From positions 1 to 60,194 of the forward strand of contig JABXHW010000020.1 of NCBI GenBank assembly GCA_013373425.1: a stretch of 60,194 nucleotides of DNA. The letters run 5' to 3'. Numbering within the stretch: position 1 is the first letter of the stretch; each line of letters starts with the position of its first letter. The position numbers and the translations under genes were made by a program. The stretch is from Flavobacteriia bacterium (GTDB lineage: Bacteria > Bacteroidota > Bacteroidia > Flavobacteriales > Schleiferiaceae). Below the pieces are notes generated by a model. That model saw only the letters and a program-made list of their open reading frames with translations, was not told the origin of the DNA and did no database searches. This document shows positions 1-60,194 of this stretch, one piece after another.

Positions 1-33
1 GGCCGATATTCTAACCAACTGAACTACCGCACC
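1..33 (-). tRNA. tRNA, 5' part only (probably tRNA-Asp)
   Basis: Read on the minus strand, the first 33 bases form the 5' part of a tRNA: a seven-base acceptor strand GGTGCGG, the TA spacer, a D-arm of the GTTC-AGTTGGTTA-GAAT type, and the start of an anticodon stem (TCGGCC). The rest lies outside the window, so the anticodon is not visible. The acceptor and D-arm closely resemble bacterial tRNA-Asp(GUC), but identity is inferred from the 5' half only. A consensus promoter lies just upstream. Confidence 0.75.
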
Positions 34-72
34 AGTGTTGTCATGTCTGCGCTCATTGCTGTAACGCGGTGG

Positions 73-102
73 CAAATATACAACGGTTTCCTTTCCAGTC
101 AA
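73..102 (-). promoter_or_regulatory. Bacteroidota promoter of the tRNA
   Basis: On the minus strand there is a TTG (bases 100-102), a 19-base spacer, then TATATTTG (bases 73-80). This matches the Bacteroidota -33/-7 pattern TTG-N19-TAnnTTTG. The -7 box ends 39 bases before the tRNA 5' end, leaving a leader of about 30 nt to be processed. Confidence 0.7.
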
Positions 103-163
103 GCCTTTGAGGAAGAAAATTTAATATTTCTCTAACCCCTATGTGCACTAGGATTGCGCCCGA

Positions 164-1096
164 TTAATACAACTTTCTGCGCTTCAATAAGTAAGGCAGT
201 AAAACCTGGTTGTAATTATTTCGAATATTTGCTTCTACCCAATCAATTTTAAAACGCCCACAGCGCAATTCAATCTCCTTGATCAGAGCATTCCGTTTCT
301 CGCGATATTCCTCCTTGATTGTCTCAGGATGCAACTTCAACTCTTCACCGCTTTCCAAATCCACAAATCGATGCGGACGATTCTCAAAATCAAAGTTGCG
401 CTCTAATTTGCCATCCTCTACATGAAAGAGAATCAATTCGTGCTTGTTGTATCTGAAATGCTGTAGAGCTTCAAACAACTCTTCTCCCTCCTCCTCTGCT
501 CTTTCCAAAAAGTCGCTAAAAATGACAACCAGTGAACGTCTGTGAAGGCGTTCAGCTAGGAGGTGTAGCTGTGGTGCGAGATGTGTCGCTTTTCGTTGTT
601 CCGGGCTTCTCATCAACTTACTCAACTCAGTGAGCAGCATGTGATGGTGCGCTCGGTTTGTCTTGGCTTGGGTGTGAAGTTCCAGTGATTCATTGATCGT
701 CGTTAATCCCACCGCATCCCTTTGTCGACGTAATAAATTCATCAAAGAAGCTGCAGAATAAATAGAGAACGCCAACTTATTCGGTTCCTCAAAACTGAAG
801 CCCTCGGGATCGGGGAACAACATGGAGCCACTCGTATCTAGAACCACCTGACAGCGCAAGTTTGTTTCCTCTTCGTAGCGCTTGACAAACATCTTGTCGG
901 TTCTTGCGTAGAGCTTCCAATCGATATGTCTCGTCGACTCTCCTGTATTGTACAATCGGTGCTCGGCAAATTCTACTGAAAAACCGTGATACGGACTCTG
1001 ATGCAATCCAGTTATAAAACCTTCGACTACCTGGCGAGCCAGAAAATCGAGACGTTCAAAATCACGTATGCTATGTAAGTCTACAGAACTGGACAA
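164..1096 (-). CDS. DUF58 domain protein (VWA-like)
   Basis: A 310-residue protein of the DUF58 family. The conserved block around residues 38-80 (HGFSVEFAEHR, HIDWKLYART, KRYEEE) is typical, and DTSGS at residues 87-91 fits a MIDAS-type DxSxS metal site of a von Willebrand A-like fold. No signal peptide or membrane segment is seen, so it is probably cytoplasmic. DUF58 proteins often sit beside MoxR ATPases and Bat aerotolerance genes; neither is in the window. It lies 17 bases downstream of the LolC/E-type permease on the same strand and may be co-transcribed. The molecular role of the family is not well defined. Confidence 0.85.
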   Translation of the reverse strand: MSSSVDLHSIRDFERLDFLARQVVEGFITGLHQSPYHGFSVEFAEHRLYNTGESTRHIDWKLYARTDKMFVKRYEEETNLRCQVVLDTSGSMLFPDPEGFSFEEPNKLAFSIYSAASLMNLLRRQRDAVGLTTINESLELHTQAKTNRAHHHMLLTELSKLMRSPEQRKATHLAPQLHLLAERLHRRSLVVIFSDFLERAEEEGEELFEALQHFRYNKHELILFHVEDGKLERNFDFENRPHRFVDLESGEELKLHPETIKEEYREKRNALIKEIELRCGRFKIDWVEANIRNNYNQVLLPYLLKRRKLY

Positions 1097-1113
1097 TCGA
1101 AAGTCTTTTCAGG

Positions 1114-2346
1114 TTAATCAAAACGCAAAGCCTTAGCCGGACGTATGCGCATGATGAGAAAACTCGGGAACATCATAGCGGCAAGGCAGATGAACAAGGT
1201 ACCTAAGTTCAATGCCAATATCAACCATGGATCGAGTAAAACTGGAGCCTCAGAAACGTAGTACGTGCTCGGATCAAGCTGAACGAAGCCCCAATACTGT
1301 TGCGCCAGACACAACCCAATTCCAATCAGATTGCCCCAAAACAAGCCACGCAAAATCAAATAGCCACTTTGGTATAAGAAGATGCGGCGAATCTTTCGAT
1401 CTGATCCACCGATAGATTTAATGATACCAATCATTCGAGTGCGTTCCAGAATCAAAATCAACAAGGCACCAATCATATTGATTGTAGCCACGACGAGCAT
1501 GATGCCTATGATCAAGAAAATATTGACATCGAATAACTCCAGCCACTTGAAGAGCTGTGGGTTCTCTTGTAGTACCGACACTGCATTTAACTGAAAGGGC
1601 AACGCCTCTCGAAGTGTGTTGGTTTGATCGCCAATCTGGTCAAAGTCGTCTATGAATACCTCCAACTTCCCCGCTTCATCCTCTTCCCAGTCGTTCAAGC
1701 CTCGAATCAAATCAAGGTCACACAGCACATAGAGTTTGTCGAACTCCTCCAATCCCGTATTGTAGATGCCGGTAACATATAAATACCTTGTAAGTGGCGG
1801 CTTTGGAGACTCACGAATGAAATACACCACAACCTCATCCGCTGTATCAATCCTCAATCGATTGGCTGTAGATCTGGATATCAGCACACTGTCGCTTTCA
1901 AATCCATCTCTATAACTCGGAATGAACCCCTCTTCCAAGGCTTCTTCAAAAAATGTCCAATTGTATTCGGGTCCTACTCCTTTCAACGCAATCCCTTCAA
2001 AATCCTCCTCAGAGGTGAGTATCCCTGCCTTGTTCCCAGTTCGCTGGACATGCGTAAATCCTTCGAAATCCGAAATGTCTGGGTAGATAGCCAAACGAGT
2101 GTTGATGGGCTGATCCTCGTAAGAGATATTTGAGTCGTAAGGCTGAACTTGGATATGGCCTGAGAAGCCAATAATTTTATCTTTGATTCGCTCTTGGAGA
2201 CCAATTCCTGTAGCCACAGCGATAATCATCAATACCATTCCCAAGGCGATAGCCGTTATGGATACAGTGATTACCGGACCCGTTACGGAATCCTTGGACC
2301 CTTCAGATCGAACCAGTCTATTTGCAATGAACCACTCCCAGCGCAT
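1114..2346 (-). CDS. ABC transporter permease, FtsX/LolC-LolE type
   Basis: A 410-residue inner-membrane permease of the MacB/FtsX superfamily. One membrane helix lies near the N-terminus (roughly residues 25-50), then a large periplasmic domain of about 220 residues, then three C-terminal helices. This matches LolC/LolE, which release lipoproteins from the inner membrane to the Lol pathway. No LolD ATPase is in the window. The start at base 2346 (MRWEWFIANRLV) was chosen because the family begins this way; an upstream ATG adding 28 residues would run into the divergent gene. LolC/E is favoured over a MacB-like exporter on length and layout, but not proven. Confidence 0.8.
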   Translation of the reverse strand: MRWEWFIANRLVRSEGSKDSVTGPVITVSITAIALGMVLMIIAVATGIGLQERIKDKIIGFSGHIQVQPYDSNISYEDQPINTRLAIYPDISDFEGFTHVQRTGNKAGILTSEEDFEGIALKGVGPEYNWTFFEEALEEGFIPSYRDGFESDSVLISRSTANRLRIDTADEVVVYFIRESPKPPLTRYLYVTGIYNTGLEEFDKLYVLCDLDLIRGLNDWEEDEAGKLEVFIDDFDQIGDQTNTLREALPFQLNAVSVLQENPQLFKWLELFDVNIFLIIGIMLVVATINMIGALLILILERTRMIGIIKSIGGSDRKIRRIFLYQSGYLILRGLFWGNLIGIGLCLAQQYWGFVQLDPSTYYVSEAPVLLDPWLILALNLGTLFICLAAMMFPSFLIMRIRPAKALRFD

Positions 2347-2377
2347 GAATACGTTTTTCAGGGCTAAAGATATACAA

Positions 2378-3532
2378 ATGACCTGCCTAATCGCCTTGCT
2401 TGTCGGGCTGATTTGGTCAACTCCTTCCATCGCTCAACCTGAGCCGGCCGCTGATCACCCAGAAGATTGGCTTCAACTACTCGAAGGTAAGCGCATCGCC
2501 GTTGTAGCCAATCAAACTTCTCGTGTTGGTGAGGATCATTTAGTAGACTTCCTGGTTGCCAACAACATACAAGTGGCACGTGTCTTTTCTCCAGAACACG
2601 GGTTCAGAGGAGCCGCTGCTGCAGGAGAACATGTAACGGACGGAATCGACCAGGCCACTGGCCTGCCAATCGTTTCCTTGTATGGCAATCATAAAAAGCC
2701 TACTCCAGAGGAAGTCCTAGACTTAGACCTGGTCCTCTTCGACATTCAAGATGTTGGAGTTCGCTTTTACACCTACGTTTCCACTATGACCTACGTGATG
2801 GAAGCTTGCGCGGAAAACGGCGTCAGCTTCATGGTTCTCGATCGCCCTAACCCTCACGGAAACTTAATCGATGGTCCCATCTTAGAGCCTGAATTTTCTT
2901 CATTTGTTGGACTACATCCTGTACCCATCGCACACGGAATGACCTTGGCTGAATATGCGGGAATGGTTAAAGGTGAAGGCTGGATTACCGATGCCGAAAA
3001 GCTCAATCTTTCTTTGATTCGTTGCCACGGGTATACCCATCAAATGCAATACGAGCTCCCCGTGGCCCCATCACCAAACTTACCGAATCAAGCATCCATC
3101 ATGCTCTATCCTTCACTTTGCCTATTTGAAGGAACCCCTGTTAGTATTGGACGAGGAACCGACCATCCATTTCAAGTGATTGGCGCACCATGGTTCATGG
3201 ATTTGGGATTTCAATTCACGCCTGAAAGTCGACCACAAGCGCCTAGCCCTAAGTACGAAGGAGAACTCTGCCGCGGAGTGGAATTGAGCTCATTCGCGGA
3301 AGACTTCCTACATAGCAAGGGAGAACTCTACATTTTCTGGTTGATTGAAGCCCATCGTCATTATGAGGAAGAGGAGCCGTTCTTCACCAGCTTTTTCAAC
3401 CTGCTTGCGGGAACCGATAAACTCGCTGATCAAATTGCCGCGGGGTTGTCTGAAGAACAGATTCGCGCTTCATGGGCTCCTGGGCTGTACGACTTCAAAC
3501 AAACGCGAAGTCGGTACTTGCTTTACCCCTAA
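2378..3532 (+). CDS. NamZ-type exo-beta-N-acetylmuramidase (DUF1343, GH171)
   Basis: A 384-residue exported protein. It starts with a clear signal peptide (MTCLIALLVGLIWSTPSIAQ) and carries the family motifs SPEHGFRG, DIQDVGVRFYTY and LDRPNP. Characterised members (NamZ) remove N-acetylmuramic acid from the non-reducing end of peptidoglycan fragments, so a role in cell-wall recycling or turnover in the periplasm is likely. The ATG at 2378 places the signal peptide at the N-terminus; an in-frame ATG at 2345 overlaps the start codon of the divergent permease and would add 11 residues. The gene stands alone on the plus strand. Confidence 0.82.
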   Translation: MTCLIALLVGLIWSTPSIAQPEPAADHPEDWLQLLEGKRIAVVANQTSRVGEDHLVDFLVANNIQVARVFSPEHGFRGAAAAGEHVTDGIDQATGLPIVSLYGNHKKPTPEEVLDLDLVLFDIQDVGVRFYTYVSTMTYVMEACAENGVSFMVLDRPNPHGNLIDGPILEPEFSSFVGLHPVPIAHGMTLAEYAGMVKGEGWITDAEKLNLSLIRCHGYTHQMQYELPVAPSPNLPNQASIMLYPSLCLFEGTPVSIGRGTDHPFQVIGAPWFMDLGFQFTPESRPQAPSPKYEGELCRGVELSSFAEDFLHSKGELYIFWLIEAHRHYEEEEPFFTSFFNLLAGTDKLADQIAAGLSEEQIRASWAPGLYDFKQTRSRYLLYP

Positions 3533-3623
3533 ATGCCTCCCTTATTCATTCATACATGTCGGTGGCTCATTTGGGTATACTAGAACAGCTATTGGAACGT
3601 AGTTCATGTATACTGCAACTGTC

Positions 3624-4793
3624 ATGTTTAGAATTTTCACTCTCCTATTCTTACTCTGTTCAAGTGCTGGACTATCAGCGCAGAACCTGGTAATCAACGG
3701 AGGCTTCGAGCCAGCGGATTGTCCTCCAACTGGAACTACAATAAACGACATCATTCCACCTTGGCGACAAGGCCCTTTCAGCTCTGCTGATCATTTTGGT
3801 CCATGTACATTTATAGGAAGTCCTACGACCAATAACAACGTCCCTCCCAGAAGTGGAGATGGGAACGTGGGCATGTATACCTATGGCAACTTTGGGAGCA
3901 CGTATAATCGTGAGAATTTGATAGGTGAACTATCAACCACCCTGAGAACAGGTCAATTTTATCGCGTTTCCTACTGGGTTCATCCCGTCGTTGTAAATGC
4001 TGTTGGAATAAACGCCGCGATTAACGGTCCGGACATTCTCTTTCTAGAGAGTCCATTCGATTTACAAGCCATCACACCCACTGATTATGGCATCTCATCC
4101 GATTCAGCCCTGTACCCAGCTGACGCCATCATCGATCGAGATGGATGGACACAAGTGTGCTTGAATTTCTACGCGTCGGGTTTTGAACGATACATCGCCA
4201 TCGGCACATTCCGAAAAGACGAACAAATCAATGCAGAGCTCATCGGAACTGGACCTGCGCCCGACCTAGGGTATTATTTAATTGATGATGTGGTTGTAGA
4301 ACCCATCGACCCTCCCGTATTAGGCGGTACCTACAAGTGGTGTCCGGGTGATGAAATCACTCTATCTGTTCCGGAAGGCCTAAACGGTGTTTGGGAAGAT
4401 GGCACCACCGCCATTACTCGAGTTGTAGATGAACCTGGGACCTACAGCTACGGATATCAAGATGGAATCTGCTATCGGACCAATTCTGTGGATGTTATTG
4501 AAGTCAACTGCGAAACTTGCTCGGTGTATGCTCCAAACGCTTTCACCCCAAATGGCGATGGACTCAATGACACATGGAAGCCAGAGTTCGAATGCCCCCC
4601 TATCGAATACCGCTTGGAAGTTTTCGACCGGCTCGGAAATCTAGTATTCCTAACTCACAATCCCGACGAAGGCTGGTCGCCCCCATCCGGAGAACACGAA
4701 GAAACCTACGTTGCACACTTGGTTTTCACCTACGAGCTCTACGGTGATCGCGACCTCATCGAAGAGAAGCATATAATAAATGTGTTGAGGTAG
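3624..4793 (+). CDS. Secreted protein with T9SS type B (gliding-motility type) C-terminal domain
   Basis: A 389-residue protein with a signal peptide (MFRIFTLLFLLCSSAGLSAQ). The N-terminal part begins NLVINGGFE, as in carbohydrate-binding-like modules of Bacteroidota surface proteins. The last 90 residues form a type B sorting domain: the APNAFTPNGDGLND motif, then FDRLGNLVF and a final beta strand. Such proteins are secreted by the type IX system and remain on the cell surface or are released. The cargo function is not recognisable. An ATG six codons upstream (3606) is possible but would put polar residues before the signal peptide. Confidence 0.8.
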   Translation: MFRIFTLLFLLCSSAGLSAQNLVINGGFEPADCPPTGTTINDIIPPWRQGPFSSADHFGPCTFIGSPTTNNNVPPRSGDGNVGMYTYGNFGSTYNRENLIGELSTTLRTGQFYRVSYWVHPVVVNAVGINAAINGPDILFLESPFDLQAITPTDYGISSDSALYPADAIIDRDGWTQVCLNFYASGFERYIAIGTFRKDEQINAELIGTGPAPDLGYYLIDDVVVEPIDPPVLGGTYKWCPGDEITLSVPEGLNGVWEDGTTAITRVVDEPGTYSYGYQDGICYRTNSVDVIEVNCETCSVYAPNAFTPNGDGLNDTWKPEFECPPIEYRLEVFDRLGNLVFLTHNPDEGWSPPSGEHEETYVAHLVFTYELYGDRDLIEEKHIINVLR

Positions 4794-4914
4794 GGACCCG
4801 GGTAAGTAGGGGGAATCCATTCGTGCTCGTGCTTGGGAATAGTGGACTTTCTCGCTATTCCTACCCCCTGAGGCCTTTTATTCCCTTAATCCCCTTAATC
4901 CCCCACGTCCCTAC
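4790..4914. repeat. Folded spacer with inverted repeats before trmH
   Basis: The spacer is bounded by GTAGGGAC (4790-4797) and its exact complement GTCCCTAC (4907-4914). Inside is a second perfect pair, GGAATAG (4836-4842) with CTATTCC (4855-4861), and a G5 run at 4809-4813 that can pair with the C5 run at 4864-4868. A short tandem of CCCTTAAT units lies at about 4883-4899. It may act as the end of the upstream transcript, although no U-tract follows. Confidence 0.4.
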
Positions 4915-4918
4915 ATCT

Positions 4919-4926
4919 TATCTTTG
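4919..4926 (+). promoter_or_regulatory. -7 box TATCTTTG of trmH
   Basis: A perfect TAnnTTTG box ends only four bases before the ATG at 4931, so the transcript probably begins at or next to the start codon (leaderless or nearly so). No TTG is seen at the usual upstream distance. The position supports the ATG at 4931 over the longer reading frame. Confidence 0.5.
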
Positions 4927-4930
4927 CTCC

Positions 4931-5620
4931 ATGTCCCTCATCGACCATTGGCAATACATATCTCAATACCTCACGGAAAATCGAGTCAATCGTTTCGAGG
5001 AGGTATTATCAAAACGCACTCGATATGCCGTCCCTGTTCTTGAGGATACCGTGAAAGACCAGAATGCTTCTGCGGTAATTAGAACAATGGACGCCTTAGG
5101 ATTTCACGAGCTTCATTTGGTTGAACAGCGGTGGAATGCTAAGATCAATGATGATATATCCAAAGGGTCGGATAAGTGGTTGGATATACATCGACATACC
5201 GACATCGGCGATTCAATAAGAGATTTGAAAAGTCGAGGGTATCAGATTGTGGTGACCGCTCCGCATGAAAAGGGGATTCACATCAGAGACTTACCATTGG
5301 ACAAACCTCTCGCCGTAGTGTTCGGGAATGAATGGAACGGAATTTCAGATGAAGCGATGGAACTTGCAGATGAATTTCTTCAAATTCCAATGTATGGTTT
5401 TGTGGAGAGCTACAACCTTTCCGTTTCTGCGGCAATGACATTCGGCTACATTCGTTGGGAGTTGGATGCACGCAATCTCGTTCCTCGCCTTCCCGATCAA
5501 GAGATATTAGCCACTATGGTTCGTTGGGGAATCCACAGCACACGTAGTGGCTATCAAGTCTACGAGAAGTGGCTAAATGATACAGGAAACACCGACGTGC
5601 TTGGGATTTTCGAAGATTGA
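4931..5620 (+). CDS. trmH: tRNA (guanosine(18)-2'-O)-methyltransferase, TrmH/SpoU family
   Basis: A 229-residue SPOUT methyltransferase. Motif 1 (NASAVIRTMDALG), motif 2 (VVFGNEWNGIS) and motif 3 (IPMYGFVESYNLSVSAAM) form the knotted AdoMet site, and the order and spacing match TrmH, which methylates the 2'-OH of G18 in tRNA. The start at 4931 (MSLIDHWQYIS) is preferred because the 36 residues encoded upstream are low-complexity and the -7 box lies in between. A closely related SpoU enzyme acting on another position is possible; the TrmH-like C-terminal part favours G18. Confidence 0.8.
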   Translation: MSLIDHWQYISQYLTENRVNRFEEVLSKRTRYAVPVLEDTVKDQNASAVIRTMDALGFHELHLVEQRWNAKINDDISKGSDKWLDIHRHTDIGDSIRDLKSRGYQIVVTAPHEKGIHIRDLPLDKPLAVVFGNEWNGISDEAMELADEFLQIPMYGFVESYNLSVSAAMTFGYIRWELDARNLVPRLPDQEILATMVRWGIHSTRSGYQVYEKWLNDTGNTDVLGIFED

Positions 5621-5790
5621 GGTGCGACGTCCATAGGCTGACATTATACACACATTCAATCAATTGATGAAAACCACTTTCCGACGTAAGGAGGTGTTGG
5701 TATCTTCGTCAAACTTTTCGCAGCAACACTAGGGTGTTTTTCCCTAACTTGCCGCGGAAGTAATAGAAAGCACAATAAAGAATAAAAGAA

Positions 5791-6108
5791 ATGGCTCTAG
5801 AACTCACTGCAGAAAACTTTGAATCTACAGTTCTAAAATCTGACAAGCCGGTATTGGTAGACTTTTGGGCTGAATGGTGTGGACCTTGCCGCATGGTAGG
5901 ACCCGTTGTTGAAGAGCTCTCAAATGAGTACGACGGCAAAGCTGTTGTCGGTAAACTCAATGTTGACGAGCACCAAAAGATCGCCATGGAATTTGGCATC
6001 CGCAACATCCCAACACTCCTTGTATTCAAGGGTGGTGAGATCGTTGACAAGCAAGTAGGCGTTGCTCCTAAGCACGTTCTTGCTGGCAAACTCGATGCAG
6101 CGATGTAA
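5791..6108 (+). CDS. trxA: Thioredoxin
   Basis: A 105-residue protein of standard thioredoxin length with the WCGPC active site at about residues 30-34 and the cis-proline segment NIPTL. It reduces disulfides in cytoplasmic proteins using electrons from thioredoxin reductase, which is not in this window. No signal peptide. It is a single-gene unit closed by a strong terminator directly after the stop codon. Confidence 0.93.
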   Translation: MALELTAENFESTVLKSDKPVLVDFWAEWCGPCRMVGPVVEELSNEYDGKAVVGKLNVDEHQKIAMEFGIRNIPTLLVFKGGEIVDKQVGVAPKHVLAGKLDAAM

Positions 6109-6128
6109 TCGACTTACACAGAATATTG

Positions 6129-6164
6129 AAGCCCCTTCCGGATATTCCGAGAAGGGGCTTTTTT
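6129..6164 (+). terminator. Rho-independent terminator of trxA
   Basis: A ten-base perfect stem AAGCCCCTTC (6129-6138) and GAAGGGGCTT (6151-6160) with a 12-base loop is followed by a T run to 6164. Confidence 0.9.
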
Positions 6165-6234
6165 ATGTGACATCCGTCATCTTTATTGAGATGCGAGCTT
6201 CGTAATTTCAATGGGTAATTCAATCCACTGCGAT

Positions 6235-7677
6235 ATGAAGACCCAGCGCCTACTCTACCTAGCTATCGTCCTCCTTATCCCTCGATACATCTTCGCTTCA
6301 GGAGGAGATCCATTTGCAAGCGACTTCCTAGCCATTTTCTTCCTTATCGTAGGAGCAGTCATTGGTGGCTATCTGGCCAAGAGGCTCAAACAACCGCCCG
6401 TTCTTGGTGAGCTCATTATCGGCATCATCGTCGGTACCATCCTCTACCAGATGAACGATTCGGTGACCATCGCCATTCGTCACCTTGCCGAAGTTGAACA
6501 TGTAATGGACATGGAGTCCTCCGACCTAACGTGGACAGAAACAGTTCATCACGCAATGGACCATATGGAACTGAAGCCCGACGTAACAGAGAAATTATCC
6601 ACAGTTCTGTTGTCGGATGACTACCATCACTTCCTGCAGCACGCCCGGTATGTGCTCCTATTCTCCTCATTTGGCGTTATTCTTCTCCTCTTCATGGTAG
6701 GGCTTGAAACGAAGACTACCGAAATGCTCGGCATGGGACGGTCTGCCTTGATTGTCGCGATCATTGGCGTCATTTCACCCTTCATCCTTGGCTACTTTGT
6801 CACAGTTCTCCTGCTTCCCGAGGCATCAACTAATACCGCCATTTTTGTTGGTGCTACGCTTGGTGCAACAAGCATCGGTATTACGGCAAGGGTGTTTAAG
6901 GACAGTCACGCGCTCGATTTGAAAGAAGCCAAATTGGTACTGGGCGCAGCTGTCATAGACGACATTCTCGGTCTAATTCTCCTCGCTGTGGTTACAGGTA
7001 TTGTCACTTCTGGATCTTTTGAAGTGGTGGGATTGGCCCTCATCCTATTCAAGGCTGTTGCTTTCCTAGCTCTGGTATATTTATTCGAACGCTACGTGAT
7101 TCAGAAGACCATCAACAAATTCGCAGTTCTCGCTGGTGAGCGTACCTTCCTGTTCTTCCCTGTTGGTTTGCTCATGCTCTTGTCATGGACAGCAGATGCC
7201 ATTGGCCTGGCAACCATTGTGGGTGCCTTTGCCGCAGGGATGGTGATTCAAGAAAGATACTTTGATGAAGTTCGATTACCCCATCAGAGCATTGAGGATT
7301 TGGTGGGCCCTATTGAAGAAATATTCGCACCTGTATTTTTCGTGATGATGGGCTTCCAGGTAAACGTATTAGCATTCCTTGATTTACGTGTAGTTGCCAT
7401 CGGACTCGGTATTACGATAGTAGCTGTACTGGGTAAAATCATTGCAGGGTTTGCCGCCAGGAGAGGCTATAATAAGTGGCTCGTAGGTATAGGACTCATC
7501 CCACGAGGTGAGGTAGGAATCATCTTCGCTTCCATCGGCAAAAGCACCGGAGTCCTAGATGATCGCTTATTCGCAGTCGTGATTTTAGTGGTTATCCTTA
7601 CAACTCTGATAACACCACCCATGCTAAACAAGCTCATCAAAACTGAAAATGCAAAGCTGGCATTGCGTAAAGCTTAA
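6235..7677 (+). CDS. Cation:proton antiporter, CPA2 family (KefB/NapA-like)
   Basis: A 480-residue integral membrane protein with about twelve hydrophobic segments and the CPA2 signature VIDDILGLILL, whose paired aspartates are the ion-binding residues of electrogenic antiporters. A hydrophilic insert of about 65 residues (RHLAEVEHVMD through the DDYHHF region) separates the first helices from the rest and is rich in His, Asp and Glu. The C-terminus lacks the RCK/TrkA domain of full KefB proteins. Probable role: exchange of Na+ or K+ for protons. The start at 6235 (MKTQRLLYLAIV) gives a normal N-terminus; the ATG at 6211 would add eight residues. Confidence 0.82.
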   Translation: MKTQRLLYLAIVLLIPRYIFASGGDPFASDFLAIFFLIVGAVIGGYLAKRLKQPPVLGELIIGIIVGTILYQMNDSVTIAIRHLAEVEHVMDMESSDLTWTETVHHAMDHMELKPDVTEKLSTVLLSDDYHHFLQHARYVLLFSSFGVILLLFMVGLETKTTEMLGMGRSALIVAIIGVISPFILGYFVTVLLLPEASTNTAIFVGATLGATSIGITARVFKDSHALDLKEAKLVLGAAVIDDILGLILLAVVTGIVTSGSFEVVGLALILFKAVAFLALVYLFERYVIQKTINKFAVLAGERTFLFFPVGLLMLLSWTADAIGLATIVGAFAAGMVIQERYFDEVRLPHQSIEDLVGPIEEIFAPVFFVMMGFQVNVLAFLDLRVVAIGLGITIVAVLGKIIAGFAARRGYNKWLVGIGLIPRGEVGIIFASIGKSTGVLDDRLFAVVILVVILTTLITPPMLNKLIKTENAKLALRKA

Positions 7678-7692
7678 ACTTACCTTGCGGGT

Positions 7693-8376
7693 ATGACTAG
7701 AGCTCAAAGAATACTCGACTGGTATCGCACATTAGAGATTAAGGCTGATTTGCCAACGCATATTGATGTGCTCAATCCGTATAAAGATATGCCGGAGAGC
7801 ACCTATGCCGCATTATGCGAATTCTATGAACGTTACTATTCTGACGACAATCCCAGACAGCTTTTGATGGGGATTAATCCGGGCCGACTTGGTGCTGGTC
7901 TTACAGGTATTCCATTCACGGACACCCCTGCATTGAAGTCTATCGGAATCGATATGCCCGAAGTGGACACTACTGAAACATCCGCCGACTTTGTTTGGAG
8001 AGTAATTGCGGCTTATGGTGGTGCTGAGTCGTTCTTCGCGGATTGGTTCATCGGTGGGGTTTCACCACTCGGCTTCATTCAAAAAAATGACAAGGGAAAC
8101 TGGGTCAATTTCAACTACTACGATTCACCGGAGATTCAGAAATTGCTCACTCCTTTTATCGTTGAGCAAATTCAACTTCAAAAAGAACTCGTGGGTGGAG
8201 CGACTAAGCTTGTTCTATTTGGAACAGGAAAAAATTTCAAGGCCATCCAAACTTTGAATGCCAAACATAAATGGTTTGATGATATTCAAGCACTTGAACA
8301 TCCGCGATTTGTGATGCAGTACAGAAGAAAGCGTATGGATGAATACATTTCAAAGTTCATAACGACCCTCAAATAG
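7693..8376 (+). CDS. SMUG2-like uracil-DNA glycosylase family protein (DUF4918)
   Basis: A 227-residue cytoplasmic protein. Residues around 59-78 (GINPGRLGAGLTGIPFTD) match the SMUG-type active-site loop, and HPRF near the C-terminus matches the position of the HPSPR-like loop, here shortened. The family removes uracil or related damaged bases from DNA. It lies 15 bases after the antiporter and may be read from the same transcript. The family assignment is from motifs; substrate range is unknown. Confidence 0.72.
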   Translation: MTRAQRILDWYRTLEIKADLPTHIDVLNPYKDMPESTYAALCEFYERYYSDDNPRQLLMGINPGRLGAGLTGIPFTDTPALKSIGIDMPEVDTTETSADFVWRVIAAYGGAESFFADWFIGGVSPLGFIQKNDKGNWVNFNYYDSPEIQKLLTPFIVEQIQLQKELVGGATKLVLFGTGKNFKAIQTLNAKHKWFDDIQALEHPRFVMQYRRKRMDEYISKFITTLK

Positions 8377-8472
8377 TGCGAACATTCTTACAGCTTAACA
8401 TATAGTACAGAATTATGTGGGATTCTTAACAAGTTCTTTCTAACTTGATTCCATTCACTAAACAATCTGACT

Positions 8473-9687
8473 ATGTTGAAGAAGCACGTTAAGCATCTTT
8501 CGGCGTTTGCCATCGGTGCTGTAGTAGTGACATCCTGTTCGCCGGATGCACTGAATGAAAGAGCAGAGACTAACTTGACCGAAGTGATTCGCTACGAGAA
8601 CTTCCAAGTAATCCCAGACCAATACATCGTCGTATTGAAAAATGATGGGCTGAATTTCAAAACCGACCCACAATCCCTACCCTATGAAAATGCACAGCGA
8701 AGCGTACAGGAAGTCGCTGAGGAAGTGTTGCGTCGCAATAACATTGCACCTAGTACTCATCTGGATAAGGTTTATGGTAAAGCCCTTACAGGTTTTAGCG
8801 TGACTTTGAGTTCAGAAGAATTGGCCACATTGAGAACCGACGACGCCATCGATTACATTGAAGAAGACAAGATTGTAGCTCTTGCTCCTGGTGGAAAAGG
8901 TAAGCCAGGTGGCGGTGGATCTGCAGGTCAGACTACTCCTTGGGGAATCACTCGGGTAGGTGGGTCTAGCAATGGATCTGGACTACGAGCATGGATTTTG
9001 GATTCGGGAATTGACTTAGATCACCCTGACCTAAATGTAAATACTAACCTTAGTCAGTCTTTCCTCTCTGGAAACCAAAGCACGAATCCAGATGACCAAA
9101 ATGGTCATGGATCTCACGTAGCTGGGACCATTGCGGCCATCGACAATTCTGAAGGAGTTGTAGGCGTTGCAGCAGGCGCTGAAGTGGTATCCGTTCGCGT
9201 ACTTGATCGTCGCGGCAGCGGTAGCTTGAGTGGTGTGATAGCGGGTGTGAACTACGTGGCAGGCAACGCATCATCTTCTGATGTAGCCAACATGAGCCTC
9301 GGTGGCGGAGTGAGCACTTCGTTGGATGCAGCCGTTCTTTCTGCTTCATCTGCTTGTCCTTTTGTATTAGCTGCTGGCAACGATGGAATCAACGCGAACA
9401 ACTCTAGCCCGGCTAGAGTGAATGGCTCGAACATCTACACCATTTCGGCGATTGATAATTCAGATGGATTCGCATACTTCTCGAACTACGGAAATCCTCC
9501 TGTAGATTATGCGGCACCAGGTGTGAGCATCACCTCAACCGATAAGAATGGGGGATACACTACAATGAGTGGAACTTCAATGGCTGCGCCACATGCAGCG
9601 GGAGTAATCCTTCTTGGAAATCCGAATACGAGCGGTACGGCGCAAGGCGACCCTGACGGAAATGCCGACCCTATCATTCATCAATAG
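8473..9687 (+). CDS. S8 subtilisin-like protease, lipoprotein
   Basis: A 404-residue protease. A lipobox (VVTSC, Cys22) predicts membrane anchoring. Residues 48-137 look like an I9 propeptide inhibitor (PDQYIVVLK to YIEEDKIV), followed by a glycine-rich linker (138-152). The catalytic domain has Asp177 (ILDSGID), His212 (NGHGSHVAGT), oxyanion Asn303 (AAGND) and Ser369 (SGTSMAAPH). It resembles the proteinase K/aqualysin branch. No T9SS tail is present, unlike the other subtilase in the window. The C-terminus after the Ser motif is short (about 35 residues). It is a single-gene unit closed by a terminator. Confidence 0.87.
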   Translation: MLKKHVKHLSAFAIGAVVVTSCSPDALNERAETNLTEVIRYENFQVIPDQYIVVLKNDGLNFKTDPQSLPYENAQRSVQEVAEEVLRRNNIAPSTHLDKVYGKALTGFSVTLSSEELATLRTDDAIDYIEEDKIVALAPGGKGKPGGGGSAGQTTPWGITRVGGSSNGSGLRAWILDSGIDLDHPDLNVNTNLSQSFLSGNQSTNPDDQNGHGSHVAGTIAAIDNSEGVVGVAAGAEVVSVRVLDRRGSGSLSGVIAGVNYVAGNASSSDVANMSLGGGVSTSLDAAVLSASSACPFVLAAGNDGINANNSSPARVNGSNIYTISAIDNSDGFAYFSNYGNPPVDYAAPGVSITSTDKNGGYTTMSGTSMAAPHAAGVILLGNPNTSGTAQGDPDGNADPIIHQ

Positions 9688-9705
9688 TGAATGGTACAGA
9701 ATAGT

Positions 9706-9743
9706 AAAAGGCTCGCCAAGCAAATGCGTTTGGCGAGCCTTTT
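9706..9743. terminator. Bidirectional terminator
   Basis: A 14-base perfect inverted repeat, AAAAGGCTCGCCAA (9706-9719) and TTGGCGAGCCTTTT (9730-9743), lies between two convergent genes and can end transcription in both directions. Confidence 0.85.
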
Positions 9744-9768
9744 CATTTATTGAAACCAAAGAGGATGC

Positions 9769-10164
9769 TTAACATCGCCCCCCTTCGCTCCATGTACCTG
9801 TGTGTGATTGCGTGAAGCCAGAAGATGTCTTGCCCGTGTAGTCGTAGGTGCCATCATCTCTAATGACAAACTTCTCCCATGCATTGTCTGGATAATAGAG
9901 TGTAACCTCTACCACAGCCAGACTATTAGAGCCTGAATACCCTTCAAAGGTTTCCCATGTTTGTCCCGTGCTGTTGCAGGCTATCACCCCATTGTCAGTT
10001 ACCTCATACGAGAACCAATCCACTGAACCGCCTGAGGTTGGAGTAAAGGTGTATTCCGTGTCTGTAACCCACCATGGAACGGACATTCGTTCTTCTTCGG
10101 TGCAATTCGTAAACAGGAATGCTAAAGGAATGAGTAGTGTGGCAAAGGTGAATTTAATTTTCAT
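9769..10164 (-). CDS. Small lipoprotein, unknown function
   Basis: A 131-residue protein with a lipoprotein signal peptide (LFTNC, Cys21) followed by TEEER, an acidic stretch like the surface-export signals of Bacteroidota lipoproteins. The mature part is short and rich in Thr, Gly, Trp and Tyr, ending GTWSEGGRC, which suggests a small beta-sheet domain. No family was recognised. It is transcribed alone towards the shared terminator. Confidence 0.65.
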   Translation of the reverse strand: MKIKFTFATLLIPLAFLFTNCTEEERMSVPWWVTDTEYTFTPTSGGSVDWFSYEVTDNGVIACNSTGQTWETFEGYSGSNSLAVVEVTLYYPDNAWEKFVIRDDGTYDYTGKTSSGFTQSHTGTWSEGGRC

Positions 10165-10269
10165 ACTTACTAGGTTAGTTGTTCAACCTGAAGTTAGAAA
10201 ATCTTGAGAAAACACTGATTTGGAAACTAGTGTGAAAAGATATCAATATGGCTAAGAATCGCTTGTCAC

Positions 10270-10875
10270 CTACTGTACACGCGCATCATACGTCCCCCCC
10301 ATGCTTGGGTTATCACCCATGTAGCGCTCCATCATAGCCTTCTTCACAATATTGAAAATGACCATGTGGATGTCTTCAGTGACTTCCATATCCATTACAG
10401 GTGCATGAACATGTAGATCGGCAATCTCACCAATCTTACCGCCTTTGAAGCCGGTCATGGCAAGCGTACTTACACCTTGTTCTTTGGCATAGGTGAGGGC
10501 TTTCACCACATTGGCGCTATTTCCTGATCCGCTGATTCCAATCACTAAATCGTTTTTACCGATGAAGTTCTTAAGCGGCTCAACGAAGATGTCTTCCCAA
10601 CCAATATCATTGGCAATGGCCATCATGCTTGGTAGGTTGTCATTCAAGCAAACCATTTTGAATCGCTTGTCCAATCCGTAACTCGCCCCTTTGAGAAAGT
10701 CGCCCGCTGCGTGTGAAGCTGAAGCGCCAGAACCTCCGTTACCCATGGTGTAGATATTACCTCCCGCTTCATAAGTCTTAGCGAAGGCTTCAATCATCGC
10801 GTCAATGGCATTGCCATCCAGACCATCAATCGTAGACTTTACCAAGTCGAGGTAGCTTGATATATTCTTATTCAT
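10270..10875 (-). CDS. gmhA: D-sedoheptulose 7-phosphate isomerase (SIS domain)
   Basis: A 201-residue single SIS-domain protein. GNGGSGASASHAAGDF (from about residue 45) and the ISGSGNSANV segment are the phosphate-binding loops of GmhA. It converts sedoheptulose 7-phosphate to D-glycero-D-manno-heptose 7-phosphate, the first step of ADP- or GDP-heptose synthesis. Its start overlaps the end of hddA by eight bases, and it is the last gene of the heptose operon, so the pathway context is strong. Confidence 0.88.
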   Translation of the reverse strand: MNKNISSYLDLVKSTIDGLDGNAIDAMIEAFAKTYEAGGNIYTMGNGGSGASASHAAGDFLKGASYGLDKRFKMVCLNDNLPSMMAIANDIGWEDIFVEPLKNFIGKNDLVIGISGSGNSANVVKALTYAKEQGVSTLAMTGFKGGKIGEIADLHVHAPVMDMEVTEDIHMVIFNIVKKAMMERYMGDNPSMGGTYDARVQ

Positions 10876-11851
10876 CTCCGTAATATATGAGTTTACTGCC
10901 TTCGTGCTCCATCTTGAAATCGAATGGTCGCACCTTCGACAATGCCTCTGTCAGTTTCTGTCTTTTTGTTGGATCACAAACGAAGAGCATGAAGCCTCCG
11001 CCGCCAGCACCGAGGAGCTTCCCTCCCATGGCACCCGCACCGCGAGCAGCATCGTACAATTCAGTAATCAGTGGATTTGCAATACCACTGGCTAGGCCTT
11101 GCTTCAGCATCCAGTTTTCATGCATCAAATCCCCAAAGTTCTTCCAATCTCCGCCTACAAGCGAATCGCGCAGCTCAGGAACTAAGCCTACCATTTGCTT
11201 TAAGGCATTGAATTTATCGTCCAGCGATATGTTCTTCTTCTGCTCTGCAAGAATACTCGACGCGCTGCGCTGATTTCCGATATAGAACATCATCAAGTGT
11301 TCTTGCATTTCAGCTTGCCCTTCTGCACTTAGGTGAAGTGGGTTCACAGAAACGTGACCATTGGGTTGAAACTCAATTGTATTTAACCCTCCAAAGGCCG
11401 CCGCATACTGGTCTTGTTTCCCAATAGGCTCCTTCAAAATATCAATCTCAATCTCGCACGCCTCTTTGGCCAAAGTCTCCTTTGAAGCAAGTTTATTCTG
11501 AACAGCAGATAGATTGTGAAGTACACCTACCGTGAAGCTGCTCGAGCTTCCCATCCCCGTTCCAGCAGGCACATCAGCAATAGAGCTGATCTCAATCCCA
11601 CCACTAATCTTCCGCTTTTGCAAGATGGTGCGGAGTAGATTGTGTTTCAAATCTTCAACGCGATCAACGGTTTCAGTTTGGGAATATTTAGTTCTAATCT
11701 TCTCAGGTTCAAAGTACTTGTGACTAGAAATGTACATGTACTTATTGATGCTCGTGCTCAATACAGCACCGGCATGCTTTGAATAAAACGCTTCCAAGTC
11801 GGAACCGCCACCCACAAAACTGATCCTGAAAGGAGTTTTCGTGATTATCAT
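10868..11851 (-). CDS. hddA: D-glycero-alpha-D-manno-heptose 7-phosphate kinase (GHMP)
   Basis: A 327-residue GHMP kinase. The N-terminal TPFRISFVGGGSDLE, the ATP loop PAGTGMGSSSSFTVG and the C-terminal GAMGGKLLGAGGGGFM are the three GHMP motifs in the form found in HddA. It phosphorylates heptose 7-phosphate at C1 with alpha configuration, which points to the GDP-heptose branch. It overlaps the upstream fusion gene by four bases (ATGA) and gmhA by eight, indicating translational coupling. Confidence 0.86.
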   Translation of the reverse strand: MIITKTPFRISFVGGGSDLEAFYSKHAGAVLSTSINKYMYISSHKYFEPEKIRTKYSQTETVDRVEDLKHNLLRTILQKRKISGGIEISSIADVPAGTGMGSSSSFTVGVLHNLSAVQNKLASKETLAKEACEIEIDILKEPIGKQDQYAAAFGGLNTIEFQPNGHVSVNPLHLSAEGQAEMQEHLMMFYIGNQRSASSILAEQKKNISLDDKFNALKQMVGLVPELRDSLVGGDWKNFGDLMHENWMLKQGLASGIANPLITELYDAARGAGAMGGKLLGAGGGGFMLFVCDPTKRQKLTEALSKVRPFDFKMEHEGSKLIYYGDE

Positions 11852-13734
11852 GAGGTAAAAATATCGTCAGCTAAGGTACGGCCCTGCTGGATAAGTTGAT
11901 ACTCGCCTGCTTTTCTGGTTTCATATAGGGATTGGATTTTCTCTTCATCCTTACCCTTCCAATCGTAGAAACGCTCAAAACGAGTCTTTCTTTTCTCTTC
12001 ATCGGCTTCCATGAACACTTTCCAATGTCCACAAGCCGCAATGCGTTCATCGAGCAAGGCTGGAACACCTTCCACAAAAATGATTGGCTCCCCAGTCCAA
12101 CGCGCTTGAATACCAAAGGCCATACGCTCTGGATGATCGGCATAACCAGGAATCTGAATCATCTCCCCTTTTATGAATGCCTCGATGTCATTCACGAGTT
12201 TGTCGTACTGGAATGTGTGTCGAACATCCTCTACTTCTTTTCTCTGGCTTTCAGGCAAGATCCACTGATCGAGCGGAAGTCGAATGGTTTGCAACCCATC
12301 CTGAACCAGACGATACATCATATCTCTCACGAAGCTGCTCTTTCCCGAACGCGATTGTCCTCCCACCAAAACCACAAAGGGTGTGGCTTTAGAAGATTTG
12401 AATGCTTGTAATAACTTCTTGTACGCCTCCTCGAACGGATTCTCCAAAATGAAGTCCACTGCATCGGCCAAATTGTCGAAATGGAAGTCAGGTCGCGCGT
12501 TGAGTGAAACCGCTCCGTGTCCCGTACGCAAAGCGATTGTGCGGACACCTGCCGCTTTTCCAGCCTCGATATCTCGAGAGGAATCGCCAATCATCCAGCT
12601 ACTTCTCAAGTCGATATTGAATCGCTCTGTAGCTTTCATGATCATACCAGGCTTAGGCTTTCGGCAATCACAGTCGATTTTATACTCTGGTCTCTCGCCT
12701 TCAAATCCACGGTCAGGGTGATGCGGACAATAGTAAATAGCATCAACGAATGCACGCTGATTCCCTAAATCGGTCTCCATCTTCTTGTGAATCTCCGCCA
12801 GTCCGGCTTCATCCACCATACCTCGCGCTACCACACTTTGATTGGTGGTCACTACACTCAGGTAATCCGATTTATTGATACGTTGAAGAGATTCCGCTGT
12901 CCAGTCGTACAATTGCAAATCCTCCGGACGGTCAATCAAATCTGTATCGAAGTTCAATACACCATCCCTATCCAGGAAAATGCACTTTTGCTTGTTCACT
13001 AAAGAACGACGAGCCACTTTACCACTGACAACATCCCCTTCCACTCTATCGAGACGGTCAGGAGTTCCCATGTCTTTCAAATACTCAGGAGTGCTGTAGC
13101 CAAACATCTTCACATCCCCTACCCATTTCGGGAAGATGTCCTTGCCAAAATCGGCTTTCACTCCTTTCTCAAGCTTGCTCAAAAGGGAAGCATTGAAAAC
13201 ATAAGCCGCGGCGTTCACCACATTGTGGTACTGCAGTCCGTCCTCATGAGGCTTTGAAAGGAATCGTACAACCTCATCTTTCTGATTTACCTCAACGAGA
13301 TCGCTATCATAGGGGTGATCATTCGGATGTACCACTAGTGTGGCCTCCGCTTTTTTATCGAGATGAAACTGATACAAGCGTCCCAAGTCCATCTCCATCA
13401 TTACGTCTCCATAAAGAACGAGAAAATCGCCTTCTAGCTTCTCTTCTACTTCCTTCACACCGCCTACGGTACCTAGAGGTTGCTCCTCTACGAAGTACTC
13501 GATAGCCAGACTTTTATATTGATTCCCAAAATATTCAATGATGCTATCTTTCAGGTGGTTGACCAACAAGATGGCCTTTTCCACACCTTGGCGCTCGCAC
13601 ATATCCAGCTGATATTCTAAAAGCGGCTTCCCGGCTACAGGCATCATAGGTTTTGGAATGTCTTCGCGCACTTTGGCTAAGCGCGTCCCTTTGCCTCCTG
13701 CAAGAATAACAACCTGTTTTAGTCCGTGGCTCAT
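11848..13734 (-). CDS. Trifunctional heptose protein: HddC-like nucleotidyltransferase, GmhB-like phosphatase, P-loop kinase domain
   Basis: A 628-residue fusion. Residues 6-230 are a sugar-1-phosphate nucleotidyltransferase (GGKGTRL and KPMMPVAGKP near residues 13-38), fitting HddC, which makes GDP-heptose. Residues 250-430 are a HAD-IIIA phosphatase (LDRDGVLN near 254-261; zinc-type CPHHP and CDC; KPKPGM), fitting GmhB, which removes the 7-phosphate. Residues 452-628 hold a Walker A loop (GQSRSGKS at 459-466) and FVEGVPAL, resembling uridine kinase-like P-loop kinases; its substrate is unknown. The start at 13734 leaves four bases after the upstream stop; the longer frame would overlap that gene. 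HddC-GmhB fusions fit the pathway; the third domain is unusual. Confidence 0.82.
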   Translation of the reverse strand: MSHGLKQVVILAGGKGTRLAKVREDIPKPMMPVAGKPLLEYQLDMCERQGVEKAILLVNHLKDSIIEYFGNQYKSLAIEYFVEEQPLGTVGGVKEVEEKLEGDFLVLYGDVMMEMDLGRLYQFHLDKKAEATLVVHPNDHPYDSDLVEVNQKDEVVRFLSKPHEDGLQYHNVVNAAAYVFNASLLSKLEKGVKADFGKDIFPKWVGDVKMFGYSTPEYLKDMGTPDRLDRVEGDVVSGKVARRSLVNKQKCIFLDRDGVLNFDTDLIDRPEDLQLYDWTAESLQRINKSDYLSVVTTNQSVVARGMVDEAGLAEIHKKMETDLGNQRAFVDAIYYCPHHPDRGFEGERPEYKIDCDCRKPKPGMIMKATERFNIDLRSSWMIGDSSRDIEAGKAAGVRTIALRTGHGAVSLNARPDFHFDNLADAVDFILENPFEEAYKKLLQAFKSSKATPFVVLVGGQSRSGKSSFVRDMMYRLVQDGLQTIRLPLDQWILPESQRKEVEDVRHTFQYDKLVNDIEAFIKGEMIQIPGYADHPERMAFGIQARWTGEPIIFVEGVPALLDERIAACGHWKVFMEADEEKRKTRFERFYDWKGKDEEKIQSLYETRKAGEYQLIQQGRTLADDIFTS

Positions 13735-13738
13735 AGTA

Positions 13739-14686
13739 TTACCATTGGGCGTTTGCAAGCTCCTGTCGAGCCACTTCATACTCTTCAAGCAAGTCGGCCA
13801 CGATTTCTCTCACGGGCTTTACTTCATGAATCAACCCAGAAATCTGACCGATTTCAAGTTCACCTTCTTCAAGATCTCCTTCAAACATACCGCGCTTTGC
13901 TCGTGCTCTTCCGAGAAGTTCAATCAGTTCATCCCTAGTAGCTCCCGCTTGATAAGCAGTGGCTACATCTTGGTAAAACTTATTCTTGATAAGTCGAACT
14001 GGAGCGAGCTCCTTCAATGTCAACATGGTATCGCCTTCACCGGCAGAAACCACCGCATTCTTGAAGGCAAGATGTGCAGAGGATTCTTCAGAAGCGACAA
14101 ACCGACTTCCGATTTGCACGCCATCCGCTCCAAGCGACATAGCCGCGAGTACTCCTCTACCCGACCCAATTCCACCGGCAGCAATTACTGGAATATTCAC
14201 TGCTTCTTTCACCATTGGAATCAAGCAAAGGGTCGTGGTTTCATCTCTTCCGTTATGACCTCCGGCTTCAAATCCTTCAGCAACAACGGCATCCACTCCA
14301 GCCTCTTCGGCTTTCTTTGCAAACTTCACACTACTCACTACGTGAACTACAGTGATACCGTGCTCTTTCAACTTGGCAGTCCATGTTTTGGGATTTCCAG
14401 CCGAAGTGAAAACGACCTTCACACCTTCTTCAATAATGATATCCATATGTTTATCGATATCGGGATAAAGCATTGGAACGTTCACTCCAAAAGGCTTGTC
14501 TGTAGCGGCTTTCGTCTTGCGAATGTGATCGCGAAGAACTTCAGGATACATCGAGCCAGAGCCCAAAATCCCCAAAATACCGGCATTAGCTGCGGCAGAT
14601 GCAAGCTCCCATCCCGAACACCAAATCATGCCCGCTTGAATAATGGGATACTCAATATTGAATAGTCGTGTGACTCTGTTTTCCAT
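13739..14686 (-). CDS. Nitronate monooxygenase family flavoenzyme (2-nitropropane dioxygenase/FabK-like)
   Basis: A 315-residue TIM-barrel FMN protein. PIIQAGMIW at the N-terminus, GFEAGGHNGRDE with the expected catalytic His, and the FMN-phosphate segments IAAGGIGSGRG and GADGVQIGSRFV are typical. The family includes nitronate monooxygenases and the enoyl-ACP reductase FabK; which reaction applies cannot be told by eye. It is the first gene of the heptose operon, only four bases before the fusion gene, although a heptose role is not known for this family. Confidence 0.8.
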   Translation of the reverse strand: MENRVTRLFNIEYPIIQAGMIWCSGWELASAAANAGILGILGSGSMYPEVLRDHIRKTKAATDKPFGVNVPMLYPDIDKHMDIIIEEGVKVVFTSAGNPKTWTAKLKEHGITVVHVVSSVKFAKKAEEAGVDAVVAEGFEAGGHNGRDETTTLCLIPMVKEAVNIPVIAAGGIGSGRGVLAAMSLGADGVQIGSRFVASEESSAHLAFKNAVVSAGEGDTMLTLKELAPVRLIKNKFYQDVATAYQAGATRDELIELLGRARAKRGMFEGDLEEGELEIGQISGLIHEVKPVREIVADLLEEYEVARQELANAQW

Positions 14687-14767
14687 GAAATGAGGTTAGA
14701 AGCGTGAAAATAGCCTATTCCTCACGTTCAGCCAAGGATTAGACCTTCGGCAATTGACAGAACTTAG

Positions 14768-16474
14768 CTACCGATTCAGGACCAATCTGACAACTACTGG
14801 CTCACTAGTAGAGTGGAGCGTGAGAATGTACACGCCATTGGTTAGTGTCTGACTCAATCTCAAAGAGGTGTTTTGTGGAAAAGAGATTTCTCCAGACTGC
14901 ACCTCATGACCAGTGCTTGTGGCCACTGAATAGCTAATAGGTCCAGCATCCGGCATGCGGATATTCACCCAACCTGAAGTAGGATTCGGATAAACCAAAG
15001 TCTCATCATCTGCCTCAGTGGCTCCCGAAAGCGCCATTGCCAACCTGAAGTCGGGAATGCCATAGCCATAATCCGAATTCGGTCGACCGTATCGATCCGA
15101 ACTCTGTCGAATCCACTCCATGATTTCATAGTTGGATGCCTCTGGATTCGCCTGCCAAAAACAAGCTGCAAATCCAGCAATCACAGGGGATGAGAAACTC
15201 GTTCCATTCCCACGGGTAACCACGCCAAAGGTTCCAAGATGAGAAGTTAGAACACCTTGGGCCATTACATCTGGCTTCACTCTTCCATCGGCCGAAGGGC
15301 CTCGAGAAGAAAAGAGTCCAACTACCTCATTGCTATCCACAGCGCCAACCGCCAAGATAGAATCGGCATCTGCAGGAGCACTTATGATTCGCCAGCTCGT
15401 AGCTCCAGAATTACCTGCACTAGAGACTACCACCATGCCCGCTCGGTGCGCCATGGTCGCGCCATAGGTAACAACAGCAGTTCGACCGTCCATATCGGCA
15501 GGAGTGTAATCAACTCCACTGTCGAACGTGGTATATCCCAAGGAGGTGTTAATCACATCCGCTCCGATGCTATCCGCAAACTCCATGGCGAATATCCAAT
15601 TGTCTTCTTCGATATGTGTTTCGCTTTGTTCGTCTTCTGTTCGGAGTAAGGCATAGGAAGCTTTGGGTGCAGCGCCAACCATTCTACCATCAACATCAGC
15701 TCCCATGATAGAGAATACACGCGAGCCGTGCGTTCCTGTCCCTCGGTATACATTGGTGTCGCCATTCACGAAATCGTACTCGGCGACTATTCTTCCTTCG
15801 TCATAAATTCGAGCAAGTCCTCCGTATTCATCGGCGCCAAAAAAGGATCCGTCGAGTACAGCGATGAGCATATCACGACCGTCATATCCTTCATCGTGAA
15901 GGAAGTGTCCATTCACCATATCGGTTTGGGAATAGGCTTCGCCATAGTTGTACCAATGGTTGCCACGCGGAGGAACTGCAGCAGGAATCATTGGATTGGC
16001 AAGTGGAAGCGTTTGATTTACGCGCTGAACTTGCATGGAGTGAATGGGTCTTATTGTCAAGTGACGTGCTTTCTCCATCCCGCATCCGTTCTCAAAGTAT
16101 CTGAACTCCGAAATGAAGTCTTCCAGTTCCGATTTCGATTCGACCTCCACACTGTAGGCTCGAAGCCATCGTGAATACCCTCTAACGGTGTAACCTCTTT
16201 CCCTGAGTCTACGCTCCACAAAAGAGCGCCCATAAGATTTGAAACTTAAATCAGATTCCCGAAGTGGAATATTAAGTCGCTCTCTTCTTTCAAGCGCCCG
16301 ATTCGAAAGCATAGCCATACTGCGCAATCGTTCTGCATCACCCTCCTGTTCTGGGTTCAGCAATGCCGCAGTACTGTTATGGTCAGGTTGCTCCAAAAAC
16401 ACCCAAAATCTCTGCTGAGCCTGAGTTTGAAACCCAAGAATGAACAACAGAAATAAGAGTGTTAATTGCTTCAT
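14768..16474 (-). CDS. S8 subtilisin-like protease with T9SS type A sorting domain
   Basis: A 568-residue secreted protease with a signal peptide (MKQLTLLFLLFILGFQTQAQ). The catalytic triad is visible as Asp208 (IAVLDGS), His249 (GTHGS) and Ser426 (GNGTSFSSP), with oxyanion Asn355 (SSAGNS). Residues from about 488 (VYPNPTSG) form a type A C-terminal domain with a terminal beta strand (VVRLVLNR), so it should be exported by the type IX system and attached to the surface. The ATG adjoins the stop codon of mnmA (16474/16475), suggesting co-transcription with mnmA and the YwqK-like gene. Confidence 0.88.
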   Translation of the reverse strand: MKQLTLLFLLFILGFQTQAQQRFWVFLEQPDHNSTAALLNPEQEGDAERLRSMAMLSNRALERRERLNIPLRESDLSFKSYGRSFVERRLRERGYTVRGYSRWLRAYSVEVESKSELEDFISEFRYFENGCGMEKARHLTIRPIHSMQVQRVNQTLPLANPMIPAAVPPRGNHWYNYGEAYSQTDMVNGHFLHDEGYDGRDMLIAVLDGSFFGADEYGGLARIYDEGRIVAEYDFVNGDTNVYRGTGTHGSRVFSIMGADVDGRMVGAAPKASYALLRTEDEQSETHIEEDNWIFAMEFADSIGADVINTSLGYTTFDSGVDYTPADMDGRTAVVTYGATMAHRAGMVVVSSAGNSGATSWRIISAPADADSILAVGAVDSNEVVGLFSSRGPSADGRVKPDVMAQGVLTSHLGTFGVVTRGNGTSFSSPVIAGFAACFWQANPEASNYEIMEWIRQSSDRYGRPNSDYGYGIPDFRLAMALSGATEADDETLVYPNPTSGWVNIRMPDAGPISYSVATSTGHEVQSGEISFPQNTSLRLSQTLTNGVYILTLHSTSEPVVVRLVLNR

Positions 16475-17662
16475 TTATTCGTGTATTACGCCCGATCCAA
16501 CTAGCTCCTCGCCTTCGTACCACGCGGCAAACTGTCCAGGTGTGATGGCCTTTTGAGCATTCACGAAGGAGATGTACAATCCGTTGGTTTCGCGATAGAC
16601 CGTTGCTTCCTGCAATGGCTGTCTATATCGAATACGAACGCTGTAGTCTTTTTGTTGCCCGATGGCAAGCTCCATGTCTTCTCTCACCCAATGCGCATCT
16701 TCATTTCTGATGAATAACGCCTTGCGATAAAGACCAGGATGCGATTCGCTCATTCCAGTGTAGATGATATTCTCCTTCACATCGGTTCCAATCACAAAGA
16801 GTGGCTCGGCTGTTCCGCCAACCATCAACCCTTTGCGCTGACCTACTGTGAAGTAATGCGCGCCGGTATGCTCACCGACCACTTTGCCCATGTCTGGAGT
16901 GAAATCCAAAGGTGCACTCATCGTTTCCAAATCGAGATCATCATGACCAGCGGCAACGCGATTCGCGAACACCGGGTGGTCTGCATCAATTTGGATAATC
17001 TTCCCCTTCTTAGGTTTAAGCTGCTGTTGAAGAAAGTCTGGCAGTCGAACTTTACCTACAAAGCAAAGCCCTTGACTGTCTTTCTTCTCAGCGGTCACGA
17101 AGCCTTGCTCCATGGCAATCTTGCGAACTTCGCTCTTTTCAAGATGTCCAATGGGGAACAGCGCCTTGCTCAATTGGAATTGATTCAACTGACAAAGGAA
17201 ATACGACTGATCCTTATTGCCATCGACACCCGCTAGGAGCGAATGCACCTCTTTGCCATCGACTTCTGAAGTTGTGCGTCTACAGTAGTGCCCGGTAGCT
17301 ACATAGTCGGCTCCGAGTTTCAGTGCTGTATTTAGGAATGTATCAAACTTGATTTCTCGGTTACAAAGCACATCGGGATTTGGAGTTCTTCCCGCTTCGT
17401 ATTCCGCGAACATATAATCTACAATACGCTCTTTGTATTCGGCACTGAGGTCCACTACTTGAAATGGGATCCCGAGTGCATCTGCGACCATCATCGCATC
17501 GTTGGAATCTTCAATCCACGGACATTCATCGTGAAGGGTCACCGATTCATCCACCCAATTACGCATGAAAAGGCCAATCACCTCGTGTCCTTGTTGTTGA
17601 AGCAAATACGCCGCAACACTCGAGTCCACTCCTCCACTTAGTCCAACAACTACCCTGCTCAT
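16475..17662 (-). CDS. mnmA: tRNA-specific 2-thiouridylase MnmA
   Basis: A 395-residue PP-loop ATPase. GLSGGVDSS at residues 8-16 is the ATP pyrophosphatase loop, [14 protein letters not shown] carries the first catalytic Cys and DSQGLCFVG the second. It inserts sulfur at C2 of the wobble uridine in tRNA for Lys, Glu and Gln. It sits between the YwqK-like gene (no gap) and the T9SS subtilase (no gap), all on the minus strand. Confidence 0.93.
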
Positions 17663-18418
17663 TTACTCTCCTCCTTCTGCGCTGTCATCCGTCTCTTCCT
17701 CTTTGTCATCTTCGAGTTCAGGACAATCCGCGACTAAACATTCTGTGCCGACAATGCGGCCTTCAAACCATTCTTCAGTGTACTTGGGCCTACCGTTTTC
17801 GTAGTACGTCCAAGTGCCTATTTTTTCACCTCGATTGAAATCTCCCGCCATGCGCATGTCGCCTTCCAAATCGAAGTAAACCGCTTCACCATGGCGTTCG
17901 TCATTTTCATATCGAACTACCGATTCTCTTTCTCCGTGTGCAAAAAAGACCGTTCTCGGACCTTCCATTACACCGTGCATCCAAGTGATGCGCTCTGCAA
18001 CTCGACCTGACGGGAAGAAAGTACGCTCAACGCCGTGCTTCTCGCCGTTCTCCCACTGGGTCTCTGTTACCAGATCACCTTGTGGACTATAGTAGCGCCA
18101 AGTACTGTCCCGCTTCTCATCTCTGAAAAGTCCCTCGGCCATTATTCGCCCGTTGGTCTCAAACATCGTGGCATAGCCAACTCCTGTCTCACCTCTATAT
18201 TGAATAACCGCCATGCGAGCTCCGTTCTCATGGAAATACATGAACTCTCCCACCGGAACGTCGTCCACAAATTGTCCACGGAATCGAACCTGATTACTAC
18301 CGTCGTATTTCTTTCTCCATTCCCCCTGCTTGCGACCTTGATCATCGATCTCGTTCGGTTGGGCCAAGGCAGAAATTGAGCTAAAAACGACTAAGAGAAA
18401 TACGGTTATCGATCTCAT
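17663..18418 (-). CDS. Exported MORN/YwqK-type repeat protein
   Basis: A 251-residue protein with a signal peptide (MRSITVFLLVVFSSISALAQ). The body consists of about eight repeats of roughly 22 residues built on YxxNGxxxxxxxxxxGxxxGxW, as in MORN and YwqK-like proteins (for example FHENGARMAVIQYRG and YYENGRPKYTEEWFEG). The last 20 residues are strongly acidic. Database entries often label this family 'antitoxin YwqK', but no toxin gene lies nearby and export argues against that role. The start at 18418 is supported by a consensus -7 box 19 bases upstream; an ATG ten codons further up would place the box inside the gene. Confidence 0.75.
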   Translation of the reverse strand: MRSITVFLLVVFSSISALAQPNEIDDQGRKQGEWRKKYDGSNQVRFRGQFVDDVPVGEFMYFHENGARMAVIQYRGETGVGYATMFETNGRIMAEGLFRDEKRDSTWRYYSPQGDLVTETQWENGEKHGVERTFFPSGRVAERITWMHGVMEGPRTVFFAHGERESVVRYENDERHGEAVYFDLEGDMRMAGDFNRGEKIGTWTYYENGRPKYTEEWFEGRIVGTECLVADCPELEDDKEEETDDSAEGGE

Positions 18419-18436
18419 TCCTTTCAAATAATTTTG

Positions 18437-18444
18437 CAAAGGTA
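18437..18444 (-). promoter_or_regulatory. -7 box TACCTTTG for the ywqK-like/mnmA/subtilase operon
   Basis: A perfect TAnnTTTG on the minus strand lies 18 bases before the ATG at 18418. At 19 bases further upstream is TTA instead of TTG. It sits in the 44-base gap after dnaE, so the operon can be transcribed independently of the polymerase gene. Confidence 0.6.
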
Positions 18445-18462
18445 ACACTATAGATTGTTCGT

Positions 18463-21400
18463 TTAATTCAGGCGGACGTGCAAGGCGTCGATGCTATTCA
18501 AACGGTCGAGAAGCTCTTTTGTGATTTCCACACGTTTGGTTCGGCTTGGCATCGATATCTGCAAGTTCTCCGTGGTGTCAGCCACCATAAAAGTGACCTT
18601 CTTCTTCCCAGGAGCGCTATTCAATGCCGCTTCTACCTCATCCATCAGGTATTCGTCAACATCGGCTAAACGAACCGAGATGTCAATCTTCTTGCTGAGC
18701 TCTTCAAGAATCTCCGATAACAACTTCACATCGAAGAAGTCGGTATTAATGCGTTCCACGACCTCTCCATCCTTTTCCCAGCTTCGTTTAGACACCTTCA
18801 CTTTTGCGTAGAGCATCTGATCTTTCACCAAGAAGTGTCGGAACCTCAAATAAGGCTCACCAAAGAGTCGGAACTCGTGTGACCCTCGCAAGTCCTCCAT
18901 CGTGAAGAACCCAAATCCCTTGCCATTCTTCGAAACGCGATGTTGAACATCCGTCACGATTCCGGCGATGTGAATTTCTCTACCCACCAAGTGCTCTTCA
19001 TTACTGAAAGCTTCAACAGGGTGCGTACAGAACGACTTGATTTCATATCTGAAGTCATCGAGCGGATGTGACGATAAATACATCCCGTTCACTTCTTTCT
19101 CTCGATTCAAGCGCTGCAATCGCGGCCATTGATCCACATCTGGCAATGGTGGCTCTGGAATCTGAACTTCAGAGGCCTCTCCAAAGAGTGATACCTGTGC
19201 TGAGTCTTCACTGGCTTTTACATTCTGGGCATATTTGATTGCCTTCTCAATGAAGGAACGACCGTCGCCTTCATCGGCAAAATAAATAGCTCTGTGCTCA
19301 TTTTCGAAACTGTCGAACGCCCCACCCAAGGCCAAGCTCTCAATGGTTTTGCGGTTCACAATGCGAAGATCCACACGCTTCAAGAAATCGAAAATGCCTT
19401 TGTACTGTCCGTTCTCCTTTCTGTCAGCTACGATATGATCGACAGCATTGCCTCCTACTCCTCTCATACCTCCCAAACCAAATCGAATATCTCCTTCGTC
19501 ATTCACGGTGAAGGTGTACTCGGATTCGTTCACATCAGGGAGTAGAACCGGAATCTGCATTCGTCGGCATTCCTCCATAAAGAAGGTCACCGACTTGATA
19601 TCATTCATATTATTGCTGAGTACCGAAGCCATGTACTCTGCTGGATAGTGCGCCTTGAGATAGGCGGTTTGATAGGCTACCCAAGCATAGCAAGTCGAGT
19701 GAGATTTATTGAATGCATAGGACGCAAAGGCCTCCCAGTCCTTCCAAATCTTATTGAGTTTGTCTTCATCATGACCGCGGGCTTTGCCACCGTCGATGAA
19801 CTTAGGCTTGAGCGTTTCAAGTAGAGCAAAGATCTTCTTACCCATCGCCTTACGCAGGGTATCGGCTTCACCTTTGGTAAATCCGGCCAACTTCTGCGAC
19901 AAGAGCATAACTTGCTCCTGGTAGACCGTAATACCGTAGGTTTCCTCTAGATACTCCTGCATATCATCGAGGTCGTACTCAATCTCTTCTAAGCCGTGCT
20001 TACGCTTTACGAAGGAAGGAATGTATTCGAGCGGACCCGGACGGTACAATGCGTTCATCGCAATCAAATCGGCAAAAACCGTAGGTTTCAAATCCTTGAG
20101 ATATTTCTGCATACCCGCGGATTCATACTGGAAGATACCCACCGTCTCACCGCGCTGGAACAACTCATAAGTCTTCCGATCGTCTAAAGGAATCGCCTCC
20201 ATATCCAACTCCACACCGTGGCGTTCCTTTACCATGGAAACGGCGTCCTTGATTAGAGTGAGCGTTTTCAATCCCAAGAAGTCCATCTTGAGGAGTCCCG
20301 CATTTTCCACCACCGAGTTATCGAACTGTGTGCACCACATGTTCGAATCTTTAGCTAGGGAAACGGGTACTAGATCGCGGATATCACTTGGGGTAATGAT
20401 GACCCCACAGGCATGAATACCTGTACTTCGAACCGACCCTTCAAGTACGTGCGCTTGGCGGAGCGTAATGCCTTCTGCATCCTCTTTTTGGTAGATGTCT
20501 ACCATCGACTTAGCCTTGTCGAAGTCTTCCCCTCTAAACTTGCCCTTCATGGTCTTCTCATCCATAGCAAAGAGCTTGGTCAGAGATGTGTCAGGCATAA
20601 GCTTGGTCAGACGATCCGCTACATCAAATGGCAAATCGAGTACACGAGCGGTATCCTTGATGGAGCTCTTCGCCGCCATCGTACCGTAGGTAATAATTTG
20701 CGCTACCTGACTGGATCCGTACTTGTCGATTACATACTGTATCACCTTATCTCGACCGCGATCATCAAAGTCGATATCGATATCGGGAAGGGACACACGC
20801 TCCGGATTGAGGAATCTCTCGAAAAGTAGGTCGTAGGCAATCGGATCGACATTCGTAATTCCGATACAGTAAGCTACCGCAGATCCCGCGGCCGAACCAC
20901 GGCCCGGACCTACACTTACTCCCATCTCTCGGGCTGCATTACAGAAATCCTGTACAATCAAGAAGTAACCGGGATAACCTGTATTGGCGATAGTTTCCAA
21001 CTCAAAATCGAGTCGCTCCCGAATCTCATCGGTGATAGTATCGTATCGCTTCTTCGCGCCTTCATAGGTAAGGTGACGAAGGAATGCGTTCTCTCCTCGT
21101 TTACCACCGTCTTCCAAATCTTGAGGATCTTGGAATTCATCTGGGATATCGAATGCAGGAAGAAGTACATCTCGAGCCAATTCAAACGGCTCAATTTTAT
21201 CGACAATTTCATTGGTCGTGCTAATGGCCTCAGGCAAATCAGCGAAGAGCTTTTTCATCTCTTCCTGCGACTTGAAATAGAATTCATCATTCGGAAATCC
21301 GAAACGGAAGCCACGACCTCTACCGATAGGTGTGGTCTTTTTCTCCCCCTCCTTCACACATAGGAGAATGTCGTGAGCCTCAGCATCTCCCTTGTCCAAA

Positions 21401-22848
21401 TAGTATGTATTGTTCGCCGCGAAGCACTTCACATTGTATTTCTTGGCAAAGCGAATTAGAGTTTCATTTACCCTATCCTCTTCTGGAAGGTTATGTCGAT
21501 TGAGCTCCACGTAAAAGTCATCACCGAACTGCTCATGCCACCAGCAGAAGGCTTCCTCTGCTTGCTTTTCACCTACATTGAGAATGAGTTGTGGAACTTC
21601 ACCCTGCAGACCACCAGTGGTTGCAATTACGTCCTCTTTATGACTGAGGATTAACTTCTTATCGATACGAGGAACATAGTAAAACCCATTGATGAATCCT
21701 TCAGAACTCATCTTCGCTAGGTTGAGATACCCCTTCTTATTCTTCGCAATTAGCGGAGTGAGGTATCCATCGTCCTTTCGACTTTTATCGAGATGATCCT
21801 TACAAACGTAAAACTCACATCCAACCACAGCCTTGATAGGCGCCTTTGAATACTCCTCGCCTTTCGCTTCAGCATCTGCTTTTTCTCCGGCAACACGCTT
21901 GTTGTAATCGCCAACTGCTTTCACGAAATGGAAGGCCCCCATCATGTTTCCAAGATCGGTCATGGCCACAGCCGGCATACCTAAATCGCCTGCGCGATTC
22001 ACCAAGCTCTTCACTTCAGATACTGCCTGGAGAATGGAATACTGAGTATGGTTATGAAGATGTGAGAACTTAACATCGCTGAGTTGCGAGAGGTTCTCCT
22101 CCAAATCCGCCTTTGAAAGCCCCGGATCGGCATCAGCTTTTTCGCCTTTGCGTATTTCTTCGCTTTGCTTCTTGAGGTTTCGATGCTTTAGTCCGATGGC
22201 CTTAATCACCGCCGGATTCGCCTCAACAAAAGCTTTTACTTGATGGTCATCGAAACCGAGTTCAGCCTTTTGGTATTCACCGAGACGAACAAGTTCAAGG
22301 AAGCATCGTGCGGTAGCCTCAACGTCGGCTGTGGCGTTGTGCGCCTCACCAAAAGGCTTTCCAAAGAGATGCTGATGCAGCTCGGTAAGCGTAGGCAGCT
22401 TGAACTTACCCCCACGTCCACCTGGAATCTTGCACATCTCTGCCGTGTGCTCGTTACAGGTATCCAGAACAGGTAGTTCCGTAATCGGACTTTCCACTCC
22501 AAGACGATAGAGCTCACATCCTACTACATTGATATCGAACCCGACATTCTGACCCACATTGAACTTTGAAGTGTTCAAGGTGCGCACGAAATGCTCCATA
22601 GCTTCTCTTAGAGGAACACCATCACGTTGCGCTAAAGCGGTTGAGATACCGTGAATCTGTTCCGACTCGAACGGGATGTCGAATCCATCCGGTTGAATGA
22701 GATATTCAACTTGCTCGATCAGTTCACCTTTTTCACCGTGGAGTTGCCAAGCGATTTGCACGACGCGTGGCCAATTGTCCGTATCGGTAATCGGCGCTTT
22801 AAAGTCTTTTGGCAAACCGGTGGTCTCAGTATCAAATACTAAAAACAT
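18463..22848 (-). CDS. dnaE: DNA polymerase III alpha subunit with fused N-terminal DEDDh exonuclease
   Basis: A 1461-residue replicative polymerase. Residues 1-195 are an epsilon-like proofreading exonuclease (FDTETTG with Asp6 and Glu8, Asp105 in VGFDINV, His170/Asp175 in HNATAD). The PHP domain starts near residue 261 (FSHLHNHTQYS). The polymerase core has the catalytic aspartates in PDIDIDFDD (688-696), followed by the helix-hairpin-helix and an OB-fold region towards the C-terminus (IHIAGIVTDVQHRVSKNGKGFGFFTMED). Length beyond the roughly 1160 residues of E. coli DnaE is explained by the fused exonuclease, an arrangement known in Bacteroidota. It stands first on its strand. Confidence 0.93.
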   Translation of the reverse strand: MFLVFDTETTGLPKDFKAPITDTDNWPRVVQIAWQLHGEKGELIEQVEYLIQPDGFDIPFESEQIHGISTALAQRDGVPLREAMEHFVRTLNTSKFNVGQNVGFDINVVGCELYRLGVESPITELPVLDTCNEHTAEMCKIPGGRGGKFKLPTLTELHQHLFGKPFGEAHNATADVEATARCFLELVRLGEYQKAELGFDDHQVKAFVEANPAVIKAIGLKHRNLKKQSEEIRKGEKADADPGLSKADLEENLSQLSDVKFSHLHNHTQYSILQAVSEVKSLVNRAGDLGMPAVAMTDLGNMMGAFHFVKAVGDYNKRVAGEKADAEAKGEEYSKAPIKAVVGCEFYVCKDHLDKSRKDDGYLTPLIAKNKKGYLNLAKMSSEGFINGFYYVPRIDKKLILSHKEDVIATTGGLQGEVPQLILNVGEKQAEEAFCWWHEQFGDDFYVELNRHNLPEEDRVNETLIRFAKKYNVKCFAANNTYYLDKGDAEAHDILLCVKEGEKKTTPIGRGRGFRFGFPNDEFYFKSQEEMKKLFADLPEAISTTNEIVDKIEPFELARDVLLPAFDIPDEFQDPQDLEDGGKRGENAFLRHLTYEGAKKRYDTITDEIRERLDFELETIANTGYPGYFLIVQDFCNAAREMGVSVGPGRGSAAGSAVAYCIGITNVDPIAYDLLFERFLNPERVSLPDIDIDFDDRGRDKVIQYVIDKYGSSQVAQIITYGTMAAKSSIKDTARVLDLPFDVADRLTKLMPDTSLTKLFAMDEKTMKGKFRGEDFDKAKSMVDIYQKEDAEGITLRQAHVLEGSVRSTGIHACGVIITPSDIRDLVPVSLAKDSNMWCTQFDNSVVENAGLLKMDFLGLKTLTLIKDAVSMVKERHGVELDMEAIPLDDRKTYELFQRGETVGIFQYESAGMQKYLKDLKPTVFADLIAMNALYRPGPLEYIPSFVKRKHGLEEIEYDLDDMQEYLEETYGITVYQEQVMLLSQKLAGFTKGEADTLRKAMGKKIFALLETLKPKFIDGGKARGHDEDKLNKIWKDWEAFASYAFNKSHSTCYAWVAYQTAYLKAHYPAEYMASVLSNNMNDIKSVTFFMEECRRMQIPVLLPDVNESEYTFTVNDEGDIRFGLGGMRGVGGNAVDHIVADRKENGQYKGIFDFLKRVDLRIVNRKTIESLALGGAFDSFENEHRAIYFADEGDGRSFIEKAIKYAQNVKASEDSAQVSLFGEASEVQIPEPPLPDVDQWPRLQRLNREKEVNGMYLSSHPLDDFRYEIKSFCTHPVEAFSNEEHLVGREIHIAGIVTDVQHRVSKNGKGFGFFTMEDLRGSHEFRLFGEPYLRFRHFLVKDQMLYAKVKVSKRSWEKDGEVVERINTDFFDVKLLSEILEELSKKIDISVRLADVDEYLMDEVEAALNSAPGKKKVTFMVADTTENLQISMPSRTKRVEITKELLDRLNSIDALHVRLN

Positions 22849-23066
22849 CTAACTATCAATGTATTGCAGAGAATATTCTAAACCTCAGAGGGAACTTTCA
22901 AGGTACGGAGAATGGGAGCCTCAGACAAGGTGTAGTTATCAACAAAATCCTTGCTGAAGAGGGTCGAATTGTGAATATAATTTCCCGAGTGAAACAATAA
23001 AATTTCAGTTCCAAACTGCGGAACATCCGATAAGTCGTCGCGTTAGTTATAGAAAGTCAAAAACAG

Positions 23067-23429
23067 ATGCGACTACTTACCACATTTGCCTTTATCATTA
23101 CTACACTCGCGATGAGTGCACAAGGGCAGTTGGATATTCGCATTCTCAACCTTGTGAACGATGACGAGTCCATTTCGATGGATTATGAAGAAGTGAGTTT
23201 CGAAACTTCAGCATTTGAAGATTTAAAATCCGGTTACGCTTCTCCCCCAACATTAGCGCTTCCGAAAAACCTCATCGTTTACATTTATCATCCACGCTTG
23301 GGCCTCATTCGGACGCATATTCGAGACCTTATGCGCCAGGGGCCCAGCATGTGGAGAGATAAGTACTTCCGCGTTCACCTTGACGGAACTCAAGTGGTCA
23401 AGCTCGAAGAAATCGTAATCCTCGATTAA
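23067..23429 (+). CDS. Small exported protein, unknown
   Basis: A 120-residue protein with a signal peptide (MRLLTTFAFIITTLAMSAQG). The mature part has no cysteine and no recognisable motif; short strands such as LIVYIYHP and FRVHLDG suggest a small beta domain, possibly a carboxypeptidase-regulatory-like fold. It lies 60 bases upstream of the four-cysteine gene cluster, on the same strand, and may be its first gene. Confidence 0.6.
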   Translation: MRLLTTFAFIITTLAMSAQGQLDIRILNLVNDDESISMDYEEVSFETSAFEDLKSGYASPPTLALPKNLIVYIYHPRLGLIRTHIRDLMRQGPSMWRDKYFRVHLDGTQVVKLEEIVILD

Positions 23430-23489
23430 TTTCAACCCATAGCTCACGCTACACGTCATTCTAGTATCTTGAATGAAATTTGTAGCGCA

Positions 23490-23936
23490 ATGAAGCTTCC
23501 CGTTCTCTTCATCATCATTTGTATTGGATTGACCTCATGTCGTCCGAATTTCGGCTTGCCCGTAGATGATCAAGTGGCTGTATCCGACATGCTTTGCGAG
23601 TGCGTTGAATCCATGGTTCCACATGAAAGTCCGTACGTCCTCGACGTATTTCAATTTGCGGTAGAACATCCCAATGAGGATGTAGATGAATTCATCGAAG
23701 AAAAAAGGGCTGAGCTTGATGGCGAAGCTCTCGAGACCTTCAACAAGGAATTGAGCTTCTTCTATGAAAACGACATCGATGAAATCTTTGCCGTTTGTGG
23801 AGAACCCATTCTCAATCAATATCCTGTCATCGATGAAATGGACGATGAAGTGTTGGTGAAAATGTTTCTCTACAACTTAGATGAAGGCTGCGAGCTGACA
23901 CACTTACTGATTGAAGTTTATCAAGCTCAAAATTGA
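23490..23936 (+). CDS. Four-cysteine secreted family, member 1 (lipoprotein)
   Basis: A 148-residue acidic protein. The lipoprotein signal MKLPVLFIIICIGLTSC fixes the start at 23490 rather than the ATG at 23469. The mature part has the pattern shared with the next three genes: CEC near the N-terminus (MLCECVES), a third Cys (AVCGE) and a fourth in a C-terminal helix (EGCELTHLLIEVY). Otherwise it is helical and rich in Glu and Asp. No known family was recognised. It is followed after six bases by member 2. Confidence 0.7.
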   Translation: MKLPVLFIIICIGLTSCRPNFGLPVDDQVAVSDMLCECVESMVPHESPYVLDVFQFAVEHPNEDVDEFIEEKRAELDGEALETFNKELSFFYENDIDEIFAVCGEPILNQYPVIDEMDDEVLVKMFLYNLDEGCELTHLLIEVYQAQN

Positions 23937-23942
23937 TTTGAC

Positions 23943-24398
23943 ATGATAAGAAGCAGACTACTCCATTGCATTTTGTTATTGTTGATTACAAGTACATCAG
24001 CTCTATCGCAGCCCGAAGGCTCCCACAAAAACGTTCTCTCCGCGGCTTGCGATTGCATTGGCGACGACCTTCACTCCTATATGTGGTATCTCGAAAACTA
24101 CTATCATACTATTGAAGAATTGGGCATTGAAGCTGCCAGTGAAGATAGAGTTACAGAGCTGATGTCTGCCGAAGACAAGGAGCGATACCTACAGCAGGAA
24201 GTTGATTTTTATAGTTACATCACAGATCAAGAGTTGGAGGATTGCATTCAAGCTCAGATAGTCGATGCAGACATGGATGCGTTCGATGAAATGGACTCTC
24301 CACGGGATTATATCAACATGGCTTCCTATCTTGAACTCCACGAGTGCCAAGCATTAGCACTTTACTTTAAAATTCTCGCCCATGAGGCTAATGAATAA
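23943..24398 (+). CDS. Four-cysteine secreted family, member 2
   Basis: A 151-residue exported protein with a signal peptide ending at about LSQPEG. It shows the family pattern: CDC (AACDCIGDD), Cys in ELEDCIQAQI and Cys in HECQALALYFKIL. Acidic and helical. Six bases follow member 1; its stop overlaps the preferred start of member 3 by eight bases, so the genes are translationally linked. Confidence 0.68.
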   Translation: MIRSRLLHCILLLLITSTSALSQPEGSHKNVLSAACDCIGDDLHSYMWYLENYYHTIEELGIEAASEDRVTELMSAEDKERYLQQEVDFYSYITDQELEDCIQAQIVDADMDAFDEMDSPRDYINMASYLELHECQALALYFKILAHEANE

Positions 24399-24885
24399 GA
24401 TTGCTCTACTCTTTTTACTTTCAAGTATCTCTCTCAATGCTCAAGAGGAATCTTTCGAGTATTACGTTACGCCATTCTGTGAATGCGGAAATGATGTTCT
24501 TGAGGAAAATAGTGAGGCCTTGGAAGCATTATATAATGCCTGGGTGGTTGATACTACATTGAGATACAACAAACCACTTCGAGGCAGCGCTTTGGACAGC
24601 ATTCTACATGCTGATTTGAGTGATTCAGAACTCGCGCAACTTCAAATTCAAGAAGAGGCATTGGCTAGAATGACAGAAGGAGACGAATTTGAAGCCTGCA
24701 TAATAGATAGGATGGAGTTAGATGATTTCGCACGTATTGAGGAAGTTCTACTTGAAATGGATTCCTTCAAATCGGTTCAAGAGTATCTTGATGAATTGGA
24801 CTGTGAAGCGACAGCACTCATGTTTAGAATAGTATTCGAACGCGTGCATTATGAAATGAATCGCCCTCCGAGGACAAATCGATAA
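24391..24885 (+). CDS. Four-cysteine secreted family, member 3
   Basis: A 164-residue exported protein; the signal peptide MNKIALLFLLSSISLNAQ favours the ATG at 24391 (another lies at 24382). Family pattern: CEC (PFCECGND), Cys in EFEACIIDRM, Cys in LDCEATALMFRIVFE. It is longer than its paralogues because of an insert after the CEC motif and a basic tail (RPPRTNR). Seven bases separate it from member 4. Confidence 0.68.
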   Translation: MNKIALLFLLSSISLNAQEESFEYYVTPFCECGNDVLEENSEALEALYNAWVVDTTLRYNKPLRGSALDSILHADLSDSELAQLQIQEEALARMTEGDEFEACIIDRMELDDFARIEEVLLEMDSFKSVQEYLDELDCEATALMFRIVFERVHYEMNRPPRTNR

Positions 24886-24892
24886 GTAAGCC

Positions 24893-25339
24893 ATGAAAAA
24901 ACTACTCTTAGCCACAACTCTAGCTCTGTTATCCACAGGCTTGTTCGCCCAAAACACAAAAGACGTTCACCGCGCTGCGGATGTACTTTGTGAATGTGTG
25001 GAATCCGAATTCAGCAAGTATTCCTTCTACTTGGAGTCCTTATATGAAGCCGTAAAATCAGGTAATTATGATTTCGACGATGAGAGTGTAATAGAAAACA
25101 TGAGCGAAGAAGACGCTCAGCGATTCATGGAGCAAAGCGAGGCTTTCGACGAATACATCAACAGCGACAAAACCGATGAATGCATCGAAAACAATCTGAC
25201 TGAATCCGAAATGGACGCACTCGACGAAATTATCGAAAGCGATGCTGGAGTTGAAAAGCTACTAAATTACCTAGAGGAAAAGGGCTGCGAATCGCTCGCC
25301 TTGTTCCTTAGAATCCTAAAGGAATCCGACGATCTGTAA
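24893..25339 (+). CDS. Four-cysteine secreted family, member 4
   Basis: A 148-residue exported protein with signal peptide MKKLLLATTLALLSTGLFAQ. It shows CEC (VLCECVESEF, nearly identical to member 1), Cys in KTDECIENNL and Cys in KGCESLALFLRILKE. Strongly acidic. It is last in the cluster and meets rimO head-on with only six bases between the stop codons. Confidence 0.7.
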   Translation: MKKLLLATTLALLSTGLFAQNTKDVHRAADVLCECVESEFSKYSFYLESLYEAVKSGNYDFDDESVIENMSEEDAQRFMEQSEAFDEYINSDKTDECIENNLTESEMDALDEIIESDAGVEKLLNYLEEKGCESLALFLRILKESDDL

Positions 25340-25345
25340 TCGAGC

Positions 25346-26653
25346 TTACTCGACCACCGTTCCTATTAAGTCAAAATCTGTCGCTTCGTTGATCTTCACC
25401 GTGGCAAAGTCGCCAACTCTCAAATAAGTGTCTTCAGTTGAGATAAGCACCTCATTGTCCACATCTGGAGAATCGAACTCGGTGCGCGCTACAAAGTGCT
25501 CGCCTTCCACTCGATCGACCAAAACACGGAAGGTTTTACCCACAAGCTCTTGGTTCTTCTGCCAGCTAATCTCTTGCTGAATCTCCATGATTTTATCGGC
25601 TCGGCGGCGCTTCTCTTCTTCTGGAACATCATCCTCAAGTGAATAAGCGTGCGTGTTCTCTTCGTGACTGTAAGTGAAGATACCTAGGCGCTCAAAACGC
25701 TGGTCTTTCACCCATTGCTTCATCACTTCATAATCTTCCTCAGTCTCGCCAGGATAACCCGCGATGAGCGTTGTACGAATAGCAATTCCAGGAACCTTTT
25801 CGCGCATCATATCAAGCAAACGATTGGTACGCTCCATGGTCGTTCCACGTCGCATACTCTTCAATACAGGATCAGCGATGTGCTGAAGTGGAATATCGAT
25901 GTAGTTACACACCTTAGGTTCTTCGCGAATGACATCTAGAACGTCCTCTGGGAATCCGGTAGGGAACATGTAGTGCAGACGAATCCATTCGATGCCTTCG
26001 ACCTTTACCAATTCTCTCAATAGATCCGCCAGTTTGCGCTCTTTGTAGAGATCGAGACCGTAATACGTCAAATCTTGAGCGATAAGGATAAGCTCCTTCA
26101 CTCCTTTGGCAGCCAACTTCTCAGCCGATGTCACCAAGTCCTCAATGGGCGTACTCTTGTGCCCACCACGCATAAGCGGAATCGCACAGAAGCTACACGG
26201 ACGATCACAACCTTCCGCAATTTTCAAATAAGCATAGTGCTGAGGAGTGGTAGTCAAACGTTCCCCTACGAGTTCACGCTTGTAATCGGCACCTAAAGCC
26301 TTGAGCAGTTTAGGAAGTTCGCGTGTTCCGAAGTACTGATCGACATTCGGAATCTCCTTCTCCAAATCTGGCTTATAACGCTCCGATAGACAGCCAGTAA
26401 CAAAAACCTTGTCTACAACCCCATCTTCCTTCTTCTGAACGAAATCCAGGATAGTTTCAACGCTTTCCTCTTTGGCATTATCGATGAAGCCACAGGTATT
26501 GATGACAATGATATTGCCTTCTTCCGCCTCGTGACGCACTTCCTTTCCATTGGCCTTCAACTGTCCCATCAAGACCTCCGAATCGTAAATATTCTTCGAA
26601 CAGCCGAGGGTTACTACGTTGATGACGTTCTTCTTTCTACTCTTTGTGCGCAT
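25346..26653 (-). CDS. rimO: Ribosomal protein S12 methylthiotransferase RimO
   Basis: A 435-residue radical SAM methylthiotransferase. The N-terminal UPF0004 domain has the three cluster cysteines (TLGCSKN, INTCGF, VTGCLSERY), the radical SAM core has CDRPCSFC, and a TRAM domain ends the protein. LGCSKNIYDSE is the RimO form rather than MiaB. It adds a methylthio group to an Asp of ribosomal protein S12. It follows the AMP nucleosidase gene by three bases in an operon with ftsY. Confidence 0.92.
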   Translation of the reverse strand: MRTKSRKKNVINVVTLGCSKNIYDSEVLMGQLKANGKEVRHEAEEGNIIVINTCGFIDNAKEESVETILDFVQKKEDGVVDKVFVTGCLSERYKPDLEKEIPNVDQYFGTRELPKLLKALGADYKRELVGERLTTTPQHYAYLKIAEGCDRPCSFCAIPLMRGGHKSTPIEDLVTSAEKLAAKGVKELILIAQDLTYYGLDLYKERKLADLLRELVKVEGIEWIRLHYMFPTGFPEDVLDVIREEPKVCNYIDIPLQHIADPVLKSMRRGTTMERTNRLLDMMREKVPGIAIRTTLIAGYPGETEEDYEVMKQWVKDQRFERLGIFTYSHEENTHAYSLEDDVPEEEKRRRADKIMEIQQEISWQKNQELVGKTFRVLVDRVEGEHFVARTEFDSPDVDNEVLISTEDTYLRVGDFATVKINEATDFDLIGTVVE

Positions 26654-26656
26654 AAA

Positions 26657-27427
26657 CTAAAACTTCAAGTGGCGTACGGACTGACCGTTTTCGCGAATCT
26701 CACGCAATGCCTCTTCTCCTATTTTTATGTGTAAGTCGACAAAATTGGCAGTTACCTTTTTGTCGCTTGCTTCTGTTTTCACTCCATCGGGAATCATTGG
26801 CTGATCGCTCACCAATAAAAGTGCTCCCGTAGGAATTTGATTCTTGAACCCCACCGAGAAGAGCGTTGCAGTTTCCATATCGATGGCCATCGCTCTCGTC
26901 TTCTTGAGGTACTTCTTAAACTTCTCGTCGTGTTCCCAAACTCTGCGGTTGGTCGTGTACACCGAACCGGTCCAATAATCGTGATTATGCTCACGCACCG
27001 TAGTACTCACCGCTCGCTGAAGGCTAAATGCCGGAAGACTTGGAACTTCTGGTGGGAAATAAGCTTCACTTGTTCCCTCGCCGCGGATAGCACCGATGGG
27101 TAGAATGAAGTCTCCAATCTTATTACGCTTCTTGAGTCCGCCGCACTTCCCCAAAAATAGGGCAGCCTTAGGCTCAATCGCTTTGAGCAAATCCATGATA
27201 GTCGCCGCATTTGGGCTCCCCATTCCGAAATTGATGATGGTCACACCAGCCGCCGAAGCATTGGGCATGGAACGATCTGTTCCCACTATCTCTACGCCGT
27301 GTTTCTCAGCAAACTTCTCCACATAGTTCGAGAAATTGGTGAGCAAGATGTACGGCTCAAAGTCTTCGAGTTCTCTACCGGTGTAACGCGGTAGCCAGTT
27401 GGCGGTTATTTCAGAATGTGATTTCAT
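26657..27427 (-). CDS. amn: AMP nucleosidase (short Bacteroidota form)
   Basis: A 256-residue nucleoside phosphorylase-fold protein. INFGMGSPNAATIMDLL, LGKCGGLKKRNKIGD and the DMETATLF segment form the base- and ribose-binding sites. It is of the short AMP nucleosidase type, which splits AMP into adenine and ribose 5-phosphate; it lacks the N-terminal domain of E. coli Amn. Its ATG shares one base with the ftsY stop (TAATG), and rimO follows, so the three are one transcription unit. Confidence 0.82.
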   Translation of the reverse strand: MKSHSEITANWLPRYTGRELEDFEPYILLTNFSNYVEKFAEKHGVEIVGTDRSMPNASAAGVTIINFGMGSPNAATIMDLLKAIEPKAALFLGKCGGLKKRNKIGDFILPIGAIRGEGTSEAYFPPEVPSLPAFSLQRAVSTTVREHNHDYWTGSVYTTNRRVWEHDEKFKKYLKKTRAMAIDMETATLFSVGFKNQIPTGALLLVSDQPMIPDGVKTEASDKKVTANFVDLHIKIGEEALREIRENGQSVRHLKF

Positions 27428-28383
27428 TAGCTAAAGAATCGGTCTACAAATGCTTTTCTATCGAACACTTGAAGGTCTTCTATCTTCTCTCCAACTCCAA
27501 TGTATTTCACCGGTACTTTGAGCTGATCTGAAATACCAATCACAACGCCACCTTTTGCGGTACCGTCAAGCTTGGTGAGAGCAAGGGCCGAAACATCGGT
27601 TACTTTACTGAACTCCACAGCTTGATTCAATGCATTCTGACCGGTAGAAGCGTCGAGAACAAGAAGAACTTCATGCGGTGCATCTGGAACAACCTTCTGC
27701 ATTACACGCTTAATTTTACCGAGCTCATTCATCAAGTTCACTTTATTGTGAAGTCGACCTGCAGTATCAATAAGAACTACATCGGCTTGTTGACTTACCG
27801 CCGATTGAAGCGTGTCGAATGCCACAGAAGCCGGGTCGGAACCCATTCCCTGCTTGACGATTGGCACATCTGCTCTTTCACTCCAAACGACGAGTTGATC
27901 AACGGCTGCAGCACGGAAGGTATCGGCAGCACCTAGAACAACCTTCTTTCCCGCAGCCTTAAATTGGGCGGCGAGTTTTCCGATAGTGGTTGTTTTACCT
28001 ACACCATTTACTCCAACGACCATGATTACATAAGGCTTGTGATCGGGCAAGTCGAATGAAGCACCATCTCCTGCCTGATTCTCGGCGAGTAAGCTGGCAA
28101 TTTCTTCACGGAGAATACTCTGAAGTTCAGACGTATTCATGTATTTATCACGGGATACGCGTTCCTCGATCCGCTCAATAATCTTCACAGTTGTACTTAC
28201 TCCAACATCTGAAGTAATCAGAACTTCCTCTAGGTTATCGAGTACATCAGCATCCACCGTGCTCTTTCCGGCAACGGCGCGTGCTAATTTTCCAAAAACA
28301 CTCTCTTTGGTCTTTTCCAGACCCTCTTCTAATCTCTTTTCTTTCTCTTCGGATCGTCCGAATAGTTTTCCAAGCAAGCTCAT
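27427..28383 (-). CDS. ftsY: Signal recognition particle receptor FtsY
   Basis: A 318-residue SRP GTPase. A short N-terminal charged region precedes the N domain and the G domain with GVNGVGKTTTIGKLA, DTFRAAAVDQL, DTAGR and TKLDGTAKGG. It docks ribosome-SRP complexes at the inner membrane. It lacks the long acidic A domain of E. coli FtsY, as is usual in this phylum. It heads the ftsY-amn-rimO operon and is divergent from the M48 protease cassette. Confidence 0.94.
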   Translation of the reverse strand: MSLLGKLFGRSEEKEKRLEEGLEKTKESVFGKLARAVAGKSTVDADVLDNLEEVLITSDVGVSTTVKIIERIEERVSRDKYMNTSELQSILREEIASLLAENQAGDGASFDLPDHKPYVIMVVGVNGVGKTTTIGKLAAQFKAAGKKVVLGAADTFRAAAVDQLVVWSERADVPIVKQGMGSDPASVAFDTLQSAVSQQADVVLIDTAGRLHNKVNLMNELGKIKRVMQKVVPDAPHEVLLVLDASTGQNALNQAVEFSKVTDVSALALTKLDGTAKGGVVIGISDQLKVPVKYIGVGEKIEDLQVFDRKAFVDRFFS

Positions 28384-28526
28384 AGGCTGTATTTAATGGA
28401 CGGCAAATATCCGAAAAACAGCGGGGACAAGCCTACACAAAATGATTCTCTTAATCCTTTTGGTTTCAAATTTCAATTTCTAACATAAAGTTCTAATTTC
28501 GGCACTCAAATTTATTCGCTCTTTCA

Positions 28527-30773
28527 ATGAAGAAAGTCATTTTCGCGCTTTCCATACTCTTGGGATTTGCTGCTCATTCACAACAAAGGTTAATCAGTTC
28601 TGGCGAAGTTCCTGGACGACTGAACTTACAAAACGCCATTGGATATCTACAGACCTCTACGTCTCTCCGATCACATGGAGATGTCAATCTTGATGAGGAA
28701 CTCGAAAAGCTCTTCACCGGGGCTGAGTATCACATTCAAGAATTAATCACCGACGGCTACATTCTTTTCGGAGATAGCATTTCAACCTATTTGAACGAAG
28801 TGAAGAGCCGATTGCTCGAAAATCGTGAACAATTGAATAGGGAGATTGAAGTCTTTACCGTAAAGTGGGCGACCCCGAATGCATTTATGAGCTCTAGAGG
28901 TCGATTATTCGTCACCACCGGATTGATTTCTCAAGTCCAGAATGAAACGGAATTGGCATTCATTATCGGGCATGAAATTGCACACCATTTCCATGATGAC
29001 ATGGTATCGAAGGTGGAAGAATACCTCAACGAAGTAGAAAGACTCGAAGCCATTGGTAGCGACAAGGTGGCATCCAGAATGCTTCAATACTCCAGAGATA
29101 AAGAGTTGAGTGCGGATGAGTTCGGTATTGAACTGTTGATCGAATCGGGATATTATGACCCTATTCATGCGGAGAACATTTTTGCTGTATTGAGATACGC
29201 CTACCTCCCTTTTGAAGACAAGACCTTCGACTTCAACTGGTTATTATATGACACTACAGGAGTTCAAATTACCGGGCCGTTTCCAGAGGAAGTAAACCCC
29301 ATCAGCAAATCGATGGATTACGATGATTCGAAGGTGACACATCCCAATACTGCAGCGCGCGCCGAAGCCTTTCTAAACTATCTCGTAGAGCATTCTGATT
29401 ACGAAGAGAAAGAAGCCAATCCATTCGATCCACAACGATTCCACCGCTTACAATATTTATCGCGCCGCGAGACCATTGAGGCTGATTTTCAGAATCAAGC
29501 TTATCCCAGAGCCATCTACGAAGCGTACTTGATGTCGCTCGAATACCCAAACCAAACGGAAGAGCTCAAACTCTTTACAGGGTATGCGATGTATGTGATT
29601 GCATCTCTCAAAGCGCATGACGACTACAACGATTTTGTAGTATACGCCGACAGTATAGAGGGCAATTCACATCCAGTGTATCACTTCTTTGAAAATCTTT
29701 CGGCGAATGAAGCTGCAGCAATCGCACTTCGCTACAACTTCCTACTGAACGAAGATCAGGGCAATGATGCCTTTGTTTCTCAATTCAGCGATAAAACTTG
29801 GTACAACTTCATCTTGCTCACGGAATCCGATGTAGATGATTATAGAGGTGTAAGAGTTGAAGAGGCCGCTTTCGACACATTAACGGATAGCGCTTACGCC
29901 CTCCTATCTAAAATTGAAAAGATTCGCTACGACCGTGAGTTGAGCGCTTCGAAAGTAGATAAGGCCACCTGGGCAGCTGAGCTCTTCAACTCCATCGAAA
30001 ATCATCCAAGTTTCGTGAGCAATGTAGACCGCTATGTATCTTTGTTGGACTCGAACGCTTCAAACACGTCTTACTCCGAAGAGCTCCAGCGATTAGAAGA
30101 CCTCGCGGAAGAACGATTTATCAATAACGAACCTGAAGAATTCAACCCGATTGGAATAGATTCTATCTCCATCGTTCATCCATTTGCGTATGAATATGAA
30201 AAGAGGAAAATCTTATTCGGAAGATATTATCGTACGATGTGGGCACCTCGATACGAGGAATCTCTAGAAATGAGATCACAGATGCTCGAGCCTATTGATT
30301 TCTCGCTGAATGCTTTCCAGCCAAATGCCAATGTAGTGACCTATTCTGACGCGGGCTCGAATGACTATACCGTTGAAGAATACAACGACTATGTACTCCT
30401 CTCGCGCCTTGCTATCGAGACCTATGGGTTGAACGATTTACCAATCCTGCCTTACAGTCAGCGTTACCTGAATGAGTACTACCAAAATTCAGGTCAGCGA
30501 TACGTTCTCTACTCACTTTACCGTCACGAACTAGAATGGGACGGCAAGCCAGAATTAATCATGTTCTTTCCGCCGGTTGCAGTTATCGGTGGGGCCGTAT
30601 TGGCATTCTATGATCCGAATTCAACAGAGCTTTATGGAACGGTTTACGATATTCAGAACTCAGAAATCGTGATGGACGCCTATCTCAAATACCAATCCGG
30701 AGATGGCAAAACGACTCGGATAGCAGCCTTTCAAGAACTTATATCTCTCATGCTTCAGACTTCAGAACAATGA
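28527..30773 (+). CDS. Exported M48 metalloprotease, cassette copy 1
   Basis: A 748-residue protein with a signal peptide (MKKVIFALSILLGFAAHSQ). Zinc site: His149, Glu150, His153 in GHEIAHH and Glu193 in ELSADEFG, as in peptidase family M48. NAFMSSRGRLFVTTGLI just before it is the family's substrate-groove strand. The roughly 500 residues after the protease core do not match a domain I recognise; they share motifs with copy 2 (KIRYDRELSASK at about 470; a hydrophobic MFFPPVAVIGGAVLAF near 690). M48 proteins such as BepA work in outer-membrane protein quality control. The stop overlaps the next start by four bases (ATGA). Confidence 0.82.
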   Translation: MKKVIFALSILLGFAAHSQQRLISSGEVPGRLNLQNAIGYLQTSTSLRSHGDVNLDEELEKLFTGAEYHIQELITDGYILFGDSISTYLNEVKSRLLENREQLNREIEVFTVKWATPNAFMSSRGRLFVTTGLISQVQNETELAFIIGHEIAHHFHDDMVSKVEEYLNEVERLEAIGSDKVASRMLQYSRDKELSADEFGIELLIESGYYDPIHAENIFAVLRYAYLPFEDKTFDFNWLLYDTTGVQITGPFPEEVNPISKSMDYDDSKVTHPNTAARAEAFLNYLVEHSDYEEKEANPFDPQRFHRLQYLSRRETIEADFQNQAYPRAIYEAYLMSLEYPNQTEELKLFTGYAMYVIASLKAHDDYNDFVVYADSIEGNSHPVYHFFENLSANEAAAIALRYNFLLNEDQGNDAFVSQFSDKTWYNFILLTESDVDDYRGVRVEEAAFDTLTDSAYALLSKIEKIRYDRELSASKVDKATWAAELFNSIENHPSFVSNVDRYVSLLDSNASNTSYSEELQRLEDLAEERFINNEPEEFNPIGIDSISIVHPFAYEYEKRKILFGRYYRTMWAPRYEESLEMRSQMLEPIDFSLNAFQPNANVVTYSDAGSNDYTVEEYNDYVLLSRLAIETYGLNDLPILPYSQRYLNEYYQNSGQRYVLYSLYRHELEWDGKPELIMFFPPVAVIGGAVLAFYDPNSTELYGTVYDIQNSEIVMDAYLKYQSGDGKTTRIAAFQELISLMLQTSEQ

Positions 30774-31522
30774 AATTAAGAATCATTATAACTCTGCTTT
30801 TCCTTGGAGCAGTAGCACAAGCACAGGTTAGACCATCCTTCTTAGGACATCGTAGTGTCCTGTCGTTCAAAGGCAGTTTTATGCATGCTCGCCTTTCTCC
30901 AGAAGCCTATAGAAATGCCCGAAACACGGAGAGCCCAATTATTTTTTTCAATTCCGTCAGCTATGAAAGATTGAGATCTCGAAACGGCACATGGGTAATC
31001 TCAGCAGGCGCGAGTCCATTCAGTCTCAACTTGGGAGACCATAACATGGTTGTCGAACAAAATGATAGATCTTATTACTACTACGGAGACCAGTATATCT
31101 CAGCTATGAATTATCATTTGAGCTATGGGTTCCGCAACTACTATCAAAATGTTGCTCCCGTAGGCAAATACGTTGGAATTCACCTGCGGTACAACAGGCT
31201 AAGTACAACCCTCGATGAAACCGCTTTTCAGCGCAGATCGAATGGATCTTCCAACGTGTTGCTTTACGGCGTCGATACAGAACGAGAATTTACAAATAAT
31301 TCGTTCCAGTTGGAATTGGAAACAGGTCACTCTTGGTTGATAAACGCCAACGTTACAATCGACCTAGGCCTTACCCTCAAACTGCCTTTCTATCCGCTCT
31401 TCCGACCAGACCGTGATGTGCAGGACGATGGGCTGACGTATCGAGTGAACAGGTTTATGCCTTTCTCTCATTACGGAACGTCCAGCTTACTCATCGACCT
31501 TAGAATTGGTTGGATGCATTGA
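30770..31522 (+). CDS. Predicted outer-membrane beta-barrel, type A, copy 1
   Basis: A 250-residue protein with signal peptide MKLRIIITLLFLGAVAQAQ. The mature part is a run of amphipathic strands ending in an aromatic strand (LLIDLRIGWMH). It shares FLGHRSVL, SYERLRSRNGTWVISAG and YGFRNYYQNVAPVGKY with the type A barrel of the second cassette (YLGKKSIL, IYQRVVGRKWTLVGRAG, FGFRRYSRITAPIGHY). It is translationally coupled to the M48 gene, which implies a joint function. No known barrel family was recognised. Confidence 0.68.
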   Translation: MKLRIIITLLFLGAVAQAQVRPSFLGHRSVLSFKGSFMHARLSPEAYRNARNTESPIIFFNSVSYERLRSRNGTWVISAGASPFSLNLGDHNMVVEQNDRSYYYYGDQYISAMNYHLSYGFRNYYQNVAPVGKYVGIHLRYNRLSTTLDETAFQRRSNGSSNVLLYGVDTEREFTNNSFQLELETGHSWLINANVTIDLGLTLKLPFYPLFRPDRDVQDDGLTYRVNRFMPFSHYGTSSLLIDLRIGWMH

Positions 31523-31566
31523 TTTGGCACCTCATTTGCTTGGGAGTAAAAAACTACTCTACGCAA

Positions 31567-32577
31567 ATGAAAACCTACTTATTAACTGCAATGGCTCTAG
31601 CATCCATAATAGCTTGGAGCCAAGATGAAAGAAACATCATTTTCAATCACCCTGGAAATGGGGGAACGGTAATTATTCAAGACATCTATCACGACACCTT
31701 ACCGAGCATTTCCAGAGATTGGCGCGACCCACTGCTCGAAGGACGAATTGGAATAGGTGTTGCCGCTATCAATGGAGGTCAAACTGGGGGATTCCAACCC
31801 GAAGTAGAGCTCTACAGTCAGCTCAATGACCTCGTTGGCGTTGAGGTGAATTTCTCTGGAATTACAGACCAAGGCGACAGTCATTACAGTCCGGAAGAAT
31901 TGTCTCAAAACGACGCTGTGTTCAAATCTTGGAGCGGAACGGCATCAGCTACTTTCACTCTAGGCGATTTGAGTAAAACAAAGCTTCATCGCGTCTCTTG
32001 GCGATATTTCACACCCTTTAATGTTCAGTACGAAAAGCATAGTCAAGCTATGACGCGCGTTCGCTATCGCCATCAAGCTCGACTTGGATTTAACATTCAA
32101 GGCGGCAACCCTTTAGGATACACCTCATCCATTTCAAGTGATGCCACGCGAATTGTGGCTTGGAACGATTTAAGTGTGGGAAACTTGATGCTTGGGTATG
32201 CTTGGCGACTCGATAGATGGATGCAAGTTGAGGCAACGAACAAAACTTCGAGTAAGAATCTATCGCGATCGAGAACAGTGTTTGCCGATGTGATGATGAA
32301 CCTCCACCATGCGATTGACGGTGACATTTACGAAATGGGCAATGCAGGAGGCTATCAATACATCGGTGATCTCAATCCTAGTCAGCTTTCATTCTCCGCC
32401 TTGGGTGTTCGAATTGGCTACCGCGGAACCCGAATGTTCAACATTGAAAACTTCGGAATCTTTCATCGCTACGAATTGGGCTGGCGCCCTTCCTATAACG
32501 ATAGCTCCATTGGATTGGATCAAGTTGCTCCTGGCAGTAAATTTTACTTCATCGCAGCCGTAGGTATTCAATTCTAG
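31567..32577 (+). CDS. Predicted outer-membrane beta-barrel, type B, copy 1
   Basis: A 336-residue protein; MKTYLLTAMALASIIAWSQ is the signal peptide and sets the start at 31567. The body is strand-rich and ends FIAAVGIQF, a typical terminal barrel strand with a closing Phe. The C-terminal part (VRIGYRGTRMFNIENFG, YELGWRPSY) resembles that of the two type B barrels in the second cassette (IEIGYEGLSSFKY, ISIGSRPGYL), so the three are probably distant relatives. It follows the type A barrel by 44 bases. Confidence 0.62.
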   Translation: MKTYLLTAMALASIIAWSQDERNIIFNHPGNGGTVIIQDIYHDTLPSISRDWRDPLLEGRIGIGVAAINGGQTGGFQPEVELYSQLNDLVGVEVNFSGITDQGDSHYSPEELSQNDAVFKSWSGTASATFTLGDLSKTKLHRVSWRYFTPFNVQYEKHSQAMTRVRYRHQARLGFNIQGGNPLGYTSSISSDATRIVAWNDLSVGNLMLGYAWRLDRWMQVEATNKTSSKNLSRSRTVFADVMMNLHHAIDGDIYEMGNAGGYQYIGDLNPSQLSFSALGVRIGYRGTRMFNIENFGIFHRYELGWRPSYNDSSIGLDQVAPGSKFYFIAAVGIQF

Positions 32578-32650
32578 AACGAGTTTGTCCTATAATTGAA
32601 TAACCGAGATTTGTCGGATTTAAGGGGGCGGGAGTTTGAGTTTCAATTGA

Positions 32651-32658
32651 TACATTTG
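32651..32658 (+). promoter_or_regulatory. -7 box TACATTTG upstream of the second M48 gene
   Basis: A perfect TAnnTTTG lies 143 bases before the ATG at 32802. No TTG occurs at the usual distance upstream. If used, it gives the second cassette its own promoter and a leader of about 135 nt. Confidence 0.35.
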
Positions 32659-32801
32659 TGAACAACTGAAACTCTTTACTCGACCTCTGATCGCTCTCGT
32701 CTAATTATCTTTCACAAGTACAGACACAATCCGAGCTTCTTGGCCTACAGGGCCATTGTCATTGTCTTCTTTTGAGTTTTAGCAGATAAAAAATCAGGAG
32801 A

Positions 32802-35069
32802 ATGAAAATTAGCACGGACAAACTGCTGTTGATTAGCTCTGCCATTCTAGGCTTGAGTTTATCGGGAATCAGTCAAGAGCACCTACGTTCCCAAGGTGAA
32901 ATGGTAGAAGAGTTCACCGAGCGTGAACGCCATGACTTTTTGAATCGCGAGATTCCCAACCGACTTGTTGACAACGAGGGCGCCAAAAAAGCCGAATACC
33001 TCAATCAAAGTGAGTTTTTCTTATCGGAGCTCTTGATGAGCGGTGAAGTTATCTACGGTGATTCCATTTCGATCTACCTCAATGATGTCATGGCGCGATT
33101 AACCGCAAATAGTGATGACATCAATGAAAATATTCGAGCGTATACCTTAAGATCGCCCGTTCCAAATGCGTTCATGACGTCAAAGGGGATTTTAATGGTG
33201 ACGACTGGGCTTATCGCGCAAGTTCAAAACGAAACTGAACTCGCATTGGTTATTGCGCATGAGATCGGACATGATCACGAAGGTGACATCGAAAGATCGA
33301 TCGAGAGAACCATCGATATCGAGGTGAATAATCGCATATATGAAGGGGCTGAAGATGGCCTTTCACTCTACGAATACAGCCAAGAGCGAGAATTGAATGC
33401 GGATGACTTTGCGCTAAAGTTGATGTTGGAAAGTGAAGGCTATAATCCAATCAATGCTTCTGCCATCTTTGATGTATTGCTATTCTCTTATTTACCCTTC
33501 GACGATGTCGTGTTCCCTATGGCCTACATCGCACCATCACGCATTGAACTCGACCTCTCAAAAATTAAAGACATCGAGAATGATATTACGGCGGAGAGTG
33601 ATTTCGACGATGAAGAAAGTAGCCACCCGAATTACGAAAGAAGAACCGAGCGATTTTTTGACTACCTATTGGATGCCGATTTCGAGGAAGATGACTACGA
33701 GCATCTTTCCGCTAACCCGCTTGGTGAAAATCGATTCAAGCGCATCCAGCGCCTGGCTAGGCTGGACGCCATTCAACGTGATTTGCACGAACGTAATTAT
33801 GTAAGAGCATTGTATAACACGTACGTTCTTTCCATTACTGATACAGCGCTCTCTGATGATGCCGAAAAATTTGTGGGATATGCGTTGCACGCCATTGCAT
33901 CATACAAGGTTGAATATGCAAACTATAACAACACTCCGCGTAAACCGGGTAATGAGCACGAGAATATCTTTGAGGACCAGAACACCGAGGGCAAGATTGC
34001 ACTCCTTGACAAATTCATGGAGACACTCACTGCTGAACAGGCATTGGGTCTAGCGATTCGCTATAACTACGAGCTTCACATGAAGCATCCTGAAGACCCT
34101 TTCATACTAGAGAACTTGAACGGGAACATCAACCAGTTGATTCGCTTAATGGAAGGTTCGCTTGATACCTACACGAATTCACCACTCGGTGACACTACTT
34201 CAATAGATACATTGTCTGAGGTGGAGTATGAGAATTTGTCTAAGATTGACAAAATTCGCTATGACCGTCAGATGTCAGGTAGCAAGGCTCAAGACTGGTC
34301 GAATTCTTTGCTTTATGAATATGCTGAAGACGAAATACTTATCGCTTTATACGAAGCTCAAGAATTGCTTTATTCGGAGGATACCGAAAATCGCAGTGGA
34401 CTTAATGAAGCTGAATTCCGCGATCTCCTCAGTAACCTGAGCGAAGAAAACGATGAATACGAGGATGTCAACTTGGGTTTACGCGAAGTACATTACCTAT
34501 CGCCTATTCTGTATTCATTCCACATCGAAAGCCGTTATAGTAGCGACTTTAAGCTCGAGCGTACAATGGAATTCCGCGAACGCTTCGAGCGCGCTTCGGA
34601 TGTTGCATTACGTGCAGCCGGCCTCCGTGCTGAAACGTACTACACAAGCGACTTTGACGATGACGAAGAATCGACTCAAAAGTTTAATGATTATGTCGTT
34701 CTACGCGAATGGTTCCAAGAGCGACTCAGTCATGTAAACACGCCTGTTAACAACAGTTTACAAGCGCGGGCTATCGAAATCGCAGATCGTACGGGTATCG
34801 ATCACTTGGTCGTGCCAACAGCTATCAATTCATCATTTAAAGTCAACCGCTTCACTTCTGCCGTTTTGATGGTTGTTTTCCCACCTTCTGTCTTTGGATT
34901 GTTGGACGACTTGTACAAGGCCAATGACAATTCAATCTTGGTCTACTTTGTGTTCGATCTTAGATCGGGCAATGCAATGCTCATCAATGTTCGGGAATAC
35001 GAAGCATTCATGCACCAGGATTACTTGAATCAAATGGTGTACGACATGGTGTTTCAAATTGGCAACTAA
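32802..35069 (+). CDS. Exported M48 metalloprotease, cassette copy 2
   Basis: A 755-residue paralogue of the protein at 28527. A signal peptide (about 25 residues) is followed by the M48 core: NAFMTSKGILMVTTGLI, His153, Glu154, His157 in AHEIGHDH, and Glu197 in ELNADDFAL. As in copy 1, a long C-terminal region follows with KIRYDRQMSGSK and a hydrophobic VVFPPSVFGLL near the end. Both copies keep all zinc ligands, so both should be active. The C-terminal part is more acidic than in copy 1. The type A barrel gene starts 21 bases later. Confidence 0.82.
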   Translation: MKISTDKLLLISSAILGLSLSGISQEHLRSQGEMVEEFTERERHDFLNREIPNRLVDNEGAKKAEYLNQSEFFLSELLMSGEVIYGDSISIYLNDVMARLTANSDDINENIRAYTLRSPVPNAFMTSKGILMVTTGLIAQVQNETELALVIAHEIGHDHEGDIERSIERTIDIEVNNRIYEGAEDGLSLYEYSQERELNADDFALKLMLESEGYNPINASAIFDVLLFSYLPFDDVVFPMAYIAPSRIELDLSKIKDIENDITAESDFDDEESSHPNYERRTERFFDYLLDADFEEDDYEHLSANPLGENRFKRIQRLARLDAIQRDLHERNYVRALYNTYVLSITDTALSDDAEKFVGYALHAIASYKVEYANYNNTPRKPGNEHENIFEDQNTEGKIALLDKFMETLTAEQALGLAIRYNYELHMKHPEDPFILENLNGNINQLIRLMEGSLDTYTNSPLGDTTSIDTLSEVEYENLSKIDKIRYDRQMSGSKAQDWSNSLLYEYAEDEILIALYEAQELLYSEDTENRSGLNEAEFRDLLSNLSEENDEYEDVNLGLREVHYLSPILYSFHIESRYSSDFKLERTMEFRERFERASDVALRAAGLRAETYYTSDFDDDEESTQKFNDYVVLREWFQERLSHVNTPVNNSLQARAIEIADRTGIDHLVVPTAINSSFKVNRFTSAVLMVVFPPSVFGLLDDLYKANDNSILVYFVFDLRSGNAMLINVREYEAFMHQDYLNQMVYDMVFQIGN

Positions 35070-35090
35070 TCAGAATAAGATAAAGTCGAT

Positions 35091-35918
35091 ATGACTAGAT
35101 TACAGACAATATATAGTGTAGCCGTATTTACCTTGCTCTCTGCCGCCGGGTATGCACAGAATTCCCACGGTTACTTGGGAAAGAAATCAATCCTTCAGTA
35201 CGACCTTGGATTTAACACTAACTACTTCCTTGGTCGTTCAGCGGACATGAGCGTAGAGGAGAACTCTCCAGTGATGCGCTTTGAGCACAACATCATATAT
35301 CAGCGAGTTGTGGGCAGAAAATGGACCCTCGTTGGGCGTGCAGGGTATTCCAGAAATTACCTCAAATCGGTGAGGGATTTTAATTATCCCGTGACAGATA
35401 ACACCGGAGTAACCCGCGAATACACGTTTAATAAAAGCTTAGGGAACGAAAATCAAGCGTTCAACACCATTACAGCAGAGTTCGGCTTTAGAAGATATTC
35501 GAGAATTACCGCTCCTATTGGGCATTACTACGGTTTTACAGCTGGGTATGCGATGATGAGTATGGAGTACGCCTATAACAATTATGCGAGGTACTCGTCT
35601 GGAAACTACTATGGATTGTATCTACCACCGGCTTCTGTCAGCTCAGGAGTTCCGTTCTTAGGATGGGAAATGGGTGCTACACGAGTAATAGATCAGCAAT
35701 GGGTAATCGAATACGGTGGGTCTATGCGCTTCACCTTTCCAACCAAGTCTGACAACTACTATCGCGGTTCCTTCTCGCTCAATGAGCCATACGCCAATTA
35801 CGGAGAAAGAGAGCCCGAAGTGGGAAACACCATAACTGGTGTCGAAGACGCCCTTCAACTCGGTTTTGCAGGCAATACAACCTTGATGTTTCACGTAAGC
35901 TTCGGTTGGCTACACTAA
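35091..35918 (+). CDS. Predicted outer-membrane beta-barrel, type A, copy 2
   Basis: A 275-residue protein with a signal peptide ending near GYAQN. It is homologous by eye to the 250-residue barrel of the first cassette, sharing the start (YLGKKSIL), a middle strand (YQRVVGRKWTLVGRAGYS), FGFRRYSRITAPIGHYYGF, and the end LMFHVSFGWLH. It is rich in Tyr and aromatic strand ends. Cassette position directly after an M48 gene is conserved between both copies. Confidence 0.68.
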   Translation: MTRLQTIYSVAVFTLLSAAGYAQNSHGYLGKKSILQYDLGFNTNYFLGRSADMSVEENSPVMRFEHNIIYQRVVGRKWTLVGRAGYSRNYLKSVRDFNYPVTDNTGVTREYTFNKSLGNENQAFNTITAEFGFRRYSRITAPIGHYYGFTAGYAMMSMEYAYNNYARYSSGNYYGLYLPPASVSSGVPFLGWEMGATRVIDQQWVIEYGGSMRFTFPTKSDNYYRGSFSLNEPYANYGEREPEVGNTITGVEDALQLGFAGNTTLMFHVSFGWLH

Positions 35919-35949
35919 CTCATAACCTTCTCTTCTACTTTCAAATTAC

Positions 35950-36966
35950 ATGAAGAATTTCAAACTCTCAATGGCAGCCGTGGCCCTAAGCTTTTTAGGG
36001 CATCACGCCGCTGCTCAGGACACCATTGCTGTTCTCGACATCGACCAAGAGAACAGCGACACCGACATGTTGAACGATAGAGGTTCATTGTACATGTTCA
36101 ACAATCAATATTACAATCAAGGATACTTGGGATTCTATGGCGTAAAAGCCACCTATCCGAGTGGAGGAAGCATTCCCAACATTTCGTTGAGCTACAAGGG
36201 CCTCTGGAATGAGGATTACATGTTGGAAGCCGAAGTTCTTCCTTTGGACTTCAACACACCAGAACTCGGACTGGGGCTTGACATTCCTGCCACCATTTTA
36301 GGTGATATTCAAGTGATGGGATCTGCATTCTTCTTCCATTCGACGAAACGAGGTCGCGTCAACTTGAGTCAGCGTGCATTTTCCGGAATGAACGTCAATA
36401 TCAAGACGCCAAGTATTGTCCAAACGAACTACGGCTTGCGTGCGGGTTTTCAACTCGATAACAACTATATGAGACTTCCGAGCTCTGACCCTAGAGCGAG
36501 TGAAATATCAAGCGTTACCTACCTCAGAGGAGAGCGAAATATCAACTTTGTACTCGGCGCTCAATACACGTCCACACATGCTGCGGCTGGAAAATTTGAG
36601 AACGAATCCTTTACCATGGGCGTGTACACAAGATCGCGTATCTATGGTCACGTTCGCGTAAGCATGGCCTCTAGCTTGGTAGTTGAAGATCGCGATGCAT
36701 TGGCAGACGACTACGACTTGAGCTTGAATGGCGACACAGAAGGCTATAGAAGATTTGGAATAGAAATCGGATACGAAGGCCTATCCTCATTCAAGTACAA
36801 GTACAAAAATGGACGATTTACTCCGCAGGGATTCTTCTATGCGTACAACATCTCCATTGGATCACGTCCTGGCTACCTGCCTTCAAATGACGAGTTCCAA
36901 GCTGCACAACTTCGCTACAATCAATTCGCTTTGATGGCTGGGCTTACCATCGGCTATATCAACTGA
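35950..36966 (+). CDS. Predicted outer-membrane beta-barrel, type B, copy 2a
   Basis: A 338-residue protein with signal peptide ending HHAAAQD. It is clearly paralogous to the next gene over its whole length (shared YNQGYLGFYG, PNISLSYKGLWNE, MLEAEVLPLDF, DPRASEISS, RGERNINFVLGAQYT, GDTEGYRRFGIE, IGSRPGYLP). The many alternating strands and the final strand FALMAGLTIGYIN indicate a barrel. No known family was recognised. Confidence 0.66.
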   Translation: MKNFKLSMAAVALSFLGHHAAAQDTIAVLDIDQENSDTDMLNDRGSLYMFNNQYYNQGYLGFYGVKATYPSGGSIPNISLSYKGLWNEDYMLEAEVLPLDFNTPELGLGLDIPATILGDIQVMGSAFFFHSTKRGRVNLSQRAFSGMNVNIKTPSIVQTNYGLRAGFQLDNNYMRLPSSDPRASEISSVTYLRGERNINFVLGAQYTSTHAAAGKFENESFTMGVYTRSRIYGHVRVSMASSLVVEDRDALADDYDLSLNGDTEGYRRFGIEIGYEGLSSFKYKYKNGRFTPQGFFYAYNISIGSRPGYLPSNDEFQAAQLRYNQFALMAGLTIGYIN

Positions 36967-36993
36967 TGCACAACTCAGAGCACGTACTATCAA

Positions 36994-38010
36994 ATGCAGA
37001 ATATTAAAATTACTATTGCGCTCGTGATGATGGCACTCCTCGGTGGGACGGCATCTGCACAAGATACTATTGATATTATCACACACTTTGAAGGTGATGG
37101 TAACGATGCGGATTTCGTAAACGATCAAGGGATCTTTTACGTACACAGCAACCAGTTTTACAACGAAGGTTACATCGGGTTTTATTCGGCAAATCTTCTA
37201 TTTGGAACCGTGGGGATTCCCAACATTTCTCTTCAATATAAAGGGCTATGGAATGAATCGTTCATGTTGGAAGCTGAAGTTCTACCATTTGATTTCGACG
37301 CAATTGGCCTTAGTTCAAGTATGAGCTTTCCGACCTCCATTTTAAGTGATTTCCAGTTAATCGGAACAGCATTCCCCATTCATTTCACACGTGCGGGACA
37401 GTCAGGATTGACGTACAGTCAAACTGGGCTGAAGAGAATCGTCCTTCAGATTCCCAGTATAATTCAAACCAACATAGGATTTAGTGGTGGCCTGCAGATG
37501 GATCACAATCAGATAAGATTGTCTGGTACAGATCCGCGGGCAAGTGAAATTTCGAATGCCACCCGTTTGGAAGGAGAGCGAAACATCAACCTGGTTCTCG
37601 GTGCACAATATACATGGACGAATGCAGCCGCAGGCAGGTTTGCTCGTGAGTCCCGCATGCTAGGTACTTACAGCCGTGAGCGTATTTACCTGCGGTCGAG
37701 GTATAGCGTAGGTTCTAGCTTGATTGTGGCAGATAGAGATGCTCTTCCAGAAGAATATGACTTATCATTGAGCAGCGACACCGAAGGATTCAGAAGATTC
37801 GGCATCGAGTTGGGTTATGGCTCTATCAGCGCGTTGAACTATTCCTATCAAAACGGTCGCTTTGTGCCAAAATCTTGGTTCCTATCTTGGGATGTATCAA
37901 TAGGGTCTCGTCCAGGCTATTTGCCGGACACCGATGGATTTAATTTTTCCAATCTAAGCTTCAATCAGTTCATGTTCAGGCTTGAGTTAGGGGTCGGATT
38001 TATCAATTAG
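36994..38010 (+). CDS. Predicted outer-membrane beta-barrel, type B, copy 2b
   Basis: A 338-residue protein, the same length as its upstream neighbour and paralogous to it along its full length, for example YNEGYIGFYS, PNISLQYKGLWNE, DPRASEISN and EGERNINLVLGAQYT. The signal peptide ends GTASAQD. The tandem duplication occurs only in the second cassette. The gene is closed by a bidirectional terminator shared with the ribosomal-protein genes on the other strand. Confidence 0.66.
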   Translation: MQNIKITIALVMMALLGGTASAQDTIDIITHFEGDGNDADFVNDQGIFYVHSNQFYNEGYIGFYSANLLFGTVGIPNISLQYKGLWNESFMLEAEVLPFDFDAIGLSSSMSFPTSILSDFQLIGTAFPIHFTRAGQSGLTYSQTGLKRIVLQIPSIIQTNIGFSGGLQMDHNQIRLSGTDPRASEISNATRLEGERNINLVLGAQYTWTNAAAGRFARESRMLGTYSRERIYLRSRYSVGSSLIVADRDALPEEYDLSLSSDTEGFRRFGIELGYGSISALNYSYQNGRFVPKSWFLSWDVSIGSRPGYLPDTDGFNFSNLSFNQFMFRLELGVGFIN

Positions 38011-38038
38011 ACTACATTCTCTCGAAACCTTGAGAAAC

Positions 38039-38073
38039 AAAAAAGCCCCCTGATTTCTCAGAGGGCTTTTTTT
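38039..38073. terminator. Bidirectional terminator
   Basis: A6 followed by GCCC-C-CTGA (38039-38053), loop TTTC, then TCAG-A-GGGC and a T7 run (38058-38073), with one C/A mismatch in the stem. It lies between convergent genes and has U-tracts for both directions. Confidence 0.9.
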
Positions 38074-38089
38074 GTGATAATCGTTCGAA

Positions 38090-38245
38090 TTACTTGCTAA
38101 AGAAATCTTTAGCCGTGTCTTTCGCTACGATACGTTCTTCGAAGGCGTAAGATCCGTTGTCTCCGGACTTAGTCATCTTCACCACTTTGGTAAACATGCT
38201 AGAACCACCTTCTTTTTTCAGGGTTGCAACTACTTTCTTTGCCAT
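38090..38245 (-). CDS. DUF4295 family small protein
   Basis: A 51-residue basic protein, MAKKVVATLKKEGGS at the start and AKDTAKDFFSK at the end. It matches DUF4295, a short protein found in Bacteroidota directly downstream of rpmB and rpmG and presumed to be ribosome-associated. It lies 20 bases after rpmG. Normally ftsY follows next; here about 9.7 kb of other genes intervene. Confidence 0.88.
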   Translation of the reverse strand: MAKKVVATLKKEGGSSMFTKVVKMTKSGDNGSYAFEERIVAKDTAKDFFSK

Positions 38246-38265
38246 AATTCCTGGTCTTTAGGTGA

Positions 38266-38448
38266 TTACTTAATCTCTTTATGTACGGTGTAACGCTTCA
38301 AGATCGGATTGTACTTCTTGATTTCCATACGATCTGGCGTGTTCTTCTTGTTCTTGGTAGTGATGTACCTAGAAGTACCTGGCATACCACTCTCCTTGTG
38401 CTCTGTGCACTCGAGGATAACTTGAACGCGATTTCCTTTCTTGGCCAT
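38266..38448 (-). CDS. rpmG: 50S ribosomal protein L33
   Basis: A 60-residue basic protein with the L33 pattern: [33 protein letters not shown] and a TVHKEIK end. Only one Cys remains (ECTEH), so it is the zinc-free form. It lies between rpmB and DUF4295, the usual order in this phylum. Confidence 0.94.
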
Positions 38449-38472
38449 GTCTTATTCCTTTATCTATTGGAT

Positions 38473-38712
38473 TTACTTGGCAAGCATTCCATTCTCACGC
38501 GCTTCTTTGAGCACGGCAGAAATACCTTTCTTGTTGATTGTCTTCAATACAGAGGTGGAAACACGTAAAGTAATCCACTTGTCTTCTTCTGGGATGTAGA
38601 AACGCTTGCGAGTCAAGTTAACATTAAACTTGCGCTTGTTCTTCTTGTTAGAGAACGAAACGTGGTTACCCACCATAGCTTTCTTACCCGTCAATTCACA
38701 AACTCGTGACAT
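38473..38712 (-). CDS. rpmB: 50S ribosomal protein L28
   Basis: A 79-residue basic protein: SRVCELTGKKAMVGNHVSFS, then NKRKFNVNLTRKRF and WITLRVSTSVLKTI, the standard L28 motifs. It is followed by rpmG after 24 bases. Confidence 0.95.
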   Translation of the reverse strand: MSRVCELTGKKAMVGNHVSFSNKKNKRKFNVNLTRKRFYIPEEDKWITLRVSTSVLKTINKKGISAVLKEARENGMLAK

Positions 38713-38817
38713 TTTATTCCTCGTTTAGGCGTACTTCGAAATTGGCTTGCAAAATAACGACATTCATTTTATTCTCGCAAGCATGAATATGCAATAGTTT
38801 AAGAAGATTTTTCTCTT

Positions 38818-40077
38818 CTACTCTACGGTCTGCTTTTCATCCGCCAACACTTGCTTGCGGAGGAGATCAAGCCCCATTAACACTGACCGTTTGATATTGC
38901 GAGAGCGGTTATGTCCGAAGGTATATTTATAGGTGTTCGTTCCAGCGGGTCCGTGCACACCAATCCAAACTGTTCCAACGGGCTTTTCTTCGGTGCCACC
39001 ATCAGGTCCGGCAACGCCACTAGTAGACACACCATAGTCGGTATTGAACTTCTTGGCTACTGCTCTGGCCATCTGCGCAACCACAGGCTCGCTCACTGCA
39101 CCATGTACCATAATATCCGCTTCATTTACACCGAGCATTCTCACTTTAGATTCATTGGAATAAGTCATTACTCCTCCCATGAAATATGCCGAGCTTCCCG
39201 GAATTGAAGTGAGCGTAGCGCCTAATGAACCACCCGTACAACTTTCTGCTACTGCAACGGTTTTGTGGGTCTGCTTCAGTAATTGTCCAACCACTTCCTC
39301 CATGGATTCGGCGCCTTCGCCATACACAGCATCACCAATCAACGGCTTCGCCTCTTCGAAAAGCTGAATCATGCGATTCAAGTTCTTCTCTGGGTCGCCC
39401 TTTCTGGCAGTTAGACGAAGCTTAACAGCACCAGCACTTGGCAAATAAGCCAGCTTAATATGAGTAGGTAAGTTGTTCTCCCATTCTTCCAAAGTGGAAG
39501 CGAGTTCAGATTCGGGAACATTGTGCGTTAGCAAGGTTCGGTGAACGAGTGGTGGTAAAGTGAAAGTATCCACCAACCACGGCATTACTTCTCCTTCCAT
39601 AATGCCCTTCATTTCGTAAGGAACACCAGGCATGGATACATAATAAACGCCGTCGCGCTCAAAGCGCATTCCACTTGCTGTGCCGTTCGGGTTGTGGAGC
39701 GGAGTGCAGGCGCTTGGCAATTCAGCCTGACCACGATTCATCTCATTAGGAGTTCTTCCCCGTTTTGCGAAAAGCGCCGTGATGTGCTCAAAGACTTCTG
39801 GGTGATAGACTAGCTCTCCCCCGAAATACTCATTTAAGGTGTGCTTTGTGAGATCATCTTTCGTTGGTCCCAATCCTCCGGTAATCAATACCAACTTGGT
39901 ATCCGGATGAATGGTATCTAACGAATCAACAATGGCGTTGGGTAAATCTCGGATAGATCGAACTTGGCAAACATCCACTCCCACTTCATTTAAGCGTTCG
40001 CCCATCCATGCCGAGTTGGTATCAATGGTTTGTCCGATTAAAATCTCGTCTCCAATGGTGATAATTTCTGCCTGCAT
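38818..40077 (-). CDS. cinA: CinA family nicotinamide-nucleotide amidohydrolase
   Basis: A 419-residue two-domain protein. The N-terminal part is the MoCF-like (COG1058) domain (ITIGDEILIGQTIDTNS, ITGGLGPTKDDLT), acting on ADP-ribose in characterised members. The C-terminal 160 residues are the CinA/PncC deamidase domain (VAVAESCTGGSLGATLTSIPGSS, YSNESK, GVAGPDGGTEEKPVGTVW), which converts nicotinamide mononucleotide to nicotinate mononucleotide. It lies upstream of rpmB on the same strand, with about 105 bases between them. Confidence 0.92.
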   Translation of the reverse strand: MQAEIITIGDEILIGQTIDTNSAWMGERLNEVGVDVCQVRSIRDLPNAIVDSLDTIHPDTKLVLITGGLGPTKDDLTKHTLNEYFGGELVYHPEVFEHITALFAKRGRTPNEMNRGQAELPSACTPLHNPNGTASGMRFERDGVYYVSMPGVPYEMKGIMEGEVMPWLVDTFTLPPLVHRTLLTHNVPESELASTLEEWENNLPTHIKLAYLPSAGAVKLRLTARKGDPEKNLNRMIQLFEEAKPLIGDAVYGEGAESMEEVVGQLLKQTHKTVAVAESCTGGSLGATLTSIPGSSAYFMGGVMTYSNESKVRMLGVNEADIMVHGAVSEPVVAQMARAVAKKFNTDYGVSTSGVAGPDGGTEEKPVGTVWIGVHGPAGTNTYKYTFGHNRSRNIKRSVLMGLDLLRKQVLADEKQTVE

Positions 40078-40170
40078 ATTCTCTATTTATCGACGTAAAG
40101 ATAGAACATCAATTGCGGTTCGAAGGATGATTCCTCCATGTAAAAAGACAGTTTGAGCGCGCTTTAGTTT

Positions 40171-40178
40171 TATCTTTG
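40171..40178 (+). promoter_or_regulatory. -7 box TATCTTTG of the DUF4197 gene
   Basis: A perfect TAnnTTTG lies 20 bases before the ATG at 40199. A TTTG at 40152-40155 lies upstream with a spacer of 15, shorter than usual. Confidence 0.55.
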
Positions 40179-40198
40179 AGTGAACTAAACTGATAAAT

Positions 40199-40912
40199 AT
40201 GAAAATTCTGAAAATCGGTCTCGCTGCCATCAGCCTCACTGCCGCAACCCAGTCCTGTGAAATTCTCAATCAGCTTCCCAATATTGAAACCAACCTCCCC
40301 CTCACAGAAGCGGAAGTTTCATCCGGATTGAAAGAAGCGCTTAAAGTAGGAATTCGCAATGCGGTGGTTGAAACCAGCGCTGAGAACGGATACTATGGAA
40401 ATGCGCTGATTAAGATTCCATTCCCTGAAGAGGCCGGACGAGTGAAAACTACCCTAACCGATATTGGAATGGGATCACTCATTCAGAATTTTGAAGAATC
40501 GATGAACCATGCCGCAGAGCAGGCTTCAGCTCAGGCTACAGATATCTTCGTGGATGCAATCACTCAAATGACCATTCAAGATGCTATGGGTATCCTACAT
40601 GGAAACGACGATGCTGCAACGGCATATTTGAGAAGAACTACCGAAACGCGACTCAACAATGCATTCCGCCCGATCATCGACAATGCTTTACAGCAGGGCA
40701 ATGTGACGCAATATTGGAATCAGATTACCACGCGATACAATCAAATTCCGTTTGTAAATAAGGTGAATACGGACCTAACTGGCTACGTGACCGAGGCCGC
40801 AATGGACGGACTCTTTATTATGGTTGCGAAGGAGGAACAACAGATTCGTGAGAACCCACAAGCGCGAATAAATGACATCCTAAAGCGAGTGTTTGGCTCG
40901 CTCGACAGCTAG
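40199..40912 (+). CDS. DUF4197 lipoprotein
   Basis: A 237-residue protein with lipobox TQSC (Cys20) and the DUF4197 features: LTEAEVSSGLKEALKVGIRNAV near the N-terminus, YYGNALIKIPFPEEA, and the IQDAMGILHGNDDAATAYLR region. The mature part is helical. The family is widespread in Bacteroidota and Proteobacteria, with no established function. It is a single gene divergent from cinA. Confidence 0.82.
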   Translation: MKILKIGLAAISLTAATQSCEILNQLPNIETNLPLTEAEVSSGLKEALKVGIRNAVVETSAENGYYGNALIKIPFPEEAGRVKTTLTDIGMGSLIQNFEESMNHAAEQASAQATDIFVDAITQMTIQDAMGILHGNDDAATAYLRRTTETRLNNAFRPIIDNALQQGNVTQYWNQITTRYNQIPFVNKVNTDLTGYVTEAAMDGLFIMVAKEEQQIRENPQARINDILKRVFGSLDS

Positions 40913-41459
40913 TTCACGATCTAGACGTCTGACGCTCAGGAAAAAAACCGAGAATCGCTCAGATAGTTACAGAATAAACTATATATTCGTATTGAACCGC
41001 CCGCTTATCAGCGAACGATTTGTGTGAAGTTGTAATTTCAAGGCTCCAATTAGGGGCCTTGATTCATTTACACCCCCAACCTTCACTCATTAGCGAGGCT
41101 CCGCAAACTCAACCTTCGCTACCGTTAATCCCATTGGAATCCGACAATCCGTATAGATTCCCAATCGGAAACTTGACCCCGCTTTCCTCCCACTCGATTA
41201 GACAGGCAGAAGATTGAAACACTATTGTCGGTGAAAATTATCTGAGTTAGTTTTACAACATCAACAAGTCATAGACGTTAAACTCTTAACTCGACTCTCT
41301 GCAACCTCTCAAATTTCCATGGCAGAGAAGAATTTGTGTGAAGGCGACCCGTGCGACGGTCGCCTTTTTTAATTTATACCCATATAGCACTCCGTAGTTT
41401 TACTGAAGGAGTAACAAGTTGACTTTCATAATTTTACAAGACAACCTAATCTCGGAATT
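40913..41459. other. 547-base spacer without a convincing gene; repeated word and two hairpins
   Basis: No open frame here has a normal start and coding-like composition. The 12-base word ATTTGTGTGAAG occurs twice (41018-41029 and 41332-41343), each time just before a hairpin. The first hairpin is CAAGGCTCC/GGGGCCTTG (41039-41061, loop AATTA, no T run). The second is a strong terminator at 41341-41370. The spacer could hold one or two small RNAs. Confidence 0.45.
41341..41370 (+). terminator. Rho-independent terminator before the lpxR-like gene
   Basis: AAGGCGACC (41341-41349) pairs with GGTCGCCTT (41358-41366) around loop CGTGCGAC and is followed by T6. The loop and 3' arm (GTGCGAYGGTCGCC) recur in the terminator at 44211-44241. 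Confidence 0.8.
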
Positions 41460-42578
41460 ATGAAAAAAACTGCGATTGCATTCTTCCTTTGCACTACTAC
41501 CCTATACTCTCAAGAAGAATGTCAACCTCTAATAGATGGAGGGTCCATTACTTTTGAACAAGATGTAGTCTTGGAATGGGTAGGGCTATCCGACCTAAAC
41601 TCCGACCAAAACTACACTCAAGGGTTTCAGTTAAAGTTTTCCTCGCCCGCACTCAGCAATACCTTTGATTTTGTTTTTCCGAGCTATTCAACAAATCAGA
41701 AGTTGAGTTTCAGTCAGCCTGCTCAATTTGGTTTACAATTCACCGCATTCACTCCTGACAGTCTACCAGATCCAAACATTATTTTGGGTGACAGACCGTA
41801 CTCAACCGTTTTTGGAATTGACCTGATAAATTCTAGGCTCTATTACAATGGTGAAACTCGATCCCACAGATACATGGAAGCGGGTGCAGCAATTATCATT
41901 TTAGGCATTCCAAATGTAGCCCGTGACCTTCAAACCGCCATTCATGAAGGAATGAACGATGGAAATACAAAACCACCGTACAATCCTGAAGGATGGCACA
42001 ATCAAATTTCCAATGGCGGTGAACCGAGCGCAATGGTCATGGCCCAATGGCGGAGACCCAGTAGCCGAACTGCTCAAAAAATAAATGAGGCTATTGATGG
42101 ATCGGGAGAAGCAACAAGTTCTCAATCTCTTTCATGGCTCTACGGCTTTCAATTGGGGTATCAAACGAATGCAACTGTTGGATTCGATTACAAACTCGGA
42201 AAAGTAAGTTTGAACAGCTGGCATAGCCTTTCTGGAAACAACCTCACATCCATATCGATGGCGGCGGGTGCAGGTCCATCAGAAGCAAAAGCATTCTATG
42301 AAAGCTCCAACTCTGGCTCTTTCTACTTTTTTGTCAATGGACAGCTAACAGCGAGCATTTACAACGGCTCATTGCATGGCCAATTTCGGAACAGGGAAGC
42401 TGCTCTTCCCTATGGAGAGACGGGGTTCCTCCTCGGAAACTTTAGAGTTGGGGCGGTGGCACAATGGCGACATATCGGGATAGAGCTTTATGGTGCTTTT
42501 CGTACCGCCGAAATGTGGAATGAGTACTCCAGAATTCACTCTTGGGGAGGTATTAGCTTGAACTACAACTGGCGTTAA
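41460..42578 (+). CDS. LpxR-like lipid A 3'-O-deacylase (outer-membrane barrel)
   Basis: A 372-residue protein with signal peptide MKKTAIAFFLCTTTLYSQ. The segments DQNYTQGFQLKF near residue 50 and GDRPYSTVFGIDL near 110 correspond to the calcium/active-site region of the LpxR (DUF2219) family, and the rest is strand-rich, ending ISLNYNWR. LpxR removes the 3'-acyloxyacyl group from lipid A in the outer membrane. It is the first of three closely spaced genes (protease after 10 bases, barrel overlapping by four). Motif match is good but partial, so activity is inferred. Confidence 0.72.
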   Translation: MKKTAIAFFLCTTTLYSQEECQPLIDGGSITFEQDVVLEWVGLSDLNSDQNYTQGFQLKFSSPALSNTFDFVFPSYSTNQKLSFSQPAQFGLQFTAFTPDSLPDPNIILGDRPYSTVFGIDLINSRLYYNGETRSHRYMEAGAAIIILGIPNVARDLQTAIHEGMNDGNTKPPYNPEGWHNQISNGGEPSAMVMAQWRRPSSRTAQKINEAIDGSGEATSSQSLSWLYGFQLGYQTNATVGFDYKLGKVSLNSWHSLSGNNLTSISMAAGAGPSEAKAFYESSNSGSFYFFVNGQLTASIYNGSLHGQFRNREAALPYGETGFLLGNFRVGAVAQWRHIGIELYGAFRTAEMWNEYSRIHSWGGISLNYNWR

Positions 42579-42588
42579 AATTGCCGAC

Positions 42589-43155
42589 ATGCAATACGTA
42601 AAGCTCTTCATGCCTTTACCCAATGGCAAATATGCCGAGGGCACAGGTGTACTTTGGAATTCCAATACAATTCTTACAGCTGGCCATAATCTTCTAGAGG
42701 GAAAGCGAAAATACTTCGAAAAGGTTGAGATTGAGTTCTCCCCCGAGCTCAACATTCCGAGAACCACTGTAAAGAAAACTCAATTTCATGTGCCTCAAAT
42801 GTTCTACGAGACCACTCGAGCCAAGTATGATATCGGGATGATTCGACTTTCTCAACGAATGGTAAACTTCACTGACGTTGATTTGGAATATCCACCGAAC
42901 AAAATGAGACGAGCCTGCAAAACTGAGGGATTCAAATTCAACTCTTCAGAACTCACTTCTGCCAATATTAAAGCGAGGAAACCTTGGTACAGACCCTTCA
43001 TTTACGGGTCTTCTGACATTCCATTAGATCATGGAATGAGTGGCTCACCATTATATGTAATTGAAAATAACACTCTGAAAATCTTAGGTGTTTTCATCGG
43101 AATTCAATCTGGTAAATACGCCTTTGTCCCCTTGCGAAAAAACCTAATGTTATGA
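42589..43155 (+). CDS. Trypsin-like serine protease without signal peptide
   Basis: A 188-residue S1-fold protease. His in LTAGHNL (about residue 33), Asp in YDIGMIRL (about 82) and Ser in DHGMSGSPLY (about 151) form the triad in V8-like spacing. The N-terminus MQYVKLFMPLPNGKYAEG goes straight into the first barrel strand, so no signal peptide is encoded. It lies between two genes for predicted outer-membrane proteins and its stop overlaps the next start (ATGA). The lack of an export signal inside an envelope operon is odd. Confidence 0.75.
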   Translation: MQYVKLFMPLPNGKYAEGTGVLWNSNTILTAGHNLLEGKRKYFEKVEIEFSPELNIPRTTVKKTQFHVPQMFYETTRAKYDIGMIRLSQRMVNFTDVDLEYPPNKMRRACKTEGFKFNSSELTSANIKARKPWYRPFIYGSSDIPLDHGMSGSPLYVIENNTLKILGVFIGIQSGKYAFVPLRKNLML

Positions 43156-43970
43156 AGTACATCATTGCTACCCTCCTTTTGACGCTCCCCACTCTATTGA
43201 ATGGCCAAGCTCTACACAACTCAGAATTTTTCAATAATTATTTCAGTCGAAGCATAAGTATGACTGCAGGTGAAGAATGGGATGTTATCAAAACCATAGA
43301 CCTGTTTGGAAGCGGTTCGCTTTTAGCCCCCGTAACCAATCAATCGGAAGGAAATGAATCCATCAATAATCCTATTGGAAGCTTAGGGATGAATATTTCC
43401 TCTTCGCTCATATCCCTCAATATCTTCTATTCATACAACAACAGAAGTGTTCTTTCCATGGAGAATAGCACAGATATCGCAACTGTGCTCGTAAATCCCA
43501 ATACAAGCGGACAATCTGTTAGTATTGATTTAATCAGTAGAATAGCTCCATCACTTGGAGTTCAGTCGACGCTTCAGGTCTGCGACAACTTCTATCGCCT
43601 TGTAGATTCGACAGAAATCGACGCATCCCCTCTTCAGTTCAGCATCGGGTTGATTTATAGTCCTTTTGATTTCAAGTTGTTCGCAGATTACAAGGTGGAT
43701 ATCCTTCTTTCAGCTGGTTATACTTACAAGAGAATTCTGGGTGATTTCAATAATTCAAATGGGTACGAACTCGATGGCTTTATCTATGAACCACAAGGGT
43801 ATCATGGGTTCAGATCACAAATCGCCATGCGTATTCAAAGCTTAGAATTGATTGCTGTTTACTCTTACAATTACACTGGCGACGAGACTCTCCAGGGGTT
43901 CACTGGAAATCAAATTCTCTTTGGAGTTAATGTAAGCAGCTCCTTCATCAGCCTGAATCCCGGCACCTGA
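43152..43970 (+). CDS. Predicted outer-membrane beta-barrel protein
   Basis: A 272-residue protein with signal peptide MKYIIATLLLTLPTLLNGQ. The N-terminal pattern (LHNSEFFNNYFSRSIS) resembles the start of PorP/SprF-like Bacteroidota proteins, but the rest is not clear. Alternating strands such as LELIAVYSYNYTGDETLQGFTGNQILFG support a barrel. Its start overlaps the protease stop by four bases, so the two are translationally coupled. Confidence 0.62.
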   Translation: MKYIIATLLLTLPTLLNGQALHNSEFFNNYFSRSISMTAGEEWDVIKTIDLFGSGSLLAPVTNQSEGNESINNPIGSLGMNISSSLISLNIFYSYNNRSVLSMENSTDIATVLVNPNTSGQSVSIDLISRIAPSLGVQSTLQVCDNFYRLVDSTEIDASPLQFSIGLIYSPFDFKLFADYKVDILLSAGYTYKRILGDFNNSNGYELDGFIYEPQGYHGFRSQIAMRIQSLELIAVYSYNYTGDETLQGFTGNQILFGVNVSSSFISLNPGT

Positions 43971-44081
43971 GCGCTAAAATCGTCGGTTGATATTCACTTT
44001 CCGTATTTCTACTGATGTCGCGGCTAGACGCACTCACTAGCTTGCACTAAGATTTGAGAGCACACCAAAGCCAACACAAGA

Positions 44082-44138
44082 ATGAAAAGAACGATTCTAC
44101 TCTTCTTATTACTATTAGCCGTTATCGCCACTGCGTAA
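44082..44138 (+). CDS. Possible 18-residue hydrophobic peptide
   Basis: A short frame encodes MKRTILLFLLLLAVIATA: two basic residues, a 12-residue hydrophobic core with six Leu, then stop. It resembles a bare signal peptide, or a small membrane peptide of the Ibs/type I toxin kind. It lies in a 295-base gap and is followed about 70 bases later by a terminator on the same strand. No promoter box or known family was recognised. It could also be a decayed gene start. Confidence 0.35.
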   Translation: MKRTILLFLLLLAVIATA

Positions 44139-44210
44139 ATATCTCCTTGCGCATCTCATGAGCACTAGATTGTTCAGCAGTTACGTAGGGCGGTAACGAC
44201 TCTCTTGCCG

Positions 44211-44241
44211 AAAGGCGGCCAGTGCGATGGTCGCCTTTCTT
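44211..44241 (+). terminator. Terminator related to the one at 41341
   Basis: AAAGGCGGCC (44211-44220) pairs with GGTCGCCTTT (44229-44238, one G-U pair) around AGTGCGAT and is followed by CTTCTTTT. An alternative hairpin with a GAAA tetraloop (GCC-GAAA-GGC, 44207-44216) overlaps its 5' arm. Confidence 0.65.
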
Positions 44242-44265
44242 CTTTTATAAATGTTGAATGGAGGC

Positions 44266-44679
44266 TTACAAACAGTAGCCGAAGCACTCGAGTGAGTCCT
44301 TCATCTCAAGATAGTCGCGCATTGGGATTTTCTGAACGCGAAAAGTGCTCAAGTTCACAGAGAACTCAGCAACCTGAATGGGAGTGAACACAGTGAGCAC
44401 CTCATTCTCTACAGAATAGGTGATGCTTCCAAAGCTACCCGCGGAGTAAATGGCTCCGCGATAGTCATCGGCATTTTCATCGCTGGAAAGGAAGACTTCG
44501 TTAAGCTCTTGCCCCTCTGCGCCTGTCCATGAACGGTTATGGAAATAGAACTCTGTATTTCCAACCACCACTTTCTCTGTGTGAGTATCGCTATCTGAGC
44601 CTGAACAGCTCACCAATACCATCGAGATCATGACCAAACAAAATGAAGCGAAGTGTCTCACGAATCGTTCTTTTTTCAA
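44266..44679 (-). CDS. Small lipoprotein, unknown; non-ATG start
   Basis: About 137 residues with a lipoprotein signal peptide ending MVLVSC. There is no ATG before the hydrophobic core except inside it, so the start is probably TTG at 44679 (KKERFVRHF follows) or GTG at 44661. The mature part is short, with strand-like segments and a C-terminal SLECFGYC. The box TATCTTGC upstream (44702-44709) is a near-consensus -7 element. No family was recognised. Confidence 0.55.
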   Translation of the reverse strand: MKKERFVRHFASFCLVMISMVLVSCSGSDSDTHTEKVVVGNTEFYFHNRSWTGAEGQELNEVFLSSDENADDYRGAIYSAGSFGSITYSVENEVLTVFTPIQVAEFSVNLSTFRVQKIPMRDYLEMKDSLECFGYCL

Positions 44680-44839
44680 CGTACAACTAACCAATAACGT
44701 CGGCAAGATAGTTTATGATGTGGGAATGGGGAATTTTGTGGGTTGATTTAGTAAGCCTACGTACTCAAATAGGTAATTCTACGTACATGCGTCTGCTTGA
44801 TACTTCAGAAATTTCGAAGATATCTAAAGACCTATCACC

Positions 44840-46267
44840 ATGTTTACTAGTCATTTCAAATCAGCTTCAGAATCTATCCCGAACCAATACGCCAGATTAC
44901 TCCAAGACAAAGAGGAACGTACTTTGCTCAAGGCGGGCGATGACATATACCCTATCGATCATATCCCACCCGGCGGATTATCTCTAAGCACAGGTCAATA
45001 TGTATTCACCAAAGATCTAGAGTTCACTCCGCCATTTGGAGACATGACAGCAATCAAAATTGTTGGCAATGGCGTCTCTCTGGATATGGGCGGCTTCAAG
45101 CTTACAGCCACAGGCTCGAATAAGACTACAACATTTGGAATTCAAGTGATGGCTGGAGAGCATACAGTTATTGAAAATGTAACTGTGAAAAACGGTCATA
45201 TTCATAACTTCGGCGTGAATGGTTTATCTGCCATCCGCACCAATCAACTCGTCGTTGACAATGTACAGGTCCATGAACTGACCTACCCCATCTTCGATAT
45301 TGTACCCACGGCGTTCTTTCTAGATCAAGCGAATTCCTTTGAGGTATATAACTGCAAAGTGATAAAGATGGATGTGATTGCTATGACTGCTTCAGCCTTT
45401 TTGGTCGCTAACTCTGCGATGGGAATCCTTTACAACAATCATGTAGATGGATTTAAAAACTCCGACGGAGTGGCCGGAGCGTTCGTACTTGATAGCTGCT
45501 CATTCATTCGAACGCTAGAGTGCACGGCTAAGAATCTGCAAACCGTCTCTCAAGGCAGTCCACTATCCACAATCGGACACACGTGCATTGGATTCATGCC
45601 AACATCATCTAACAATCTTGTTTACAGCAACTGCGTGGCCGACACACTACTTGGTTGCTGCGACGATTGTCATGGTATGTCACTTTTCTCTGTCAATAAC
45701 GTTTCTGTGGACAATTTCAGAGCGTATCGAGTTTATGATGGACTGGGGTCTCAAAAAACCGGTGCGAAGGCAACAGGTGTGGAAGTTTATGGTAGTAATA
45801 TCACCGTCACAAATTCTCACGCAGAAGATATTTCTTCCATTGATCCTCAAGATTTGCAAGCTACAGGATTTAGCGCTTGTGGAGCTAACATCACATTCTC
45901 CAATTGCTCAGCACACAAAGTTCTAACCTCTGGTCCAGATGCTCCAGGTAAAGACTATGAATTTGGAACTGGATTTGGCTGGGCTCCAGACCCTCGACCT
46001 CAGTTCGTAAAACCGGCAGTGGATATAACCTACGAGAACTGCACTGCAACTCAGTGTCAAATTGGTTTCGACACATGGAATCATCAGAACTCGAACTGGA
46101 AAGAGAATAGCTTTGAATCATGCGAGACACCAATAAAAATTCAACCCTATGGTACAGTTAGAGTTTACAGAATGAACTTTTGTTCTGAACTACCGAAATC
46201 AAAGCCTGGAGATCCATTCAAAAATTTCCCCATATACAATTGCGCCATGGATAATACTGTAGACTAA
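44840..46267 (+). CDS. Right-handed parallel beta-helix protein, cysteine-rich, no signal peptide
   Basis: A 475-residue protein whose residues 60-450 form a series of about 20-25-residue coils of the pectate-lyase type (IENVTVKNGHIHNFGVNGL, ITVTNSHAEDISS, ITFSNCSAHKV). Fifteen cysteines are present, many at the same point of the coil (NCxA, SCxF), consistent with a stacked ladder, plus a CCDDCH cluster. There is no signal peptide and no T9SS tail, so location is unclear. Related folds include polysaccharide lyases, epimerases and phage tail spikes; no catalytic set could be assigned. Confidence 0.68.
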   Translation: MFTSHFKSASESIPNQYARLLQDKEERTLLKAGDDIYPIDHIPPGGLSLSTGQYVFTKDLEFTPPFGDMTAIKIVGNGVSLDMGGFKLTATGSNKTTTFGIQVMAGEHTVIENVTVKNGHIHNFGVNGLSAIRTNQLVVDNVQVHELTYPIFDIVPTAFFLDQANSFEVYNCKVIKMDVIAMTASAFLVANSAMGILYNNHVDGFKNSDGVAGAFVLDSCSFIRTLECTAKNLQTVSQGSPLSTIGHTCIGFMPTSSNNLVYSNCVADTLLGCCDDCHGMSLFSVNNVSVDNFRAYRVYDGLGSQKTGAKATGVEVYGSNITVTNSHAEDISSIDPQDLQATGFSACGANITFSNCSAHKVLTSGPDAPGKDYEFGTGFGWAPDPRPQFVKPAVDITYENCTATQCQIGFDTWNHQNSNWKENSFESCETPIKIQPYGTVRVYRMNFCSELPKSKPGDPFKNFPIYNCAMDNTVD

Positions 46268-46449
46268 CACACTCTTTATTAGTAGTGCCTGTACCGTGTA
46301 GTTCAACAGAGTATGCGAGAAGCAGGAAAGGATTTCGAACTTGATGCGACTCTACACTTATTGAAATGGGCCTAGGCCTGCGAGCTAAGGCAACCACCTT
46401 TCATTTACTCCGTAGAGTATTGCAACCAAGTATAACAGAACGATCACCT

Positions 46450-46869
46450 ATGAAGAAGCTCATCAGTTTCAAACGAGCGGCGCATCTAGCCACTGGCATT
46501 TTTAGCGTCCTAAGTCTTTTCCACCTTGGTATAATTGTCGGCATTCTATTCCTAGATTTTGCTCCTGTAGAATTCCTTTGGGGCGGCCAATTCGAAACCG
46601 CGGAGGAACTCTTGCAATTCGAGATTCTCTCCTTCCTAATCATGGTCTTGTGCGTCCTCATCGTACTCGTGCGCATGCAAACCATTGCCATTGCTGCCTT
46701 ACTCCGAACCTCACGCATTGCCCTTTGGTTGCTTACCGCGTTATTTTTGCTCAACACTGTGGGCAACCTATTGGCTAAAACCAATTTCGAAAAGGGATTT
46801 GCACTGGTAACAGTGATTTTGGCGGGACTGTGTTTGAGAATGGCGCTGGAGCCAGTGCGAAAGAGTTGA
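46450..46869 (+). CDS. Small four-helix membrane protein
   Basis: A 139-residue protein with four hydrophobic segments: GIFSVLSLFHLGIIVGILFL, ILSFLIMVLCVLIVLV, IALWLLTALFLL and FALVTVILAGLCL. The start at 46450 (MKKLISFKRAAH) gives a normal basic N-terminus; the frame extends 28 codons upstream without membrane features. No family was recognised. It lies 110 bases upstream of the AraC-type regulator and could be its partner. Confidence 0.6.
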   Translation: MKKLISFKRAAHLATGIFSVLSLFHLGIIVGILFLDFAPVEFLWGGQFETAEELLQFEILSFLIMVLCVLIVLVRMQTIAIAALLRTSRIALWLLTALFLLNTVGNLLAKTNFEKGFALVTVILAGLCLRMALEPVRKS

Positions 46870-46979
46870 GTATAGCATCGGTTGTTTCTCGCCCTATATC
46901 CAGTAAGGTTTCCATCCCTGTATGAATACATATCCACGAATTGTCGCACATTTGAGCATCTTGTTTCAGTAAAGTAACT

Positions 46980-48779
46980 ATGAACACAGGCTCCATTTCT
47001 GATAAAACCATAGCCGTTCTTCCTTTTGTGAACATGAGCGCAGAACAGGAGAACGAGTTCTTCAGCGATGGAATCACAGAGGAGATTATCAATGCACTAG
47101 CAAAGATTGGTGGTTTAAAAGTTACTTCGAGAACCTCTTCATTTTATTTCAAAGGGAAGAACATACCCATCCCTGAAATTGGGAAAGCACTAGGTGTATC
47201 TACCATTCTGGAAGGAAGTGTCCGCTTGTCGGGGAAAACCATTCGCTTTACCGCCCAGCTGATTGATGCCGCAGACGACTTTCACTTTTGGTCGGAAACA
47301 TGGGATAGACAATTAGAAAACGTCTTCGAAGTGCAAGATGAAATCAGCTTGCTAATCGCCGAACGATTACGTGAGCATTTCGGCCACTTCGAAATCAGTG
47401 AGCACTTGGTTGAAAAACAAACGGAAAGCATCGATGCTTACGAACATTTTCTGAAAGCTACTTTTTACAAGAATAAATGGAATCCAGAGGATGTATTAAC
47501 CGCTATTTCGTTTTACGAAAAGGCGATTGAGCTCGACCCTAACCACGCGAAGTCGTTAGTAGGGTTAGGCGATGCCTACAGTTTTTTGGCAACATGCGGA
47601 TACATATCCTTTGAGGAAGGTTGGGGAAAAACTGCACAACTCGCGAATCAGGCCGTTCAACTGAACGACAAATTGCCGGATGCATATCACCTCCTTGCCA
47701 ATCTTGCCTTCTTTACCGAATGCGATTATAGAAAGTCGTTTGAACTGAACTCAAGGTCAATCCAACTTAATCCGAACTTTGCTGAGGCCCAGCAGTTCAT
47801 GTCCTTTCTCCATATTATCGCTGGGCAAAAAGAAAAAGCGAAACAGCATTTGGATATCGCCCTAACTGGAGATCCGCTTTCTCAAGAAACTCAATTCTTC
47901 AGCGGTTACTTGGATTACATGCTTGAAGATTATACCCAATCCCTCCAAAAATTGGATAGATGTTTAACGGTGAATCCGAAAAACATACCTGCGCTTTCTG
48001 TCAAATCCAATTGCCTACTCAAGCTGGGAAAATATGAAGAGGTCATTCCATTTTATGAATCCATGCCCTCTGAAATCCTTATCCCCGAAGAAAAAACAGG
48101 TGCGTTTGCCATAGCATACGCATTGATGGGCGATGTCGAAAAAGGAGAGAAGTATCGCGCCATTTTAGAGGAACAAGCGAAAACGCCAGATGGGCACACG
48201 GCAAGCTCTTACCTCTTCCTTCTCTTCGGCGCCCTTGATGAAAAAGAGAATGCCTTTCAATGGGTAGCCGATGCGATTGAAACTCAGTCTCCCCTCCTCT
48301 TGCTTCGCTACGCAGACCCATTGATCGACCCAATAAAGGATGACCCAAAGTATTCTGTCATCCATAAAAAACTGTTTCCGCAAGACTTGTTTGGCATACA
48401 GAAAGTTGCGCTAAAAAAGAAAGCCTTACTTGATGAAGAGGCAGTAAGGGAATACAAGGAGAAGTTGAAGCTATTTGTAGAATCTGAGAAGCCACATCTC
48501 AATCCAGATATTACTCTGCGCTCCTTGGCGGATGACTTAGAGCTTCACCCCAATCAACTATCATGGTTACTGAACCAAGGTTTCGGAAAGAATTTCAATG
48601 AATTCATAAACCATTACCGCGTAGCAGAATTTAAATCTGTTGCCAAACGGCCTGAGCACTCTCACCTAACTATCATGTCTATTGCGTTCGATTGTGGCTT
48701 CAACTCAAAAACTGTTTTCAATACCTATTTCAAAAAAGAAACAGGGTTAACGCCCAAACAGTTTCTGAGTCAAGCTTAG
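46980..48779 (+). CDS. FlgO/TolB-like, TPR and AraC-type HTH regulator
   Basis: A 599-residue cytoplasmic protein of three parts. Residues 8-130 form the FlgO/TolB N-terminal-like module seen before TPRs in regulators and cyclases (IAVLPFVNMSAEQENEFFSDGITEEI, STILEGSVRLSGKTIRFTAQLID). Residues 145-440 carry several TPR motifs. The last 100 residues are an AraC-family DNA-binding domain (LRSLADDLELHPNQLSWLLNQGF, MSIAFDCGFNSKTVFNTYFKKETGLTPKQF). It likely senses a ligand or protein through the N-terminal modules. Direct repeats about 1 kb downstream are a candidate target. Confidence 0.85.
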   Translation: MNTGSISDKTIAVLPFVNMSAEQENEFFSDGITEEIINALAKIGGLKVTSRTSSFYFKGKNIPIPEIGKALGVSTILEGSVRLSGKTIRFTAQLIDAADDFHFWSETWDRQLENVFEVQDEISLLIAERLREHFGHFEISEHLVEKQTESIDAYEHFLKATFYKNKWNPEDVLTAISFYEKAIELDPNHAKSLVGLGDAYSFLATCGYISFEEGWGKTAQLANQAVQLNDKLPDAYHLLANLAFFTECDYRKSFELNSRSIQLNPNFAEAQQFMSFLHIIAGQKEKAKQHLDIALTGDPLSQETQFFSGYLDYMLEDYTQSLQKLDRCLTVNPKNIPALSVKSNCLLKLGKYEEVIPFYESMPSEILIPEEKTGAFAIAYALMGDVEKGEKYRAILEEQAKTPDGHTASSYLFLLFGALDEKENAFQWVADAIETQSPLLLLRYADPLIDPIKDDPKYSVIHKKLFPQDLFGIQKVALKKKALLDEEAVREYKEKLKLFVESEKPHLNPDITLRSLADDLELHPNQLSWLLNQGFGKNFNEFINHYRVAEFKSVAKRPEHSHLTIMSIAFDCGFNSKTVFNTYFKKETGLTPKQFLSQA

Positions 48780-48788
48780 TCGAAAACA

Positions 48789-48816
48789 AAAGCCCCACCG
48801 ACATGGTAGGGCCTTT
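48789..48816. terminator. Bidirectional terminator
   Basis: GCCCCACC (48792-48799) pairs with GGTAGGGC (48805-48812) with one mismatch. T-rich ends follow on both strands, better on the minus strand (CTTTTGTTTTC). It separates the convergent regulator and barrel genes. Confidence 0.7.
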
Positions 48817-48856
48817 AAGTAGTTTGCTTGAATCCGTCGTGCTCAGCTCATTCCAT

Positions 48857-49651
48857 TTAAAAGTTGAGCGTTGCTCCCAATCGAATTTGATGCTCCACCT
48901 GTCGGCTACTCGCACCAACTGAGCTGTTGAGATAATCATAGTTGTAGTTCAAGCTCAATTCTAAGTAGCTTGTCAACTTATACCCCATCTTCAATGATGC
49001 TTCAGGAACTAGATAGTTGTCTGGTGCAACCCATTCTCCATTCTCAAAAAGAGGAGAAACTTCTCCATTCTCAATTGTAATACTCGGGTCGTTTGAACGG
49101 TATACGTACGCGATTACTGGCATACTCAAACCTGCCGATGCACGCCATCTGTTCTTTTGAAATTCAACTTGAACGGCTGCATTGAGATGATGCGCACTCA
49201 ATGAGCTGAACTGTCCATCGACCTCATTACGCATTTCCCAATTCGCAAATCGCGTACTGAATGCATAGTTACTCCCCACATGCAGACTGAATCCCGAATT
49301 CGTGCTCATCACTGGTGCCAAAATGCCAAGACGTGCTTCAAATGCGAAGTAAGGTGCATTTAGATTCTCGTTTTCACGATTAAATTCAGAAGCCTCATTC
49401 ATGAGGTAAACCTGAAAACGAAAGTCGTTGCGAAGATGATACTCATACCCCAATTTCAAGCTTAGCGAGGTGTAGTTGATCTCGGAACCTGACAGCTCCT
49501 CATCCTCCACAACTCCAGAGCCTGTTCCTGCCTCAATCTTAATATGGTTATATCCATTCTTAAGTTCAGGCTGACTTCCTGTTTCTGATTGTGCAAATGA
49601 CGCCGTCGAGCAAAGAATCAATGCGGTAGCGGTCAAAGTTTTGGTTGTCAT
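48857..49651 (-). CDS. Predicted outer-membrane beta-barrel protein
   Basis: A 264-residue protein with signal peptide MTTKTLTATALILCSTASFAQ. The body is strand-rich (YTSLSLKLGYEYHLRNDFRFQVYL, LELSLNYNYDYLNSS) and ends HQIRLGATLNF, a closing barrel strand with terminal Phe. The family was not identified. It is divergent from the glycine-zipper/MDR/hydrolase operon, with a 180-base shared promoter region. Confidence 0.68.
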   Translation of the reverse strand: MTTKTLTATALILCSTASFAQSETGSQPELKNGYNHIKIEAGTGSGVVEDEELSGSEINYTSLSLKLGYEYHLRNDFRFQVYLMNEASEFNRENENLNAPYFAFEARLGILAPVMSTNSGFSLHVGSNYAFSTRFANWEMRNEVDGQFSSLSAHHLNAAVQVEFQKNRWRASAGLSMPVIAYVYRSNDPSITIENGEVSPLFENGEWVAPDNYLVPEASLKMGYKLTSYLELSLNYNYDYLNSSVGASSRQVEHQIRLGATLNF

Positions 49652-49756
49652 AACGATTTGATTTTAATGATTGACTTCCTAATTCGACTGCAAAACTGAG
49701 GAGAGCATCCCTGCTAAAAGTTCCGAATCACCAATCCTGGTTCTGAAATGTAATTC

Positions 49757-49786
49757 CGAACCTCTCCTTGAGATTGCGAACCTCTC
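49757..49786. promoter_or_regulatory. Direct repeat CGAACCTCTC, possible operator
   Basis: CGAACCTCTC occurs at 49757-49766 and again at 49777-49786, exactly 20 bases apart (two helix turns). The pair lies in the divergent promoter region, ending 16 bases before the -7 box at 49803. This is the spacing and placement used by AraC-family activators, and such a regulator is encoded nearby at 46980. Confidence 0.45.
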
Positions 49787-49802
49787 TAGCTGTTGCCCCT
49801 CC

Positions 49803-49810
49803 TACTTTTG
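49803..49810 (+). promoter_or_regulatory. -7 box TACTTTTG of the small-protein/MDR/hydrolase operon
   Basis: A perfect TAnnTTTG lies 21 bases before the ATG at 49832. No good -33 TTG is seen at the normal spacing, which fits a promoter that needs an activator at the direct repeats just upstream. Confidence 0.55.
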
Positions 49811-49831
49811 TTCACGTAATCATTCAGAAAG

Positions 49832-49990
49832 ATGAAGAAAGAGAAGCACACAAATTACACAGCCGCAGGTATTGCTATCGGCACAGCCATTGGTGCAACA
49901 ATAGGTATAGCCATGAATAATTTGGCCTTGGGCACCTCTTTAGGTATTGCGCTTGGTGGCGCTTTCGGTTACGTGATTCCAAAAAAGTAG
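49832..49990 (+). CDS. Small glycine-zipper membrane protein (52 residues)
   Basis: The frame encodes a basic start (MKKEKHTNY), then two hydrophobic helices dense in Gly-xxx-Gly spacing (AAGIAIGTAIGATIGIAM and LGTSLGIALGGAFGYVI), and a PKK end. Glycine-zipper peptides pack as helix pairs in membranes and are known from small stress or pore proteins. A consensus promoter box precedes it, and the MDR gene starts four bases after its stop codon, so it is likely translated. It is too short for most automatic gene finders. Confidence 0.68.
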   Translation: MKKEKHTNYTAAGIAIGTAIGATIGIAMNNLALGTSLGIALGGAFGYVIPKK

Positions 49991-49994
49991 GACT

Positions 49995-50933
49995 ATGAAA
50001 GCGATAAGATGCACGAAATACGGAGGCCCAGAAAACCTGATCCTAGATCACTTTGAAAAGCCCTCACCGAAAGCCAATGAGGTGTTGATTAAAATAAAAG
50101 CCACCTCGGTTACCGCGAGTGATGTGCTCCTAAGAAGAATGAACGAAGCAGCCATTCCCAAGTTCATTCTTCAACTCATCTTCGGATTTGGTAAGCCCAG
50201 GAATCCCATCTTGGGAATGGTGACGGCAGGAATCGTTGAAGATAAAGGTGCAGAGGTAACCTCATTCAATATTGGAGATGCCGTATTTGCATACGGATCT
50301 ATCTCGCCCATGAAACGCCGTTTCGGCTCATACGCCGAATACATCTCATTGCCTGAGGATTGGAATTTGGCTAAAAAACCCACGAACACAAGCTTTGAAG
50401 AGGCGGCAGCCATTCCTTACGGGGGACTCCTCGCTTCCCACCTGATTGATCAGACGAACATTAAACCTGGAGATTCGGTATTGATCTATGGAGCTTCGGG
50501 AAGTATTGGAACATCAGCATTGCAACTCGCCAAGATTGCTGGAGCACAGGTGACAAGTGTTTGCAGTGCAAGAAATTTTGAGCTGGTTCAGTCTCTGGGC
50601 TCAGACAAAGAAATCGATTACACCTCTGATTCTGCAGAGGAAAAATTGGGTGTCTATGACTATGTAATCGATGCGGTTGGTAACAGCAAGACTTCAAAGT
50701 TAAAGGAGAAAACTAAACTGGCGCTAGGAGAAGGTGGCAAGTACATTTCCATCGACAAAGGAGTTCCCAAGACACCAAAAAGCGCATTCATCAAACTTAA
50801 GGAGCATGTAGAGAGCGGTAAACTTAGACCTGTTATCGACACCGTATTCCCGCTGGAAAAAACGGCGGACGCTCATGCATATGTAGAACAAGGTCATAAA
50901 CGCGGAAATGTAATAATTACGGTTTCACACTAA
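49995..50933 (+). CDS. Zinc-independent MDR oxidoreductase (quinone reductase/zeta-crystallin type)
   Basis: A 312-residue medium-chain dehydrogenase. The N-terminal GroES-like half (MKAIRCTKYGGPENLILD, GMVTAGIVEDKG) is followed by a Rossmann half with GASGSIGTSALQLAKIAGAQV. The catalytic zinc residues of alcohol dehydrogenases are missing, as in NADPH:quinone reductases. It is the second gene of an operon with the 52-residue peptide and the alpha/beta hydrolase. Confidence 0.83.
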   Translation: MKAIRCTKYGGPENLILDHFEKPSPKANEVLIKIKATSVTASDVLLRRMNEAAIPKFILQLIFGFGKPRNPILGMVTAGIVEDKGAEVTSFNIGDAVFAYGSISPMKRRFGSYAEYISLPEDWNLAKKPTNTSFEEAAAIPYGGLLASHLIDQTNIKPGDSVLIYGASGSIGTSALQLAKIAGAQVTSVCSARNFELVQSLGSDKEIDYTSDSAEEKLGVYDYVIDAVGNSKTSKLKEKTKLALGEGGKYISIDKGVPKTPKSAFIKLKEHVESGKLRPVIDTVFPLEKTADAHAYVEQGHKRGNVIITVSH

Positions 50934-50951
50934 CCCATCAAAAACATCGAC

Positions 50952-51806
50952 ATGGAAAAACTATTCAAAACACAGCAAGGCAAAAACGCGATTCTAAATC
51001 TCTATGATGAGAAATTGGATGAACTTGATATCGACTTTGAATACTTGAAAGTTGAGACCAGCTTCGGTGAAACTAACATCATAGCAACAGGAAACCCGTT
51101 GCATCCGCCAATGATTCTTGTGCATGGTTCCAATGGATGCGCTCCTATTGCGCTAGAAACCTACCCTCATTTAAGTCAGAAGTTCAGGGTGTACGCTGTA
51201 GATGTTATTGCTCAACCCAATAAAAGCGCGGAAGTAAGACCCAGCATGAAAGATGAGTCGTACGGTAAATGGATGAATGAGGTCATTGCCCAATTAGGGA
51301 TCACAGAAGTAACCATGGCAGGCTTCTCCTTTGGTGGATTGGTTATCCTAAAAACATTGGAATATGATGAAAGTAACATCAAAGAAGTGTACCTCACTGT
51401 GCCGGCATATGTCGTGAATGGTAATCCAATACGAGCGCTTTTGAAAGTATTTATCCCGATGAAGAGATTCATGAAATCGAAAAAAATGGCTCAGATAGAG
51501 AAGTTCCTATCCAGTCTATTCACTGAGCCTGATGACTTCGCGTTGGCCTTTCTTCCGCAAGTGTTCTTGGAGTTTAATATGGATTTCACCCCCGTGCCGG
51601 TCATTAACTCCAAAAAGGCAAAAAATATAACTACCCCAATCACCATTTTCGCAGCAGACGATGACCTCCTTTTTCCCGGTGAAAAAATGCTAAAGCGCGC
51701 ATCCAAAATATTTCCATCATTAAAGGAAAGTATGTTGATATCTCAATCTAAACACGTCCAGAGCAAGGAACAGAATCGGATCATTGAAGACGTTATGATA
51801 AAATAA
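50952..51806 (+). CDS. Alpha/beta hydrolase
   Basis: A 284-residue cytoplasmic hydrolase. MILVHGSNG is the oxyanion-hole strand, GFSFGG holds the nucleophilic Ser (about residue 123), Asp lies in FAADDDLLFPGEK and His in SKHVQS. A lid region of about 60 residues is present. Substrate unknown. It follows the MDR gene by 18 bases; oxidoreductase plus hydrolase suggests handling of a small electrophile or ester, but this is inference. Confidence 0.8.
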   Translation: MEKLFKTQQGKNAILNLYDEKLDELDIDFEYLKVETSFGETNIIATGNPLHPPMILVHGSNGCAPIALETYPHLSQKFRVYAVDVIAQPNKSAEVRPSMKDESYGKWMNEVIAQLGITEVTMAGFSFGGLVILKTLEYDESNIKEVYLTVPAYVVNGNPIRALLKVFIPMKRFMKSKKMAQIEKFLSSLFTEPDDFALAFLPQVFLEFNMDFTPVPVINSKKAKNITTPITIFAADDDLLFPGEKMLKRASKIFPSLKESMLISQSKHVQSKEQNRIIEDVMIK

Positions 51807-51887
51807 GCAAGGTGAAGAGAAGTAAAAGGGATGGTTGAAGCATCAATGTGATCCTCATCAGAATTTCAATTAGCTTGCTGAGAACGA

Positions 51888-51902
51888 TACCAACAGTTGG
51901 TA
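51888..51902. promoter_or_regulatory. Perfect palindrome TACCAAC-A-GTTGGTA
   Basis: A 15-base palindrome with a single central base lies 35 bases before the ATG at 51937 and 13 bases before TCACTTTG (51916-51923), a -7 box with one mismatch. The word GAATTTCA flanks it on both sides (51861 and 51911). It has the look of a repressor site. Confidence 0.4.
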
Positions 51903-51936
51903 CAACAATTGAATTTCACTTTGGAAAGTACAGTCC

Positions 51937-52953
51937 ATGCGCCTACCTATCTACACCTTCTTATTGCCTTTTGTGATATCGTCAGCGTGCGCTGAAACGA
52001 GTCAGAGTAATAATCCAGAACTCAGTAAGAGCAATCCCTCTCTTCTCGATACTACGCTCACAGCACCCGCTAACCAAGACGACATTCATCAATTTGAGCA
52101 TGTCAATCTGTATTCTATTTCTTCGAGTAGTAACGGCGTTTACTACATTGAATTCATCCCGCTCTCGGAAGCGTTACAGTCGGGAGAGGAGCCTGAAGAT
52201 CTTGCTCTCCCGCCCTACTTAATGAGCGATGCACACGAGATTGACCCCGATACCTTATTCTATCTTGAAAATGAGTATCGAAATTCTGTTCTCGAATTTG
52301 CAGGTATTGATGAGACCGACAGTGTTTATGTCTTCGACCTTGCCAAGAACCACATCGAGTCATTTCCTGTCTCAGCCTTTCGCATTGTGGCCTTCATCAA
52401 TCCCTACGGAGCGGATTTACCCTATCGAAAAACAGACTATATATTTGGGCTAGATGTAACTAAAAGGTCGGAGAAAGGTGATCGCACCTACAACAGACAA
52501 GAGTTCGCGAGTATTGAAGAGTTCAATCCTTTTATTGAAGGTTCCGCCATTCGCATTGAATGGAATGAAATAAATGAAGCCGATTACCCCGCAGAATTAA
52601 CCATAGATTGGCCGGAATATTCTCCAACAAAGTGTTACTCCTTTGCCTTTGAGGATTACATGTATTTCGCTCGAATTTATCGCAAAGGACAAGCGGAATA
52701 CGGAATTAAGATTGATATCCGCCGCGGAGGTCAATTCATTTGGAGCCGAACCGACTACTCCAGCGAGGGCAGCGACCCCATTCTTCCAATGCTGTACAAC
52801 AATGACAACTTTAGTCATTGGACAGGTAGATGGTTCAGGAATAAGCCACCAGTTCTGTTTAACGTGTATGTAGTCTCATTTGGCTGTCCAGCGGTGTATT
52901 ATATCCACGAACAAGGCAATGTCCAATCCCTCATCTGCGACAATCGGCATTGA
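51937..52953 (+). CDS. Lipoprotein, unknown function
   Basis: A 338-residue protein with lipobox SSAC (Cys18). A Ser/Asn-rich linker of about 40 residues is followed by a mixed region with many aromatic residues (WPEYSPTKCYSFAFEDYMYFAR). No family was recognised. It is transcribed alone, with a palindrome at its promoter and a terminator 200 bases after its stop. Confidence 0.62.
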   Translation: MRLPIYTFLLPFVISSACAETSQSNNPELSKSNPSLLDTTLTAPANQDDIHQFEHVNLYSISSSSNGVYYIEFIPLSEALQSGEEPEDLALPPYLMSDAHEIDPDTLFYLENEYRNSVLEFAGIDETDSVYVFDLAKNHIESFPVSAFRIVAFINPYGADLPYRKTDYIFGLDVTKRSEKGDRTYNRQEFASIEEFNPFIEGSAIRIEWNEINEADYPAELTIDWPEYSPTKCYSFAFEDYMYFARIYRKGQAEYGIKIDIRRGGQFIWSRTDYSSEGSDPILPMLYNNDNFSHWTGRWFRNKPPVLFNVYVVSFGCPAVYYIHEQGNVQSLICDNRH

Positions 52954-53155
52954 CAGCATTGGTCTAACAAACAGAGTAAATCTGTACAAGAAATAGAATC
53001 TAATTTGATAGTTTAGAATTGTCTCAAAACGGGGAAGGCTTCATTATTGGGGAAGTTTACCAGGCTGCAATACTATTTAAACGTTTATCTACGACTACTG
53101 AATGTAGAATACGTAAATTTCGATTCATTCCTTGAAAAAAGTTTGGTTTTGGTTG

Positions 53156-53187
53156 GCCTGAAGACTTTGTCTTAAGGCTTTTTTTCT
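53156..53187 (+). terminator. Rho-independent terminator
   Basis: GCCT-g-AAGAC (53156-53165) pairs with GTCTT-a-AGGC (53169-53178) around TTT, followed by seven T (53179-53185). Confidence 0.75.
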
Positions 53188-53197
53188 TCTATAAATG

Positions 53198-53222
53198 AGC
53201 ACCTGCTTACCAATCAGGTGCT
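53198..53222 (-). terminator. Hairpin after the lamin-tail lipoprotein gene
   Basis: AGCACCTG (53198-53205) pairs perfectly with CAGGTGCT (53215-53222); on the minus strand it is followed by CATTTAT. A weak U-tract makes it a moderate terminator for the gene at 53263. Confidence 0.5.
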
Positions 53223-53262
53223 ACCCTCTTCTTCCCGAGGATAGATTTGGAATTAGTCAATT

Positions 53263-53631
53263 TTAATTCGACCAAGTATCTACAATAATCCCAGTTGAAT
53301 CTTTCAGGTATATTTTCTCTCCTGAATCATTGATTTGAAAACCCAGCGATGAACCTGGGAACGACCTTCTCGCCCCGTTCATAAGCATCATTCCATTTGG
53401 CATTTTGAAAGCATCTGGATCATCTTTATCACCTAATGTCCATCCGGACAAATCTCTTTCCGATCCAGAGTTATTCTTCAGTGTAACATACTCATCAGCT
53501 GTAGGAGTCGCTACCACAATTTCAATGTAAACTTTCCTTGGCTCATAAATTATATCTACTGGATCTGTCTTACAACTAGTCAGCAACAGTGAGTAACACC
53601 CAATAAAGACAATTGTAAACTTTTTGCGCAT
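53263..53631 (-). CDS. Lamin-tail-domain lipoprotein
   Basis: A 122-residue protein; MRKKFTIVFIGCYSLLLTSC (Cys20) sets the start at 53631, while the frame upstream adds 37 unlikely residues. The mature part matches the lamin tail domain: EYVTLKNNSGSERDLSGWTLGDKDD, then FPGSSLGFQINDSGEKIYLKDSTGIIVDTW. This Ig-like fold is common in secreted Bacteroidota proteins, usually as a module; here it stands alone on a lipid anchor. Ligand unknown. Confidence 0.75.
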   Translation of the reverse strand: MRKKFTIVFIGCYSLLLTSCKTDPVDIIYEPRKVYIEIVVATPTADEYVTLKNNSGSERDLSGWTLGDKDDPDAFKMPNGMMLMNGARRSFPGSSLGFQINDSGEKIYLKDSTGIIVDTWSN

Positions 53632-53766
53632 GCTGAAGAGGTGTATTTTGAAAAGCATCTTCTCAAAAAAGACCAGTACTACCATAAAGGTATTTTCTCC
53701 TTGAGAATAACCAAAATACGCTTCTTGGGTCCTTATTACCAATCAGGACACCCACCTAGTTCAGGG

Positions 53767-54186
53767 TTTGTTCGATGAGCTCATGAGAATTCTTGCATTT
53801 TATTGACTAAAACGGGTGAACACTTACGGAATCAGCCTCGTCGTCGAAAAAAATCAGCACCTCTAATGTTGGGCATATGCAAACTTCGAACTCTTGCCTT
53901 TTGGTGCCGAGAGCTGTGGTGATCGTGTATAGTCCAGGCCACCTAAACTTTTCGAAGTCTGGACCCGGATGACCACTATAATTGGTGACACTTGAAACAA
54001 TCAGCTCATCATCTAGCCAAATCGCAACGCCTTTGCTGTAATCTTCGGGAAAGCCACCCCTATCGGTTGATACCGAAACATTCCCTGAGTGAAGCTCAAC
54101 CCAGAGTAACATTGCAGCAATTAGTGGTACTGTGATTGAAGTGACCCTCCTATTCATTCTTCGATGTTTAACTCTGCTCTTCATGA
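53767..54186. repeat. Duplicated segment, copy 1 (partner at about 59775-60194)
   Basis: About 420 bases are shared between the two sites in the same orientation. The ORF part is about 98 percent identical by eye (eight differences in 378 bases); the flank after the stop codon is less alike (about five differences in 31 bases). The partner copy runs off the window end. Confidence 0.85.
53807..54184 (-). CDS. Small exported or anchored protein, duplicated (copy 1)
   Basis: A 125-residue protein with a basic N-terminus and one hydrophobic segment (TSITVPLIAAMLLWVELHSG). The mature part is strand-rich (VAIWLDDELIVSSV, YTITTALGTKRQEFEVCICPTLEVLIFFDD) with a CIC motif. The start at 54184 is chosen because the second copy has the same ATG; a start at MNRR nine residues later is possible. 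A near-identical copy lies at 59815-60192, differing at eight bases. Confidence 0.6.
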   Translation of the reverse strand: MKSRVKHRRMNRRVTSITVPLIAAMLLWVELHSGNVSVSTDRGGFPEDYSKGVAIWLDDELIVSSVTNYSGHPGPDFEKFRWPGLYTITTALGTKRQEFEVCICPTLEVLIFFDDEADSVSVHPF

Positions 54187-54367
54187 AATTAATATGGACG
54201 CCTTTCAATACAATCACAGGCTCTTACCCAAAGCCTGAATTAATACCTGTTGGGCCTCAAGGTGAAGATACCGTCAAAAGGTAGTTACCCCTCCTCTATA
54301 CATTATATTTGATATTATAATTAATCTTCTACTCCTCAGCTCCATAAACCTCCCAACACAGCAATCC

Positions 54368-54913
54368 ATGCAAACCATTCTTCTCGAATATCCCGACGCG
54401 TCAACTCAATTGGAACGCACAAAACGCTATTACAAAAAAGTAATTCTCAACAGACGTCGGATTATTCAACTGACTCTGCTGTTTACTGTGGGGCTTTATT
54501 TGACCTACACAGGGTTTGCTAATGACACATTTACAGGTTCAGGTGTGGCCATAGGTTTTGGTTTTGGTTTTGGTTTTGGATTACTGTATTGCGGGATCTT
54601 ATTAATAGTAGGCTATCTTAAAGCCATTGCCCAGTTCAATAAAGTAATTGATAAGAGCGTGCTGCGCTATCACCAAACGGACGACACCTTCTCTTATGAA
54701 ATAACCGAGACTGGCCTCACTTTTAGAAACACAGATTCAAGCATCTTTCATTCGTGGAAAATCATTTCTTCATTCGAAGTGAAGTATGATTTCATTCTCC
54801 TCTTCTCTGAATACAAAAGTCCCGACTATCCACTACATATTATTCCATTGACCTCTTTAAATAGTGAGAAAAGAAGAGAAATACTCGAACTACTCCATAA
54901 GGTAGCTCGGTGA
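54368..54913 (+). CDS. YcxB-like membrane protein
   Basis: A 181-residue protein with two membrane segments near residues 32-50 and 58-85, the second containing GFGFGFGFG, which is encoded by four tandem GGTTTT units. The C-terminal part (YEITETGLTFRNTDSSIFHSWKIISSFEVKYDFILLF, ITSLNSEKRREIL-like end) matches the YcxB-like domain of unknown function. It stands alone on its strand. Confidence 0.68.
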   Translation: MQTILLEYPDASTQLERTKRYYKKVILNRRRIIQLTLLFTVGLYLTYTGFANDTFTGSGVAIGFGFGFGFGLLYCGILLIVGYLKAIAQFNKVIDKSVLRYHQTDDTFSYEITETGLTFRNTDSSIFHSWKIISSFEVKYDFILLFSEYKSPDYPLHIIPLTSLNSEKRREILELLHKVAR

Positions 54914-54987
54914 TAAGATTCAGCTATTCAAATGAATAGGATACAATATAAGTCATTGCCCGCGTTTATTGCTTTTCCCTATCTCTC

Positions 54988-55680
54988 ATGAAATACACTT
55001 GGACTCTCCTACCACTCATTTTCACTTGTTCATGCAATCAGGAAACATCCATTGCAACATCACTGGAACCGCTCGTATATCACTCGGTGGACGATCATTT
55101 GAGGACCATGTACGAATGGACGAATGATTCTTTAATTGAGCGCGGTATATTGGAAGTTAACGGAAGAGATACGGTTCTTTCTGAAAAGTACTTAGACCCA
55201 GAGACAGGCGAAGCGAATGATTCTGTGTTTGGTTTGTACATGGAAATCAGTTTCAATGTGGCAAGAGCCTACTTACAAAATGGGCCATTATACATGCAGC
55301 ATTTAGAACACAACGACATGGTCTATGTACTCTACTTTGAGCCAGCTGGGATGCAAGATTTTGGTTGGAGAGTAGTGAAGTTCACAAAAGCAGAATGGGG
55401 TAATCCTAAGTACTATCCACCTCCTGTGATTGAAGGCGGAGAAGGAATTCTATTCAATTACGATGAAGGAGAAGCAAACAAAGACAGTGTGCACATCTTT
55501 ATTCAAGAGCCTTTCTTGGTGATGTCACGCGGTGGGTTATTCTATTCTCTCTACAACCTTGAAAATGATTCTGCACTATTCAACAATCCTTCTCCCTGGC
55601 ATGAAGACAGTGAAAATACTTTAGATTGGGTACGGACACACCTGCATGAGCCCATACAAAGGGAATTAGAAAAGAAATGA
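54988..55680 (+). CDS. Lipoprotein, unknown function
   Basis: A 230-residue protein with lipobox TCSC (Cys16). The mature part is acidic and rich in Tyr; no family was recognised. It is the first of three consecutive lipoprotein genes on the plus strand (next starts 44 bases later). The three do not look like close paralogues, but all have short charged mature proteins of 180-290 residues. Confidence 0.6.
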   Translation: MKYTWTLLPLIFTCSCNQETSIATSLEPLVYHSVDDHLRTMYEWTNDSLIERGILEVNGRDTVLSEKYLDPETGEANDSVFGLYMEISFNVARAYLQNGPLYMQHLEHNDMVYVLYFEPAGMQDFGWRVVKFTKAEWGNPKYYPPPVIEGGEGILFNYDEGEANKDSVHIFIQEPFLVMSRGGLFYSLYNLENDSALFNNPSPWHEDSENTLDWVRTHLHEPIQRELEKK

Positions 55681-55724
55681 GGAGGAATTGCGTTTGATGT
55701 GTGACCAATAAGCAAGTGCCGCCA

Positions 55725-56624
55725 ATGAAAGTCGCTATTCTCCTCCTACCCCTCTTCATCGCTTGCTCCTCTCCAAAGACAGAATCAACACCGGTCGTAA
55801 TCAAAGAATGGACGCAAGGTGAAGAACGTTTCAAGCAGCTGTACCCCATGTCAGCACCTGATTCCTATTACATCCCGAATGATACCAATTGGTTCGAAGA
55901 TAATCCGTGGTTCATGGATGAGAAATATGCCTTTTACGATTATTGCTTTGGCGAGTTTGGAGCAGGAGTGGTCATTCGTCCCCTAAGAAATGACAGTCTG
56001 TTGTATGAAGTTCAAAACATGAACTGTCCGGTTCATATTCAAACCTTCAAGGAAGGATATTTAATTACAGGATATACTGGACATATGCGCGGACATTCCT
56101 CAGTGCTATTGCTCGATAACCTCACAAATCTTAACTCCTTTACTAAGCAAGACTTTATCGATACACTTATTGTTCTTGGGCAAGGTTGGAACACTATAGA
56201 TACCACCTCGCAATTTGATTACCAATCATTCCTCCGATGGAAGCATAAACAAGCAACTTGGTTGATGGATACTGCCGGAATACAACTGTTGAGTGCTTTT
56301 CCTAGAAATGAGAGAGAACTGACCGTTATATATAGCTCCTACTACGACAGCATCGGACTTTTCGTTGGACAACTCTCACTGGAGAACGATACAATGAATC
56401 GCCTATTAAACGTACAAAAGATTTCTAATGACCCAGCACATCCTAGAAGAGTTCAGACAAACACTACGACTATCCATGGAACTAAGGCTATCTATACTTC
56501 CCTTGAAACTAGCAATGGACCTGGACTATCATACCCCGTTGAATTAATCAATTTTGGAGATAGTGTGATTTGGAGAATTGTTGACCCTGAATTGAAATTC
56601 ATTGCTGACATAGAAAAACAGTAA
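55725..56624 (+). CDS. Lipoprotein, unknown function
   Basis: A 299-residue protein; MKVAILLLPLFIACSS (lipobox IAC, Cys14) sets the start at 55725 rather than a GTG eight codons upstream. Strand-like segments such as LLYEVQNMNCPVHIQTFKEGYLITGY could be a propeller or beta-sandwich, but this is uncertain. The next gene follows after ten bases. Confidence 0.6.
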   Translation: MKVAILLLPLFIACSSPKTESTPVVIKEWTQGEERFKQLYPMSAPDSYYIPNDTNWFEDNPWFMDEKYAFYDYCFGEFGAGVVIRPLRNDSLLYEVQNMNCPVHIQTFKEGYLITGYTGHMRGHSSVLLLDNLTNLNSFTKQDFIDTLIVLGQGWNTIDTTSQFDYQSFLRWKHKQATWLMDTAGIQLLSAFPRNERELTVIYSSYYDSIGLFVGQLSLENDTMNRLLNVQKISNDPAHPRRVQTNTTTIHGTKAIYTSLETSNGPGLSYPVELINFGDSVIWRIVDPELKFIADIEKQ

Positions 56625-56634
56625 TATCATGCAC

Positions 56635-57234
56635 ATGAAACCTTCTTTTCTGTCTCTTCTTCCAATCCTATTTCTCCCCCTATTTATCGCCTGCACTCAC
56701 TCAGAACCAACCCTTGTCCACATAACCAGCGCCGAAGGAGCAAATCATTGTTCCTTGAGATTCCACCTACCTCCTGAAATGGATACTGCTTTTACATGGG
56801 TGGATCGGAGCGACAACCGTGGAGATGCCTGTAGAAAATTTCGTTTCCAATCATCGGGGCTACCCGTAGAGATGGAAAGCGGATTCTTTCACACAGAGCC
56901 GAGTCCAGATTCAATCCAGCGCATGACCGTCATCCATCACGAATACGAGGAATGGATGGATAGCATTCAACCAAGTATATCTAAGCAAGCTGAAGTTCAT
57001 TTCAATATGAACTCAGCAGAGATCAACGATTTCAAAGCTGAATATGATAGTGTGTCTATTAGCGGAGTCCCATTCCTCAAAATTGAAATGGAACGTCAAG
57101 GCATGCGACAGTTAGAATATGTTTGCTTCACCCCTCTCATTTACATTCGGGTTGAATCAAATTTAGAGGACGATGCTGCATTCTTTGATGAAATAATGGA
57201 CACGATTGAGCGTGCTAGAATCACCAGTGGATAA
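56635..57234 (+). CDS. Lipoprotein, unknown function
   Basis: A 199-residue protein with signal MKPSFLSLLPILFLPLFIAC (Cys20). Two ATGs, at 56629 and 56635, differ by two residues. The mature part has a conserved-looking ISGVPFLKIEMERQGMRQLEYVCFTPLIYIRVES region. No family was recognised. It ends the run of three lipoprotein genes. Confidence 0.6.
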   Translation: MKPSFLSLLPILFLPLFIACTHSEPTLVHITSAEGANHCSLRFHLPPEMDTAFTWVDRSDNRGDACRKFRFQSSGLPVEMESGFFHTEPSPDSIQRMTVIHHEYEEWMDSIQPSISKQAEVHFNMNSAEINDFKAEYDSVSISGVPFLKIEMERQGMRQLEYVCFTPLIYIRVESNLEDDAAFFDEIMDTIERARITSG

Positions 57235-57589
57235 AAGCGCTAGAAACCAATCAACTCCCAATTACAAACCCATTGGATAATCGAATTGCAAAAGTCTTCT
57301 GTCATAAATCCAATTGCATCCAATTGATTTTCCATTGGGTTCCAATTGAACCCATCCCATTTCAATTACCTCAACAATCAAAATTTTGTACTTCCCTACT
57401 TCTTCGAATTGCAAAATTTTGTCTCTGACAGGGATTTTTCATCTATCGAGCTGAAAAATCGCCAAAATTCTTACATTGTTGAAAATCAGAGAATAACGAT
57501 TTTTAATTTGTTAAATTCTTAAAACCTAAAAACGCTGTATCCCTTACCAGTCTTGGGCTGTAGGCGATGTGGGGAATATGTGAGGGAAG

Positions 57590-57625
57590 AAAAAAGTCAA
57601 CTACTTAATTGCTAAGTAGTTGACT
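57590..57625 (-). terminator. Terminator of the tRNA-Arg fragment
   Basis: A perfect 13-base inverted repeat, AGTCAACTACTTA (57595-57607) and TAAGTAGTTGACT (57613-57625), with a five-base loop. On the minus strand it runs into T6 (57590-57595). It lies ten bases after the 3' end of the tRNA fragment and is likely the original tRNA terminator. Confidence 0.75.
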
Positions 57626-57635
57626 ATCAATGTAG

Positions 57636-57677
57636 TGACCCCGCAAGGATTCGAACCCCGAACCTCCTGATCCGTAG
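57636..57677 (-). pseudogene. 3' fragment of a tRNA-Arg gene (likely attachment-site scar)
   Basis: On the minus strand the sequence CTACGGATCAGG starts at the anticodon loop (anticodon ACG), continues through a variable region, a T-arm with TTCGAAT loop and the 3' acceptor strand CGGGGTC plus A. The sequence 5' of the anticodon loop does not form the other half of a tRNA. A 3' tRNA half with its terminator but no 5' half is the usual mark left by integration of a mobile element into a tRNA gene. In that model the element lies to the right, with the intact tRNA beyond the window. Confidence 0.65.
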
Positions 57678-57773
57678 GTAGAATTGATACAGCTTCAGCT
57701 ATTTGATATTAAGCCGCTTACGGTGTGAAACACCAAAAACTAAACAACAAATTGAGTAACAATTCTCTCGTTT

Positions 57774-58514
57774 TTATTGCGTGATTATCAATTCTGCTTT
57801 ATCCATGTCATAAAAAACGTAGGTAGTGTCGTGCGCTACAAGGTCCACGTAATTCAATGTAAAAAGCAAGGAATCTGAATTGTCGGAATTTGCAGCGGCA
57901 ACATACAGGCCTGTCACATCACCATAATGTAAAGTACTTTCAATTGTTGAACTCAAGGTGTCCGTTCCATCATTTGCATCAGGTATAACTATATTTCCAA
58001 TACTGGGAAAGTCACCTCCATCACCAATCAGAAGAAGGCCACTACCTATTTCAGCAGGAGTTTGTTCAGTGTAAACTTCGAAGTTGATCCAAAAGTTTGG
58101 GAGAAAATCAATCTCATACTCTTTTGGCTCATCTTTTTTTAGTGTAAAGTCAACAGATTGAGAATTAAATGGGTTAGTAAATCCCAACGGAGAAACTACT
58201 TGCGGATTTTCTGTTGGAAATATCTCCACTATAGTAGGCAAAGTGCCTTCATATTTGAGTGTTCCTTCCAAAATATGGGGATTATCCACTAGTGGGGTAA
58301 CAAAAACCGTATCAAGAAAGTCATAAGTCCTGTTATTGTAAGGTCCTTTCTTTACGAATATTTCAAGTGAAGTTCCATTTGGATATGGTGATACACCTGG
58401 AAGTGAGACCACCCGAATGGTGGTCTCGACTTTTCCTTGATTAATGTCGTCATCATCTGGAAAACATCCAGTGAACAATAACATTGATATAAATATTACT
58501 GCTATCCTTTTCAT
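57774..58514 (-). CDS. Surface lipoprotein paralogue, copy 1
   Basis: A 246-residue protein with signal MKRIAVIFISMLLFTGC (Cys17) followed by FPDDDD, an acidic run of the kind that sends Bacteroidota lipoproteins to the cell surface. It is paralogous over its whole length with the next gene, the N-terminal half being nearly identical (VETTIRVVSLPGVSPYP, GPYNNR, VEIFPTENPQV). The end, FYDMDKAELIITQ, is also shared. Mostly beta; no family recognised. The start at 58514 is fixed by the matching copy. Confidence 0.65.
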   Translation of the reverse strand: MKRIAVIFISMLLFTGCFPDDDDINQGKVETTIRVVSLPGVSPYPNGTSLEIFVKKGPYNNRTYDFLDTVFVTPLVDNPHILEGTLKYEGTLPTIVEIFPTENPQVVSPLGFTNPFNSQSVDFTLKKDEPKEYEIDFLPNFWINFEVYTEQTPAEIGSGLLLIGDGGDFPSIGNIVIPDANDGTDTLSSTIESTLHYGDVTGLYVAAANSDNSDSLLFTLNYVDLVAHDTTYVFYDMDKAELIITQ

Positions 58515-58624
58515 TATCTGATTAACAGGTAGAATCACAATAAATTCAAATGAATGATTAAGAGCGATTTACAATCCAGAAGGAAATTTCTTTCACAACA
58601 TCTTAAGCAACGAATCTTCCTTTA

Positions 58625-59365
58625 TTATTGAGTAATTATCAACTCTGGCTTATCCATGTCATAAAAAATGAACGTCGTATCGTGCGCAACGAGATCTGCG
58701 TAATCCAACGTGAACAGTACCGAGTCTGAGTTATCGGATTTCGATCCATACAAGTATAATCCAGTTACCTCACCATAGTGTAGATTACTCTCGAGCGAGA
58801 TTCCCAAAGTATCATTTATGCTATCCTTGTCTCTAAGGTCCATACTCCCCAAGGTGGGTGAAGATCTTCCATCGCCAACGATGATAAGATTAGTCCCCAG
58901 CTCTGTCTCTGACTTTTCGGTATAAACCTGAATATCCATCCAATAATTTGGTAGGAAACTCATTTCAAACTCATAGGGGCCGTCAGTTGTCAAGGTGAAG
59001 TCGACAGACTGAGAGTCGAATGGGTTAGTAAATTCAAACGGAGGAGTGACTTGTGGGTTCTCAGTTGGAAAAATCTCTACTAATGTTGGAAGGGTACCTT
59101 CATAGATGAGCGTACCTTCTAATAAGTGAGGGCTGCCCTGCACAGGAGCTACTTTCACAGTATCAAAAAAACTGTACGATCTATTATTATATGGCCCTTC
59201 TTTCACGAATACTTCAAGTGAAGTTCCATCTGGATAAGGAGATACACCTGGAAGAGAGACCACCCTAATGGTGGTCTCAACTTTTCCTTGGTTAATGTCG
59301 TCGTCATCTGGAAAACATCCAGTAAGCAACAAAAAAGGCATTACTAACAATAGCCTAGCATTCAT
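58625..59365 (-). CDS. Surface lipoprotein paralogue, copy 2
   Basis: A 246-residue protein with signal MNARLLLVMPFLLLTGC (Cys17) and the same FPDDDDINQGKVETTIRVV beginning as copy 1. Differences gather in the C-terminal half (around residues 150-225), where the loops vary and the strand pattern is kept. It lies 110 bases upstream of copy 1 on the same strand, so the pair arose by tandem duplication. Confidence 0.65.
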   Translation of the reverse strand: MNARLLLVMPFLLLTGCFPDDDDINQGKVETTIRVVSLPGVSPYPDGTSLEVFVKEGPYNNRSYSFFDTVKVAPVQGSPHLLEGTLIYEGTLPTLVEIFPTENPQVTPPFEFTNPFDSQSVDFTLTTDGPYEFEMSFLPNYWMDIQVYTEKSETELGTNLIIVGDGRSSPTLGSMDLRDKDSINDTLGISLESNLHYGEVTGLYLYGSKSDNSDSVLFTLDYADLVAHDTTFIFYDMDKPELIITQ

Positions 59366-59814
59366 ATAAAACAGTTTTCATTTTCTCCTGAGCGAATGAT
59401 TTCGAGAGTTACCCAGGTCTCTTGTCCCTATCTGAGTCTGAGCAAAAGATTGTGTATTCTTACTTCTATAAAAATCACAACGGAATAGTTATGAAGTAGT
59501 TCAATGGTAGAGGATACTAAATAGAAGGTGGATTTGCAAATGAGTCAGCTTCTCTTGATTTGGCAGATCTAGTTTTATCAAAGCACAAATGTTTCATCCC
59601 CTGACAGTTTGTGGAATTCCGCTACCAACAGGTAGAGATAAAATGTTCGATATTCTAGATGCGGCGTAAGAACTAGCTCTTCAGAAAGATGAATTGTCAT
59701 CCAATCTGTGAGGACTTTTCATCCAGCACAATTCATCAAGATCTTTCCAAATGGGACACAAACCCATTTCACACTTTGCTCGATGAGCTCCTGAGAATAT
59801 GTGCAATTTATTGA
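59366..59814. other. 449-base spacer, no gene seen
   Basis: AT-rich sequence with short broken frames only. The last 40 bases before 59815 (from CTCGATGAGCTC at about 59780) are related to the sequence before 53807, which shows that the duplication extends past the stop codon. Confidence 0.4.
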
Positions 59815-60192
59815 CTAAAACGGGTGAACACTTACGGAATCAGCCTCGTCGTCGAAAAAAATCAGCACCTCTAATGTTGGGCATATGCAAACTTCGAACT
59901 CTTGCCTTTTGGAGCCGAGAGCTGTGGTGATCGTGTATAGTCCAGGCCACCTAAACTTTTCGAAGTCTGGACCCCGATGACCACTAAGAGTGGTGACACT
60001 TGAAACAATCAGCTCATCATCTAGCCAAATCGCAACGCCTTTGCTGTAACCTTCGGGAAAGCCACCCCTATCGGTTGATACCGAAACATTCCCTGAGTGA
60101 AGCTCAACCCAGAGTATTATTGCAGCAATTAGTGGTACTGTGATTGAAGTGACCCTCCTATTCATTCTTCGATGTTTAACTCTGCTCTTCAT
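59815..60192 (-). CDS. Small exported or anchored protein, duplicated (copy 2)
   Basis: A 125-residue protein, the second copy of the gene at 53807. The reading frame is intact from the ATG at 60192, two bases from the window end. Compared with copy 1 there are eight base differences, and all change the protein: T to S, P to R, N to T, Y to L (two bases), D to G, M to I and L to I. The upstream part of the duplication lies outside the window. Confidence 0.6.
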   Translation of the reverse strand: MKSRVKHRRMNRRVTSITVPLIAAIILWVELHSGNVSVSTDRGGFPEGYSKGVAIWLDDELIVSSVTTLSGHRGPDFEKFRWPGLYTITTALGSKRQEFEVCICPTLEVLIFFDDEADSVSVHPF

Positions 60193-60194
60193 GA

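Follow-up and report, generated by a model that had tools for sequence, protein, structure and literature searches.

A zinc protease of about 750 aa from peptidase family M48 and a small barrel protein of about 260 aa, termed barrel A here, are encoded back to back in many little-studied Bacteroidota, which suggests an undescribed membrane-docked protease. This M48-A pair is the conserved unit and is smaller than the cassette proposed in an initial annotation of the window, the 60,194-nucleotide stretch of DNA analysed here. We give roughly even chances to the reading that the pair is a two-gene outer-membrane protease module, in which a docking barrel is combined with a quality-control or processing protease resembling BepA (YfgC, the beta-barrel assembly-enhancing protease of E. 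coli). The pairing, the fusion and the retention of the active site behind this reading come from sequence and the folds from prediction; from these we infer the physical docking of the unfused proteins, the periplasmic side and the substrate class. No description of the M48-barrel A pair was found among the papers listed by full-text literature searches.

Seven open reading frames, all on the plus strand, were found at 28527-38010 in the order given by the initial annotation. The first unit starts with the exported metalloprotease M48_1 (28527..30773, 748 aa), which has a signal-peptide-like start, an M48 domain and a long C-terminal part. Its partner A1 (30770..31522, 250 aa) begins within the protease gene, and the reported ATGA coupling is indeed present as a 4-nt overlap (end of M48_1 at 30773, start of A1 at 30770). 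B1 (31567..32577), a genus-specific secreted protein and possibly a barrel, is a neighbour of this unit and probably starts at the ATG at 31567 rather than the TTG at 31510. In the second unit, the protease M48_2 (32802..35069, 755 aa) is followed after 21 nt by its partner A2 (35091..35918, 275 aa); the neighbours are B2 (35950..36966), a secreted protein that is possibly a barrel, and its paralogue B3 (36994..38010; 51% identity). A probable two-way terminator, assigned to no strand, was read by eye after B3 at 38045..38073 as a GC-rich stem followed by T7; it is absent from the output of the scan.

The M48-A pair is duplicated, since the two proteases resemble each other (32% identity, E 7e-87), as do the two A barrels (22% identity, E 1.5e-8). 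The duplication proposed earlier also took in the B genes, and this part was not confirmed: B1 has no match to B2 or B3 (BLASTP E 0.20 and 0.48), and hhalign with three sequences a side gave a probability of 0.1. Kinship of B1 with B2/B3 or with A was discarded, as there is no signal past the signal-peptide region.

The pairing was surveyed in loci picked by protease similarity alone. The best 80 of 405 relatives gave 77 loci, and the survey thus covers the nearest part of the family. These loci contain 82 M48 open reading frames (at least 400 aa, more than 300 bits), of which 16 were removed as copies of seed loci and four for missing downstream sequence. A script sorted the remaining 62 into 48 with A downstream (45 called by the seed profile, three by the iterated profile only), two fused, six with A upstream and six with none. 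A six-frame search moved L117 and L132 to the downstream class and L131 to the upstream class. The second copy in L122 was set aside because the contig ends there, and the second copy in L138 was kept apart because its upstream A belongs to the first unit. In the final set of 61, A lies directly downstream of M48 in 50 and upstream in five (L087, L115, L120, L131, L141); two are single-frame protease-barrel fusions, one (L138) adjoins only the A of a first unit, and three are without an adjacent A (L105 and the second tandem copies in L124 and L137). An A of its own therefore accompanies 57 of 61 M48 genes, while the same A profile matched five of 247 non-adjacent reading frames. It is well supported, at the level of sequence, that the M48-A pairing exceeds chance.

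A search with the A profile in 99 relatives is consistent with this. All 23 strong matches adjoin such an M48; the profile was built from 22 sequences and 22 of the 23 matches are its own seeds (including A1, E 1.3e-58), so that the informative part is that there are no strong matches elsewhere in these 99 genomes. Weak matches without an adjacent M48 were found in one relative, G060 (E 8.6e-9); Crocinitomix catalasitica, whose strain ATCC 23190 carries two M48-A pairs, has two more of these (E 2.6e-7, 4e-4). The initial annotation would have been undone if homologues of the protease usually occurred without the barrels. For A this objection fails within the close protease class; it succeeds for the B barrels, which occur in few genomes, and also among M48 relatives at a greater distance (666-772 aa), where A is missing and other genes follow. 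Beside two such relatives (L064, 680 aa; L066, 666 aa), proteins of 1855 aa and 777 aa were guessed to be TamB and TamA; the guess was wrong, because Pfam finds alpha-2-macroglobulin and penicillin-binding-protein domains at L064.

The proposal of a single functional cassette made up of M48, A and B, in which the B barrels are clients, is very unlikely. The short gaps (A1-B1 44 nt, A2-B2 31 nt, B2-B3 27 nt) would allow cotranscription, but B1 was matched in only three of 60 genomes, all of the window's genus, and B2 in two of 60, its own and one with a distant gene elsewhere (G001). Moreover, B1 occupies the same ftsY-side site in another genome (G002), where a search with M48_1 found nothing at E up to 0.001; in G001 its position is upstream of both units. 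This rarity and the occurrence of B1 without the protease lead us to reject M48-A-B as the conserved unit; its association is not above chance, and a role of the B barrels as cassette partners is not supported. The notion of an undescribed protease-barrel system survives for the recurring M48-A pair and not for the B barrels. By sequence, the latter are lineage-specific and may be local additions or possible clients. As a check for barrel character, a crude amphipathicity score gave z values of 3.1, 3.1 and 1.8 for B1-B3 and 2.2 for A1, with controls at 0.0 (M48_1), 0.8 (M48_2), 0.0 (FtsY) and -1.9 (RimO); the test is weak, as A2, a barrel in its model, reached only 1.1. The PDB yielded nothing useful in sequence searches with B1 and B2, and NCBIfam has nothing for A or B.

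Both proteases can be assigned by sequence to peptidase family M48, with the HEXXH motif, a third glutamate ligand and scores above the Pfam Peptidase_M48 (PF01435) cut-off of 20.3 (M48_1: E 6.1e-20, 72.3 bits; M48_2: E 5.2e-16, 59.5 bits). The zinc ligands are retained as originally described, with HEIAH at 149 and E193 in M48_1 and HEIGH at 153 and E197 in M48_2. HEXXH is kept in 93 of 93 full-length family members, and M48_1 spans positions 1-743 of the 744 in the family profile, of which it is itself a seed. M48_1 also has HPNxxxR at 272. The plug residues of BepA are described as H246, P247 and R252 (PMC7950410); H275, P276 and R281 of M48_2 match these by motif and are invariant in the 22-row alignment. 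Mean column identity is 0.59 in the protease domain, 0.43 in the helical region and 0.41 in the C-terminal region. The latter two diverge and so point to no particular docking surface.

The side of the membrane on which the protease sits is indicated by the two fusions, proteins of 951 and 912 aa that are 65% identical and perhaps derive from one fusion event. There is neither a stop nor a second signal peptide at the junction, and the N-terminus of A follows the protease after about 10 residues, which places the protease most likely at the periplasmic face of A. Each fusion genome has a single A match (seed profile, E up to 0.001), within the fused frame, with genome-wide E-values of 1.4e-8 and 1.5e-6. 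The fusions argue against the model in which A is a substrate or folding client that the protease matures or degrades, as the only A matched in these two genomes at E up to 0.001 is fused, without a second signal peptide. This model is unlikely, even though A nearly always adjoins the protease and BepA acts on the barrel proteins LptD and BamA (PMC13067283).

The fusions also bear on the earlier suggestion that the barrels may display the protease, taken here as export or display by A outside the cell. Signal-peptide-like N-termini were found by a crude pattern in 78 of 93 full-length proteases and in 85 of 97 A-type proteins, which would fit display. However, the protease is fused to A at the end of the barrel that faces the periplasm, the N-terminal one, and eight-stranded OmpA-type barrels are not known to have an export pore. 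In M48_1 and M48_2, Pfam matched no type IX sorting domain at E up to 1, so that neither shows the C-terminal domain expected of type IX secretion cargo; a lipobox was found by a crude pattern in only one of the 93 proteases. Display is therefore disfavoured and seems extremely unlikely.

Conserved positions of A cluster at the N-terminus and at 141-146 in the 22-row alignment, both periplasmic in the eight-strand topology assigned to the model. A2 has 23 positions at which conservation reaches at least 60%, and one of them falls in a loop assigned as extracellular. Only 57 of 97 A-type proteins collected with the iterated profile fit a simple pattern of the N-terminal motif. Judged by sequence identity, A diverges much faster than its neighbours: between L047 and L049, identity is 99.4% for FtsY, 83% for M48 and 53% for A, and between the window and G001 it is 93% for FtsY, at most 37% for M48 and at most 30% for A. 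The fast divergence and the variable loops would suit an outside-in sensor, in which the loops of A act as a receptor for ligands, phage or toxins and its periplasmic side holds and switches on a docked zinc protease gated by a plug; surface events would then be passed on as proteolysis below the membrane, in an envelope stress or defence relay. Such a role is unlikely. The data do not show positive selection on A (for L047/L049, dN/dS is about 0.12 and dS is high; in the other A pair, dS is saturated), and fast-changing loops are usual in outer-membrane barrels anyway. Nor was any recognisable regulator seen among the recurrent neighbours of the M48-A loci; those that are not housekeeping genes belong to two uncharacterised families, of about 530 aa in 13 loci and about 930 aa in six.

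The four units of the window's genus branch alike in the M48 and A trees. The Mantel correlation between the two families is 0.64, with null values of 0.18 at most, but is confounded by shared ancestry, and the tandem-copy cross test of M48 against A does not discriminate, as both copies have the same nearest neighbour.

In the docked-module reading, barrel A would sit in the outer membrane as an OmpA-type eight-stranded barrel. The M48 protein would be a BepA-like protease of the periplasm, extended by a helical middle and a PelC/TolB-N-like C-terminal domain; by this last domain it would dock at A's periplasmic face, close to the N-terminal GYLGK motif and the APxGxY turn. The docked protease, carrying an H-P active-site plug motif like that of BepA, would probably cleave outer-membrane or surface proteins that are stalled or misassembled, or else process specific ones.

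Most of what is known about outer-membrane quality control comes from E. coli. The M48-A pair, sometimes fused, offers a direct way to learn how the outer membrane of these Bacteroidota is policed or remodelled; for structural studies, the fusion already is a single-chain construct. Two even draws from the phylum, of 296 and 395 genomes with that of the window among them, gave a full-length match only in the window's own genome; one draw gave four shorter M48 matches besides, the other, at E up to 1e-15, nothing further. As only 1-3 candidates were scored per listed genome, this scarcity reflects patchiness or low sensitivity and not absence. With M48_1 alone as query, the species genomes gave no relative. 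Carriage by phages was also considered and dropped: in viral contigs, the M48 alignment led to 32 pattern matches but to no relative.

In the AlphaFold2 model of A2 (pLDDT 79.0), barrel A is predicted to be an eight-stranded OmpA-type outer-membrane barrel, a fold shared with the transmembrane domain of OmpA/OprF, NspA, Ail and OmpW (OprF: Z 16.9, rmsd 2.2 over 132 residues; OmpA: Z 15.3). Sequence identity to the OmpA/OprF-type matches is only 4-12%, and A has no OmpA C-terminal domain. For A1 and A2, Pfam gives no match at E up to 1, which places them outside the OmpA protein family; unlike that group, strong matches to the A profile adjoin M48 genes. The M48_2 model (pLDDT 78.8) is predicted to combine a BepA-like protease, a helical middle and, at 555-755, a domain folded like the outer-membrane-associated alpha/beta domains of PelC, GNA1162, CsgG, TraT and TolB (N-domain). 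PelC aligns with Z 10.0 (rmsd 3.1, 119 residues, 12% identity), and GNA1162 is also a Foldseek match. Identities to PelC/GNA1162-type domains are about 7-14%, no Pfam family of the PelC, GNA1162 or TolB-N type matches the C-terminal domain, and here the domain is fused to a protease. The Bacteroidota BAM complex (PMC12611786, PMC12578637) belongs to the same membrane and phylum, and the M48-A protease and barrel could serve it; the term 'M48' has no occurrence in the main texts of these two papers of 2025.

Among M48 proteases, the Geobacter peptidase 3c37 shares the M48 domain (profile E 3.8e-17, Z 16.0), with an alignment limited to that domain. LoiP and YcaL of E. coli are likewise M48 proteases; both are lipoproteins, and the LoiP model scores only 13-23 bits against 365. 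We know of no barrel partner for any of these. The comparison with BepA made in the initial annotation proved right, by structure match and by profile search. BepA is likewise exported, with helices after its M48 domain and the H-P-..-R plug motif, and is among the best Foldseek matches of the M48_2 model; the VIA alignment covers 197 residues within 63-327 of the model (Z 16.6, rmsd 4.1, 19% identity). The VIA rows stop at residue 335 of the model or earlier, and the Foldseek alignments run to 480-499 columns but with an rmsd of about 21-22; we do not equate the helical middle with the C-terminal TPR domain of BepA. Against the NCBIfam BepA model (NF052400, cut-off 570), M48_1 and M48_2 score 48.0 and 47.4 bits and by this score are not BepA equivalogs. 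Unlike BepA, the M48 proteins described here are about 260 residues longer, carry the predicted extra PelC/TolB-N-like domain and have a barrel partner encoded alongside or fused.

Seven plus-strand genes were found at 28527-38010, placed as in the initial annotation. The M48 zinc protease gene M48_1 (28527-30773) is followed by its barrel A partner A1 (30770-31522) and by B1 (31567-32577, with an ATG start), and a second protease gene, M48_2 (32802-35069), by its partner A2 (35091-35918) and by B2 (35950-36966) and B3 (36994-38010), the B products being secreted proteins and possibly barrels. The flanks are, presumably, minus-strand ftsY and rimO on one side and, on the other, a block on the minus strand that ends in cinA; a DUF4295/rpmG/rpmB block, read by eye, lies between the two. 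Both proteases match Pfam Peptidase_M48 and belong to peptidase family M48. Each has kept its active site, as claimed earlier, with HEXXH and the third Glu, and the HPNxxxR motif is also present; HEXXH occurs in all 93 full-length M48 members.

The locus had been described as a duplicated cassette of protease, barrel A and barrel B. This holds for the M48-A pair, since M48_1 and M48_2 (32% identity) and A1 and A2 (22%, E 1.5e-8) are homologous, but is not supported for the B part: B2 and B3 are 51% identical, and B1 matches neither by BLASTP or hhalign. Elsewhere in the window, small proteins of ~120-170 aa stand in a row beside rimO (23067-25339), with 22-49% identity between species of the genus against 90-91% for RimO. 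A separate outer-membrane barrel (48857-49651, minus strand; Pfam OMP_b-brl, 29.3 bits) is reached by the wider, iterated A profile (E 1.7e-11), and an M48 search of the window's own genome found no M48 gene beside it.

Of 99 relative genomes (the window's own among them), 37 have matches to M48_1 at E up to 0.001, with short M48 proteins counted. In the neighbourhoods taken from relatives (sets of 20 and 17), an A-type gene comes immediately after M48 genes of the ~730-830-aa class, whereas behind more distant relatives (666-772 aa) stands a gene for a ~530-aa protein or another gene. Scanning species genomes with the M48 alignment gave 405 relatives, of which the best 77 loci were sampled, from records named Cryomorphaceae, Schleiferiaceae, Owenweeksia, Crocinitomix, Brumimicrobium, Saprospiraceae, Cytophagales, Bacteroidales and others. 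Because these loci were picked on the protease alone, they serve as a test of the pairing. Among 61 usable M48 genes, A lies directly downstream in 50, upstream in five and in the same frame in two; one adjoins only the A of a first unit, and three have no adjacent A. The tabulation of neighbours of ~750-aa M48 proteins, proposed earlier as a check, thus gives a protease with its own A in 57 of 61 cases. The background in the same loci was 5/247 non-adjacent ORFs of 181-399 aa with the seed A profile (22 sequences) and 12/247 with the iterated one. Over both sets, A directly follows 73 of the 106 M48 ORFs examined, with an exact 4-nt overlap in 14 and other overlaps in 12 more. All 23 A matches below 1e-20 in the 99 relatives (18 genomes) adjoin an M48 of this class; as 22 of them are seeds of the profile used, the weight rests on the absence of strong A matches elsewhere in these relatives. 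Tandem units are not peculiar to the window, as nine of 103 loci carry two or three M48 genes (at least 300 aa, above 300 bits), although two of the nine, L046 and L093, are the same place.

RGIG10147 (L134; Bacteroidales, from yak rumen) and RUG13549 (L154; Bacteroidetes), both MAG records, encode an entire M48 protein and then barrel A in single open frames of 912 and 951 aa, respectively. Among all ORFs of the loci, the tails match the iterated profile at E 3e-16 and 8.6e-20; in whole-genome searches with the seed profile (E 1.5e-6 and 1.4e-8), each tail is the sole A match of its genome up to E 0.001. The protease and barrel matches are 9 and 13 residues apart (iterated profile). Inspection of both junctions showed no second signal peptide there, and a common EPVGxMGHR, which we take to correspond to the PGYLGK motif found where mature A begins. 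The two proteins are 65% identical, so a single fusion event may underlie both. Judged from sequence, the fusions are strong evidence that protease and barrel A work together, and they set a topology in which the protease is joined to the N-terminal, probably periplasmic end of A. Behind each fusion lies a further gene reminiscent of the window's B genes (275 aa, L134 8894-9721; 271 aa, L154 8768-9583), the latter matching OMP_b-brl.

Other families also recur around these genes. Where A is upstream of M48, a lipoprotein-like gene of 291-297 aa intervenes in three loci (L115 4448-5323, L141 4995-5888, L131 5000-5884), the proteins ending in ALDW or TLDW. A ~930-aa family recurs within four genes of M48 in six loci (L088, L102, L127, L129, L141, L142). 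The ~530-aa exported family adjoins shorter M48 relatives in L044, L048, L052, L053, L055, L057, L059, L063 and L068, in tandem in L044 and L048, and its relatives recur near seven M48-A loci (L091, L095, L100, L110, L113, L118, L155). It is possibly a second partner family; the one member tested, from L044, has no Pfam family.

The B barrels had been counted as cassette members, a view that the wider genomes do not bear out. B1 has matches in three of 60 genomes, every one of the window's genus. In the congener G001 its place is ahead of two M48-A units, and in G002, a genome without an M48_1 match (E up to 0.001), it is found between ftsY and the cinA side. In 60 genomes, B2 matched itself and B3 in its own genome and, in addition, a single distant gene at another place in G001. 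This narrow range, together with B1 in G002, suggests that the B genes are lineage-specific neighbours of M48-A units, perhaps cotranscribed with them.

The pair diverges quickly. G001 and the window share 93% identity in FtsY, 90% in RimO and 69% in CinA, against 37% for M48 and 30% for A (best matches); B1 is also low (39%). Between loci L047 and L049, FtsY is 99.4% identical, M48 83% and A 53%; within M48, the first 300 residues are at 90-100% per 50-residue block, residues 301-700 at 70-78% and the last block at 90%. Since dN/dS of A is ~0.12 in this comparison and its dS exceeds that of FtsY, A has undergone fast divergence or allele replacement here, and positive selection is not proven. 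The four units of the window's genus form one clade (support 1.0 in the M48 tree, 0.94 in the A tree) with identical branching order in both. The M48/A Mantel correlation is 0.64 over 72 pairs (null maximum 0.18, 999 permutations), a value confounded by common descent.

The predicted structure of M48_2 (pLDDT 78.8) comprises a BepA-like protease domain (Z 16.6), a helical middle (~309-547) and, at the C-terminus, an alpha/beta domain (555-755) whose fold resembles those of PelC, CsgG and the TolB N-domain (PelC: Z 10.0, rmsd 3.1, 119 residues). A2 is predicted to be an eight-stranded OmpA/OprF-type barrel (pLDDT 79.0, Z 16.9). In the 22-row alignment, 23 A2 positions are conserved at 60% or more, clustering at 26-31 and 141-146; one of them (171) is in a loop assigned as extracellular from the model's strand list. 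A simple N-terminal motif pattern is present in 57 of 97 A-type proteins of the wider set. On balance, the evidence favours a model in which the protease docks on an outer-membrane barrel dedicated to it. Unfused M48 and A would bind each other, the protease would face the periplasm, and, by analogy with BepA, its substrates could be outer-membrane or surface proteins.

In a full-text literature search, no title or abstract start among the matches listed mentions an M48-barrel pair. BepA is described as degrading stalled barrels on BAM (PMC13067283), and the window's proteases may work like it; they score 47-48 bits, short of the NCBIfam BepA equivalog cut-off of 570. The BepA plug residues given in PMC7950410, H246, P247 and R252, have motif counterparts in H275, P276 and R281 of M48_2, which are invariant in the 22-row alignment.
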